From the NCBI GenBank assembly GCA_021432635.1, contig MU270117.1, positions 62,001 through 126,000 on the forward strand: 64,000 bases of DNA, written 5' to 3'. This document shows positions 1 to 64,000 of this stretch, piece after piece. Both the position numbers and the translations under genes were made by a program. This DNA comes from Thozetella sp. PMI_491. Lineage: Eukaryota > Ascomycota > Sordariomycetes > Chaetosphaeriales > Chaetosphaeriaceae. The first letter of the stretch is position 1, and each line of letters begins with the position of its first letter. The notes beneath the pieces are model-generated. The model saw only the letters and a program-made list of their open reading frames with translations, was not told the origin of the DNA and made no database searches.

Positions 1-2579
1 GCTGTGGGCCACAGCTCCTTAGTTGGCTGGGGCTCGGGAGAGCGATAGGGTGGGGGTTGAAATAGCCGCCCTGGAACGGCCCCTGTGCGAGACCTGGTGC
101 AAGTGCCGTTGGGCGCATCCAATCAGCAGCCGTCCTCGAGTCTCGGAACAGTGCGTGCATGATGACCGAGGGCCTTTGATTCGCAAAGGTTCCAAGAGGT
201 CTGTGACAGCCTCTCGGGCCTTGCATTGATTCCTCGACTAGGGACCCCTCGACATCGCTAGTCCTTCCATCACCAGCACCTCCACCCTTTAACCCTCCCC
301 CCCCACACCTGTCCTCTTGCTCGCTTTCGCTGAGGAGGAGTGTACCGGCCTCAGCCAGGAATGGCCAATGCGCCATTCTGCAGGTGGGAAAATCTCACAG
401 AAAAGCCACCCTCAACTAGGGCTATCGTAAGCCTGCTTCAATAGATCTTGCAGGCACCTCGTTCCCATGGCCGTTGCGACCCATAGAATACTGCAGGCCG
501 GGCTACTTTATGGGTGCAGCAAGGCGCCCGCCAACCGGGCCTCGGATAGAGACCAGCTGACGCCCCAGTGTATTCCGTTGGGAGCGCCGGGCCAGTCGCT
601 TGGCCTCACTTACAAGACGGACGGGAAGGAGTGGCCAGAGCCAGGCGAACAGGATAGCTTTGCCCATCTCGTGGCCAAGCCAGCAGCGAGCCCGGATGAG
701 TGGGCGGCCTTCTGTCGTCCTGACATTGCCCAGCATCCTGGGCACTTTGACACATGGCTGCCCGTGTCTCAATGCTTTCGCTGGGTATTAGATTGGCAAG
801 GCAAGGCGGGAAGATTGTAACATTCGATACCCTGGTCCCATCGCTTCTCCGCGCCCCCCCTCCCCTCCCTTGCTCTGGTACCTCTTGTTCCCTCCCGGCC
901 GCTAGGTCGAGATGTGCGTGGAAGTGGTTCGATTTTGGCCCTGAAAAACGTTCGATTCTCTCCCAACGAGGACCAAGCCGTTTCTTCGCCATCAGCCCAG
1001 ATTGGAGGATCGACGAAGCTAAGAAACGTCCAGTCGATGTTTATTCAGTATGCCGTGTAGTTTATTGCACCTTTCCCCGGCCAGCCCCTCGATCGACTCA
1101 GCGCTTCCTCGAGCCTGTAGATACGGGAAACAGGGGGCTAGAAGGGGGCGAGACACTCACACCCCAAGGGCAAAAGGGGGGGGCGAGCTGTAGGATAGTG
1201 CAACGAGAACCACGAGCTACATACCGCTGGGCCGGGTAGGGTACATAGTACTTTGGGCTATCCGGAGTATGTACAACCACCCCTCTGGCTGGTGTCTTGT
1301 TTCTGTAGTCCCTCCACAGAGTACTTCCCTTCTTTTTTTTTTTTTTTTTCTTTCTCGATCTTGCGCGGCATCCCGGTCGCGCACTCCCCTTCTGATAACC
1401 ACACACTCTTTGGCCCCCTTCTCCATAACAAGGGGAACGGCCGACAGCAATTGCCAGAGGCGAACCCCTGCCGCCCCCCCTGTAACAAGCCCTCCGAAGC
1501 CCTCTCGCACAGGCATCACTGGTGTTTTGCCTACCCAGTTCGGACCCGGCAAGCGACGCAGTCTGTGTGGCCTGCATGATAAACCCAAGCCTTCAACTCA
1601 GACACCTCGCCTGTCGTTCCCTTTCTGTCTGCCCTTTTGTCCTAGGCGCTGGCTCTTCGTCCTCTGTCCACTCATTTCCCTTCGCTCCCCAACAAACGAC
1701 CCAGAGTGGTCTTCCACGATCGCACCACTATCGCCTCCTAATTGCCGGTTCGAGCCAGTCCTTTCCGTTGACGCTAGGGATACTACCTTAATACACACAC
1801 CACTGCGCCGGGTTGATCCCACCACCACTGCCATCTAGAGGCGCGCGTTCCCGAGCATCTGGACGAACTTAGTGTGTTGGCTGTGCTAGACAACAGCAGA
1901 TCCTCCGATACCTCAGCGACGGAACGAGCCAGTCAGGCACTTGCAGCGACAGGGTGTGCTGCACCTCCGGGACGCCAACCAGCAGCGACTTTGAGCCGCC
2001 GACGTCTCTTGGAATCGAGTAACGTCTGTTGGGGGCTACATCAGTAGCGCCGAGGAAAGGGTACCAGGCCGAACAAGCTAAAAGGGAATCGCACCGCACC
2101 GCAACAAGGGGGAACCAAAGATCCGACTCGGGCTCCAGATCCGACCCGCAGGCTGTTGCTAGTCTCTGCGTTTTTCTGGGCACTTTCCCTCGTCACATCG
2201 TCTTGTGCATCTGATCACGCACTAGCCATTGTGGACGGATATTCGTTTCTGTTAACGGCAGAAGAGCGGCTGGGCACCAGCAGAAAGCGGGGAAACCTTT
2301 CCGTCTTACAGCCACCGACCGGCCCTTCCCACCTGCAACAACTGGGCCGCTGGAAACCCCCCCCCCCCTCCCTCGCCCCTCCCCCCCTGGTCAAATCGCA
2401 GAACCCAACCCTCCACTCTTATAGTCAAGACCCCGCGTCGGTGCGCTCTCGTTGCTCCAATTTCTTCAACCGCCACCGCACCTCTGCGAGCACCGACTTG
2501 CCGGGCTCTATCCAAGTGTCTTGCTCCTGCAATTGCAGTGCGCTGAATACACACAAAACCGTCAACAAGCAGAGCAGCC
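1..2579. other. Gene-free left edge and noxR upstream region
   Basis: No convincing coding sequence is seen; the open frames here are short, overlap on both strands and carry no recognisable domain. The stretch holds a T run near 1331-1349, C-rich tracts near 298-306 and 2359-2388, and pyrimidine-rich DNA typical of a fungal promoter and 5' leader ahead of noxR. Confidence 0.6.
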
Positions 2580-4474
2580 ATGTCGTTGAAGCAAGTAAGT
2601 GAACCATCCCCCCCTCTCCCCAGAATGCGAGACGAGAGAGAAAGGGAGAGAGGGCCTCCTTGCGTGCGTGTGTGTGTGTGTGTGCAGTGACACTGACCAT
2701 ACCTCCGCTGTAGGAAATCGAGACTTGGGTCTCTGCCCTTGGGCAGTATGACAACAACGAGTTTGACACGGCCCTCGGAGAGTTTGACAAGATCTCGGAC
2801 ACGTCCAAGATCCTCTTCAACATGGGTGTTATCCATGCCACCCTTGGCGCCCATGAGAAAGCTGTAAGTAACCACGCCTCGGCCGGTGGCCCGCGGCTTC
2901 CCTGCCTAAGGGCTGCTCTTCTAACCCCAAGCTCTAGGTCGAATGCTATCAGCGAGCCATTCGGCTGGACCAGTACCTCGCCGTCGCATACTTCCAGCAA
3001 GGGGTCTCTAATTTCCTACTCGGAGACTTCGAAGAAGCCCTCGCCAACTTCAACGACACACTTCTGTACCTTCGCGGAAACACCATGATCGATTACGCCC
3101 AGCTAGGGCTCCTTTTTAAGCTTTACTCTTGCGAGGTGCTTTTCAACCGCGGTCTCTGCTACATCTACCTGCAGCAGAAGGATGCCGGCCTGCAGGATCT
3201 ATCGTATGCCGTGAAGGAGAAGGTGGTCGAGGACCACAATGTCATCGACGAGGCTATCCGGGAGGAGGCCGAGGTAGGATTGCCCAGAAATCGCCCTTAC
3301 AAGCACACCGCTAACATAGAGTACAGGGCTACACTGTATTCTCGATCCCCGTCGGTGTGGTGTACAGGCCCAACGATGCCAAGGTCCGAAACTTGAAGAC
3401 AAAGGATTATCTCGGAAAGGCTCGGCTCGTCGCTGCCTCGGATCGTGCCAATGCCTTCACAGGCTTCGCCGGCTCGGAGATCAAGAACGCCGGCAAGGCC
3501 GATGTCAAAGATGATAGACCGGCAGACAACATCTCTTTTGCCGCCACCAACCTGGTCAAGCCTAACCTGCAGAGCAGAGTGCAGCAAGAGAATTCGCCCG
3601 GCGGTGGCCGCAACGTCTTCCCGCCGACTCCTCCTCCGGAGAATGACAAGCCTAACACTATGAGCCGTGGCGCCTCCGTTCGCAACGGCCCCAAGCCCAT
3701 GCCTGCTAAGCTTAACATCGAGAAGGCGCGCAACCCGGACCGATATGAGCGTGACTCGCCGCAAGACAACCGCCCTCGACGCAACCCGTCTAATGCGCAG
3801 CCTCAGCGCGGCTACTCTCAGCGGGACAATGGAGGCGGCAGAGGCACGAGATCTCGCCAGGACGAGGAGGATGAGGATAACGACGATCTGTACGACATGT
3901 ACCAGGGCGGCGGTGGCGGCGGTGGCGGCGGCGGCGGTGGCTCCCGAAGCAGCCGAAGCAATGGCGGCAGGAGCCGGGGCCAGTCGCGCTACATGGAGGA
4001 CGACGAGCCGGAGGGAAGCGACTACGACGAAGATGCCTCGTTCGATGAGGGTGACTTCGAGATGGTGTCTAACAACCGGAGGCCTACCAACTCCATGTCG
4101 TCCCGTGGTGCCTCCAGACGGCCTGACATCCGAAAGATCCGCGTCAAGGTTCACGCTGGTGATGTTCGGTATGTCATGATCGGCGCAGCCATTGAATTCC
4201 CGGACCTGGTAGACAAGATCCGGGACAAGTTCGGCATCCGCCGACGGTTCAAGATCAAGGTCAAGGACGAAGACAGCCCCGACGGTGAGATGATCACCAT
4301 GGGCGACCAGGACGACCTCGACATGGTCATCATGGGCGTCAAGCAGATGGCGAGGAAGCAGAGGCAAGAAACTGGAAAGATGGAGGTGAGTAACTCGCTC
4401 TTGGTTTCTCTCGAAACCATTGCCTCCCCCAGTGCTAACAGATCGCCTTCTAGGTCTGGATTCAGGAAGTATAG
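2580..4474 (+). CDS. noxR: NADPH oxidase regulator NoxR (p67phox-like)
   Basis: Five exons: 2580-2594, 2714-2863, 2938-3273, 3327-4385 and 4454-4474, giving 526 residues. The N-terminal ~170 residues are TPR helices (ETWVSALGQYDNNEFDTALG, then FNMGVIHATLGAHEKA and VAYFQQGVSNFLLGDFEEA). A low-complexity middle follows, with a polyglycine run near 3906-3940 and acidic patches. A C-terminal PB1 domain begins about RKIRVKVHAGDVRYVMIG and has the acidic OPCA-like stretch DEDSPDGEMITMGDQDDLD. In the family the TPRs bind Rac-GTP and the protein activates NoxA/NoxB at membranes, making superoxide for fruiting-body and hyphal development. The first exon codes only MSLKQ and the last only VWIQEV, so both are easily missed. 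Splice phases all agree. Intron 1 contains a GT microsatellite. Identification is firm. Confidence 0.95.
2667..2685 (+). repeat. GT microsatellite in noxR intron 1
   Basis: A run of GT dinucleotides lies inside the first intron of noxR, between the MSLKQ exon and the first TPR exon. It may be length-polymorphic. Confidence 0.8.
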
Positions 4475-6552
4475 TTGTGCGCATGGCTCATACACGCAAC
4501 TCCTCCTTCAACGGCCTCCATTCAATGATACCCAAACATTCAAGCCGGCCCTCTCCCGGCTACGAAGTAATGATGATCTCTCACATCTTTGTCGTCTCTC
4601 ATCATCTATTTCAGTATACATTCGTTTCACTCTCTGCCACAACCCCGATCGTGGTCTGTGTTCTGGCCTTGGAGACACGTCTCCTCTGCGCATCATCTCA
4701 TATCAACATTTTTGCATATCGATTAGAGCCGGAGCAGAAGGCGAATAACCAACATGGTGCAGTCTCGATTAATTCCCGCCGGGCAGCTCTTCGGGGGAGG
4801 GTAGAGTGGCTTGGTTGTTTCAAGCGCCTCGGCTCACCCTGCGCCCCACCGCTGCCCTCTATAACACAACTAATTATCTACAACCATTTTGGGAAATGGC
4901 GTTTGCCTCATCGACTGCTGCCCTCCTGTGTGCCCCCTTTTTGTGCTTTAGTTTCTGTTGTTTTCATCTTATTTGCTGGCTTTCTTCTCACCCTCGGTTT
5001 CAACGAGCACCATGGAGTTTCGGAATGGAAAGCCAACGCAAGCCTGGGAACCTAGACAAAAACTCTGCCTTTGTGTGGGTGTGGGTGTGTGGGTGTGTGG
5101 GTGTGGCGATGCTGGAGACATGACTGTGAGCGGAGCTGCTGATTGTTGGGCGGCCAGGAGAGGGCCGTTCATGACACCGACCGTGTTGCAGCTTTGCCCT
5201 GTGCTGGGCAGTAGCGGCCAAGATGCGTGGCAGAAATCGGGCAGGGTTCAGGAGGACATGGGTATCATGGACTAGGTGACGACAGTATTTGATAAGTATT
5301 CTTGATGAATCAGTCAATTGATCGCTTGGTTACTGCTATTCTCCTTCCCTCTTGGCCATCTCAGATGCAAGTAGTTACATGCTGGCCTTCGGCCCAAGCG
5401 ACTGATGCTTTTGGCACCTTGATATCGCTGAAGTGAGTGTCCCACCGATCGCAGGCTCTTTTGAAACGGCCAAGGCCCACACTCTCGACGCTCGGGGTGT
5501 ACCCGACCACGGCGGAGTCAAAGGGGGCAGGGCTACACCCTTGTCCCATCCCAATCCGGCTGTCCGTGGGCTGGCGCCTAAGTTGACCAGGTTCGGATGC
5601 TTGCGCTAGGTCCCCTGTACTTAGCTACTCCTGCTGTGCCATCGATACTAGTATAATAGCACCCCCCACAAGGACACGGAGAGGGGCATCATCAACGCCG
5701 CCTAGCCTGGGGCTGCGAACTAACGTGACGCTTGACGGCTTGATATCCTAGCTTCCATGCTACAGCTACCGTGCTACTTCTAGATAGCTTGGGGAAGTCA
5801 CACAAACAGCGGCACGACGAATCACGAGGAGGCTAAGAGGAGGCGAATGAAGCTTGAGAATAGGCGGGCATCAAGTCCATTGGCAACCCGAATGTTCATT
5901 CGGCGCTTAGGGTCCATTGAAGCCAAACACACTGGGCCAACCATCACCTCTTGCTCGGGCTGCCCATAGCAACTGAGGTGCCTTTACGCAGCCGTCCTCT
6001 GTTAGGGGACGCTTCAGGGCGAGCAAGCCTAACCTCGCCCGCCGACGGGCTACCCAGACACAACCCCATTTTTGCTTTGCCTGCAGCAGTCTGGCCGATA
6101 CGCGAAACGCCGGAAGATCCCAGGTCGTCAATGTCGAAATATCTGGGCCGGAGCCGTAAAAGTCAAGCCGTCGTAAGCACACAACCATCGTGGCTCCTCA
6201 TACGCCGGGGAGACTACCAATACAAATCGGCTCGGGCCGAAGCCATCATAACTTCCCTACCGTGCGCAGACACGTGCGCCCTCATGTGGCCCCTAGGCTC
6301 GCATGAGCTCGAACGCAAACAAAAAAAGAAGACTTTTCGGCGAATATGTATTGTCGAAAGGAAACGAAACGAGGCAGGACGGAAGCAATCCGCATCGTGC
6401 CCAGAGTGGCCCCGATGGAAAGGGGGCCTTTTTGCGGTATGTGATGACGGTCTAGACAATCTGCGGGCCGTGGTTCCTAGAAAGGCTTGTCGCTAGGAAA
6501 CGAATGTTAGAGCTTGTAAGAATGGTGAAAACGGCCGACGGAGTAATGTAGC
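4475..6552. other. Convergent intergenic region (noxR / FAR1-like)
   Basis: This spacer lies between two converging genes and should hold both 3' UTRs. It contains a GTGTGGGTGTG-type low-complexity tract at about 5070-5105 and no credible coding frame. Confidence 0.5.
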
Positions 6553-7911
6553 TTACGGCCGGACCATCATCAGTTGGCCAGTTTCGTCCTCCATCATTTG
6601 TAAACCGTCCATCCCCCGGTGCTCAAGGCCGCTGACTCTTGCCTCAATGTTGTTGAGCCGGCTATCCACCATGGTTCCGGGAGGCATGGCTCCGTTGGGC
6701 AGCCCGCCGCCGAGCGTCGGCCCTCCCATGGCTGCTGGGGGCATACTTGGGGCCCCTAGGTTGGGCGGACCCCCTCCACCCATCATGGGAGGTGGTTGCC
6801 GGTGTGCTGCCTCTAGGTTGTCCAGGCGCTTCTCTATTGTATCCAGTCGCTGGCCCAACGCCGCCTCGAGCTTCTGGAAGCCCTGTGCCATATCGTGTTG
6901 CATGCGATCTAGCTTGTTGGTCATGCTTCGGACGCTCTGGGCGATGGGAGTGTTCTCCTGGCCGGGAAGCGCAGCCCCGACGCGTGCCTCGTGGTTGTGA
7001 CGATGGTCCTGGACAACAAAGCGCCATTGATTGCTCAGCTGCACCTCGCACACTGCTTTGGCCCGGAAAGGGCAGTCGATCTTCCGGGTGCTGGGGTTGC
7101 GTTTCTTGGCGGTACTGTTGTACTTGACACCGCCGCGGTCGCAGACGAGGTCATATCTCGTGGCCTTGCCCTCGCGGTAGTTGCTGGCGCGAAGCTTGAC
7201 AATGCCGTATCCCTGGTCCTTGGCGGCCTTCTGCACAGCCTCAAGCAAGTCGTCAAAGGTGCGGTAAATGCCTTCCGGAGGCGGCTGGAGGTTGGCCCCG
7301 CCGCCGCCTGTTGCTGGCGACTGCGGCATGCTCTGGTTCCATAGGCCGGACCCGGCGTTGCTGAAGGCGCGGCCAGCCGGCGATGGATTGGCGATGGTCC
7401 CCGGGGAGCCCGCGGGAGGGGCGCCGGCCAGGACGGCGCCCTGTTGCTGTTGGTACAAGGCGCGGGCGTCCGTTTTGGAGCTGCCGGCGACGGAGGAGCG
7501 ACCGGGCGTGGCCGTGTTCTGGGCGCGATTGCCGAGCGGGTCGGCCTGGACTGGCTGCGGCACCTGGTGCTGCTGAGGAGGGGCAGGCCCCGGCTGGACG
7601 AAGGAAGATGTAGGCTCAGGATACTGCGCGTGCGGGGTGCCGTAGCCGTTCATCAATCCGTCTGGCTGGGGAGCAGCAACGGCAACGGGGACCTGGTGGG
7701 AGGCGTCAAGTTGTTGCGGTGGAAAGGTGGGTTGTTGGACGGTGTCGCCTGGACGCGCACTGTGGGCGTGGCTGGCAGCTTGTCCCCAAGGCACTGAGGA
7801 GACTGATGGGACTGCGACCGTGCCAGCTGGGGTGGATGGATTTACCGTATTTCCGCCCTCCGAAGCCCTCGGACGCTTTCGCCGTCGCTGTGGCTGGACC
7901 GGGGTATCCAT
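6553..7911 (-). CDS. FAR1-type zinc-binding DNA-binding protein
   Basis: Intronless, 452 residues. Residues 1-210 are Pro/Gln/Ala-rich and disordered after a basic start (PQRRRKRPRAS). Residues about 214-310 match the FAR1 (WRKY-GCM1 superfamily) DNA-binding fold: YRTFDDLLEAVQKAAKDQGY, a basic strand, then Cys257, Cys280 and the HRHNH motif at 303-307 as the likely C-C-H-H zinc ligands. A predicted coiled coil (about 325-370, MTNKLDRMQHDMAQGFQKLE) suggests dimerisation. A Gly/Pro/Met-rich linker and a second short helix (LNNIEARVSGLEHR) close the protein. In plants this fold is shared by MULE transposases and the factors derived from them. Fungal members are poorly characterised; I infer a transcription factor. 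No transposase core is present, so it looks like a domesticated or independent host gene. Confidence 0.85.
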   Translation of the reverse strand: MDTPVQPQRRRKRPRASEGGNTVNPSTPAGTVAVPSVSSVPWGQAASHAHSARPGDTVQQPTFPPQQLDASHQVPVAVAAPQPDGLMNGYGTPHAQYPEPTSSFVQPGPAPPQQHQVPQPVQADPLGNRAQNTATPGRSSVAGSSKTDARALYQQQQGAVLAGAPPAGSPGTIANPSPAGRAFSNAGSGLWNQSMPQSPATGGGGANLQPPPEGIYRTFDDLLEAVQKAAKDQGYGIVKLRASNYREGKATRYDLVCDRGGVKYNSTAKKRNPSTRKIDCPFRAKAVCEVQLSNQWRFVVQDHRHNHEARVGAALPGQENTPIAQSVRSMTNKLDRMQHDMAQGFQKLEAALGQRLDTIEKRLDNLEAAHRQPPPMMGGGGPPNLGAPSMPPAAMGGPTLGGGLPNGAMPPGTMVDSRLNNIEARVSGLEHRGMDGLQMMEDETGQLMMVRP

Positions 7912-8747
7912 TTGCTAGGGGGGAAGGGGGGGCCACCAAGAGAAGAGGAGGAAGAGGGGGGGCCTCGGGGGTCGAGAAAGATAGGTACACTGAGAGGGAG
8001 AGCAAGACTGATGGACTGAGGAGGGGGGGCGCTAAGCGTGATTGGCAGACCCAGCTGGAGAGGCGACGAGGGCAGTGTTGTGCGAAGAAGCAAAAACACT
8101 GTGTTCTCTCCGGTTACGCGTGATCGGCAGCCGAAAATGCCCCTCGCGTGGTGCCTCTGCGGGCAGCGACAGGATCAATGTTGCCGCGGCGAGAGGAGCG
8201 GCGGCATCGGGGCTTACTTTGGGCAGCGCAGGGAGAGCGACGATGATGGAAATCGCGCACTCGGTGGTGAGTACAATTGGCCCCGCACGTCGTCGGGTTT
8301 TGCAGCGGAGATGAGAGAGGGCAGGAGGGAAAGCAAGCTCGAGTCGAGAGGCCTCAGGTCCGGGTGAGAATGCTAGCACAAGCAAAGGATCGAGTGGTCC
8401 CTGCATTTTCCCGTATGTACCAGCCACCAAACGTCAAACCGAGCTCGCGCTAGTGGGGCTTTTCCTCACCGAGGTGTGATAGGCGCCTTAGGGACCGTGC
8501 GGCTTCGCCGTCGACGCCTTGCTCGCAGCAGTGCAGGTACGTCTACCTACCTGCCTACAAACCTTGCATTCCCTACATACAAACGCACCTTCCAGCCGTC
8601 CATCTCGGGTTGGACCTGGCGGGGAGTCGCTTTTTTCGAGAAGCTCTTTTAACAGGCATTCCCTTCGAGCATCAGAAGCAAGCCTTGTACTGGCTCCCTC
8701 CATCGCCTAACTTCATTTCGTCTTGGCTCGTCCAAGGCCACTGCGCG
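7912..8747. other. Divergent promoter region
   Basis: About 830 bases separate the FAR1-like gene (-) from the small helical protein gene (+), so this is a shared upstream region. It is GC-rich with purine-rich stretches near 7920-8030. The overlapping open frames on both strands show no domain. Confidence 0.5.
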
Positions 8748-9222
8748 ATGGCGAACCAACAACCTCCTCAACAGAGGAAGCCAGAGCCGCCACAGCTTGA
8801 CGAGCAGCAGCTCCAGGAGGCTTTTGACCATCTGAACGACCTCCACGCCCAGCTTCGCGCATTGCGGACTGCGATCCCCAACATGATTGCGCCGCTCGCC
8901 ACAAAGCAGCCCTCTCGTATGCCTCCTACTTCATAGCCAATTCGCCCGTCACCTCGCGCTATATGTTCGTTCACGGCGCATGCTGATTCTTCCTACAGCC
9001 CAGGCCCTCTTCAGCTCCTTCACGATGTCGGTGCAAGAGAGCAGGACTCAGCTGGCCGATTTCAAGGAATGTATCACTAGCGAGAAGTCCCAGAAGGTCT
9101 TCCGGTATGCCTCCGAGAGCCGCCGAGCGAACCCGAAGAACATCAAGCCATGGCGCGCGACGGACGATCCGGATTGGGTCGAGAGAGCAAGAAAACTTCC
9201 AAATGGACGGACCGCCAAGTGA
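8748..9222 (+). CDS. Small helical protein, possibly a Mediator subunit
   Basis: Two exons, 8748-8916 and 8999-9222, give 130 residues. The intron has GTATGC and TACAG ends with a GCTGAT branch site. After a Pro/Gln-rich start, residues about 17-55 form a helix (DEQQLQEAFDHLNDLHAQLR); a second helix spans about 60-95 (LFSSFTMSVQESRTQLADFK) and the C terminus is basic and short (NPKNIKPWRATDDPDWVERA). The size, two-helix layout and Gln-rich start resemble small fungal Mediator subunits, but I cannot name one from sequence alone. The gene itself is well supported because the splice restores one continuous frame; the function is a guess. Confidence 0.75.
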
Positions 9223-10122
9223 GGGTTACCATAAAGGGGCTGGCATTCCACGGCAGCCCAAGTACTATTAGGCCCTGACCCAGAATCCTATTGCGAGGGA
9301 GGCCTAGCGTTCTAGCCTGCGATACATCATGAATAGGCAGGGCGCCGGGGCTTCATGCTGGAAATCTACAAGAAAGACTCGGAGGCGAGGGGGTCATCCC
9401 ATTGCCCCCCATCGGCTCACAAAGTGTCGGGGTAGGCTGCAAGCGACGAGCGCCGTACTACACCCACACAGTCTCAAACATACTTTACGCTACAAGTAGT
9501 AGTTGCAGAAGCTCGCTAGGGTGCAGCATGCCACTGCTCTCACCCGGCGTATATGCGTGACTCAAGCCGGCCGTTGTGTTGCAGAAAACCCATCTGCCGA
9601 CCAGAACAACGCAAGGGTACTTGGGGCTAGGCTGGTTGTCAGTGAGGGCAGGATTGTGGACGATTGCAAGAATTGGGAGGCTGAAGGAGGCGGAAGGAGG
9701 GAAGAGCAGTTCCTTTCGATACTGTAGCTCCGCCGTCGAGTTCCCTCTTGCTTGCTGCAGGAAGATAGGCGATGCCGACATGGTCTTTTGAAACTGAAGC
9801 TGGCTTGGGCAAGACTGAGAGCCTATCTGTTGTAACCTGCCTAGGTCCAGCAAGTCCACCTGCGCCTGACGCTACCTACCTTGGGTACTTCCGTTCACAA
9901 CGCAGCTTTGCTCGAAGACGTGGACGAGCCACAGTTTACATAAGCGAACTTTTGACCCTCTGCTCCAGTTTGGTCGCACAACCCTGGCACCTCTCATTGG
10001 CTGCTTTCGGTGGGGCCCGCTTGCTTCCCACACAAATCCCCAAGAAAATTGAAATAATTCCGCTCCATCCATCTGGTGATCGTTCCGTCAACCCAACAAA
10101 CCACCACCTCGAAACCGACAAA
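9223..10122. other. Intergenic, upstream of RPL34
   Basis: No gene is seen. The last ~100 bases before the RPL34 start codon are C/A-rich, as expected for a ribosomal-protein leader. Confidence 0.5.
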
Positions 10123-10752
10123 ATGGCGCCCAAGCGAGTCACCTACCGTCGCCGCAACCCGTGAGTGACTTCTTCTGCCCTCTTTACATTTGCCAGCGGT
10201 GTCGCGCGCAGCAACGAATGACTAACTGGGTTGCTCGCAGGTACAACACGTCCTCGAACCTCACGAGGATCATCAAGACTCCCGGCGGCAACACCCGAGC
10301 CCTTCACATCAAGAAGCGTGGCACCGCTCCGAAGTGCGGCGACTGCGGCACCAAGCTGCCCGGTGTAAGTAGTCCCGGGCTGCCCTTCAAGTTTTGTACT
10401 GGTCAACAGGAAGAGGAGGTCCCTGCGAGGCTGGATCGAAGCAGTGCCCTCTGGCACGCTGGAAGAACGCAGCGCCAGAGGAGTTGGGGCGCTGAGAACC
10501 GGAAACCCTGACGCCGTACTCGGGTAGACTTTTTTTGTTTGCTGACCGCTCGCCGTCCAGATCCCCGCTCTCCGACCCCGCGAGTACGCCCAGATCTCGA
10601 AGCCCAAGAAGACGGTCCAGCGCGCCTATGGTGGCTCAAGGTGCGGCAACTGCGTACGGGATCGCATCGTCCGGGCGTTCCTCATCGAGGAGCAGAAGAT
10701 CGTCAAGAAGGTGCTGAAGGAGCAGAGCGCGGCCGAGAAGGGCAAGAAATAG
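10123..10752 (+). CDS. RPL34: 60S ribosomal protein eL34
   Basis: Three exons, 10123-10160, 10241-10364 and 10561-10752, code 117 residues, the normal length for eL34. The protein starts [19 protein letters not shown] and carries two CxxC pairs ([11 protein letters not shown] and [10 protein letters not shown]) that bind zinc in this family, then a basic C-terminal helix ([13 protein letters not shown]). It is a core component of the large cytosolic ribosomal subunit. The first intron interrupts the codon for Pro13, so the first exon is only 38 bases. Introns near the start codon are common in fungal ribosomal-protein genes. The second intron is long (196 bases). Confidence 0.97.
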
Positions 10753-11344
10753 ACGGAATGCGTTTTCTGGCGGACGGTATTTCGGCGGATTGACGGTCTC
10801 GGTCTCCATTGCTTCGGTGTTCATTAGGGAAAAAGGGCTGCATGATACACACAACCAGCCGTGGTTTCGGCTGGCTATGAGCAGTGTTGCTATAGCTGCG
10901 TCCTCTCGGTCTTGAGGCTCCTAAAAATGAAACTGGACTTCAGGCCTTGCCCCTTCTGGCCCTGATTGTGCGTGTATTTGTGTACGTCTACGTGATGCGA
11001 CTGTTGCCTGTCATACCATATTTTTCTACGCGACACATTGTTCCTGGCGTAGACGGAGAGACGCTAGTCCTTAAGGTAAGGACTCAGATCTGGAGCGGCG
11101 TTGGGCTGTTTGTTTGGAGAGCCCCGGCAGCATTGGATCGAGTGCTATGCCTGCAGTAGTATAGGCCCGCCGCCGCGTGCGGTAGTCTCCGCAATCACTA
11201 TGACGTTGAGCCTCGCCAAAATTTCTAGCACTTCATAAATACATCCCAACGCCCACGCTCCTGCAGGACGTCACGTCGACTTTGCAAATGCGCCCGAGTA
11301 GGGCGAATGCACCCCATTAAGCATTCAGTCGCCCAATTGGACCA
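10753..11344. other. Intergenic, RPL34 to NDUFAF3
   Basis: This holds the RPL34 3' UTR and the upstream region of the next gene. No coding frame or RNA gene is recognised. Confidence 0.5.
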
Positions 11345-12187
11345 ATGGTGGGAACAATGAGCCGAGCTCGCTCTTCGATCGTCTGCCACGGTGTCGGACG
11401 CATGATGAGTTCACGCGTAGTTCCGAACTACGGACTGCGAGCACACCTCCCACTCTCGCAGGCCCCGTTTGCAAGATACCACAGCGCCCGCCATGCCAAC
11501 CCATTCACTGGGCAGTCCGCCTCCTTCCACGCCACTTCAGTTCCCAAGCGCCGGGTCGGCCACAATAACGAAGCAATCCCCGAAGGCCCTCCCACGACCG
11601 ACTTCTCCCGCATGGACATGCTCGGCCAGACTCCGGTGCCCTCGACCTCGGTAGACGTTTGCATGCCCGATGGTTTCGCCCTCAACAGCGGGGCCAAAAT
11701 TCTCGGCGGCAGCGGTGCCCTGCTGGTAGGCGGCGAGGCCTTCGCGTGGCGGCCTTGGACTCGGGCGAAGAGATTAGTAAACGCGAAGGGGCAATGGGAG
11801 GTACCGGCCGAGGCATTTGGTCTCCTGGGCCTGGTATGGCCACGTCCCGGTAGGTCTCAACACACGCACATGCAATTCACTTACACCCACATGCGTGTTA
11901 ATGTGTCTGGGGGTGGAGGATGAGGAGCACTGCAGCCAGTGGCAGCCACAGTGCCGGAGTGTGCTAACCTGGCGGTAGATCTCTTAATTCTCGGTGTAGG
12001 CCCCGAAATACGACCTCTCAGTCCAGATACGAGGAAACTCATCAGCAGCTTGGGGATACGGGTCGAAGTCTTGGACACGAGGAACGCGGCGTCACAATTC
12101 AACCTGCTGGCGACAGAGCGAGGTGTCGGCGAGGTGGCCGCTGCAATGATTCCCCTCGGTTGGAAAGAGGGCGCCGGGGCAGTTTGA
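11345..12187 (+). CDS. NDUFAF3: Mitochondrial complex I assembly factor 3 (DUF498/AAMDC fold)
   Basis: Two exons, 11345-11849 and 11979-12187, give 237 residues; the codon GAT is split across the intron. The N-terminal ~75 residues are rich in Arg, Ser and His and poor in acid (SRARSSIVCHGVGRMMSSRV), as in a mitochondrial presequence. The DUF498 domain runs from about residue 80 to the end. It includes SVDVCMPDGFALNSGAKILG, the diagnostic DLLILGVGPEIRPLSPDTR, and SSLGIRVEVLDTRNAASQFN followed by the end of the domain, AAAMIPLGWKEGAG. In the family this is a matrix factor for early assembly of NADH:ubiquinone oxidoreductase. A second in-frame ATG lies at 11357, so the true start could be four codons later. 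The identification is strong. Confidence 0.93.
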
Positions 12188-13390
12188 TATAGGAACCACC
12201 GACTGATGGCCAGCACTCGTCGTCCAGTTTTATGTATTTGGGCACGTCCTAACTCGGGCCGTTACCGACGAAAATTAACCCCCTATCAAGGCCAATAAGT
12301 CTCGGTTACCACCGACAGCAACAAACAGGCGGTCTCCATGAGGAGGGTTCCCTCTGATTTGCCTCTCGGCTCAACATGGAAATATTTCGGTTGCATTGTT
12401 GACTTGCAGAAGTCTGGTCTGCTACTTGCCCATGGCGCCGGAGGCCTGTAGCCGTACGATCGGGTTTACTCTGCTGCCTAGCAGCTATAGATTATGGGCT
12501 TCGTGCCCCTATTTTCTCCGGTCCTGTGAGCCTCTAGAATTATCCAGTGTGGCTGCCCTGTAATATCTACCTAATCAACTGCATCTCATCTCCATCTGGG
12601 TCGGAAATTCCTTGTAGTGCCTTTCGCCTGGCCGCATGTTGCCCGAGGGCACTGGTGAAAATACAATGGAACCAACTTGGTTCTCCACATCTCTCTCGCT
12701 CAGTTCCTTCATCTAGACTGCATATTTTAATTGATATTCTCGGCCGAAGAGGGAGGATCAGAGGCGCCGGGCAGGCACTTCCGTCACGCTACATTTGGCT
12801 AGTGATACCATTGCTTCCTAGCTCTGGCTGTTGGAATAATAGACGGCCTTGCAAATGTCGAGCCCCATACCAACCGAGTCACCTAGCTAGGCTTCAACGG
12901 GTATCCCAAAACCTCTAGGCTGGACCGTGTCAAGTGGGATGGCCTCGAGGTAAGAAGCGTAAGGTTCGACTTCATGGGGCGCCCGACAAGATATCATGAA
13001 TGATCTTCCCGCCCACGAGTTTGCGGCCGAGCATCAGGGGAAAGGCGGGCCAGACCGCGTTAGCTGCCACTCGGAAAGAGTTGTTGACAGAGCTGCTAGG
13101 GAGCTTGACCCACGGAACGCCTGAGCAGACACCGAAAACCCACCATGGAGGCATCTTAGAGGGCGATATGCGATACAGGCAACATAGCTGAAGACCAAAA
13201 AGATAGGGGCTTCATCGAAACATCAGGAAAGGCAGGTGGCACTGAGCCCCTCTCTCAACTGGCTAGATATTCTTATAATCGGTTCAACACTACCCCATGA
13301 AAACGAGCATGAAGCCTCAGAGGTAATGAGCCTGTGCCTTCCCGTTGGGCCGGTGATCAGAGTCCTTCACTAGACTCCTCGTTGGGCCCC
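12188..13390. other. Convergent intergenic region
   Basis: This 1.2-kb spacer lies between the 3' ends of NDUFAF3 (+) and GPI13 (-). It is somewhat richer in A/T than the flanking genes and I see no gene in it. Confidence 0.5.
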
Positions 13391-16300
13391 TCACTCGGCC
13401 CAGCCGAAAACTTCGCTGATGGCTACGGTGTTCGACCTCACCCCCGTTAGTGCGACCAGAATGCCAACGCAGTCTACGACCAGCAGCACGGCAGCCGCCA
13501 CTATGAAACGCGGGTTGAAGATACGATACAGCATGAGATGCCTCCTCAACCATCCCGCCCAGGCCATTGTTGCTAAGGATTCCACGGCGTAGTAGGCCAC
13601 GAAAACGCCGAGGGCCCGCGTAACACTCTCGAGTAGGCCCTTGCGCTTAGGATCGACCTTCCATAGCGCCACCAAGGGGAGTGCCACGGCAGCGATGATT
13701 TGACCGGCGAAGCTGTTGAATATGACGACCAGGGGGGTCCATGGGTATCGGACTGCGAAGAGCGGGATGAAGGCGCTATCCCACTGAATGCTACTGGGGG
13801 TGGCTTGGTGGCCAGTCTTGAAGAAGTAGTAGTTGCCCAGAACGCCGAGCATGATCGGGCCAATCGTCTCCGCTGCGAGGTCGTTGAGGTCAAGGATCTC
13901 AACAAGAGATAGGATCTGCCAGAGCAGAAGGGCTAGAGTACCGCCGCCCATTGGCTTTGAAAGGAGGAAGCACGCTGCCAAGATATTCAGGGGAAGGTAG
14001 AGGTAACGAGCTCCATGGGCGTTGCCGTAGCCGAAGACATGGATCTGGGCCCTTCCTGTCTTGGTGCCAAGTCTCATGATGGAGACGTTCGGCGGTGCCC
14101 AGGCAAACGCGGTCGAACCCACCACGAAGGCGAGGCCCAGCAGCACCTGCGCCATGTACACGCTCAAGCGCTTGAGAAGCTTCTCGGGCAGTCCAGGCAC
14201 CCAGTTTCCATTGTCGGCCGAGTCCATAACCCAATAGACGGCGGAGAAGAACAGGACCACGCGCAAGATGTAGCCGATCCACGTCGGCGCTAGCCCTTCG
14301 TACGACCGTGTCGCCGTAAGATACGCCTTAATGATGGAGGGGAGAATAAGAACGACGAGGAATGGGATCACGAGCTGCCAGGGGGCAGAGGTGGACGAGG
14401 TCGCCGAGGAGTAGTAAGTAGAGGTGCAGTATGGCATCTGTTCTTCGCGACAGAGTTTGGAGAAGGACGCCAGACGCGCGAGCAAGACGAAGAGGATAGA
14501 GTGGTAGACAGCCATGTAGCGGTCTGGAAGGGACGTTATCCGGAGGGATGCAAGGGTCGAGACGAAACCAAAGGTGGTGATGAAGAAAAGAAGGATCGAG
14601 TCTTCCCAGATGGTAAAGGAGTTGGAGGCGAAGCCAGCAGACTGGCTTACGGTAAGCACGACAGCCATCCAGCCCCAGATTGACCTAGGGAGCAAGTTTC
14701 GGACTGTCTTGTCCGCCCCGTAGAGGGCCACCAGCACTGCTACAGAGCTGGTCAGCGCTGCAAAGCCACTGCCACGATACCAGTCGTCACCCCCGTTGAC
14801 GAAGGAATGGAGCATCCCGGCACCGAAGCTGGGGACAGCCCCAAGAACGCCGGCTCGGAAGAGGGCTCGGCTCAACCCGTGGGTCAACACTGCACTGGCA
14901 TCAGGCTCAACACCCTGCAGTTCCAGGCTCTTTTCTGCAAGATCTAGGTCTAGGTTATCCAGGGCCGCTAGCTCCTCCTCTTCGTTCCGAGAAACGTAGA
15001 CGAGGAGCACAACTAAGCCGAGGGCCATGATGACAACGCCGAAGATCATGTTCGGAACGTCAAACCGCGCCCAAAGGCTCTTGCAGAGCTGCAGAGTCTG
15101 GTCTTGGTATAACGCGAACGCAGAGAAAACGGCATGCCAGTCAGGCTTATGCGAGCTGGGTGTGGTGGTCAAGGCTTCTGCCAGATCCCACGAATGGGCT
15201 GGGGACCCAAGCCCCGTCGCCTGGTCTATTCCACGGGCGGCAAAGTAGGATGCTTGGTACCGCCTGATGCCCGCTGCTGTGACGCGCTCCGCCGCAGCCA
15301 GTACGTCCCAGGCGTTGCCATTTACGCCGACAAACGCTTCCTCTATAGGATGTCCGAGGTTGTTGTAGGGGATAGGAATGCCCAACAACAAGGCTAGTGT
15401 CGGCACGAAGTCGATCTGGTTGACGGGACGAGTCTTGGCCGTCTTTGGCGGTGCGACGAACTCTGGCTTTGTCCTGCCAAAAACCGGTCGTGACGAATAC
15501 ATCCAAATAGCAGCTTCGATCTCGTCGTCGCTTTCGCCGCCGTGGTCCCCTTTCCCGTCCATCCCGTGGTCTCCCATGACGACCAGTAAGGTGCCGTCGT
15601 CGAGGGCAGCGGCAACCTCTCGGACGAAGGTGTCCATCTGCTGTAGTTTCTTGCCCATCTCGGCGTGGTTCGGGCCGTAGCGATGGCCTGCATGGTCGAC
15701 ACCCAAGCAATGCCCTATCAGCAAATCCCAATCCCCCTTGCGCTTAAGGGCTGGGAAAATATGCTCGGCCACGCCATTGTCCACGGAATGTAGATCCCAA
15801 ACATTGAAGCTATCATAGGCCTGGCTCATGTTGGCTTCAAAATGGTCCGGAAACAAGCTAACCCAGGTGTCGTCGCCGATGTGGACGATGCGCTTGCCAG
15901 CATCACGGAGCTGCATGAGAAGGTTGTCTTCGTCAATGGCCGTGCCCGCGAAGTTGCTGCCTGCGTCCACAAAAGTCGGCAGCGTTCCCGTGGTTAGGCC
16001 CTTAAGCCGCTGGAGAGTGGCAGTGGGGGGATCCGCGATGAAGGGACGGAGAAAGGCGTTGTTCGGCGAGGCGAGGGCCGTATCGTGCATAAACGGAAAG
16101 GCATTGTGGAACGGCGCATTGTCCTCCACCGGCACCGTGAAGTCGTATCGAAGGGCATCGATAAGGATAACCACGGCTCTCTCGAATGTCTTGGGATGCC
16201 AGCAGCCTCCCTCCACAGTGCCTTTGCCCGACCAGTCGGGCAGAATGCTGACGCTGCTATTCAACGGCGAGACCGCGCAGGTTGACTTCTCCTCCAAGAC

Positions 16301-16600
16301 CAGACGCGTGAGCAGGAATCCGCTGGCGAAGTAAGCAATGCCTGTCGCGTGGATACACAACAACCAAAACCAGAAGCCTACGGTCCACCACCATCGAGCC
16401 TCATAGCTGTTCTTCCGCCTCTTCTCCAGGGCTAGCCTCTGGCGCTCCTGCAGGCCGGCCATCTCCTTTTCTGCCCCTGCATCTGCCCTTTGGCGCTCAG
16501 CATCCTGGGCCTCTTTGGCCCGCTTCGCTGCTGCGAATTGGGCCGCAATCGTTTTGTAGTCGGGCAGCGGATCACTCGATTTCGAGTTCGTCGGAGGCAT
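13391..16600 (-). CDS. GPI13: GPI ethanolamine phosphate transferase 3 (PIG-O/Gpi13)
   Basis: Intronless, 1069 residues from the ATG at 16600. The frame is open for 27 more codons upstream, but the segment after 16600 (MPPTNSKSS) looks like the natural start. A cytosolic coiled-coil-like leader (about 15-65) precedes TM1 (about 70-100). The lumenal alkaline-phosphatase-like catalytic domain follows with metal-binding signatures: VVILIDALRYDF (Asp148), IGDDTWVSLFPDHF, GHCLGVDHAGHRYGPNH and VVMGDHGMDGKGDHGG. The C-terminal half has a dozen or more hydrophobic segments. The enzyme moves phosphoethanolamine from phosphatidylethanolamine to the third mannose of the GPI precursor in the ER, the group later joined to proteins. 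Length and motif order fit the family fully. The window also codes a GPI-anchored protein substrate at its right edge. Confidence 0.96.
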   Translation of the reverse strand: MPPTNSKSSDPLPDYKTIAAQFAAAKRAKEAQDAERQRADAGAEKEMAGLQERQRLALEKRRKNSYEARWWWTVGFWFWLLCIHATGIAYFASGFLLTRLVLEEKSTCAVSPLNSSVSILPDWSGKGTVEGGCWHPKTFERAVVILIDALRYDFTVPVEDNAPFHNAFPFMHDTALASPNNAFLRPFIADPPTATLQRLKGLTTGTLPTFVDAGSNFAGTAIDEDNLLMQLRDAGKRIVHIGDDTWVSLFPDHFEANMSQAYDSFNVWDLHSVDNGVAEHIFPALKRKGDWDLLIGHCLGVDHAGHRYGPNHAEMGKKLQQMDTFVREVAAALDDGTLLVVMGDHGMDGKGDHGGESDDEIEAAIWMYSSRPVFGRTKPEFVAPPKTAKTRPVNQIDFVPTLALLLGIPIPYNNLGHPIEEAFVGVNGNAWDVLAAAERVTAAGIRRYQASYFAARGIDQATGLGSPAHSWDLAEALTTTPSSHKPDWHAVFSAFALYQDQTLQLCKSLWARFDVPNMIFGVVIMALGLVVLLVYVSRNEEEELAALDNLDLDLAEKSLELQGVEPDASAVLTHGLSRALFRAGVLGAVPSFGAGMLHSFVNGGDDWYRGSGFAALTSSVAVLVALYGADKTVRNLLPRSIWGWMAVVLTVSQSAGFASNSFTIWEDSILLFFITTFGFVSTLASLRITSLPDRYMAVYHSILFVLLARLASFSKLCREEQMPYCTSTYYSSATSSTSAPWQLVIPFLVVLILPSIIKAYLTATRSYEGLAPTWIGYILRVVLFFSAVYWVMDSADNGNWVPGLPEKLLKRLSVYMAQVLLGLAFVVGSTAFAWAPPNVSIMRLGTKTGRAQIHVFGYGNAHGARYLYLPLNILAACFLLSKPMGGGTLALLLWQILSLVEILDLNDLAAETIGPIMLGVLGNYYFFKTGHQATPSSIQWDSAFIPLFAVRYPWTPLVVIFNSFAGQIIAAVALPLVALWKVDPKRKGLLESVTRALGVFVAYYAVESLATMAWAGWLRRHLMLYRIFNPRFIVAAAVLLVVDCVGILVALTGVRSNTVAISEVFGWAE

Positions 16601-16885
16601 TGTGAGCAATAGGGGTTGGTGGGGGGGGACAGAAGGTCGGTAGATGGGGCAGAGACGAGTCTCATAAGAAAAAGAAAACAAAAGGAAAATAATAATGCGT
16701 TTTCACCTTTCGGAAACAGCCATTGGTGCCTTGACCGCTCCAAGGAAAGGGGGGAAAGAGCCGGTGGATGTTTCGGCGATGATTCTCTCGTCGCGCTTGG
16801 GCGGAGGTCGAGCTGTAATTTTTAGGGCGGTGCGAGCTTCAAGCTCTCTCCACACGCGTCATCTGCTAGTGGACCCTATGTCAAA

Positions 16886-16898
16886 AACCCTAACCCTA
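16886..16898. repeat. Short interstitial telomere-like tract
   Basis: AACCCTAACCCTA, about two units of the fungal telomere repeat, lies upstream of GPI13. Two units can arise by chance, so this is only a note. Confidence 0.4.
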
Positions 16899-19800
16899 GA
16901 TTAGTCGAAATGTCGTGTTGCTAGTAGCCGCACTCTTCCCATATCGAGATTAAGCGGCATCAACCAACCCAATTCTACCATTGCTACAAGGCGCATTGGG
17001 TTCCCTCTGGTCCCTTCCACAATACTCTCCTAGGAACCCGCCGGCTTCCATCGGCTCCAAGAGCCAGGCAGGTGTAAAATTACATTTGGTATTGTCCGCG
17101 GGAGCAAGTCAAGGCAGAAGAGCTTCGTCGATTCCTTAGCTGTCCGTATGGCCCGGCAAGGAGCACCAGCGAAGACGGGCTATCTTAGAGACGAGGTATA
17201 TTAGGTGTAATCATTAGAATCTAAATATATCCGCAGTGTAAGGCTTGCCCGCCCTTCCCTGCATGGCACTCCCGGTTGGCTTGTCCAGGGCAAGCAAGGC
17301 AGGACACATTCGCCTCAACCGCTGCACTAATCCGACGTTCGACGTTACTTGTCGCCTAGACGCCCCAAGAACGAGATATCCAAAGGAGGATACATGCCAA
17401 GGGCCTGTGTGCACTGTGTGCATTGCTAGGCGACAGCCTGAGCAGCCGCTTGTCGGACCTTGTTGAGGCAAGAATACCTTTTTGTTCGAGATTCGCTGGA
17501 TGCGGCATGTTCGCTGCGGCCATTACACAGGCCCGTCAAACTAGACCCTCGAGCCGCTCGCCGAGAACTCACCGAGCCCAACCTGTGGCCCGATCGGGGA
17601 TGTGCCCCTTCTTTGTCGTGCTTAAGCCTCGCCTATGGCATTTCGACCTGCGTGCGGTCGGAGAGCTGCACCATCACAGTCAGCGAACATGCAAGGATCA
17701 GGGCGCATCTCAGCCCTAAAGAACCGCCACACCAACGCCGTCACAATGATCGCAACAACGGATGGGAGCTCTGCCAGACGGGATAATGTTCCCTCGGGCT
17801 GCTTTGGGAAGCAGCCGGTTTGCATGCGCCACGCCCCCCTCAAAAACGAGGCTCCCGATCTGTGTAACACAGGCCAGAATGCAATGCTACCCCTCCGATG
17901 ACTCCTTGCCGCACCTCCTTGTCGAACTTCCAGCGACGACTTACACCAAGAAGGCTGCGCGGGCTTGTGTTCACGCCCTATACAACGAAGGCGGGCCACA
18001 GTCGGTGGGCGCCCCCCCTCCCCATAGGAGCTACACCAACCGAGCGCGCCCGCTCAAGTCGGTCAGACAGACAAATAGGCATAGCATGCGCGGCGAGCAA
18101 AAAAAAAATAGCTAGAGATCGATCTGTAAGGCAGGTGTCGAGCTTCTCTGGGGCGACCATGACGACGGTGGCGGGCGCCGGTGCCTAGTTCCGCCGCACA
18201 TCAATACATCGCGCCTGAGGTCAAAAGGGCACCGGCCGGATCCGCTCAACGCTGCAGGCGCGTCTGTGACTATTGGACAAGGCTGGCCAATACGGCTTCG
18301 CTAGGCTTGCGTGGCCGCGTCGCATGCATAGCTCCCCTCCCTTTCCCGAATTGATTGCCGCCTCGCTGGCGTGGATTGCCTAACCCCAGTCTGGCATGCC
18401 GGACAGCAGATATTTTTTGTTTTTGTTTTGGGGATTTCAAGAATGGATCCAAGCATGTACGTTGTATTTCTACCTATGCCGCGTACTGTACAGCACGTGT
18501 TAGTATTATATATGTATTGTACGCAGGGCCACGATGAGCACTGGTACAATTTCAACCCCATGGAAGGATAGGTCTTGTTTCTGAACCTCTTGGAGAGCCC
18601 ACTTGGCTCGGCACCAACAAGAACCAGGGGGGCGGCTAGGGATTAAAGCGACGCGGAGAGGAAAAGAAAAGAAAAGTGTCCGCGGGTCGGACCGCGCCCT
18701 GTGAACTAAGAGGTTAGTGGAGAGGACGCGGCTTGGGGGGCGCCGTCGCGCACTGCTCCCTCGCAGGTGGCGGCTCCATTTTGTGGATTCCAATTGTGCG
18801 CGTCCACGGCGTCCTGCTGGGGGCAGGACGGTTGAGGGAGGGCCTAGTCCACCCCCTTGGCCCCCAAAGACCCAACAACCAAAGGCCTGGGACCGCTGAG
18901 AAATGAGGATCCCGGCATAGGGCATGCGTGGGGGAACAAGTGAAACATAAACTAGTCGGAGGGAAGACAAGCCAAGAAGTCTCGGAGGTTTTAATCAACG
19001 ACTCGGATATCAGCCCATTCGGCTGCAGAGGAGCAGATAACAAGCCTCTCTTCGGCAGCCTGCTGGAGAGGCGCAATGGAGGTCAGATGTCACTTCGACG
19101 AAACTGGACGGCGTAGCAAGTTGGCGAACGCAGTCGTGGGAGGGAAAAGACAGAAAAGGGGGGGAAGGGGAGGATGGAGCGGGGAGAGGCTTGAGACTTG
19201 AGAGGGTAGGAACGCACGCCCGATGGCGGGTTGGCACCACCTTTGTGCGGACTGTACAGAGTAGGATCGTCGGCAGTTCGTAGCCGATCTTGACCTGTAG
19301 GAGCAATCGGCTAATATCTGCGCTGTACTTTGCCCTACGTGCAAGGGAGGGCTCCGGGCGAGGAGGGCTTCGGGCGAAGAGGGCTGGTTTAGAGCCTTCT
19401 GCCCTTTGCAGTTGCCTGCCTACCGCCCATCATCCGCAGCGTCGCGCCGACGGAGAGGAACTACCCGATGATAGAGAGGAATCGGGATGTGTCTCCGGCG
19501 TCCTTTCTGACCGGGTATCGGGTCAACCTCGCTCAGGCGTCAGCAACGTCAAAGATGATGGCATGGGGATGGGCACAGCAATTAGGGTATGGGACCGTTT
19601 GGGAACAGGGTTGCTGGGTATGGGGCAGGGCAGCCGTCTTTTTTTTTTGTAGCACAGCTCGCGCAAGGCTCCTTCTGCTTCCTGCCGCAAACTGGCCGAG
19701 ACTGGTCTAGTAGGTAATTGCGCCGACGGGGCCCGAAGCCACCGGCCATTTCCCCGGTGCCCAGGCCTGTAGAGGGAGGTACCTAGGTACTGCTGGGACA

Positions 19801-19903
19801 GCGCTGTCCCTTGACGAGGCAAACTCCGATCTGGTGCATTTGGACATCTCGCTTGCCCACCTCGTGGAAGGTGCAGAGGCCGAGTCCGTGTTGGAGGGAA
19901 AGA

Positions 19904-19917
19904 AAAAAAAAAAAAAA

Positions 19918-19951
<34 letters not shown>

Positions 19952-20036
19952 AAATTGGGGTTTTTTGGGGGGGTTGGGGTTTTGGGGCCCCCCTCGCCCG
20001 GCGGGGGGCCGCCCAGGGGGGGGGGGGGGGGGGGGC
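19904..20036. repeat. Extreme A/G homopolymer tract
   Basis: A run of about 15 A is followed by more than 30 G, then alternating A/T and G blocks, C and G blocks, and a second run of about 20 G. On the other strand this gives meaningless polyproline and polyphenylalanine frames. It is either G-quadruplex-forming DNA or a low-quality assembly patch; the sequence alone cannot decide. Confidence 0.8.
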
Positions 20037-21694
20037 GCAGGATCGGGTAACATTGCAGTATTTGTCGCGTGTTTGGGTTTTGGCCGTCCGTCTGCTCGGC
20101 CGAAGGCCAGCAACGGGGTTGACGAGTGAGGTTGCCAGATGGTGGCCCGCCAGCGGCCAGCAGGGTGAGACGAACAACCCAAATCATTTTCAAACAAATT
20201 CCTCCCTTTCTCGCGGCTTGAGGATAATACAGAGAAACAGAAGAGAGTGGGGCGGAGTTTGTGCATGAAGACAGGCATAAGGGGGCCTGCAGGTAGGCCA
20301 AGGTCGCGGGTGGGGGAAGACATAACAGAAGGTAAGCCGTAGCAGTACGGAGTACTGTAGAGGTGTCAATCTGCAGGACGCCGGTTCCCCGAACGCACGA
20401 CCGCTGCACGCCTCCAGCTGTTCGCCAATGGCCTTGGGCCATTGCGCCTAGGGCCTAGCGGAAGGGCCAGCGCGGCATGTGCCCCCATGCTGGTCTATTG
20501 GCAATGGCTGCCTCGAGGGTGGGTGGCGGTGGGGTTTGAGGGTGGGAAGGGGACAGACGAAACTCTGGGCAGGATGAAGAGGGCTGGGACAGAGGGTGTG
20601 AGAAAACGGTGGGCTTGAGAATGCGCTTGACCGCGGGAACGAGAAAAGTCAAATCCCGAGAAAGGCTCGAGAGGCGAGAACCGAGAGTCAGGGGCTAATA
20701 AACAAAGGCTCTCCGAGTCGAGAGAAGCTGCCGCCCGCTGCTGTGTAACTCAAATCGACTCCTCGCCCCTTTGATGATCCGGGGGAGAAAGGGACCCGGG
20801 GGGGGGAGGGAGGGTTGTGGTTCGGGGTCCCTCCGCGACGTCCCGTTCTGCCCCGGTCGTATGCTGTACAGGTACTGTACCGTCCCGAGGAACCACATCG
20901 AGGCCAAGCTGGGCGTCCCAGCGACGTACCCATGACCCTAGCTAGCACTACTCCGACTCCAGGAAATAAGCTCTTGGAGCTGGCCGGACCCTCGCCCACC
21001 TGCTCGCGCACTGCTTTGGCCACGGCTGCCCAAATACTGCCTGGTGCCGCGTGTAGCGCAATGTGCGGCGCGTTGCCCTCCCCGCCGACATCTCAGGTGT
21101 ACTCGGTCTACGGATATTAGCCCATACTGGAAGTGGCTTGCAAACCCCTTCCGTCCCTCCCTCCTGACCCCCTTCCCCGGGAGGGGAGGGAGGGGGCTGA
21201 GGTGGCTAGTTTGTATGCTGTCATCATTTTCAGATGCTGAGACGGAATCTCGCGAGAACCGACCTCCCGACGGTAGGAAGGAAGGAGAAGGTAAAAAGAA
21301 AAAGAAAAAAGAGAGGCCGGGGGGTAGGGAGAGAGGGGGAGGGGAAAGAAAGTTTACGTATTACGAATAAAGGCAAGATAACGCATGATGAAAGCCTAGA
21401 GAGGATGGCGGTCTTCTCGCTGGCGACAGGGGAGAATTGCACACGGCAGGATACGGGTGCCAGAGTGCTGGGAATAAGTGCTGACGGTGGCATTTATAAT
21501 TTGCCAACCACTGGCGAGCACGAGCGAGGTTGCAACGGCCGGCCGGACTGGCCGGCCACACCTGAAGTGAATCTTGTTGTTCACCGAGAACAGACGGGGA
21601 GGCATACGAAAGAGTCCCGCATAGCGAGCGGCGCGCCACCACGATAGTCCGAGGCCGACGTGGTTCCTTTTCGGGGTTCGGTTCCTTTGGTTTT

Positions 21695-21718
21695 CTATTT
21701 TTTATTTTTTATTTTTTA
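21695..21718. repeat. TATTTTTT short tandem repeat
   Basis: Three near-perfect copies of an A/T-only 7-8-base unit lie in the spacer upstream of the double zinc-cluster gene. No associated feature is seen. Confidence 0.7.
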
Positions 21719-22507
21719 GCGGACTTTCGTGTCGTTCCCTCTCTCTGGGGGGGCACACCCACCCACATGGGAGAAAGAGGAGAGAGGGGGGGGGACCAAC
21801 CGAGACTACCCATCCTTCTGCACAGAGTACCGACCCTTCCGTACCCTTGCCCCCCCTCCAGCAAGTCGGATTTGTCGAAGTTTGGTCGACATGGGTGAGC
21901 AGGCCATCCATGTCCCTCCATTGGCTCAGCCCTTACTAGGGCCAGCTGGAGCATTGCGTTGCCGTCAGGCTCTCTTAACCCGGCAGAGCGGTTCGCTGCT
22001 AGGTATGTAATCTTCTGAATGGCCCGAATCCTGGGCCTAGGCCGGGGGGGCCCCTCTCCCGGGGGGAGGTGCAAGGTCGAAGAGAAGGAAGCGGAGGAGG
22101 GCCAAGCAACAGCGGCTTCCACTGGCTTCCTGTAAGACGGCGCTGGCTGGGGTCTTCAGGTGACAAGTCACTCTCAGAGGGCAGGCCCTCGACCAGGCCA
22201 CTACCAGGTCATTATTTTGGCCTTCCCAGACCTATTACATTTAAGTTATGGTCCGGCGAGCCTTGCTGTTCCTGGCCAGCATCTCATGATTCTGCCTTCC
22301 CTAGCTCTCTCTTGCGTCTTGGCAAGCTCTGTGGACCTGCCTGCCTCTCGCACTTTTGCTCATTCGTGTGCCATGTGGTCGTGACCTGCCATGGATCTCT
22401 ATCTGCCGGGCTAGCAAGAAATACGCCAGACGACACACCAGCTCGGGGCAGAAACCCACCTGGATACAACACGATACTATGCCGCTCCAATTTCGCGCTG
22501 CCCCAGT

Positions 22508-25500
22508 ATGGAGACTCGGAGCGAGCTAATGGGCACGCTTCACGCTGTCGAGCCTTCTCCTTCGCCCACGTCACCCACGCACCCTCCGGGGGCCAAGCAC
22601 AAGCGGCGCCGAAACATAGGCCCCGTGGGAGACTGTTGTCGGATCTGCAGGGCACGAAAGGTAAGACTTACTCGGGCACTTCGCGCATGTGCGTGCTTCT
22701 TTGTGGCCTGATCACTGCGTTTCCGCCGTATTCAACACACAGAGGCACCTCCTCCCTCCCCTCACCTTCCGCTTCCCCTCCCTACCCGCTTCCGCTAGCC
22801 GGGCTCGCCGTCAACATTGCTGTTACTCCTCCCGTCCGCTCCGTAGTCTTCCGCTTGTCCCTAGGCAAAACAGTGAGGCTCACTTCCATAGGTCCGGTGT
22901 CCCGGAAACCCTGGTGACGGGCCTTGTGCCAACTGCGCTCGGCTGGAGCTCGAGTGTAGCTTTGTGGAGGACGCGCCAGGCCAGGGCAGCAAGCAGCAAG
23001 GTTTGTAGACATCATAGAAGCCCTGTTATCCCCGTTTCTTACGTGGCCGGTCGCCTTACAAGCTTTCCGACAGGTAAGGTCTCGCGGACAACACCCTCGC
23101 GGAGCCACACCGAGGCCGGCACTGTGCGCCGGCGTGCGCAGAGGGCATGCCAAAACTGTCACATCCACAAGACAAAGTGTTCGGGCGAGCTTCCCCAGTG
23201 CAAAAGATGCGACGTCAACGGCCTTGTATGCGAATACATGCCGACCAAACGCAACTTCTCCAGCGTCTCGTACACCAAGAGGGAGCCCGAGACCGAGGGG
23301 GACACGCTTCATCCAGCGGCCCACGATGACTCGGCGTGGGCTATCCCGTCTGCTGCGCTGAGTGACAGGCCTTCGGCCCACGATGAGTCTGAGGTTGAGA
23401 ACCTGACGACCCAGTATGCGGTCTCCCGTGTGCTTCGAAGACACCATGTCCCGCTAATAAAGGCTTCCGTAGACGGACGCTACTAAACAGAGACATCATT
23501 CTACGGCACTTCCACACTTGGTTTGCGGTTGTTCACCCCACTCAGTGCTATGGCTTCTTCCACCCAGCTACGACCTACCGAGAGATCGAGGAAGACCGGT
23601 TCAACTCGATTCTAGCTGCAGGCGTCTGTGCCGTCTCGGGGCTCTTGCGGCCCCCCAGCCCCGACGGGCGGGCTTTCACTGACCGTTGCAATCTCTGGGT
23701 AAAGTATCACTTAGCCCGGACGGCCGGCATCTTCAATCGACAAAGGTTGATGTTCCTAGTGCTCAGCTCACTATACGACCTGATGGTCGGGGACTGGCCG
23801 AAGGTCTGGGAGTACAGCGCCACAGCGGCGAGGCTTGTCACGGCGCTGCAGTTCAACTGGAACAGCGCAGGAAGCTCCTTCGTCGAGCAAGAGTCCACGA
23901 GGCGGCTAACCTGGCAGGTGTTTCTTATAGACCGCATCCTCTCAGGAGGCTTCGACGAGCATACCACCCTGAGCACCGACAAGTTGTTTCTCGGCCTGCC
24001 TTGCTCGGATGCTGCTTTTCACGAGGACAAAGAGGCGCAAGCAGAATGGCTAACCCTGCGGTCCTTGGGGAGTTCAGGCCCCGCTGGTTCGCCTTCCCTA
24101 AGGGCTATTTGCATCAAGCTGTTTGCGCTGCGACACGAAATATTAGGGTAAGTGCGAGGAGATGCAGAACGGGGGTTTCCCTTCGCGTTTAGAGACTCGG
24201 GAGTCAGATAGAAGAAGAAGAAGAAGCAGGAAAGAGGAGGAGAAACAACGTCATGGCAGAGCCACCCTTTTACTATGCTGCTGGGAGCTGACCGATGCTG
24301 TTGGCAGAGTTACCAAGTTCGCTGTGGCCCCCACCCAACGACACGCTCAAGCTCGCCGGCCCGAACCGTCCACGATCATCGAAGACATCAATCGATTGCA
24401 GAACCAGCTCGACACGATCAAAAACTCGCTGCCGGAGCCCATCCAGATGTCGGATACCAACATCCGCCGGCACTACGGCTCCAATGAATGGGCCACCTTT
24501 GTCATGCTCCATACTTGGATATTCCAACTGCATCTTGACCTATACCGATTCGGCCTGCCAGGCATCCGAGAGCAAGCAGCATCGGACGTCTTGCGCTATC
24601 TCCCCCAGTCCTTTCTCGCCACGGCTCGGTTCCAGGCAGTCGCCTTCGCCGTGGTTGTCTCGCGGTTCTGGGAAACTTCGGCCGCTTTCCAAGGGACGGG
24701 GACCGGTCCCCAGCAGCTATTGACTGCGGATCACGCCCTGCCTGCCTGTGTGATTCAGAGCACCCGGATCCTCATGGTGGCAAAACAATATCGCATTTTC
24801 TTCGACCTTCATGCGCGAAGCACGGTGCCCCCTTTCCGCAACGAAGCGTTCGACGATGGTGCCATCGCGACGCTCATCGAATCCAACATGGCGATCCTGG
24901 AACCATACTACAAGGTCATGCCCAACGTCGAGCAGATGGTGCGTCATGCATGAGACAAGGGGACGCTATAACTTGGTCTAAGACTAACATGAGCCACAGG
25001 CGCGCGACCTTAAGGAGACGGTTGCTAACTTCAGGAGCAACACGCCGCAGGCGGTGGTTGAGAACCCAGCCGTGATAGGCATGCCGTTTGCTCCATTGGC
25101 GGAAAACCTTCATCTTTCTCACCCCCCTCATCCTCGCTACCCGCTGGAGGACTTACACGCTTCTCAGATGCGGGACGAGGAGATGACACGCAGAGCGAGT
25201 GCTTCGGTAGCAGACGACTTCCTCCGCAAGAACCGGACCTCGTTCGACTACAGTGCGGCCCAGCCGGATTCTGGCGACAAGCACATCGGATATGCCCTTG
25301 CGCCACCCGAGGTTCCGTTCGGCCTCTCGCAGGTCCGGGCTGCGAATCCCAGCCCGCCTATGGTACCCGACCTTGGAGACCCAAGTGGAGCTCATCATCC
25401 GGGGGCCAGACAGTTCCCCGAGCTGGAGTTGGCGCCGCCCCCCGAGATGGGAAGCTTCGCACAACCGCTTCTGCCCCCGCAACAGCCGGCCGTCACCCAT

Positions 25501-25680
25501 GCCATGAGCTTCGATGCCCACACGAGCCAGCAGATGTTCCCGGGCCATCTCACCGATCAGCATTACAACCTTTCGCCACAACAAATTGATATTCTTATGA
25601 ACTACGGTGATCCCTACGCGAAAACCGAGCCACAGCCGGGCTACCACCACCACCTGGCTTACCAAGACTTCAGGCACTGA
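22508..25680 (+). CDS. Fungal transcription factor with two Zn2Cys6 clusters
   Basis: Six exons, 22508-22660, 22892-23000, 23074-23413, 23491-24147, 24308-24938 and 25000-25680, close in frame as 856 residues. Cluster 1 is created by splicing exon 1 to exon 2: Cys44, 47, 54, 63, 66 and 73 (CRICRARK|VRC ... CANCARLELEC). Cluster 2 lies in exon 3: Cys113, 116, 123, 130, 133 and 140 (CQNCHIHKTKCSGELPQCKRC begins it). Both fit C-x2-C-x6-C spacing. The middle (about 205-580) is the fungal-specific regulatory region: FHTWFAVVHPTQCYGFFHP, RLTWQVFLIDRILSGG and HTWIFQLHLDLYRFGLPG. The C terminus is Pro/Gln/His-rich, like an activation region. The ATG at 22508 is the first in frame of exon 1; a further upstream exon cannot be excluded. 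The target pathway is unknown and no neighbouring cluster hints at it. Confidence 0.88.
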
Positions 25681-27774
25681 GACGCAGCGGTTAGTCCGCA
25701 CTGGCTCTTGAGAGCCATGCCAAAGAATAGCCCCTATCTGGTTTTCCTGCTCACGGTAAGGAGCAGCAGAAAGATCGTCATGGCCGCAGGTGAATGTGGC
25801 ATGTCAAGCGAATAGCCTGTGTCCCACGATAGCCGCGGCCGCATTGTCGCGCCAATCCCGCTCGAAAGACAAAGACACGGGATTGCTAGTCTGGTTGCGA
25901 TCTGTCCTTTTTTCTACCGTCGTCTCGCCGAAGCCCAAAAAAAACCAGCTTGCCTGGATAGTTCGCACAAGGAGTCTCCGGTTTTGGGAGGCTCTACTAA
26001 GAAGCTGTCTTACGCCCCCGCTCCTTCCCAACCTGGGAATGACGCGCCACATGGAAGCCCTGTTCTGACAGATATTGGGCGCCATGGCCAGAACTAGCAT
26101 CGTCGCCTCGGCTATAGTCGCAAATCGCCGATCAATAAAGGCAGCTTGCCCGACAAATGCGGCCGCCACACATATTGTACCTAGGCACATGGGCCATCAA
26201 CTATCAGCCTCGTGCAGACTTTAGCTCGGCCGCTGTCTACTAACCTCCCGTCTCCAGGTGTTAGACAGACGTATCCAGACCAAGGAGAGCCGACAATGGT
26301 CTTGACGTTCTTGACACACCACTCACAACTTGGCTGTCCTTGAAAAGGAAAAAAAAAAGTAGAATTAAAAAGGAAGCAGACTCGCACCTCCTGGGCCAGA
26401 TTACCCTCCGCTCTGAAGAGTGTTGCCGTCGTTTCCCTTCTTCTCACGGCCACCAGCATCTGGGGGACTACCACGGTCTTGAGCGGGACTGTATTTCCTA
26501 GCACCACATCGCCTTGCCATCACGACACCGGATTCGTGGTGCAACCCCTTCTAAGCCAAGCTCAAACAATGCCCTCCTCGATTGGCGGCCTGCCAGGTCA
26601 GCTCCAAAAACAGCCCGAGGAGACAACCACCTACAAACAGTGCCCCAAATGCTACCGGTTATTTGAACCAGGTGCCCTTCATGAATGCCGGCAGATCGAG
26701 GACCATGAGCGGGGAGAAGGCGAAGAGGATGAGAGCAGCAGCTAGGTACCGTCATCATGCCTCTTTGTCTCAAAACATGTGTGCTCGGGGCCATTGTGGG
26801 AGGCATCTGACGCAGACTTGGCTGAAGCCCTGGTGCGATAAGCGGGGTTATATTGTACCCTCTCAGAGGACAGAGGGAGAGGGGGATGGGAGGCTAGACT
26901 TGGAGTTGTTAGTTGATCCGGTGTATGCGGAGTTTTGGTCATAGGAGTTCGTCAGCTCAGTGGCTATTTCAACGGGGAGTAAACGAAGGTAACTGGATTT
27001 CGGGGGTCAAGACAACCGCGCTATATTTTGGCAGCCGTAGCGAGCTACCGCAATTGTATGCTCGAGGTCGCCGTGGGAACGGCGACAGGTTGCTCTCATG
27101 CCGCATCTGCTGTCCTGCGAACGGACGTGAAACCAACGCCAATGCCTAGTTAGCAGGAAGAGACGTAAAGCTCCACCGTGCAGTCTAAAAGTAGACAGCC
27201 GAGGGGATAAGGATTGCGCGAGTGGTTTGAGTGCCTTGAATAGGTAAGCAAAGAATGCATTTAAGGGAAACATCCATGGGGTAAACCACTAGGTGGGAAC
27301 TGAAAGATGGTCAAGAGCTCGAACGATATCGAGCGAATTCATGAATAATAATTATACAATACTAGAATATACATCGTATGCTACAAGCCAGCGAGGAAGA
27401 CTTGTCTGTTTGCCGCTGTCCTGAAGTCCGGCAACGGACGCACAGAGCCGTGCCTCACCCCGGAAGAGTCTGTCGATATGTGTATGTACTGTCTGCGCCT
27501 AGCATGACGGTTTCGTGACGCCGCCGCCTGCATGCTCTCCTGGACATCCCTACAACCTGTCCCTCGCGCCACGGGCAGGTCAACCGCAAGATTAGAATTA
27601 GAAGCCAGTTCCGGCTGTGTGGTATCGTCCATAAGCTCCCCAAGTCCTTCCGTTCCGTGGCGTAAGTCATGTAACGAAGGCTCCTGGATAGCGTTTCGAG
27701 GGCACTAGGATCCCCTGAATTGGCGGGACAAGCGGCCATGTTGCCAGGATAAGGCAATTTTGCGGTTGTCAAGT
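25681..27774. other. Intergenic, regulator to membrane protein
   Basis: Two genes converge across this 2.1-kb spacer. The only candidate within it is the short frame at 26569-26745, listed separately. The right half (27150-27400) is A/T-richer. No RNA gene is recognised. Confidence 0.5.
26569..26745 (+). CDS. Doubtful small ORF with Cys/His motif
   Basis: 58 residues, beginning MPSSIGGLPGQLQKQPEETT and containing CPKCYRLFEPGALHEC, a spacing (C-x2-C-x9-H-x-C) that could bind zinc, then an acidic tail. There is no overlapping gene. No homologue is recognised, and a chance frame is quite possible. Confidence 0.3.
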   Translation: MPSSIGGLPGQLQKQPEETTTYKQCPKCYRLFEPGALHECRQIEDHERGEGEEDESSS

Positions 27775-28326
27775 TTAGCGGTATTCCTTTTCCTTGAGCC
27801 CACCAATCTTTTCGAGGTCGACTGCGTAGAACTGGGACTTGCTCTCCTTCTCATAGGCCGGGAGTTGTTCCTCGTGGAGGGGCTCCAGTCCAACGGCAGC
27901 ATTGTCACCGACACGAACCAATAGGACACGACCGCTCTTGGTCCGGCCGTGCTCGTCATGCTCATCGGGGAAGGTGATGTGGATCTCGGGCACGTTGTCG
28001 GGTGAGTGAGGTGGCGAGTGAGGGTTAGCAAGCATGGGCTGGCCGTCCTGGCTAATGACGATGACACTGGAGCGGCCCTTGTTCATGTTCCCGGTCTGGA
28101 TCGTCAGGCCGCGGTGGTTCTGCGTGCGCTTGACATCCACATCGTAGTACTGAGGAAGATACTCAGAGCGCATCTGCCTTTGTCTCCGCATCCTTCGGAG
28201 CAAGAAGAGAAGGGCGAGCAAGATGAGAGCGAAGAATATGAGGCTGAGGACGGCAATCAATAGGTTGACGATCGAGTCGTTGCTAGTAATGTCGCTGCGG
28301 GCAACTAGGTTCCTGAAGGAGTCCAT
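27775..28326 (-). CDS. Single-pass membrane protein, unknown function
   Basis: 183 residues from the ATG at 28326; an in-frame ATG nine codons upstream is also possible. A short N-terminal segment precedes one strong transmembrane helix (about 20-43, IVNLLIAVLSLIFFALILLA), followed by a positive stop-transfer patch (RRMRRQRQMR). This places the 140-residue tail in the cytosol. The tail has proline-tyrosine motifs (LPQYYDVD, LPAYEKES) that resemble PY sites for WW-domain ubiquitin ligases, and a Pro/His-rich stretch (NPHSPPHSPDNVPEIHITF). The layout resembles arrestin-related adaptors' membrane partners in fungi, but that is inference. I do not recognise a named family. Confidence 0.72.
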   Translation of the reverse strand: MDSFRNLVARSDITSNDSIVNLLIAVLSLIFFALILLALLFLLRRMRRQRQMRSEYLPQYYDVDVKRTQNHRGLTIQTGNMNKGRSSVIVISQDGQPMLANPHSPPHSPDNVPEIHITFPDEHDEHGRTKSGRVLLVRVGDNAAVGLEPLHEEQLPAYEKESKSQFYAVDLEKIGGLKEKEYR

Positions 28327-31300
28327 AGCAGCAACTGTAGTAGTCAAACGCAAGTATGGCGATGCTCGTCGTTCACGATGCTGGACAAGGCTAAGACTGC
28401 AGAGACATGGTTAGCACGCATTCTCGCCGCCGGTGCCACCATCTTCCGCCCGCATCCGGTGTCCTTGCTCCGAGGACCACTGGCCGGCCCGTGGGAGCGG
28501 TAGCGGACGGCACCCCGTGTTGGTGGGCAGGGTCCGAGACATCTCCCTCGTGGTGCCTATTCGTTCCTGGGGACTTGGACTTCGAATCAAGTCGGGTGGC
28601 TGGGGGTTTGGAATGAGGAGAGGGTCCAGACGTACGCAAGGGATGAGGTGCCCGAGACCGTGATTTAGCGAAAGCAACTCGGTTCAGAGTGGTAGAGAAT
28701 GGACGGAATCGACTAGAACGAGTGAAGCCGAAACCAGATGACAGCAAAGGAATGTGGTGTTGTGGAAAGAACGACGAAAGCAGGTCCCCCTTTTGATCCT
28801 TACTTCTCTTCAAGGCCGCCGACGAGGTCGAGGTGAGGAAGGGAAGAAGGGGAAGAAAAGGAAGGAATGGAGACGACGAATTGTGCTTGACAGCCGCCCG
28901 CCAGGCCAGCCGCCCGCGAGATTGCACCCAGCGCCTGACCCGGTCGTCCATTCTCCATCAGGCAAAGAGGGAATAACGAGATTGCAACGGCGCAACGCTT
29001 GTGCTGCCCCCAGAGCGAGGCGGAGTCTTCTGATTTGATGAGCTTGGATGACAGCGACCCACAGTCAAGACCGGACAAGAATCTCGTAGCCAGTCACGTC
29101 TCGTACTGCTTTCCGGCGGCGGGGCGGCCAGGAGCCTATTGGGCACGTACCTGACCCTCCACGCTCCTCTAAGCCCACCCACGCACCTCCAGATACGCTT
29201 GCCCCTGCAGGAGATGGGCCGTGCCCCGTTTGGGCGGGTCTGAGATAACGAGAGAAAAATTGGGGTCCGTCCTTGGGCAAAAGACAGACGGCCGGGTCAA
29301 ATCGATGGCCATGTTCGGCAACCAACATCAACCCTCAAAAAGAAGGCTGCCAGGAGCGGATGCTCCTAGTCGTCAGCGCGGCGCCAGAAACCGCCCTCTT
29401 GCAGCCGGGCGGTGATGTGCGATTTGGCACTGCCCCTCGACAGCATGCCCGACGGATGCTTACACTAGGAGCAAGTACGGCCAGTCGGCGACAGCCTCGT
29501 GAACCCTGGCGCCGAGGGAAACGCCATCAATTTCCCTTGGCTCGTCTTCCACGCGCTGCCCGGGTCAGCAAGGCGCCCACCTGTCCATCTCCCCTCCTTC
29601 CCCCAGAAGGCACAGCCTTGGAGGCACCGGCTTCCCGGTCAGGTCCCTTCACTGGCCTTAGCAGGCTATGCTATGTATGCGTGCCCTCTTCCCAATAATA
29701 TGGTGCTCCGCCCTTCAGAGCTCGGGTTTCATCGCGCCTGCACGAAGGTCACCCGCCAACGGAAACATATTGTGGCGCCACGCTCGGCCTGCCAATTGAG
29801 AGCGGTAACCCATTTTTTGCCAGCTCGTGAGAACACTCAACGACCACAACGCTGTCTTCAAAATTAAACGGCAGTGCTCCCTGGAGAGGACAACGCCCAT
29901 CTTTGTGGGACGGGCACCGAGGACTCGAGTGAGCCATTTTCGGCACCATCCACGCCGGCTGACGGATGCTTCAGGACTTCTGTCGTTGTATCGGCCGGCG
30001 AAGTCACTGCCGTTTACCATTCGGCGTCGGTAAGCTCCCTGGCCATGGGAGTCGAAATAGGATGCCAAGTGCAAGCTTTGCAAGCTTTGCATGCCTAAGA
30101 TTTTGCAGCCATTGAGCATGCTCGCTCAGCAGGATGATCGCTCCGATGCCTAGTGCCAAAGAGTGCTGTTTGGCCGGTACAACCAACTACGAGGCTTGAG
30201 GAACGCTAGAGCACGGGGGTACAGAGCTTCCTGCCTACTATCCGCGTCCTGATACATCACCAGCCTTGGTCTCCAAGTTGCCATAGTTGAGGTCGGACAA
30301 ACTAGTCATCGATCCTAGGAGCTCGTCGCCACTCTTTGACTTCTCTTCTAGTGTTGTTTGGACAGTGGCTCATGGCCATTTTTTCTTGTCATTCACCGCC
30401 AACCCATGCTTGCTTTTCCGTGATGCTGCGTTGCTCCCAACTCACTGCATCTGGAAAACGAATGGATACGACATGAACACTTCGACGGTGGATAGCAAGT
30501 CTCTCGCTAGTTCGCCTCGTTCCATAAGAGGTCCTGCCTAAAGGACATTCCGATATCCGGAGACGAACTGGATCTTGCTGTCGCAAGGCACTCGTGATCT
30601 TTCGTGTTTGCTGATGGCATGAATCTAAGTGGTCTGTCCTACACGCACCAGCAGCCTTGTCTCCCATGACTAGAGCACAGGGCACCTAGTCAGCAATTAA
30701 GGCAGAAGGCGGTGATAGACACTGGCAAGCGGGCAGTCAGGGTTCTCCTCCATCGAGGGGAGGTGACCTTCGGGATCTCGGCCATTAGGTATCTCGGGCG
30801 GAGATGTTCGCCTAGCCCGCTAACGACAACCTTAGGTTGATAGAAATGGGCACTTGCCGTTAGGAATGGAATCAGCCTTCGTTTGCCGATCTGCCGGAAA
30901 GTTTAGGAAAGCATGGGCATCCAAGGAAGAGCGGTCAAAGCACTACCAACGTCCCTTGAAATATCCCTTGGTATTTGCTGGATTAGCTTTGCCGACCGCG
31001 GGCGGTTTGGTGTCCTATTGGGCAGGTTTGACAATTGCTGCTTCGGCCACAAAGCCTCTATCTTCAATGACCTTGGTCGGTGGAGATAAGCCTTCTTACT
31101 CAAGGAATCGGTCTCTTAGCCTAGGGGAGTCGTAATGCTGGGATCGCAAAGGGCGGCTGGCACGAAGGAGGCTGCCGGTGGCCCTGCAGTTGGGTCCCAG
31201 CCGTCCACCCTGTGCCGTTCACCGAGAGATGCCCTCGCTGCCATGGAGGCTGCCCCAAGTTGGGGGAGCGAGACCTTGCAAATGAGCAGTTTTGCTCGCC

Positions 31301-34300
31301 ATCTACCCGAGCTGGGGCTTTCCTAACAAGCATCGAACGTGTATTTACCATGGTCTCTGCTTTCCATGCGACCTATGCCTCGAAGTACCATCTCCCCCAA
31401 GGTGCAAACATGCACTTCTGAGACATAGCCACTGCCTTCTCTGCTGCCTCCCGCTTAGCCGTCTTCTTGTCAAATCAAGATGCTGGTGGCGTCGGTCTAA
31501 GAGTCACAGCACGCAAGTTGCAGTTCAGCGGAGTTGCAGCGGACCAATAAGTCGAACCGTTCTCCCAAAATGTTTCTGAGCAGGGCCCAAGCAGAGGCCT
31601 ATATCCCGGCTTCCTCGCACACCACTTGTCCATATACCCCCTTCCAGTTCGCCCTTTTTGGGAGAGGTAGTCATCTCCTCGCAAGCTAGCCAAGTTGATA
31701 GCGGGGGACCTCTGGAGAGAGTGGGGAGCGAAGGGCCTTTGACCAAGCACCTCCACAGAATCCGAAACCTACTTGCGAAGTTGGTACAGAGCTTGAGAGT
31801 GTATTTGGGCGTTCCCGAGCCGCCCGCCCGCCCGCCTTCAGTTTGCTCTCAGCTTTTGTCTCAATCCTTTCCACTAGGGCCCTGAGTGATATTGTGCTGT
31901 GCGACCGGGTGCTGGAGAGAGGCCATTGTATCCTGGACCCTGCTTAATGAGGAGAGCGGCAGGCGGGGGCAGCAAGTATCGAAAGAAGCCAAATCAACAT
32001 CGAGTCATTTCACCATCGGATGGCGAGCAGCTGCATCGCAGGAGGAACTTCCGCGCGGGGGGAGGGATGGCCTTGCCCCCCCAGGACCAGTAAAGGCAGG
32101 CAGCTGACTGAAATGGAACTCATCCCTGGAGTCTGATGCACTTCGTCGAAGGCAGGAGAGATGGCGGCTTTCCTCGAACGGGCTGGGGCTTGCAATGTGG
32201 TGATCATGGTATACCCAGCCCTCGGTACCTCGGACTACGGGCACCTATGCTAGCTACTGCTGAGGACGGTCCGCCCCCCTCCTCCCCACTTGGCGAACCA
32301 CAGGGCGGCAGGAGTCCACTTTTCTTACGCTTAACAAAAGAGGCAATATCATGACATGACGTTCCATGCCAACGGGATCTAATTTACACTTGCCGGGCTT
32401 CGCTGTGGAATCCAGGCAATACGCACCGAGATGATCGAATCGTATGGTACAGTGCATTGAGTCCGCGCGCCTGCGTCTATGTCAACGGCTGTCTGGCTAG
32501 TCCTTGGTAATAGCCTCGCAGCGGGCAACACCAGTGAGGACCAGGATAGACAAGCGACCTAGGCATTTGTTCTCCGGGACTTTTTTTGTGGCCCATGTCG
32601 CTTACCCGGGTGCCCTAGAACCCTAGGCGGCGAGAGACGAGAAATGAGAGACACAGTGTGCCGCTTCGGCGCTCCATGCCAGCACTGAACAACGGGGACC
32701 CTCAGCAGCCGTTCTAAGGGTGTAACATGGCAGACGAGCATAGCCAGCCGAAGTGAGGCGGGATCAGACGTCCAGATGAGAGCGAGCCAACGAGGCTCCG
32801 TCTGGAATTCGCTAGAACTAGGCCGAAGGGGTGCCTTTTTCGCCCCTGCCTTCGTGATGTTCGTAGCCTCCTCTGGCAAAAGGGCGAGTAGGTCCTGCTT
32901 CTGCCCTCTCTGCCCTAGACCAAGGTTTCTAGTGCATTCGAATAGCACCACGCCCTCGGCCGGTACAAAACCAAGCCTCCCTCCAGGTACTCTGTCGGTC
33001 TAGCGGCGGCCAACCACCATTGGCCTGCTCTTTCTTCTGCCTCACTTCCCGCTCCCGCCTCGTTCACGTTGGAGGGGTGCAAACGCCCTCCTCGCCCCAA
33101 ACGCACTATCTCTACAGATACACATGTGTACACGCATATACGCACACCCGCACAAGGCACGCCCAAACCTCGTGTCTATACGGACAGGCCAGGCGGCCAT
33201 ATATATAGATCGAGACTCGGAAGCCAACCCCCTCCCTTGTCGTCATCAATTAACCCTTCCTTGCAAGGTGGCCCAACGCTATAGGCCATAACAAACTTGG
33301 GTCTTCTACTCTTTGCTTTTTCCTTGGCTTGGCAGCCTTCTCTGTGTCCCCCCACCCGAGCTTTTGCACCCACTCAAGGGAGTCACCAGCTCAGACCCGA
33401 GTCGGGCGGGCCACAGAAGCAAGCAAAGACCAGCGGTAAGAGCTCCGCGGGCACTGGCCTGGTGTCGCTTGTGAGCTTGGCCGTGGATTGGCCAGCGCTT
33501 GCCCTTGGGCCTCGAGTTTCTCGCCATCCACTACGGATATCAAGGCCAACACACGCGGGATCCCCCCGCCACACAGCTTGAACCAACATCCCACTGTCGG
33601 CGCCTCGAGAGCGGGCAGGAGGGACCCTGGGCTGCTTCGGATTGGCCCTGGCCAGACCCGGCACGGCAGGGTCTTTGGAGTACATAGCTTCCTTCACCTA
33701 GTAAAGGGAGGGGGCAAGGGAATTTGGATATCGCCGTCGCAGCGCACAGCGCACCACAGCAAACGCCAAAATCGGGTGTACACGAGACAAGGCCCAGAGA
33801 TCTTTGCCGCTTTGAGCCTGAGAGGTCGTCCAAAGGATCGCAAGTCCTGCGTTGTTGGGGTCCCTGTATCACGCGACCTTCGGCTGGCCGCCGCTCTTGA
33901 GTAACCTACCGTCAGGCCGAGCCTCGCACCACCCATTCGCCTAGCCCACACCAAACGACGACCCTGGCACAGGCATCCTATTTTGTGCTTGTTCCTCTTG
34001 GGAGAAAGAGGAGAAGGGCGGTTGACTGTTGTTGGCTGTACGCACGCCTATGCACCAACTTGCCTGTTTCAGGGAGGCGTCAAGCGTAAAAAGAAAAGAA
34101 GAAAAAGAAGGCGGTCGCTGCTGCTACTGCTGTCGCTGTGCCTGTGCTGCGCCTCGCCTGTTTCCTTCCAGAAGGCCAACGCCCGCCAGCAGCTCTGCAC
34201 GACACACAAAGACAATCTATCCGCCGTCTAACTCCCGCGGCTAGGATCCACCTCAGCGTTTCTCAACGTCCGAGTCGCAAGACGACTGGACTCGGTGCTG

Positions 34301-36370
34301 CCCTCAGCAGTTCCATCAAGCGAAACACGGCCAGAAAGCACAGCCCAGCAAGAGCCGCGGTCACTCCTTCCCCGCCTCCACGAATCCTTCCAAAAGACCA
34401 AAAAGAAAAAGAAGAAAAAAAAGGGTTGGCGCAGACCATCAGCTTTTTCTACATTCGCTAACATTCCCCAGGACGCTTCAATCCCCCAGACGTCTTGGTA
34501 CTGCCCGACCGACATCTCTATTTTCTCTCCAGGTATGTGGCGGTGCGCTTTTCCTCCCTGCTCTTCTTGACCTGTTCTTTTCGACCTAAAATCCGTCGTC
34601 CGAAGTCGATCACGGCGGTGTTACTTGCAGGAGGTGTCAAGACGTCAAGGCGGAAGGCCCTCGTTCGAACCTTCTCTGCACACGTTCCCAGTTTGCCCCT
34701 CAGTGGCCCCTCATCCCGCCCTCGCCCGCTAGAGCGCCGCACGATAAAAGAAAAAAAAAGTACGCATAGACGGGAGAGCACACTAGCATCCCCACAAAAG
34801 CTGCTTTTTTTGGGCTCCATTCTGGCAGCTCCTCCCCCGGTCCCCGGTCTTGCCTATCGTTAGGGGCGGCGTTAGTGTTCCTTATTTTTTTTTCCTCCCC
34901 CCTTCCCCCCCACCCGCACCCTCCCTTGCTCGTTCAGGTCTGAGTTCTGAGTCTGATCCTTAGGTGCTTTTTACCTTAGTGCCCGGCAGTCTAGCATCTG
35001 GCGGCGTCCAATCCCGTCCCATCCCATCATCGCCAAATTCCACCCCCCCAAAAGCCCTTCGCTCCTCCAGGGACGGCCGATCAGGAGAACGCAAAGAGAG
35101 ACATACAATTCGACAAGTTACATACCGGTCGCTTGCCTGATTTCTCCTGCCTCCCTTTCTGCCAAGGGCCACTCACACCGTACCCCCTTCCTTCCCACTG
35201 GATAGTCATTTTCCCTTCCCTCCCTCTCCCTACCCTCTGGGACCCTTTCTTTCTCTTCTTCTCCTCTCTTCCTCTCCCTCTCTGGCTGCCTCTGTCTGCC
35301 TGCCGCACCCCCCCTCCCCCCTCGTCTCACCGCACCAGTTACGCTCGCCTTGACCCACGCCCGGCGAGCTAGCTCCATCGCTCCTACTCCAGCAACGGTT
35401 GTCAAACACTGCGCTTCGCTTGGGGGACTGCCGATGCGGATGACAGCGCCGCTGCTTGAGCGCCATTCCTCGCGATCCTAACTCCCCCGACCCCCAAAGT
35501 GCAGATCGACTGCATATACTGGCCTCCGGATACTGGTTTCGCATAATCGCCGACATCCCCCGCGCATCCTTTCCCCCTTTCCTTCAACCGCCCCTAGAAA
35601 GGGTAGCTGGAGGGCCACCGACTCGGAGCCTTTCTTTGTGTTTGCTGCTGTTGGAACCTACGACAGGGCAGAATTAACCTTAGTGGACGTGGTAAGTGGC
35701 TGCATATGCCCTACCTCCCTTCCTTGCCTTTGCACCAACAAATGGGCTCGGCCTGCGACTACGGACTTTTCCTTAGCTCGTCTGCCCAGCCGCTTCTCAC
35801 CCCCCTCCCCACACACAGGTTAAAGTCCCCAACTCACTCACCTCTGTGGGCTGCGACTGCATCATGCCAAACCGTCCAAGGAGAGCGAGTCCCGACCGCC
35901 TACCCCTGCCGCCCACCTCCCTGCCTGCTACCTCTCACCTGCCTTAGGTCCCTATGCACTCTGTCGCTGCTTGAATGATCAGCCTTACCATAGCCCACAC
36001 TTTTTTCTCTCTCGTTCCGTCCGCCGCCGCCGCCCCTCCCCCTTCCCCATCGCCTCAGGTGGTGCTGACTCTGGCATTTTCTTACGCAACCTGCTCAGAT
36101 CCATAGACCTAGGCGACTCTCCTTGTCAAATACCCTGATACCCCGAAGTATATACGTGCTAGACCCCAAAATAAGAAGGATTTCGTTTCGGGTTTTTTTG
36201 TCCGGCGCCACAAGCCACTATTTGCGCGACCCCCCCGCAACAATACGAAATCCTGCCGAGCCAACCCTTTTGGCGACCCCCGACCTGGACCCATCCTTCG
36301 CCTTTTCTTCCATTCCAAGGCATCGCAAAACCACCAGACTTGGGTCTATTGAGCGGCCTTCTTACCCTGC
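28327..36370. other. 8-kb gene-free stretch and PUF leader
   Basis: I find no supported gene in this stretch. The left third holds the promoter of the membrane protein. Short, unpatterned frames fill 29-33.9 kb; a CCCGCCCGCC run lies near 31823-31837. From about 34 kb to the PUF start the + strand is pyrimidine-rich and A-poor. It has several AG|GT-like signals, so it probably holds a long, possibly spliced 5' leader of the PUF gene. Confidence 0.5.
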
Positions 36371-39300
36371 ATGCCCTCTGCCACCACGCAGAGACCGTCC
36401 GCCGTCATGACGACCACGGTAAGTCTGCTTCCCTCCCCCGCTGCTGCCTGCGCGCCCGTCGGTTTCTCTGCGCAAACTGGCGAACTAGATGCTCGTGTGT
36501 CGTCTGCCTGCCTGGCTGGTGCCGCCGCGTCCACGCCTGAGCGCCTCATCGTCCAACCCAGTTCGCGATTCGACTCAGACTCTTGTTCGCCCTCGCGACC
36601 GCCCTGCAGATTCTTCTTGGACGTTGTGCACACGTTGTTGCTAACCTCACCCCGTCCTTCTAGGCCCGACCTAGTCGGTTCTCCAACTTCGCCCCTATGA
36701 ACGGCAACGACAAGAACCCCCAGACCATCGGGTCGACATTTCCCAGCACGAACTGGCAGCCAAGCAGCGGGATATGGGGAAATGGAAGCATCGGCGCTTT
36801 CGGGAAGCGCGAGACGGCCACCAGAGGTGCGTCGCGGACGCCAGAGGGAGACGGCGACAGGACCGGACTGACGCAATTTCTAGGATCCGACGACAGCTTC
36901 CCGAACGGCCCCTCAGGCTCAAGCGCTCTCGCGGCAACGTCAGAGGCCGAGGCCCCTTGGGTCGGTCGGTCAACCGCCTGGGGCACCACCGACTCGACGC
37001 AGACACGAAGCACTTCGGGGAGCACCTCGCCGAACCGAACGCGGCAGGACGCGACAGTCCACGACTCGGCATTCTTTTCCCAGCCATCGATGCAACCAGC
37101 GATTGGCCAACGAACGGGAAACCTTTCCAGCCGGCCGACGAGCTCGGCACTTGACCCCCAGTCCGGGGCATTCAAGTACTCCAAATATTCAGACTACGTG
37201 GACGAGAAGGAGAATACCGGCCCGTTCAGCCTGGCTAAGCTCGAGAATGAGCAGAGGTTGGGGGGCTATAACAGACTAGACAGGCGTCCATCCCAGGACC
37301 CTTCCTATCTGAATGTTGTCGGTGCTGCTTCGCGAGATTCCAGCCTCCCACCGTCCAACCATTCTGAGGCAGACTCGCATCAGCAGAGCGGAGCCTTTGG
37401 CGAGTTCGGCTACGGGGGCCCGTCGGCTAATACCATGCACTCCCAGCGACCGGGCATCCAGAAGCACTCCCTCTCGATGCCCGCTCAGTCCAACAAGCTC
37501 TCCTTCAGCCACAATCTCGCGAGCCATATCGACGAGGAGGAGCTTGCCGGCGATTTGGATCGAGGACTCACGTTCAACTCCGGAGCCACTGGCACCGCTA
37601 ACGGACTGTCGCAACTGCCAGCCTACAATCCAAACGGCGGTCAGCCGTTTCAGTTCAATCCCGTGATCCAGCCCTGGGAGAATGGGCAAGGTTATGGGAC
37701 GGCGAAGGATGTGTACGATGCCGGTGCCGGCCCTTACGTGAAACGGCCATCCCTTCCAGGACGGAGCTCGCCAGCTGGAAGTGCATACCGCCCCGCCGTT
37801 GCGAGCCCCAAGAGCTTCGCAGGAACGCCGCAGCAAGGCATTGAGCCATGGTCCCGACCATCATCCCGCGATGTCCGGCTTGGACCCGAGCTAGACCGAC
37901 GAGGCCTTGGCCCGCAATTCATACAACAGCCACCCCCCTACTACGCGCACTTCTACGGCCCGAACTACCAGCAATTCCCGCCGCATGTGTACGACCCGTA
38001 TGCCGCCGGCTTCAGGCCTACGGTGCCTCACATCCCGGGATACTCCCTGCCAATCAACCCGTACCTCGCCAGCCCCAGCGGCCTTCCCATCCGCCCCAGC
38101 AAGGATCAAGATCCAGGCAAGGGCGTCAGGAGCATGCTGCTGGAAGAGTTCCGGTCGAGCTCCAAGTCCAACAAGCGGTTTGAGCTTAAGGTAACGTTTC
38201 TGTGCTTCCCTCCCCGCGAATTGCTCACACAAACTAACAGGCGTGCGTGTCTTGAAGGATATCTACAACCACATCGTGGAGTTCAGCGGAGACCAGCATG
38301 GATCGCGCTTCATCCAGCAGAAGCTAGAGACAGCCAACAGTGACGAAAAGGATCAGGTGTTCAGGGAGATCGAGCCCAATGCCATCCAGCTCATGAAGGA
38401 CGTCTTCGGCAACTACGTCATCCAAAAGTTCTTCGAACACGGCAATCAAGTTCAGAAGAAGGTCTTGGCCGGCATCATGAAGGGTAAGATCATCGACCTG
38501 TCGGTGCAGATGTACGCGTGCCGTGTTGTCCAAAAGGTCAGTTTGCGATGCTATCTCTCCTACCCCTTCCTCGGTTCGCGGCGGACCACCTGACATTTGC
38601 TAGGCCCTCGAGCACGTCCTAGTGGAGCAGCAGGCGGAGATGGTCAAGGAACTAGAGCCGGATGTCTTGAGGGTAGTCAAAGATCAGAACGGCAACCATG
38701 TTGTTCAGAAGATCATCGAGATGGTCCCTCGCCAGTACATCAGCTTCATCCTGGACTGCTTCAAGGGGCGGGTCAGCGAGCTTGCGTCCCACTCGTACGG
38801 TTGCCGAGTCATCCAGAGGGTGCTGGAGCATGGCACAGAGGAGGATAAGACCACGATCATGGAGGAGATTCACAGCTGCGCACAGCTCCTGATCACAGAC
38901 CAGTACGGCAACTACGTAACGCAGCATGTGATCCAGCATGGCAAACCCGACGACCGCTCAAAGATGATCCGCATCGTCACGAGCCAGTTGTTGACTCTAT
39001 CCAAGCATAAATTTGCTTCCAACGTCGTTGAGAAATGCATCGAATACGGCACAACCGAGGAGCGACGGAACATCCGCCAGGAACTGACCGCCCCGGGAAG
39101 CGATGGCAACAGTGCGCTACAGCTCATGATGAAAGATCAATATGGCAACTATGTGATTCGTATGTTCCCCTTCTCCAAGCCTCGCCACCGCTCCCATGGG
39201 CTAACAGATCTGCAGAAAAACTGCTCAGCCAGCTCGAAGGTACAGAGAAGGAGAATTTAGTGGAGGAGATGAAACCGCAGTTTCATGCCCTCAAGAAGGC

Positions 39301-39592
39301 CAGCACGGGACGCCAGATTGCCGCCATCGACCGCCTCATGTCAGCTGCCGGCTCCACCACTGGCAAGGCGGAGAGCCCATCTATGACCCCGGCCTCCCCC
39401 GCCCTCCAGGTCGACATCAGTTCGGCGGCGCCCACACCTAACCTCACGATGGAGCCGAACAGCCCGTCGAGCAGCAGCCCGCCGAGCACTACACCCAGTG
39501 CTGCGGATGAGGCCCTTGTCGATGTAGGGGCTAAGATCGAGTGCGCCGGAGAAACGGCGGTTGCGCCGGTGGTGCATGTTGATGAGGCTTAA
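36371..39592 (+). CDS. Pumilio-family (PUF) RNA-binding protein
   Basis: Five exons, 36371-36418, 36664-38190, 38258-38536, 38604-39159 and 39216-39592, give 928 residues. The first ~500 are disordered, rich in Ser, Gly, Pro and Asn. The PUM homology domain (about 520-840) has eight repeats. Their base-contact triads in order are [56 protein letters not shown] and YGNYVIQK. By the known PUF code, read from repeat 8 to repeat 1, these specify U-G-U-A-U-A-U-A, the Puf3/Pumilio element. The protein should bind such sites in 3' UTRs and recruit deadenylases; Puf3 relatives act on mRNAs for mitochondrial proteins. Exon 1 offers two in-frame ATGs (36371, 36407); I use the first. The last repeat's Gln is split by an intron. 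The tail is Ser/Thr/Pro-rich. Confidence 0.93.
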
Positions 39593-41403
39593 ATCCCGCG
39601 GCGAAGCATGATGCAGCCATCTCTCAAACCCCATCCAGGACTCCTCCTCGACTAACAGTTTCTAATCGCGCGGTTCCGTCACGAGCACGGTCCTCTCCAG
39701 TTCATTCTCGAGCTTGTCTAAATATCTCTACATAACGACGATACGGCCATAGTTTTTGCATATCGCACCCGGGCAGAACTGCGTGCAGTTATGCGTTACC
39801 GGGGGGAACACAACAGACCCGACTTTGTCAATACACCATGACCAGCTTGGCGACCATCGCTGTCGCCTCTCCCCGGCGTCATCATAGCCCGGTGGTACAT
39901 GCCTATCTTCCGACTGATCCTATACATGTTCTAATTTGTGCCTGCCTCTTCCTTCTTTTGGAGCCTACTTTTTTACACGCATATATGCACCTGATCTCCC
40001 AGAGGTTTGCCCCACGGCAAGCTGCTCTCGACTGCTCTCGACTGTGCTCTCTGTCGAGACGGCGGCGCGACCACACATACAGGGAATGTCGGACGGACAA
40101 AATTTCTTGCTGCTCTTTTCCAAGATACGGGTTTCCAGCATCCATCTGGTCATACATTGGGGCTTTAGGCACTGTTCACATCTCGCTCCTTGTTTAATGA
40201 GTCTTTTTTCTTTCGATTTTTTGGATTATTTATTTGGCACTGCTCTTTGTTGCTTGAGAACTTGGGGTTGGGCCGTCGAGGGATGGTGGCCGGAACATCC
40301 CTCAGCCCTCCTGCCCCTCATGGATGCTCTGCTCGCTTCGCGGGCGCTCAAGTCGACAGGCAAACGGGCTAGGCTTGGTTCTTTCGTTTTGAGAGAGGTT
40401 CCCTGCGCCTGCGTGGCTGCAAGTCGCCGAGTTTGCCTTAAAGCTCGTGACGCTTCGAACCACCTACCCAGCCACCTGGACACTTGTGCCCGCCCCCCTT
40501 TGCTGGACCTCCTGGATAGGAAGCAGGCCCAGGCAGATTCTTCGCTTTCAACCACGACAAGAAGGGTAAAAACAGACGGGGCTTCTGGATGACAACGGCT
40601 CTTTGGGGGGATTCAGTCTTATCGCTTGTACTTTTACCATTCCGCGACTTGGAGGCTGCAACGGCGCATGGTGTGAATGGGTGGATTATAGCAAAGGAAC
40701 GATCTCCATCATATCTAAGGTGCGACGGCGGGAGCTACAACGGATCAGGGCCCACGGGAGAGGAAGGGATACCTAACGTAGATGCCCTAGATTTAAGGTC
40801 CATAGGTCTGACATGAATTAGAATGGAGTGTGTTCATATTTACCGTGTATGTTTTTTGCCTGCCGATTTCGTCGTCGGCCAACTCCCAACTAAGCTCGAG
40901 ATCACATTGTTTACTTCACGGCGGGTACTTTGAGGGTGTTGACTAGAGGGGTAGGACTTGTGGATCTGGTGTAGAAAGTGGCCTGCGTTGCGCAGACGAA
41001 TCGCTCGCCTTGAAGTATACATATATATTCCTCTACTCCCATGCTCTCGAGATCCAAATGTCCCACCCGAAGCCACTTCTCGCCTCCTCATTTACCCCCC
41101 CCCTTCTGCATTCTCTTTTCCCGCACCTCAGATTCCACGCAAACGTTGACACCACGATACGGACGCTCGCTACTACAAGACTGTCAAGGGCCGAGACGCA
41201 GCTACAGCCATACATGATGTGTGTGATCCCTCCATAGAGTGCGCTTTCTGGCATTTTATGCCACGAGCCACCCTCGACAATATTTCGCGTGGTGCCGGCA
41301 ACTTATGCCTGCACAACCACGCACGACCTCTCCAGCATTGCAAATTCCCTGTTGAGATCCCCCCCCACACCCTTTCGCCCCATGATACCCTCACCCTCTC
41401 CTT
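39593..41403. other. Convergent spacer, PUF to RAE1
   Basis: About 1.8 kb should hold the 3' UTRs of two converging genes. T-rich patches lie near 40200-40240. The open frames show no domain. Confidence 0.5.
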
Positions 41404-42731
41404 TCAGGGCTTCGGCTTCTCGATATCCTTGGCTGTAACACGATGCAGGAGCAACTTTGGAGGATACTTGTCCTTGCTGTTCTCCGAGTAGCCTTGAGAC
41501 CAGTCGTAACCGGTAGCGTAGGCCAGGTAGGAGCCGTCGCGGCTGAACTCGATAGCGGTTACGATGCCCAGGTTTGGCATGCGCTTGACTCGGTTGTGGC
41601 TGGCAAGATCCCAGATGTTGATCTCGCCGTCGGCGCCGCCGGTCGCAAAGATGTAGTTCTTGGTAGGGTGGTAGCTGCCGTCGTTGACTGTCCAGACCTT
41701 GATGGGATCTTGCCTTTGCTTTGGCTGTTGCATCTCCCGATGGCACTTCCACGAGAAGTCAAAATTCCTACGCAACAGGTCAGTCACCGAGGCTCCGGGC
41801 CGGCGGCCTGGGGGAGTGGGGGAACTCACTTGGATTCTTTTTCATCCGTAGTGCCAGCGCTGCATCGACCTTCGATGCCTCCCACTGCCCAGTGGGTGCC
41901 GTCGCCGGAGACGGACAGGAAGCGACTCTGGTGGTTGAGCTTGGATAGTACCACCTTGGCCACGACGGACGGTCCAGCGCGGAGGTTGACGAGATGAACT
42001 TTTGTGAAGTCGGCAGTCGAAACGGCGAGGAGGTCGCCGGCAGTGTCTACCGAGTAGATGCGCTCACCGAAGTCAACGGTGCACAGGGGCTTGGCGGTCT
42101 GGCGCAAGTCCCAGTAGCGCAGCGTCTTGTCCCAGGAGGCTGTGGCGAGAATGGAGGAGGGCGAGCCTGGGATGCTGACGAAGCGAACGGCGCTGATGGG
42201 TGCGGCGTGCGCGTCGAACGACACCTTGCTGCCCGATGATGCCTCCAAGAGGTGGACTTTCTTGTCGGCACCACCTGCAGCCACGATGGCTCCGTCCTGC
42301 GGCCGGGAGTCAGCAAGGGCACGGAGATCGGCCAGAGGCCGGGTCCCCTCCCTTCTGAAGAGTCGGCATGCGGGAGGCGGGAACACTCACCTATGAAAGC
42401 GGGTTCGTATTCGTGGTTCTTGTCTTCCCCCGCGTCGCTCCGAGAGAGAGAGAGAGCTGTAGGGTTAGATTCATGAAGCACTTACCTTGGAGAAGTCGCA
42501 CGAGAACACCGGGCCCTCGGCCGCGAGCAGAGCCGCGGCCTGGATGGTGGCGCTGTTGGCGACGTTGTAGATGCGCACCTTGCCGTCCCAGCATGCGGCC
42601 GCCAGGCAGTCAGCCACGGGCGACCAGCGTAGTGCTTGGATGGTGTCGGTGGCATCCGGCGGGAACGCGAAGTCCTCGCTGGACGGCGCCGAGGCACCAA
42701 AACCAGCGTTGTTTCTCGCGAAGAACGACAT
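41404..42731 (-). CDS. RAE1: mRNA export WD40 protein Rae1/Gle2
   Basis: Three exons on the minus strand, 42731-42486, 42296-41830 and 41767-41404, give 358 residues, normal for Rae1. It begins MSFFARNNAGFG and is a WD40 propeller: TIQALRWSPVADCLAAACWD, DGKVRIYNV, then GGADKKVHLLE, ILATASWDKTLRYWDLR, LLAVSTADFTKVHLVNL, FATGGADGEINIWDLASHNR and TAIEFSRDGSYLAYATGYDW. The closing segment (YPPKLLLHRVTAKDIEKPKP) is typical of this family. Rae1 docks on nuclear pores through the GLEBS motif of Nup98/Nup116 and supports poly(A) RNA export and spindle assembly. The second intron falls inside a Lys codon (AA|G). A short low-complexity GAGA tract lies near 42441-42459, inside intron 1. Confidence 0.94.
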
Positions 42732-43340
42732 GTCAGGCCACAAGGCACAAGAGTAGAAAAGATGTTGTCGAGGGATGGAGGTAGACGAGAGAGAGAGAGT
42801 GGGAAGAAGAGTCGCGATTCGCGTTCCCAAACATCCAAGGTACCTCAGGTCCGCAAAGATTGGCGTCTTTAGTCATCCAGGCGTGCAAAGCAGCGAGCCA
42901 AGGCAGCAGCCAAACAGGCGGCCGCCCCGTCGGATCACGTGTGGATATCTATCCTATCATATGAGTCAAGATCCACTGTTGCTAAACTCCGCCTTGGGAA
43001 AGGTTAGCTGCCAAGGTATCTCAGCTACATAACGAATAGGTACCCAGTGATGCATGGCAGGGAGTCGTGTCTGCAGTCATCAACGCTTGATAGCGCCAAC
43101 GCCTGCTGTCCTCCTGTCCCTAGAAAGGGCATGCCACGGCCGAGCACGGCAACATCCAAAGAAAGAGGGCCGAGAAGAGCCCGGCCTGGGTCCTTCCCGC
43201 CAACCCAACGCTACCTCGCCCAAGCCTCACACCCCCAGCTCTCACCCAACAAGACAGACGGAATCACTAAAACTCCCTCCTAAAGATACCGACCAAGACC
43301 GTGTGACTGTCTATCAGACAGGGACGCCGTCTCCGGCAAA
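42732..43340. other. RAE1 upstream region
   Basis: This presumptive RAE1 promoter has a GAGAGAGAG tract near 42790-42801, and no gene is seen. At its right end, an A7 run at about 43337-43343 is the T7 terminator of the tRNA-like locus on the other strand. Confidence 0.5.
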
Positions 43341-43348
43341 AAAGAATG

Positions 43349-43428
43349 CACTCGACGTGGGACTCGAACCCACAGTCTTCTGATGGAGTCATTCCGCAGC
43401 TACTTAGTAGTAACTAGGAATCAGACGC
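43349..43428 (-). tRNA. tRNA-Arg(CCU)-like locus with intron, aberrant 5' part
   Basis: Read on the minus strand, the 3' part is a good tRNA. The anticodon stem TCTGA/TCAGA has loop TTCCTA|A (anticodon CCT) and a 30-base intron after position 37. Intron GGAA can pair with the loop TTCC, as in eukaryotic tRNA introns. The T arm is GTGGG-TTCGAGT-CCCAC, and the acceptor 3' strand GTCGAGT-G is followed by a T7 run (RNA polymerase III terminator). Upstream of TAAGGCGTC the sequence departs from tRNA-Arg. A D-arm-like CCTT/AAGG can be drawn, but the expected acceptor 5' strand (ACTCGAC or similar) is absent. The 5' part belongs to a repeat also found at 56.1-56.4 kb. It is probably a chimeric pseudo-tRNA. 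Confidence 0.55.
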
Positions 43429-43646
43429 CTTACCTGTGAAGGTGTTAGCGTCCTGACGCAGTACTAAAGACCACGAGAAGGATGAACGGACCATTAGGCC
43501 AGCCGAGCATGTTTGTATGTGTGCACGAAACTTTGCTGGGCTGCTGCCTTTTTAAGACTATAAATCTCTCTCAAAAGTGCGGGGTAGATGTGGGCAGAGG
43601 CACATGTGCGCACAGACTAAAACACTGTGTGTTAGTGACATATTTA
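43387..43646 (-). repeat. tRNA-linked dispersed repeat, copy A
   Basis: Read on the minus strand this ~260-base unit matches 56117-56377 on the plus strand. The shared blocks include TTAGTCTGTG...CACATGTGCCTCTGCC, TTTATAGTCTTAAAAA, TGGCCTAAT.GTCCGTT, GGTCTTTAGTACTG and GCTAACACCTTCACAGGTAA. It ends inside the tRNA-like intron. This copy is the more GC-rich of the two, so it is closer to the source sequence. It may be a SINE-like unit with a tRNA part, or a duplicated tRNA locus with its flank. Confidence 0.8.
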
Positions 43647-44844
43647 GGGACAGTCGAGATGAGAAATGTCAAGGGGAGGTTGTCTACCCTTACACCATTC
43701 AACATAAATGACTTTAGACCTTGAGACGGGTGCAGGAGAAAGATCCTTCCTCGGATACACTAGGAAAGTACCTAGCCTGGGTGACGACGTCCCTTCCGTG
43801 AAACCGTGTTGCTTGGGCAGGTGCGACGGCAATTGTCGAATCACCAAAGTTGCAGCCGCAGGGCTGACCATGTCGAGGGACCAGAGGAAAGGACGCGCTG
43901 CACAAGTAATGGCTTTCTTTGTCTGATATGGCATAGTATCGGGCCAAAAGAACCCACTTTTTGTTCGATGAGTTATCAAGAACTGTCGTGCCGAGAGAAG
44001 TCCTGCAATGCGCACTTGGCCGTCCATGATGCATAGACACATCATCTACAAATAGACTTGTTGCCAAGTCCAGCTCAAGGTACAAGTATGTTTGCCTGCT
44101 GAGGCGGGTATAGTGTAGACCCTTGTTTACCCTACCCGGCTCCTGGCGGCAACAGAGACTCAGTCAAATGAACCCCCCTCCTTTTCCTATTTCCAAAACA
44201 ATGTGCCGATACTCTACGCACTCGTGGAGGTAGTAGCGTCGTACTCTTATTTCGCATCCAAGGCACCCAGCGTCGGTTGGAGCTATGGCGAACAGGTAGG
44301 GAGACCTTCAAGTCGGGGCCATTTAGACCGTAGATTGCGATGGGTTGGGGCAGAGAACTGGTTCCCCGCGTTCTAAACCCTAAAGGGGTTCTGGGGTAGC
44401 CCGGAACCACAACACAGGACAGGCGCTTGCGGGTTGAGCGATGCTACGATGCTAGCTTATTTTGTCAGGAGAGAAGTGCTGGGAACGCGGGTGGGGGCTC
44501 CCAGCCCTGCTGAAGGGCGAAGGAACCAGAGTTGATAGGCGTAAAAATAGAAACGACAGGCAGGGCGGCCACCAGCCTAGGAAGAATCAAGCCAGTGTCT
44601 ACTTCGCTTCCGGACTCCCTCTCGGTCCGAGGCGCCGCGCAACGCCCACTTCCGTCACCTCTCGACGGGCGTCTTTCACCCGAGCCTGATTGACATCGAT
44701 CCTAGGCCGTCGCGGGGCGCCGGGGTTCCTAGCCATTGATAAGATGGCGGTGCTACAGCTCGTGAAGCGTCCTGGTAGGGGGAAAAGGGTAGTGCGCCAC
44801 TCCCAACAGCGGACTCACATCCGGACGACCACGTCTTGCCCAGT
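43647..44844. other. Upstream region of the rhamnosidase
   Basis: No gene is recognised in this 1.2-kb stretch. The short frames on both strands lack any domain. It should contain the promoter of the GH106 gene. Confidence 0.5.
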
Positions 44845-47800
44845 ATGAGAGTCTCCAAGGTCAGCTTATATCGAACACACAGCCGGCCTTGGGACCGCGC
44901 GACTAATAGTACACGGACAACCTAGCTCCTTCTCTTCAGTTTGCTCTCGGAAGCTGTCTGCCCCGGCACTGCCCTCCCCGTTGACCATACGGATGACCAG
45001 GTCGAAGCGGCCATCGATGCGGGCACATTTCAGGACCCTTCAGCAAACGTCCGGCCGCGCTTCCGGTACTGGATCCCTGACGCCTCGGCCGACCTCGACA
45101 CCGTAGTCGACGACGTCCGCGAGATAGCTCGTATTGGTGCGTCCGGATTCGAGCTGCTAGGCTTCTATCTATACGGAGGGCCTCCCGCCGGCTTCGGCAC
45201 CTATGCGCCTGTGGACTGGTCTGTCTACGGATGGGGCACAGAAGCATGGCGTAAGTACCCCCCGCTGCCCTGCTTTTCCTACAAGCCCGCACCGCCTAAG
45301 GCATGTCACCAACCTTGAACAGGAAAGCTCTTCAAAACCTTTGCCCAGGCAACAAAAGACAATGGGCTTGTCATGGACTTCGCGTTGGGGCCCAGCCAGG
45401 GTCAAGGCGTCCCTGCGCCGTATGACGATGAGGGCAAAGCTTGGGATCTCAAGATAGTCAAGACCACCCTCCTTCCCAATAGTACCTTCCAGGGGATTGT
45501 TGATGGGTGGGGCTCAGGGTCGCTCGAGGCCGCTGTCCTCGCGGGATCGCCGGTAGGCAGCACCAAGCTCGTGGCCGCGGACAGCCTCACCGACCTAACC
45601 AGCAGCGTCACATCTGACGGGCGGCTAAACTTCACGGTCCCGTCCGCTGAGTACAGCTACACGCTATTCACCGTCTTTTTAATCCATTCCGACTGGCAGG
45701 CCCAAGACAGCCCCCTACTGATGCAGGGGCCTCAAACCGCACCGGCTTCGTGGGTCCAGAACGGGTCTTGGGCGGTCGACCACTTCTCGGCACGTGGTGC
45801 CCAAACAACAATCAAGTTCTGGCAAGACCACATGCTAATTGACGGGGTGCGCGAGCTCGTGCAGGAGGTTGGCAACTACGCCTGGGAGGACTCTGTGGAG
45901 CTCCGGCAGACCACCCGCTGGACAAGGGGCTTTCTGCAGCACTTTAGGGAGGAGCACGGGTACGAATTGCAGGCCTTCCTCCCCGTCGTCTTCGGTTACA
46001 AAACGGACCAGTGGGACGCTGGCGAGCGGTACATGATGGACTATAGGGATACAGTATGTATCTCACACGCATGAACTCCGAGTCTTCCAAAGCGGTCATC
46101 TCCCTAACTAGCTCTCAGCTCATGAAGAGGTATAACGAGTATCTCACCGAGCTGAATTCATGGGCGAACAGGTACCTCAACATACAGTTCTCATGCCAGG
46201 TTTCATACGGTATGTCGATCGACGAGCTGGCGAGCATCCCTCTCGTCAATGCACCCGAGGATGAGAGCCTCGAGTTCGCCAACGAGATTGACCGGTACCG
46301 TCAGTATGCTGGCCCAGCAAACCTCGCTGGGAAGCGCATAATCTCCAACGAACTAGGAGCCCAGATCTACCGCGCGTACCAGCAGACACTGCCCGAGCTC
46401 CTCGATATATTCAAGCATGCCATTGCCGGCGGCGTTAACCAGGTCGTGATCCACGGGAGCGCAGTAAGTATTTCTCTCGTCCTTTATTCCCCTTACTGGG
46501 AGCTCAGGGTAGCAGCGGCGTATCTGATACTGCCTTTGGCATAAGCCATGCCCTCAAGACGCGGCCTGTGTCTCCCAAGACGCCCCTGAAGTATCAATAT
46601 ATAATTGACGGTCTCATAGTACTCAGGAAACTACCCCAATACGACCTGGCCGGGTATGGTCACATTCGGTTACCAGTTCTCCGATTCGCATAACCGCCAT
46701 CAGCCAGCCTGGGAGGACTACAGGTCGAGCGTGGATTACATGGCCCGCCAACAGTGGGTAGCCCAGACGGGGATTCCTCGGCGTGACGTCGTGTTCTGGG
46801 AAAAGAGATACTGGTTCCCAGGAAACACCAGCTACGGGGAAACCGATCTCCTCCAGCGTGGTACGTTTAACTCGGCTCCGAAGTCCTCCTCCTACCGTGC
46901 CCAAAAGGAAGCACAATGGCGGTCTTGCTAATGATTGTCCCACTTAATCTAGGTTACACGTACGAGTATCTCAGCCCGGAGAATTTTGGCCTCCCTGACG
47001 CCAAGGTCGTCGACGGCATCTTTGCCCCTTCTCACCAGGCCTTCCGTGCCCTCGTGGTCCGGACCCTGGACTACCTGACGGTCTCCGGCACGCAGCGGCT
47101 TGCCGACTTCGCTCATGCCGGTCTCCCCATCATTTTCGATGGTGGAGTGCCAACCCGCATGTGGTCTTACAACCGGTGCGACGCGGCGAAGGTGAATCGC
47201 ACGATGCATGAGCTCGCCACGCTGCCCAACGTGCACGTCGTGGACTCGCCAGCAGAAAGCTTAGCCGACGTTCTGGATTCCCTGGGGATCCAGCCACGGA
47301 CACGTATAACCGCCAACGGGACATGGTACACCCTGTGGCGCGAGGATACCCGTGCCGACGTAGACTACGTGTTCGTGTACAACTCCGAAGGCAACGCTAC
47401 AGAGGGGACTATCGAGTTTGCGTCCACCAAGATTCCATACTGGCTGGACGCGTGGACGGGCGAGCAGACACCTGTCGTGTTGTATGAGCAGCTGGAGGGC
47501 AAGACGAAGATTCCATTTTCCTTTGCCGGAAACCAGACAGCCATCGTAGCGTTCGTTCCCAAGCCCCTTGGCGCCGTGCCGCAGCACCACGCCACGTCTG
47601 CCACGTCCGGCGTCGTCCTCTCGGCTTCGGGAGAACTCCTCAGCGCCAAGGCAGGATTTTCACAGGGCCTTGGGCCACTGCGCGTCGTGACGTCTGACGG
47701 CGCTGCCCACGACTTGTCTCCCGCAGGAGCTGCTCCGTTCCAGCTCCAAAGCTGGAATTTGACCGTCGAGCACTGGGAACCCCCGGCAGACCTCGAGGAC

Positions 47801-48244
47801 GCGGCGATGACGGCCACCAAATACAACACCACGCATCAGCTCGAGTCTCTCACCAGCTGGCAGACTATTGAGGGCCTCGAGAACGTCAGCGGGCGCGGAT
47901 ATTACAAGACAAGTTTTCGCTGGCCTCCGTCCGACAGCGCTGCAGTAGACGGGGCCTGGCTAGATCTCGGACGGGTGTTTCACACAATGACCGTGTCAGT
48001 CAACGGGCAGCGTCTCCCGCCGTTGGATGCGTCGCGGGCCCGCGCAGATGTTGGGCCATATTTGCAAAACGGAGATAACACGGTGGAGGTGGCGGTAGCG
48101 ACAACATTGAACAACGTCCTGCGGCCCATCTACGACCAGCTCCGCTTCTCAGGTACAACGGCACTGAAGAAAGTGCCTCCACCGCAGGACTACGGCCTCG
48201 TGGGTTTGGCGATGGTAACGCCGTATAAGGAGGTGTTGCTCTAA
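44845..48244 (+). CDS. Secreted alpha-L-rhamnosidase-like glycoside hydrolase (GH106)
   Basis: Six exons, 44845-44859, 44926-45250, 45323-46053, 46119-46463, 46620-46860 and 46953-48244, give 982 residues. Exon 1 codes only MRVSK; joined to exon 2 it makes a secretion signal (MRVSKLLLFSLLSEAVC), which supports this start although the donor GTCAGC is weak. The catalytic part shows the GH106 layout: RPRFRYWIPDASADLDTVVD, ASGFELLGFYLYGG, MDFALGPSQGQGVP, then VNQVVIHGSAYSGNYPNTTW and WPGMVTFGYQFSDSHNRHQP. A C-terminal sugar-binding jelly roll follows (GRGYYKTSFRWPPSD, LDLGRVFHTMTVSVNGQRLP, NGDNTVEVAVATTLNNVLRP). Many N-glycosylation sites fit an extracellular enzyme. The family releases L-rhamnose from plant pectin side chains or glycosides. 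The exact substrate is unknown. The next intact genes are a permease and a solute-binding-type protein. Confidence 0.88.
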
Positions 48245-48418
48245 GAGGGAAGTGATAGAGCACCGATAAATAAAGGGTGCTATTTAGTACCAGTTGCCAG
48301 CCAAAGCAGTCCTCCTCCCTCCCCCAAAGACCCACGCTTACGTAAAATGGGCCACTCAACCACCTCTATTCTGTAGAGAGATCTACACACATCTGCTTCG
48401 TGACGTGCGAATAGCTCT
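48245..48418. other. GH106 3' flank
   Basis: This short spacer is the likely 3' UTR of the rhamnosidase, with an ATAAATAAAG-like polyadenylation context near 48265-48275. Confidence 0.5.
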
Positions 48419-48709
48419 CTACATGGAGCGGTTAATGCCGGCAATGCGCTTGACAAGGCCATGAAGGAGAGCGTTGGCGAAGTGTCCAGTTGGGGCACGA
48501 TCCAGGACATATGGGAGAAGTATGCCAACAGCATAGACACTGACGCAGCCAAGAAGTCCTGGATGGAACTGGCGCGGTTTATGGTGACCGCTATTGCGCA
48601 CAAGGCTAGGGGCATATCTGGGATGGTCGAGGGCATTGTCGAGATCGTCGACAAGCTGAACCTCAATGTTGATGCACCCGGGGAAGAGGGAGAAGGATCG
48701 CCGAAGTGA
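48419..48709 (+). pseudogene. Gene fragment of unknown family
   Basis: About 96 codons read open without a start at the left edge. The part after the internal Met at 48461 is amphipathic and protein-like (WGTIQDIWEKYANSIDTDAA, ELARFMVTAIAHKARGISGM, VEIVDKLNLNVD) and ends in an acidic tail. There is no upstream exon with good splice signals and no recognised domain. It lies beside a decayed helicase fragment, so I take it for the remnant of a gene rather than a working one. Confidence 0.4.
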
Positions 48710-49059
48710 GCAGGCATGACATGGAGCATGCTTTTCTCAAAGGAATCATCCGCGACGTGTGAATCTAGACTTTTGCCCTTTTGCAGTACGACAGCACTTG
48801 AGCAGGAACCCCCTTACGAGTATGGCGGTATTGTCGTCTCTCTGACAACCAAGACACAGAGCTATAACTTTGTAATAATGGAAAGCAACAAAAGCTTTGG
48901 TGCAAATCGCAGTGTCCCGTGTTGCTGTTCCCTTTAAAAACGACTAGATAGGCCCCCTTCACCACCCATAGTAGCACATTACCACAAAGACGAGATTTCA
49001 TGTATGCCGGCTCGGGCCGTACCAAATAACCAACTCTGCCCCGTCACAACCTTACTCCG

Positions 49060-49556
49060 TGTCCTCCTCGTCTTCATCATGTGCGAGGAATAGCAGGTGC
49101 CGCAGTTTTCAGAATTCCCATGTACCTGTCTATATCGCTGTTACTGGCCCTCAGCTGTATATGCAGGGCGTCTTTCTCCTGTCCCTAGCGCCACATCCGG
49201 GCTGCCGCTTGCTCCTCGATGTTGGCGTTCCACTAGAGCTCCGTCTGGATGCCAATGTTGGCCTCCGTAATGTTCAGATCGTAGCCACCGGATGTTGCGG
49301 TCAAGAGGAGGGGCACGGTTGCGTCTGCGGTATTGAAGTCCTGCTGTACCATGTGCCTTCTTGCTTGAGATACGCTGCCGCCGTACCTGAGTGCCGTGAC
49401 GCCGAAATTGTGCCGCAGAGTTTCGGCAACGAAGCCGAGGAAGGGAAGTGACATAATCGTCTCTGTAGGATCCATCTTGCGCAGTGATATATAGGTGTCG
49501 AGAAACGCGACTAGTCGATCCGAGAATAGCGCACCGTCTGCAGCTTCACCAACCAT
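49060..49556 (-). pseudogene. SNF2-type helicase relic
   Basis: On the minus strand a 107-codon frame (49556-49233) carries the C-terminal lobe of an SNF2/Rad5-like ATPase. It has GVTALRYGGSVSQARR, then MVQQDFN and LLLTATSGGYDLNITEAN (motif V). A stop codon after IQTEL is followed in the same frame by WNANIEEQAAARMWR and another stop just before GQEKDALHIQL, the degenerate helicase motif VI (usually QA..R.hR.GQ.k). The N-terminal lobe is missing. With two stops and no ATPase lobe it cannot make a working remodeller. It is a host gene remnant, probably damaged by G-to-A changes (TGG to TAG fits the first stop). Confidence 0.75.
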
Positions 49557-49560
49557 TTCT

Positions 49561-50676
49561 TTCTCACCTCCGCCTGGCCGACGTCACCTAACAGGCTCTG
49601 CTCTTCTCTCCCGACGAATTCATGCATCGGCCATCTTCACCCTCGTCATATTTTCCTCGGACAAATTGACGAGCATAAAAAGGATGCAGCCTTTCTAGCC
49701 GTGCGAAAGCGAGCTTCTAGGTTTTCTATCAGTGCCGTGGCTCATCTCGCTAGCCTTACCCGCTTCTCATATCAGCAATTTTGAAGTACGTAGCAACATA
49801 CTTCATGATTTTCTGCGCCGCAATCTCGTTTATCTCAAAGGTATGGTTCAGAAAGCGGCTTTTTGGGGGGCTTCAGTATGCTAGATAGCGGGATATTGGT
49901 GAAAGTCTGGGGAAACTTCTACAGCCGTCATCTCACGGCCATATTTGGTATCTAGACGTGACATGATGCATTACGGGGGTTAAGTTACCTGATGTACTAA
50001 TGCGGCTTGTAGAGCCTGAGGAGAGGAGATGAATATTGTCACTTGGTGGATGACTGTAGGTGGATGCAATAAAAGGAAGCCATCTTGGCGCCTTTTGTTT
50101 TGCAAAAGAGAGCCACGCAAGATCATGGTTTATAATGTACGTACCTAATTACTAATCGATATGGGCTCTTTAAGACATCCGAGGGCCTCCAAATTCTCTG
50201 GTGTTTGTAGTTTGAAGACCCCCTCCCGTATCGTCTCGTTTGCTCCCGCGTCTCTCTTAATGTGTATCTTTTTATACAGTGGGAAACCCCTTCTCCGAAA
50301 ATTCAAGATGGTATATATGTAACCTGACGCCATCTAAAGGCGACCTAAGAGCCTCTGGGGAGTCCCCCTCGTCCTGGGAGAGCACTTCTCGTTGGCGGTA
50401 GGTTGTCGGACAGGATAGCCGTCAAATGGCCCGCCATCATTGATTCGTTGACTAACAAATATGTTGTCTTCTGGTAGACATGCTGTCCTCATGGACAAGG
50501 GCATTAGCCTATTTGGTATCAAATAATTCCACAATTTTCCTCCCCTGGCGCAGTTCACAATGCTCTTCCTTTCGGAGGCTTTCTGGGAGGGTTATTATGA
50601 GAAAGAGGTGTACAGTACAGTGAATATATATACGTTCGTATGCGCACCTCGTTTGGTGACACCCCGCAGTCGCTAT
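49561..50676. other. A/T-rich spacer
   Basis: This stretch is richer in A/T than its neighbours and lacks a gene. It lies between the helicase relic and the 3' end of the permease. The composition and the neighbouring relics suggest old, mutated repeats, but I recognise no family. Confidence 0.5.
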
Positions 50677-52763
50677 TTAGACGATAAAGTCCTTGTTTCT
50701 CCTCGAACTCTCGTCATCGCCAGCGTCTGCTTCGTCTCCCTCGGGGAGCGTCGCTGGTTCGCCCAAGTCCTTCCTTCTGTCCAATGTGTTAGCCTTCTGT
50801 CTATCTCTGTAAATCTCATGCATCCCCAAAAATTTACGCTTCACGGGTGTACATGTAGGCCATCACTGATGTACTGATGATGGCTAGACCGCCGAATAGG
50901 ATGAGAATCTGATAACCGTATTTGTATCGAGGCGCATCGTAGGTTGGGAAGAGAGCCACTAGGAAGTCTCAGTCAATTTGGTCCACTGCAGGTACTGGAG
51001 TGATAATGCTTACGCGGCATCCAGAGTACGAAGGCATACGAGATAATGTTGGAGGTCGCGACGAGTAGCTGCCGCAGATTGGGATCGGCAGCATTGAGAT
51101 CGTTACCCCAGGCCTAGGATGCGTGTCAGTATCATGTCCCAAGAAGTTCGTATCTGTGTCTCGTGGTAAGAACTCACAATGAGCACGGGAGTGCCTGCAG
51201 ACCCTGCGTACGAGAGGTAGAAGGCAAAGAGGAGAGCGCTTTTGGGTAGGTTCCATACGGTCAGCAAGATATTGGAGAGCATCATGAGGGCCATTAGGCC
51301 ATTGATCAGCCAGAACCGATGGCCAAAGCGATCAGCCAGGATGCCCCAGACAATTGTGACAACGATGGCGAGAGCATTACCCGCGGTGGGTAGCACGTTG
51401 GTCTGGACGACGCTATATCCAGCCTTGGATAGATACAGGTTGAAGTAGCCCGTGGCCGTGTGGCATTGGGCGATCATCCTAGATTGTGAGGTTTAAGCAT
51501 TAGCTGTCTTGGCCCCCAATTTTGGTATGTCTCCCATGCCCCCTCTCAAGGAATTTACTCTCAGTTGCTGTTGCACGTACACGTATGGGACGACGAAAGC
51601 CCAGATCTTCCAGCTTCCGTAGACTTTCCTGATGACATTCCAGCTGAGCCGCACGGGTTCCCTGCGGCCCAGCCTCTCGATTCGCTCGACACCATACCGC
51701 TTCTCTTCCTCGGTCCAGTAGAAGGCCTTGGTGGTGTGCGGCAGATCAGGAATGCCGAATACTCCCCATATGGCTATGGGTATTGAGATAACACCATCCA
51801 TGATGAAGAGCCATCGCCACCCGGCGATGCCGTGCCGCCCGTTCATGCTCGAGTAGAGGCCTGCCTGAAGGTAGCCACTGAACATGCTGGCAATGGATTC
51901 GACCTCGAGCAGGATGGCCACGCGCTTGGTGAGCTCTTTGGGGCCATACCAGCCGCCAAGTAGAGCAATGTATCCGGGGAAGGCGCAAGCCTCGAGCAGG
52001 CCGATGAAGAAGCGAAGTACGTACATCTAAAGGGGCATTGGTGAGTTGCAAGCGCATAGCATCGGGCTGCCGTGTGCGGGGAGGGCATGGCATCGAGCGT
52101 ATGCTCACCGTCTCGATGTTCTTCGCTCCGGCCATACCCATCACCAAGGCAGACCAGGCCACCTCACAGGCCGGGATAAAATACGACGGCCGAGCCCAGC
52201 TAAGCTGGAACATCTGGGCCGGCACGGTGCCGATGATAATACCGAGACTAAACCAAGTGTTTAACCAGTTCCGCTCATTCCCGTAAAGTTGGAGCTACAT
52301 GGCTACTATCAGCCTTTCGGCCGCAATGGGTAGAGAAAGAAGTAAAGGCCGAGATATACACTCACATCTTGTTGCATGCCGCTGACGAATGCGTTGCCTG
52401 TGTTTAGAGGCGCCAAAGTTAGCAGTGTCCGACGTTCGCTAGCAGCTCCTCTCCACTCTTCCGATCGCTATCTCACTGTAATTCGTCTGGTCAAGGTATT
52501 TGATGAAATACCCTAGACAAATCGTCGGGCTGCACATGCCAGTTTGGTCAGCCAGGAGGGGTCGCAAATGTGCGAAGAGCCGGACGGCAGGCTCACAACA
52601 GGAAGCGGTCCAGTTTCTGGACATATCGCCGATTTTCGGGCTCGCCTTCGACTGAGTCCCAGACATATCCCACGATGTGACGCCACCACGACGTCTCCGT
52701 GGCTTCCCTGGCAGCGGTGTCTTCCGCAACTTGCACGGAGTCGACCTGCTTCGTCGTTGCCAT
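50677..52763 (-). CDS. MFS permease, DAL5/Liz1-type anion:cation symporter
   Basis: Nine exons on the minus strand: 52763-52597, 52529-52477, 52397-52366, 52294-52109, 52026-51581, 51478-51178, 51113-51014, 50958-50853 and 50806-50677, giving 506 residues, usual for the family. A cytosolic leader (WDSVEGEPENRRYVQKLDRF) precedes PTICLGYFIKYLDQTNYSNA and FVSGMQQDLQLYGN, the family signature. About 12 membrane helices follow, including FSLGIIIGTVPAQMF, RFFIGLLEACAFPGYIALLG and NALAIVVTIVWGILADRFGH. The family imports organic anions such as allantoate, nicotinate or pantothenate; the substrate here is unknown. The last intron is only 46 bases (GTACAC...TTTACAG). If it is retained the protein stops at 50834 with 469 residues. 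The gene is divergent from the solute-binding gene across an ~800-base region with two GATA sites. Confidence 0.87.
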
Positions 52764-53570
52764 CTTGACAACTTGGTTGGCTAGCACGCAGGACGAGAAG
52801 GAGAGGCAGAAGATTGAGCGGATAGAAGACCCAAGACCGGCAGGACGCGATGAAAGGGGGGGGGGAGGCTCGGCCAAACGTACTCCGTATGTATATGCGG
52901 GAGTCCAACCTTATGCGACGAGAGGCATACAGGCGTCCTACTAGGACCAACCGACTGGGATGAACGCCCGGGAGACTGGCCTTTGAGATAACGCCATACC
53001 GAGCTCCGATGGCACATGCAGCTCTCGTTCTACACTGGAATAGTGCGGTGGGCGGATGGGGCCGATAAGAAGACGCAGCGGGAGGGGCGTTCCGGTAACG
53101 ACCAATTCAAGCCGCCCAGGCCTATCAGGCACCCTGCCCTGGCTTGCCCGTCGTGCGTGCCTGGGGCCCTCCTTTCCACTGTGTATGGAGACCGAGGCCC
53201 GCCCCAGCGGGGCTATGGAGTAGCCTCCGCCCGTGTGCGTACCGCCGCTTGCCCGGGAAGGACAGGGTGAATCCGCCAACGGCCGCCGCACCCTATCCAC
53301 AGCCGAACAGGTCCTCCACTCGAGTCCCTCGGTGCTGCGGGGATAGAACGGAGGAAGGGTTTCCGCCGGACGCTGACAGGCCCTTTCTCTTCACTTGCGC
53401 TACACAGGCGACCACAATAATAGCTTCTCCCGTGCAAGCAGGCTTGTCAAGTTCCACGAGGGGGCGAAGGGGCTCCCGCGCCAGCCGTTGAGATTTCTTC
53501 CTCGCGGCTTACTGGGGAATCCGCAACGAGCCGTTGAAGCATAAGGATACCACTTGCCCCAACAACGCCC
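52764..53570. promoter_or_regulatory. Shared divergent promoter, permease / solute-binding protein
   Basis: The 807 bases between two divergent start codons must hold both promoters. GATA sites of the AreA/NIT2 type are seen at 52986-52991 (AGATAA) and 53063-53069 (CGATAAG). Two such sites can occur by chance. No coding frame with a domain is present. Confidence 0.45.
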
Positions 53571-55004
53571 ATGCCCCCCATGGCCTCGGCCCCAGACGCT
53601 GCCCTCCGGGTGAGCCTCGAAAAGGTAGACTTTCGGCATCCGACCCAGGTCACCGATGACAGCAGTGTGCTCACCTTGAAGAACCTGATCTCTGAGCCCC
53701 TGCTCCGCTGGCAGCCCGGCGGTCTCGTCCAGGCAGGCCTGTTCGACCGTTGGGTCCACTCCTCCGACGGCCGCCGGTGGTGCTTCTTCATCCGCGAGGG
53801 CGCCGTGTTCCACGACGGTAAGCCCTGCGTGGCCGAGGATGTGACCGCCTTTATATCCGCCATCCTAGAATCACGCGACAGTTTCGGTATGCGGTGGAGT
53901 TACCATCGATACCTCTCGCGGGCTCGCATCACCGCAATGGATACGCGGGCTGTCACGGTCGAGAACCCGGAGCCACTAGCAGACATTCTGGACATATTCA
54001 CCGAGTTTTACGTCTGCCGGATCGCCTTGGACGGGTCTCCGGTCCTCGGGACTGGCAGATATCGGGTTTCGTACTTTGACCGGGAGGGAGGCACGGCGGT
54101 GCTAGACCACACGGCCCCAGCAGGCGCGCCCCTTAGCCCGCCACGCATCATTGCCACGGCAGAGCCCTGCGCACGGAAGCGCTTGGAGCAGCTGTGCCAC
54201 GGCGTGGTCGACGTCGCGCTGAATCTAGAGCGGGCCCCTGGGCCGCTGACTTATGACCCGGCTCTGCAGTGGAAGAAAACAACCACGACGCTCTCCGTCA
54301 TCTACTATCTCGACTGTACCAGCGGGCCGTTTAGCTCGCCCGCGGCTCGCCTGGCTGTAAACCATGCACTTGATGCCGCGGAGCTCTCCCAAGAGGTCTT
54401 TCATGGGCTCGCCGTCCCGGCCTCCACAGTCGTAAGCCCATTCCACCTCGGCGGGCGCCGCTCAGCGTTTCCACCCATCCCCTATGATCCAGGCGAGGCT
54501 CGCCGCTTGCTTGCTGTGGCGGGCGTCGACACTAGCGTACCCATAGTCCTGCGCACCCCGACGACTATGCCGGAGCGGGCAGAGGAGATCACCGAGTTCG
54601 TAGCCAGGTCGCTAGAGGCGGTCGGTCTGCGTGTCGTGGTGGAGGTGGAGGAGGACCGACGCCAGTATGCACGGCAGGTCGGACTAGAAAAATCCATTGG
54701 CGACCTAGCGCTCTTCGACAGCTCACCGAATAGCACTTACCGTGTTCTGAACGACAAGATCTCGAGTACAGCGAAGGGAGTCTGGTGGCAAGGCTACGAG
54801 GACGCCAAGGCAGAGGAGATGATCACCGTAGCGAACCGGGCAGTAGAGAGCCAGGAAAGAGAGTTAGCATACTCCCGGTGCCTGAAGCGACTGAGGGACA
54901 ACCCGCCATGGCTGTACGTGGTGCATCCCATCGTGGTCATGGCGGCGCGGGGGGGTATCGAGGGAGTGTGTATAGATCATAAAGGCATGTTGGTCGTTAG
55001 CTAA
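53571..55004 (+). CDS. Bacterial-type family 5 solute-binding protein (SBP_bac_5)
   Basis: Intronless, 477 residues. It matches the OppA/DppA class of periplasmic binding proteins: NLISEPLLRWQPGGLVQAGL, then DGRRWCFFIREGAVFHDGKP and VAEDVTAFISAILESRDS at the N-lobe. GTGRYRVSYFDREGG sits at the usual GTGPY position. The later part has ARLAVNHALDAAELSQEVFH, GLAVPASTVVSPFHLGG, YDPGEARRLLAVAGVD and a C-terminal hinge segment. In bacteria these proteins bind peptides, nickel or oligosaccharides for an ABC importer. Fungi lack such importers. There is no signal peptide (start MPPMASAPDAALRV), so a cytosolic binding, sensing or enzymatic role is more likely. The absence of introns beside intron-rich neighbours fits bacterial origin. 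The MFS gene next door is divergently transcribed, so the two may be co-regulated. Confidence 0.88.
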   Translation: MPPMASAPDAALRVSLEKVDFRHPTQVTDDSSVLTLKNLISEPLLRWQPGGLVQAGLFDRWVHSSDGRRWCFFIREGAVFHDGKPCVAEDVTAFISAILESRDSFGMRWSYHRYLSRARITAMDTRAVTVENPEPLADILDIFTEFYVCRIALDGSPVLGTGRYRVSYFDREGGTAVLDHTAPAGAPLSPPRIIATAEPCARKRLEQLCHGVVDVALNLERAPGPLTYDPALQWKKTTTTLSVIYYLDCTSGPFSSPAARLAVNHALDAAELSQEVFHGLAVPASTVVSPFHLGGRRSAFPPIPYDPGEARRLLAVAGVDTSVPIVLRTPTTMPERAEEITEFVARSLEAVGLRVVVEVEEDRRQYARQVGLEKSIGDLALFDSSPNSTYRVLNDKISSTAKGVWWQGYEDAKAEEMITVANRAVESQERELAYSRCLKRLRDNPPWLYVVHPIVVMAARGGIEGVCIDHKGMLVVS

Positions 55005-55089
55005 CCTAGGAACGAATCATTCAACCTCATTGCTTCTACAAGCCCTGGGGGCTACCCACAAGACAGCTATGCTTATACAATACAACCCC
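55005..55089. other. 3' flank of the solute-binding gene
   Basis: This short stretch runs from the stop codon to the clear start of the dispersed repeat. Weak similarity to the outer side of the second repeat copy (a TACAAGCC and an ATGCTT block) suggests that the repeat may begin here already. Confidence 0.4.
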
Positions 55090-55410
55090 CGTTTGTTTGT
55101 TAGCGTGGGGATTAAAAAGCCAATATTTTCATAAGAAAAGCAATTGGCCCAGATAAAGGGGAGTTTACAAGGCCAAGAGGGATCGAAATGGCCCAGCGGG
55201 GAAGCACAAGGAGCCACAAGGGCCAACAAGGAGCCAAAAGGGCCAACAAGGAGCCAAAAGGGCCAACAAAGGGCTAGAGGGGCTAATAAGGAGCTAAATC
55301 GGCTAAGAACAAGGCTGTAGGGCTGGTTACAGCCTTCAAGCTCTCATGTCTTGCCCTCTGTATTGTACCAAGCTCACAATCATACAAGGGGCGAATTGTA
55401 TTTACCCCAG
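55090..55410 (+). repeat. Dispersed repeat, left arm of an inverted pair
   Basis: It matches the minus strand of 59868-60160. The order of shared blocks is TTTGTTAGC, GGGGAGTTTAC, CAGCGGGGA, a short tandem of GCCAACAAGGAGCCAAAAGG units (55219-55270), then AAGGAGCTAAATCGGCTAAG, TGTAGGGCTGGTTAC, CTTCAAGCTCTCATGTCTTG and TATTGTACCAAGCTCACAAT. The unit starts close to a TGTTAG and passes a CATACA, which would suit a fungal LTR, but no internal element genes are seen. It may be an old solo-LTR-like fossil or a MITE-like unit. Confidence 0.8.
55215..55275 (+). repeat. 21-base minisatellite within the repeat
   Basis: About three near-identical copies of a GCCAACAAGGAGCCAAAAGG-type unit are followed by decayed copies up to about 55300. 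The inverted partner at 60 kb has about two copies, so the array has changed in length since the copies split. Confidence 0.85.
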
Positions 55411-55708
55411 TGATTACCCTCCTACGAAGTATGTATCCAGTGAGAGCTTGACTAACTTGGAGGGCATGACATGGGTTGGGATAGTCTCCTCTATCATTTG
55501 GAGAATCAGCAGGTGTCAGTGAGGAACAGCATTTTACACGAGTCACCAAGCTCTAAAATCCATAGTCTCTCCATCTCCACCACCACTTCGGTTTGGTAAG
55601 TCGCGTGTTTCATTCCCCATTTCAAAAGTTGATATTTTCAAGTCCTTTCTTCAGAACTGATATCTGGCAATACTAACCAAATCAAGTCCCATTCCCGGTC
55701 AAGAAACC
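55411..55708. other. Upstream region of the small truncated gene
   Basis: No gene is seen. The stretch just before the ATG (55600-55700) is T- and C-rich, as in a fungal promoter. Confidence 0.4.
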
Positions 55709-56202
55709 ATGGCGTCCATCAGCAACCAAAGAGATGGCGACCAGGACCGCGAGGAGCCCGTGCCTGAGCCCGGCGTTGACGCAACGAAGACCGCCGTATG
55801 GATGCACATTCGTCACCTGGAGACTCTCAACTCAGTGGAGAAGGTAGGACTCTGTCTGGTATTGACCGACCTTGGCGGCTGCTGATGCGAGGATAAGCCC
55901 TCTTGAACAACCAGGCCGTGATCGCCGCCCAGCTCAACAAACTGACGGAGCTCGTTCATGCCATCGATCTCAAGCTGCCGTCGCGCTCAGAGCTGATGAA
56001 GAACAAGCGACGTTCTTCCGCGGCCTCGATCGCTTCTTCGGGCAACGTCGACGAAGAGAGCATTGTCAGCGGTCCTGAGGACGAGGGGGTCGTGATAGAG
56101 GTGGGCAACCAAGACAGCATATCATTAACACACAGTGGTTTAGTCTGTGTGCACATGTGCCTCTGCCTGCCTTTACCCTGTACTTTTATGGGATATTTAT
56201 AG
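55709..56202 (+). CDS. Hypothetical protein whose C terminus runs into a repeat
   Basis: Two exons, 55709-55843 and 55915-56202, give 140 residues. The first part is acidic and hydrophilic (MASISNQRDGDQDREEPVPE); a helical region follows across the splice (TAVWMHIRHLETLNSVEK|AVIAAQLNKLTELVHAIDLK), then a basic Ser-rich linker (KNKRRSSAASIASSGNVDEE) and an acidic segment ending VVIEVGNQDS. From about 56117 the DNA is the tRNA-linked repeat, so the last ~28 residues (ISLTHSGL onward) are repeat-derived and Cys-rich. The original gene was probably longer and lost its 3' end when the repeat arrived. No family is recognised. The clean intron suggests that it was a real gene. Confidence 0.6.
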
Positions 56203-56377
56203 TCTTAAAAAAAAGGAGCGGCCCTAGTATAGTTTATGCATATATATAAATATGCTCAGCTGGCCTAATAGTCCGTTTATATCCTTCTCATGGTCTTTAG
56301 TACTGTGTCAGGGCGCTAACACCTTCACAGGTAAGGCGTCTGATTCTTAGTTACTCCTAAGTAGCTGTAGAATGACT
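56117..56377 (+). repeat. tRNA-linked dispersed repeat, copy B (A/T-shifted)
   Basis: This is homologous to the minus strand of 43387-43646. Most differences are C-to-T or G-to-A relative to copy A (for example TTCCTAG to TTCTTAG, GCGGAATG to GTAGAATG, CTCGTGG to CTCATGG), a pattern like repeat-induced point mutation. Homology stops right after GAATGACT, within two or three bases of the tRNA-like intron's 3' end. The tRNA 3' half is missing here, and so is the Pol III terminator. Confidence 0.82.
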
Positions 56378-57716
56378 TGACATCTGATGTTAGAAGTAAA
56401 GATAAGCTGCGTTAAGAGAGAGAGGTATATCTATATCTATATAAGGAGGGAAAGATGAGAGGTGAAGAGACAGGGTAGAAGGCGAGATGGCGATAGGAAG
56501 GCCCGTGCGGGGGGAGGGGGGAGAAGGGGGGGCCATCCAAGACTGAATGGCTTTCAAGCCAGAACCAGAGCCAGAACAAGCACTAATGAGAGATCAAATA
56601 TCCAGCCTAGCTTGGCTACTGCAACTCTTCTATGTGTCCCCATGGCTAAGTAGTCGAATATCATGGTCAATGCTAAGGGACGACAGGCCAGATTTGTTCT
56701 TAGACCATGGTAGACAGTAGTGGTTTGGAGAACAAATTGACAAGCTAGATTTGTTTTTAAACCGCAGTAGATAGTAGTGTTTTGGAAAAAAAAAGAGTCA
56801 AGATGGGCAGATAGCTACAAGCCACGACATGCAAATTCCCAAGTGCTAGATGGCATGCGCAACGCCTCACTTGTCGACAAGGCATATTTTCTTCTCAGAC
56901 CGTGGTGGCTCGGAGACAACAAATCGACAAGCTAGATTTGTTCTTAGACAGCTATGGTCTGAGGGAAACAAATCATCAAAGTAGGATTTGTTGCCAAATT
57001 GTCAACTCACTCCCCCTCGCCCCACGGGGCGTTCCCTCTGAAAAGATTATCAGTTGCATCAAGTATGCATTGCATTGTGTTTGTCATGTGTCTGCCGGTC
57101 CCCCCTTGTTTCTTCCCTCCATCATTTTCGTCTTGTCCCTCTGTAGCCGAAACACTTTGTAAGGCACTATGCTTAACTCAAGGCTTTAAGGAGCATGTTA
57201 GATCTCACTTTGGTAATGATTAGCGCTCAGTGCGGTTGGCTGGCCGGCACTCACACATACACATGCACACGCATAACACAGCTAGATAACCACGGCGAGG
57301 ATCCGATGAACTCGTTAAAACCCAGGTCTAGCACAGGGCCTCACAAGGCAGCTCCTCCGGTTTCCCTGGGACTCAGTCCCGCATACCCCTCCGCATTATG
57401 ACTGGGTACCTACGTAGACCAGCATTCTATAGTTGACAATGATCACATAAAGTATATGCATCTTGTGAAATTGAAGAGAGGGTATCTATGATAACTGCAA
57501 GGCTAAAAAAAACACAATAAATCAGAACACGGTTGGGGGAAACTCATGTTCCCCAGTCCCGTCCGCCCCCCACCACTTTAAACCAGAACCATAGGTCGTA
57601 CCTTTCCAGTGGTAGGGGCCTGGGATTGTCTACTGGTTGACCTGATGCTCCGATTGATCCCGTGGACCTGCTCCAAGACCGAGCCGACATATCTGGCAAA
57701 CAGGGCCACGCCTGAC
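56378..57716. other. A/T-rich, repeat-laden spacer
   Basis: No supported gene is seen. The stretch holds ATCTATATCTATAT microsatellite DNA near 56428-56442, a G/A-rich stretch at 56505-56535, and degenerate palindromic units at 56683-57000 (listed separately). Confidence 0.5.
56683..57000. repeat. Degenerate units with ACAAAT...ATTTGT palindromes
   Basis: At 56732, 56918 and 56968 there are variants of ACAAATNGACAAGCTAGATT followed by TGT and a TTCTTAGAC-like tail, whose ends pair as an inverted repeat. A partial unit starts near 56683. Between them lie variants of ACCATGGTAGACAGTAGTGG. They look like decayed, nested copies of one small unit. Confidence 0.7.
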
Positions 57717-59119
57717 TCAGATGTACCCTTCTTTCTGCCATACCTCGTATATCTTGTCCCTGATCACCTGATGGCCGAGACTGCGCTGGGGAGGGTTAGC
57801 AAGCGCCTGTAAGGGGGTGGAGGAATGTGGAGGCTAAGAGAGTTCGGAAAGCTTCTTACCGGATGAAATGTCTTGCCGTAGTAAGTCGGGACGTACCACA
57901 TCGAATTCTTCGCCACGAGTCTCTCGTAGGCCGGGGCAAGACGAAGAGATGGGTCTCGGTGCTTCGCGACGGCCATGTAGCAGACAGCCTTCTCGCCCCA
58001 ATCCCCAGACTTCTCCACTATCTCGAGACATCGCTCAGGGTCACTCAGTGGAGAGAGGGATGGCAAGGTCTGCTCGACGATCGGGCCGTCGGGGGCAGTA
58101 ACATTAGAGATGCCATTGTCAAGTCCGCCCGGCAGGAAGAACCAGGTGGTGGAGCGGTTGTAGGCGGGCTCGGTAACATTCGGCTCGCAGAAGCGGTGGC
58201 CATCGAAGGCATCATCGTAGTCGACGAAGAATACCTTGGGGGTGACGAACCTACGGTTGATCTCGGCGATGCTCGACCGCAGCTTCTCATTCACTGCGAG
58301 CACTAGGTCGTTCATGCGCTGGCGCACCTCTCTCTTTAGCTTCGGGCCCCCCCACCAAACGCCCAAGCTCTCGTCATCACAAGGCTCGGTCTCGGCGTTG
58401 AAGAAGCGCGTGTATCCCGTCACTGTGATGGCGAACTCCGGCCGCTTCTCCCAGTGCACCTTGTCGAGGATCTCCCTCATAACGAGCGTCAGGCGGTGTG
58501 TGAACTCGGGGCTGCGGATGTTCTCGTCGGAGAGAGCGAGCGCCGACTCGCATGTCCCACTGTAGAAGCTATAGAAGCGGAACACACACGCGTTCATGAC
58601 ATCGAAGAAGCCTAGGTCGTTGCCGCCGATCGAGAGGGTCGCGAAGTCGGGCGAAGAGTCCGGGGCGCCGAGGGTAGCGTTGAACGAATCGATCTGGCTG
58701 CTGGCGCCGCCCGACAGTATGTCTTCGATCACGCTGCCGGTGCACGAGAGCCACTGAAACGAGGCAGTGGCGTTGGTCGCGTTGGGATCGCCGCGGGCGG
58801 CGAGGATGTCTTGGTTGATGAGTTGCGGGTAGGCGCCGTCGCCCTGGCGGCAGTCGTTCTCCTTGCCCTCGACAAAGGTCCCGATGCCTGCGCTGTACGA
58901 ATCTCCAAAGGCGACAAATCCTGTCATCTGGTTCTCGCGGTGACGACCCGAAGCGAAGTTCGGCCTAGGCCTGATCGTCGAGTCAGGCGACTGGGCGCCG
59001 AGGACGTGTTGCACCGCATCTTGCCTCGGCTCGAAGAGCTGGTGGTAATGGCTCCAGAGGCTAGCTGCATGGGCGGCAGTGAGGGAAGTGAGGAAGCACG
59101 CGCCATATGGACGCATCAT
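57717..59119 (-). CDS. Secreted SGNH (GDSL) hydrolase
   Basis: Two exons on the minus strand, 59119-57860 and 57785-57717, give 442 residues. Residues 1-19 (MMRPYGACFLTSLTAAHAA) are a signal peptide. The SGNH blocks are present: FGDSYSAG with the catalytic Ser74; a candidate oxyanion Gly within WLSCTGSVIEDI; GGND with Asn167; and the catalytic His in TFHP (His419) near the very end. The last exon codes only RSLGHQVIRDKIYEVWQKEG and two further residues, and is needed for the normal end of the domain. Several N-glycosylation sites and paired Cys fit a secreted esterase or lipase acting on plant or microbial esters; the substrate is not predictable. The gene sits inside the segment bounded by the inverted repeat pair. 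Confidence 0.92.
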
Positions 59120-59867
59120 GTCTCTAGGTTCGCGCTTGGAGCCTGGCTAGAGTCGGGTTGCGCTTAGCAGGACAAGACGACTGCCTCTGTCGGAGCCCGA
59201 GAGCCATCAACATGAGGCAACGGCGATGGGGGGATGGCGGGGTAATCGAGAACGTTGTACTGAGGTGGCGATGTCGTGCCCGAAATTGTTAGGTACCTTG
59301 AGATAGGAATAAGTCGTCTGACAATGGTGTCCAGCGACAGAGACCATCGCGAGGTGATGTAGCGACCAATGGCCTGCGCACATGGCTCGAGCTTCAGCAA
59401 ATAGACCAATCAAACCACAGGACCTTGGATCAACCGCGCGTCCGGGGCCTCCTACCCCACGACCAGGCATCAGCCCAGCCGAATAATTGTTAGTGCACTT
59501 CTGTCGCTCTCGCTGATGCTCGTGATCAAGTGGTTTTCTGCCACAAGAAGCATCGTTTCTCCCATGTGAACTACACCTGGAGGCGCCGATTGACTTTGGA
59601 AGTTTTTCGGGGTTTTTTTTCTCTGGCTTGTCCGACTATTATCTCATGCGGAATGCGTCCCGTCGCGTTTCTTTTTGTCTGCACGAAGAACCCCACAATA
59701 GCTCCCGCATCCCTGGACCCTGGTTCTTCTCCACGAGCCGATGACTGGGCCGTCCGCAGGAGTTAACTATTTTAACTGTGCTACAGCAAATTTGGGTACG
59801 CGCCATGTAAAGGTTGGGTAACTACGGTATAGTTGGACAGAGGGCAGGCCCGCCAGCACCGCAACAC
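59120..59867. other. Upstream region of the SGNH hydrolase
   Basis: The promoter of the hydrolase lies here. Around 59765-59865 the sequence becomes A/T-richer and starts AGTTAACTATTTTAACTG, a short palindrome-like end that could mark a small mobile unit. No gene is seen. Confidence 0.4.
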
Positions 59868-60160
59868 AGCCTAAATACAAAATTAACAAAATACAACTCA
59901 CCCCCCGTATGATTGTGAGCTTGGTACAATATAGAGGCTGGCAAGACATGAGAGCTTGAAGGCCAGTAACCAGCCCTACAGGCTTGTTCTTAGCCGATTT
60001 AGCTCCTTACTTGCCCTCTTCGCTCCTTGTTGGTCCTTTTGGCTCCTTGTTGGCCCTTGTGGCTCCCCGCTGGCTCCGTAAACTCCCCTGTATCTGGTTC
60101 AAATGCTTTTTAAGACAGTGACCTTGTCATTCCCAGGCTAACAAATAAACAGGGGACATA
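59868..60160 (-). repeat. Dispersed repeat, right arm of an inverted pair
   Basis: The minus strand matches 55090-55410 over nearly its whole length, with small insertions and a shorter minisatellite. Substitutions and length differences are scattered, so the two copies are not recent. The pair could form a long stem and could recombine to invert the ~4.5-kb segment between them. Confidence 0.8.
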
Positions 60161-60384
60161 TTCTATCCGAAGAAGCATTAAATTTATATCGTTCTTGTAG
60201 CTCTGCCGTACTCTCAGGCTTGTATACGGAATAAGGGGCATGATAGAGAATACGAGCGCGCTTCCAGTTTCCCGCTTGATCCCGGCGTGAATATCTTACA
60301 GCGATCCTAACCTACTAGCCATGGCTCCTATATGCCTCCTACCCACTGCCCACTATTTGGAAGATTATTTTGGGGAATAACCAG
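60161..60384. other. Hydrophilin 3' flank
   Basis: A short A/T-rich stretch lies between the repeat and the stop codon of the hydrophilin gene. It holds the 3' UTR and perhaps the outer end of the repeat. Confidence 0.4.
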
Positions 60385-61360
60385 TTACGATTTGTGCAGC
60401 TTCGCCTTGATCTTGTCTTTCAGACTGACCTTGGTCTTTCCGCTACCGCTGGACCCCTTGGATTCGACTGTATCGGTGGACGAGCCCGCAAGACCGTTCT
60501 CTTCCCTCCGCATGCCCTTCTCCTCAAGGAGGCCTGGTCCATCTTGGTTAGCCATGCATCTTGCAAGTATTCAGCTCGGTGAATAGCGGAAGGGGGTCCC
60601 TTACGATCCGCCTCGCGGCCCGCGCCCGGGGCGGCGGCGTCAAAATCCCCGCCATCGGCCTTGAGCCCAGAGCTCTTGACCCACTGCTCGCCCGTACCCT
60701 CCCCGTGGCTGGTCTTCTGCGGGCCGTCCTCCTCCTCTGTGGGATTTTCCTGCTGCTTGGCGGCCCCGCTCTCTTTGTCGACACTGTCCGACGACGGCGC
60801 GTTGCCGGCATCGCCACCGTAGTGCTTGGCTACCTCGGCGATGGGCTGAGGTCCTGGGCCGTCGACCTTGACGGGGTTGTTGTTCTCGTCGACGCCGGCG
60901 CTGTCATCGACATTCTCCTTGGCCTGGGTGTTCTTGCTGGCGGGGTTGGTGTTGGGATCCGCAGGATCCCGCGTGTCGTTCTGTGCCTGGGAGTGGTCGC
61001 CAGCGTCGCGCGACGAATCTTTCATTTTTGCGGCGTTGGTGGGCTCAGACTCGTTGTGGGACACGGGGTTGCCGCTTGTGGCGGGTTCATCTCTGTGCTC
61101 GATGTGCTCTGCAGTTTACCAGTTAGCAAACGCACTGCATCCGCATCCATTTGTATCTGTTCTCGCGCTCTTTACTCTTTGGGCAAACATGTCAGTGATC
61201 TCGCTACACGGCTACTCTGGAGACGACAGGCTCGAGGAAACTTACCACCAATGTTTCCGGCGTCATACGGCTCGCCCTTGGAGACGTCTCCGGTAACGCC
61301 ACTCATGGGCTCCTCCCTGGATTCGTTAGTTCCCCAGATGGCGCGGCTGATAGTCTCCAT
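60385..61360 (-). CDS. Fungal hydrophilin (LEA-like stress protein)
   Basis: Three exons on the minus strand, 61360-61246, 61108-60605 and 60542-60385, give 258 residues. It is almost wholly hydrophilic and disordered, rich in Gly, Asp, Asn, Lys and Ser, with few aromatics. It begins METISRAIWGTNESREEPMS, then GVTGDVSKGEPYDAGNIG, a motif I associate with a widespread Pezizomycotina family. It ends GKTKVSLKDKIKAKLHKS, the basic amphipathic end typical of that family. Such proteins accumulate in conidia and under drought or osmotic stress and protect other proteins. Both introns split codons (G|AG and C|AT). Looking only at the middle exon one would miss both conserved ends. Confidence 0.88.
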
Positions 61361-62568
61361 GATGCTGAATAGACTGGCAAGATTGTGATGGCAAGGTCTG
61401 GACCGGGACGAGTAGTTTGAGTCTAAGACTGGCGTGTCGCTAGGTAGTTTGGGCTGAGATCCGATGTGCTTTGGTAAGGATAAAGAGAACAAAATGGTCG
61501 TGACTACGAAGACTTGGCGGGGAGGGCGGTGACGTTATATGGAGGACGAGTTCTGGCCCAGTAGAGGAAATCCAAGGCCACCTACTGGAGGGAAACTACC
61601 TCATCGAAATCATCCCGTCCCGGTTCTAGAAGGAGGGAAGCTCTGACGTCTTTGTTGCAGGTCGCTGGTGGGTTCTCCGCCACATGCTTCAATTGGCAGC
61701 TGTCTGTCCACCCACGCCAGCATCCAGCCCGGCAGAGTTTCTCACACGGCTCCTACGTCTGGTACACAGCACCCACCAAGTCTTCCCAGAGGGGGCGGAA
61801 GCCAGTGGCGCGGCGGGCAACCACCCCCCCCTAACCCCTGTTCGGTGGCATCATACGCAGCCGAATCAAGAGATGCAGTAGAGAGGCTCTGCTTCATACG
61901 CAGGCAAGCCAGGCCAAACCAATCTGTCTTTGCCAGGTAGGGAAGCGGGCATTTGGTGGGTAGGTAAGAGTGGGGGGTGGGTTACCTATGACGTTTATGA
62001 CAAGCTTCTTCCAGATATGCGGCATTGCGTCACTTGTCTTGGCAGATGCCCCACCCAGTCTCTCCAAGGGCAGGGAACCGGGGCGGGCAGCCAATATGAC
62101 GCGCCGTCTTTGGACAAAGACGACAAAGTGGGAAGAGGGCCGGGCGCCGTCTCGGGAATCGAGAGGAAAAGAGCGCATGTTCTGCGTTTTCTCCATTATC
62201 GCGCCCGATGGCTGGCAAAGCTGGGATGCACGTGTAAACATTAGGCCGGATTCAGAGGCGAGGGCGCCTGTCTTTCTTTTTGCTACAGAATCAAGGGCCG
62301 GGCTAAATACTTTTACACGGCGACCGGGTCGGGTATTAAATACAATGTATAGGTTTAATGAAAAAGGGGTATCAACGAATCAAAGCCGACGTAGTAGACC
62401 ATTTGTCTCTCTTGCCCGTCTCCAAGTTTCCGTCTAAAGACGCCTGGAAGGGTACGCAAGCCTTGGTCCCTTGGGAAGAAAAGAAGATGGAAGCTCTCTC
62501 CTGAAGCAGATCATGTAGAAGCCACCCTTGTAGGCTAACCCTCGCTTCAGCGTCCTTTTGAGGCAGCT
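61361..62568. other. Intergenic, hydrophilin promoter to surface protein
   Basis: The left part is the promoter of the hydrophilin. The right part, T- and A-rich near 62300-62400, is the 3' flank of the surface protein. No gene or RNA is recognised. Confidence 0.5.
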
Positions 62569-64000
62569 TCAAAGCAGCCACAGGACCCCCAGGGTTCCCG
62601 CCAATGTTAGGAACCCACTGCCAACCACCCGGCCAGCTCCAGCCGCGACTATGGTGGCCTTGGCAGAGACTCCTGCGGTCGTTGTCGTAGAGCTGGTGGG
62701 ACTGATATTAGCGGTTTTCGAGCTGTAGGTGCTGTTGCGATTTGACGACGGCGCGGACGAAGACGGCGCGGCGACAGGAGCGGCGACGAACGGGACCGAG
62801 GCACCGGCGGTTGGCAGCACCGGCGCTAGCTGGGTAGTGGGTGGGGTGAAGGTCTGGACAACGGGGCTCGTGCACGGGACGAGTACCACCATGTCAGTGA
62901 TGGAGGTCACAACGAGCTTATGTATGACTTCTGGCGTTGTAGTGGCGGCGGCAGCTGCGGTGCTGGCTCCGGCCGGTAGCGCCGTAATGGTGGCAGACAG
63001 CGGGCACACGGTAGTGAACAGGTCAATGGTCTGAGTGACCACAATCTCGCTCTGGTACGACGCGGGGCAGTGCACCACGTTGGCGGCGCACGAGGTGATG
63101 GTGTAGACGCTGGTGGTATATACGGTGGAGGTGACGAGGTCCCCGCCATTGCCACTGCTGTCACCGCTGGCTGACGGGCCGACGCTGGTGACGGTCGAGT
63201 TGAGGAAGGCGTACGAGGTCGATGAAGACGCGGCATTGGAGAAAAGGTCCGACGCGCTCCTGCTGGCGGATGCGGCGGCGGATGCGGCGCTCGATAGTCC
63301 AGTGGTAATGACGCCTTGGGATCCGGTGCTTGTGGCCGCGGAGACTGTGCGATTCGCTGTCATCGAAGCTACAGATGTGCCAGCACCAGCCAAAGAACCG
63401 CTGGAGCCGGTGGGGTTGGTGGCGGCGGCCGTAGCGGTGGAGACGGTTGCAGACTCTGGGCCATCGATCCAGCACTGCGTGGCCGTCGGAGCCGAGAGAA
63501 GTGTTGTAGACACGGTAGGTACAGGTCCGATGGTGGTGTAGTCAATTACGACGTCTAGGTGAGCGTAGGCGCCCACGTTGAGATCCCACCACTCTCGCGT
63601 CTGCAGAGCGCATGTGGGTGTAGATTCAAGGATAGCAACGAATTCAATAAGATTAGCGTATATGCCCAACTCGGCGCCGGCACCGAGGCCGAGGATCATA
63701 CCCTCGGCTCCGCACTGCACCCGGACGCGCAGGTCCGCTTTGAACGTAGCCTTGCCCGAGATGACCGTGACAGGGAGAGCTTTACTGCTAAGGCCGTCGC
63801 TATATTGAAGGTAGACTGTAAGTAAATGTTTCTTTCGCCGAGGGGGCAAGGAGAAACCCGATCGAAAGGGAAACGGGAGCAAGAGTTGGGGGGGGACGAA
63901 CAAGAACGACTTCGTAATATCTCCGCGAAGGATGCTAGTCTCGAGGTAGGCGCCGTCGGCAACCTTGACGTAGAACCCCGCCTCGAGGTCGATTTGCTCT
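62569..64000 (-). CDS. GPI-anchored Ser/Thr-rich surface protein (5' end outside window)
   Basis: This is the 3' part of a minus-strand gene that continues past 64000. Likely exons are 64000-63902 and 63799-62569, with donor GTTCGT and acceptor TATAG, but the intron is not certain because the frame stays open through it. The visible N-terminal part is a folded domain (DLEAGFYVKVADGAYLETSI, then ATFKADLRVRVQCGAEGM and GAGAELGIYANLIEFVAIL) with CALQTREWWDLNVGAYAHLD. A long Ser/Thr/Ala-rich stalk follows, fit for O-mannosylation, with a Cys-containing central segment (TITSCAANVVHCPASYQSEI). The last ~20 residues are hydrophobic (RVVGSGFLTLAGTLGVLWLL) after a small-residue site, the mark of GPI-anchor addition. 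It is probably a cell-wall or plasma-membrane protein; the family is not recognised. Confidence 0.78.
   Translation of the reverse strand, partial: EQIDLEAGFYVKVADGAYLETSILRGDITKSFLFVPPQLLLPFPFRSGFSLPPRRKKHLLTVYLQYSDGLSSKALPVTVISGKATFKADLRVRVQCGAEGMILGLGAGAELGIYANLIEFVAILESTPTCALQTREWWDLNVGAYAHLDVVIDYTTIGPVPTVSTTLLSAPTATQCWIDGPESATVSTATAAATNPTGSSGSLAGAGTSVASMTANRTVSAATSTGSQGVITTGLSSAASAAASASRSASDLFSNAASSSTSYAFLNSTVTSVGPSASGDSSGNGGDLVTSTVYTTSVYTITSCAANVVHCPASYQSEIVVTQTIDLFTTVCPLSATITALPAGASTAAAAATTTPEVIHKLVVTSITDMVVLVPCTSPVVQTFTPPTTQLAPVLPTAGASVPFVAAPVAAPSSSAPSSNRNSTYSSKTANISPTSSTTTTAGVSAKATIVAAGAGRVVGSGFLTLAGTLGVLWLL

Follow-up and report, generated by a model that had tools for sequence, protein, structure and literature searches.

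A solute-binding-protein-fold gene of probable alphaproteobacterial origin in the fungus Thozetella sp. PMI_491

We analysed 64,000 nucleotides from Thozetella sp. PMI_491 (the window, to which all positions refer) and found that one of its genes encodes a protein which, by sequence, is an orthologue of an alphaproteobacterial solute-binding protein (SBP) without an export signal. The gene was almost certainly acquired by horizontal transfer from a bacterium to the fungus. The best explanation of the whole, which we hold with somewhat more belief than doubt, is that the transferred gene encodes a cytosolic SBP-fold protein that handles an imported compound or an intermediate.

The gene and its fungal surroundings

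The reading frame runs from an ATG start to a TAA stop through 477 codons and zero introns (Table 1). Its product matches Pfam SBP_bac_5 (PF00496) with E = 4.5e-36 and 125.2 bits against a cut-off of 32.4 and, judged by its sequence, is a member of this family. Thus the intronless gene and signal-less SBP_bac_5 product described in the earlier note were both recovered. Searching the PDB by sequence gave 43 distinct matches at E ≤ 0.01, by name nickel-, peptide-, heme- or other binding proteins, with a few carrying a gene name only. An AlphaFold model reached a mean pLDDT of 68 and a pTM of 0.70 and is poor at residues 384–407, within the most conserved region. Because this quality is only fair, we relied on the model for the fold alone and did not read the pocket from it. 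When compared to the PDB with Foldseek, the predicted structure was most similar to E. coli YliB (E 3.9e-31, TM-score 0.66), with TM-scores of only about 0.57–0.72 among the best 50 rows. An alternative model made from the orthologues only was worse (pLDDT 59) and was set aside. The protein has its domain and predicted fold in common with NikA, GsiB/YliB, DppA, HbpA and AgaA, but differs from them in having no signal peptide.

Table 1 Features of the window around the SBP-fold gene
Feature	Position	Strand	Description
SBP-fold gene	53571..55004	+	intronless, 477 aa, probably cytosolic, SBP_bac_5 fold, probable alphaproteobacterial origin
MFS transporter gene	50677..52763	-	9 exons, spliced by eye; head-to-head with the SBP-fold gene; MFS_1 4.2e-17
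Intergenic region	52764..53570	.	807 bp between the divergent start codons of the MFS and SBP-fold genes
Repeat, MITE-like (our label)	55075..55403	.	starts about 70 bp past the SBP-fold stop codon
Second copy of this repeat	59889..60166		inverted; 87.1% over 186 and 73.4% over 94 alignment columns
Minisatellite	55206..55298		20-bp unit, within the left repeat copy
Dispersed 260-bp repeat	56119..56377 and 43387..43641		84.6% identical, opposite orientation
57-bp tandem unit	56682..56793		2 copies; further partial copy at 56897..56952
Helicase_C match	about 49182..49439	-	6.3e-07, in a GC-poorer stretch

Upstream lies the neighbour to which nine exons had been ascribed, and removal of its GT-AG introns by eye indeed yields nine exons and a single open frame ending in TAA. 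We take this MFS gene to resemble the Dal5/Liz1 group; a PDB search with one of its exons gave no match. The region between the two divergent genes is possibly a shared promoter, and a functional link between them is our guess from their position. On the other side, the inverted repeat copies could be two MITE-like copies or both ends of one element. They enclose a 4.5-kb stretch, in which the gene is presumably a GDSL-like lipase. The window also contains the dispersed and tandem repeats listed in Table 1, and a Helicase_C match which is possibly part of a gene or of a degraded element.

The earlier note proposed comparing GC3 and codon use. GC3 did not discriminate, being 0.73 in the SBP-fold gene and 0.67–0.77 in four rhizobial orthologues. 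Codon use was scored as a per-codon log-likelihood ratio of window stretches versus rhizobial genes. The SBP-fold gene scored +0.058 per codon, within the +0.046 to +0.111 of seven other stretches of the window, each left out of its own reference; these are long open frames taken as genes, and the gene names attached to them are assumed. All 44 bacterial relatives scored from -0.033 to -0.147, some of them coming from loci that fed the bacterial reference, and the score was below zero in each of the 30 bacterial genes printed. By this measure, the gene has ameliorated toward fungal codon use. Together with the spliced neighbour and the repeat copies, this places the gene as a resident of the fungal chromosome.

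Relatives in alphaproteobacteria

We compared the fungal protein to 72,556 plasmid records by tblastn, of which 591 matched. Among the best 40 of these 591, the top seven are 57–60% identical over 97–99% of the query, six being named as Rhizobiaceae (Rhizobium, Neorhizobium, Allorhizobium) and one as Terrarubrum, while rank 8 (Alloyangia) has 45% and rank 9 falls to 33%. A genome scan gave four loci with 60, 58, 57 and 51% identity. In these four genomes the orthologue matches at E 1.5e-184 to 1.2e-149 and the next-best SBP at 7e-18, and this wide gap marks a sharp orthologue group inside a large family. Matches at E ≤ 1e-40, which include some of the 31–36% outgroup, were found in 6 of 397 genomes from the order of genome G001, 4 of 398 from its phylum, 20 of 394 from its family and 13 of 200 from the order of the Roseomonas genome G004. 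Bacterial phyla beyond these samples were covered through the plasmid collection only. The orthologue is a patchy accessory gene. Two scans of a viral collection gave no relative.

A tree of 45 proteins was calculated: the fungal one, 34 bacterial orthologues and ten proteins as outgroup. The orthologues and the fungal protein together separate from the outgroup at 100/100. This clade, and a full-length match far above the paralogues, indicate orthology. Within it, nine rhizobial proteins join the fungal one at 94/63, of which the second value is weak; a branch at 76/75 sets these nine apart from the rest. At 0.67 changes per site the fungal branch is long, and the program flagged it as unsure. 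An AU test did not reject a position of the single fungal sequence outside all 34 orthologues (p = 0.58), and the best tree under this constraint even surpassed the free one by 1.82 log units. That the relatives are alphaproteobacterial is well supported by these sequences, with the exact branch left unfixed by the tree. We infer the direction of transfer from the relatives, which were seen only in bacteria and came from bacterial collections. The bacterial-to-fungal transfer proposed in the earlier note agrees with the 57–60% identity to rhizobial proteins, the 100/100 clade and the fungal codon use.

The export signal appears to be absent from the fungal protein and from its bacterial orthologues alike. 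The fungal N-terminus, MPPMASAPDAALRVSLEKVDF, has no hydrophobic core, and the best 11-residue hydropathy in its first 30 residues is 0.61, versus 2.35–2.73 in five signal-peptide SBPs of the bacterial operons. The 44 bacterial relatives range from 0.08 to 1.69 as parsed, each start being taken automatically as whichever ATG, GTG or TTG lay closest upstream. Five had no such upstream codon, and there the first aligned residue was taken; the parsed start of one (L009) is probably too far upstream. In 20 of the 34 orthologues at most 24 codons separate the in-frame stop from the first aligned residue, leaving little or no space for a signal peptide; in the other 14 the frame is open further upstream, and the signal was scored at the nearest start only.

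These observations alter one part of the earlier account, in which the missing signal peptide was read as domestication after transfer. Since the bacterial orthologues show no signal peptide either, its absence does not speak for domestication in the fungus, and we rejected loss of the signal there. The cytosolic role other than ABC import, also proposed in that account, stands, though not with signal loss in the fungus as its reason.

Neighbourhood, conserved residues and possible function

Neighbourhoods were drawn for 31 of the 34 orthologues and 9 of the 10 outgroup proteins. In 20 of the 31 orthologue loci, the order is SBP, permease B, permease C, signal-less SBP, VOC protein and a protein with a C-terminal FGE/SUMF1-like domain. 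The signal-less protein is here a second SBP, next to an importer having its own (signal peptide checked in five). Rhodanese is upstream in 18 of these 20 importer-type loci. The drawn stretch also has an Asp/Glu/hydantoin racemase in 17, a fused ABC ATPase in 16, an amidohydrolase in 14, a GntR regulator in 12 and a DapA-like gene in 6, several stretches ending short of these positions. Of three loci extended upstream, two have, beyond the DapA-like gene, first an SDR and then a C-S lyase of the PatB family; neither the SDR nor the lyase was seen in the third (L091). The lyase scored 416 and 418 bits with TIGR04350 in the two operons scanned, above the cut-off of 340, and the same type was matched in one further drawn locus (L058).

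The best curated match of the amidohydrolase is ErtD (NF058538), the hydantoin-5-propionate amidohydrolase of ergothioneine utilisation, at 499–510 bits for three full-length copies and 343.6 bits for a fourth cut at the locus end. The cut-off of this equivalog is 600, and by this test the operon enzyme is not ErtD itself and the operon does not qualify as the Ert pathway. Similarly, the rhodanese scored 101 with the 3-mercaptopyruvate sulfurtransferase model against a cut-off of 250. As both scores are under their cut-offs, the operon pathway is named by likeness only. An NCBIfam scan of one member of the orthologue group gave no family above cut-off, and among the papers listed by searches on the operon's pathway we recognised none as a description of it.

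The remaining 11 of the 31 loci are without the operon's importer, one from the order of G001 and 10 of the 12 drawn from the order of G004. Rhodanese is present in four and the VOC gene in two of these 11, some of which are on short contigs, down to 8.5 kb. Six have ABC components of other systems, weakly similar (25–33%), in the drawn stretch. In L080, L081, L082 and L085 rhodanese adjoins the orthologue, with the VOC gene kept in L080 and L085. A common neighbour family occurs in L081, L082, L085 and L086; its one scanned member, from L082, matches allantoinase PuuE at 92 bits, below the cut-off of 425. In the outgroup loci, the distant relative is near ABC permeases and a VOC protein in 8 of 9 (25–50% to the references), and racemase, DapA-like gene and SDR are found in 7 of 9.

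The FGE/SUMF1-domain protein of the operon was located in three loci (L005 10802–12850, L006 11772–13859, L003 6526–8685). Its N-terminal part has a P-loop-like GETGSGKTT motif, read by eye in L005, and an nSTAND3 match in L006 is weak and below cut-off. An anti-phage role for this NTPase-FGE gene was considered and rejected, the PADLOC matches being weak only.

Searching the window with the bacterial operon proteins, ErtD-like amidohydrolase included, gave no match beyond the SBPs; the operons' other SBPs (~25% identity) land on the same fungal gene. Co-transferred operon genes were not found within the window. The fungal gene differs from those of its bacterial group in standing alone beside an MFS gene.

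The conserved residues of the family were well retained. The fungal protein keeps 74 of the 76 columns that are invariant in the 34 orthologues, the exceptions being residues 23 and 364, and all 33 that do not vary among the 44 bacterial proteins. When, as a control, each of the 34 bacterial proteins was left out in turn, retention had a median of 1.0 and was never below 0.938. Polar or aromatic residues are frequent among the 33 (H81, D82, R204, R260, H292, R363, Y366, D383, S384, R391, K396, W405, W406 and W447), a pattern compatible with a demanding pocket or active site. The NDPD region contacts peptide ligands in DppA-like proteins. Three signal-peptide SBPs of the operons have a longer segment with NDPD, whereas the corresponding segment of the fungal protein and of four orthologues is shorter, with the conserved motif FDSSP-ST-R-L-DK-SS. 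The ligand of the signal-less family is thus probably unlike that of the operons' other SBPs.

To our knowledge, fungi have no ABC importers of the kind that such proteins serve, and the fungal protein has neither the export or lipoprotein signal of an ABC-importer binding protein nor, within the window, adjoining permeases or ATPases. The signal-less SBP stays with catabolic genes, accompanies a separate signal-bearing SBP and is kept where the importer is absent, which argues that it is not the importer's binding protein. A cytosolic, non-transport role is very probable on these grounds. It also seems older than the transfer, because the orthologues are signal-less and, in the 20 loci, adjoin the importer's separate SBP.

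We propose that the donor was an alphaproteobacterium, probably Hyphomicrobiales-like, whose gene would have entered the fungus by horizontal transfer and remained there long enough for its codon use to become fungal, with the conserved core retained. The product would be a cytosolic protein with a two-lobed solute-binding-protein fold. Already in the donor lineage it would have lacked an export signal and been encoded beside a dipeptide/nickel-type ABC importer with a separate SBP gene. The nearby donor enzymes point to catabolism of an imported compound, a hydantoin-like cyclic amide that possibly bears sulfur, and in donor and fungus alike the protein may bind this compound or an intermediate inside the cell and then hand it on or convert it. 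We infer the cytosolic location, the ligand class and the choice between binding and catalysis. The ligand is likely a hydantoin-type cyclic amide, and the C-S lyase and rhodanese of the operon suggest sulfur in it. That the protein is an enzyme rather than a carrier or sensor is a tentative reading, to which we give a little less than even weight. More speculative, and in our judgement rather unlikely, is that the orthologue group forms an undescribed family of cytosolic SBP-fold enzymes for the breakdown of sulfur-bearing cyclic amides, used stand-alone by the fungus with its own MFS importer.

Alternatives, precedents and meaning

Several other explanations were weighed. An intronless, bacterial-like gene with a GC3 inside the range of the four rhizobial orthologues could be a bacterial contaminant or an assembly chimaera, a possibility also raised in the earlier note as a refutation of transfer. 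However, a spliced fungal MFS gene is found 807 bp upstream, a repeat that occurs twice in the window starts about 70 bp downstream and codon use differs from that of all 44 bacterial relatives. Permease and VOC genes flank the orthologue in 20 of the 31 bacterial loci, yet no operon neighbour accompanies it here. We give contamination hardly any credence. The gene could instead be a pure relic, intact through recency and idle in the fungus. This would suit the lack of introns and the presence of a single operon gene in the window, and an unsampled donor could explain part of the divergence. Yet the acquisition of fungal-side codon use needs time, over which the 477-codon frame has remained open and 74 of the 76 invariant columns have been kept, and we regard an idle relic as improbable.

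Two alternatives concern the role of a functional protein. Since the fold is that of extracellular binding proteins, the product might be secreted unconventionally as a ligand scavenger; with an export signal absent by sequence from the fungal protein and, as parsed, from the 44 bacterial relatives, this seems very improbable. A cytosolic sensor, in the form of a ligand-binding regulator resembling the C-terminal domain of SgrR, has a precedent, as SgrR carries a cytosolic SBP_bac_5 domain; the fungal protein gave no significant match with the SgrR model (E 0.19). Against a sensor, no DNA-binding or signalling domain was found in the fungal protein, and a separate GntR regulator is present in the drawn stretch of 12 of the 20 importer-type operons. 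We consider a sensor unlikely. The cytosolic protein that binds or converts an imported compound or an intermediate is the reading we prefer.

Thi5 and thiaminase I belong to SBP families other than SBP_bac_5. Both are described as enzymes that are fold-related to periplasmic binding proteins, Thi5 being a yeast protein and a homologue of the binding protein ThiY (PMC5627462). They offer, by analogy, a precedent for an SBP-type fold in enzymes, catalysis by the fungal protein being putative. A second comparison is with genes LGT12 and LGT15 of Penicillium, the former presumably of the opine type that occurs in Agrobacterium-like bacteria. Table 1 of PMC9893605 lists LGT12 as an intronless NADP octopine/nopaline dehydrogenase and LGT15 as an intronless bacterial-like SBP gene with 60% identity to bacteria, in one genome. 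As described there, LGT15 averages 278 aa, compared to 477 here (PMC9893605). The two are compared by description only, and LGT15 may belong to another SBP family. Other eukaryotic SBP domains are fused into membrane proteins and are of SBP_bac_1 and other families, as reported for receptor-like membrane proteins of Plasmodiophora (PMC4815078); a fungal survey lists such domains for GPCR-like proteins (PMC3251606). An SBP is mentioned for Fusarium oxysporum f. sp. medicaginis (PMC5094085). Bacterial gene transfer to fungi is common, with 20,093 genes in 750 of 829 genomes by the count given in PMC11708051, and the transfer itself is therefore ordinary. Further published reports of SBPs in fungi may exist.

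The unusual point is which protein was transferred: one that by type belongs to an import system, in an organism not known to have importers of this sort. Its survival in the fungus is explicable, as the protein seems to have been intracellular already in the donor. What looked odd can thereby be tested, as an SBP-fold family whose function in alphaproteobacteria would lie outside transport. The enzyme-family reading takes in the relatives from the order of the Roseomonas genome, most of which retain the protein in the absence of the operon's ABC importer; if that reading were true, a bacterial transporter fold would have been reused as metabolism across kingdoms.
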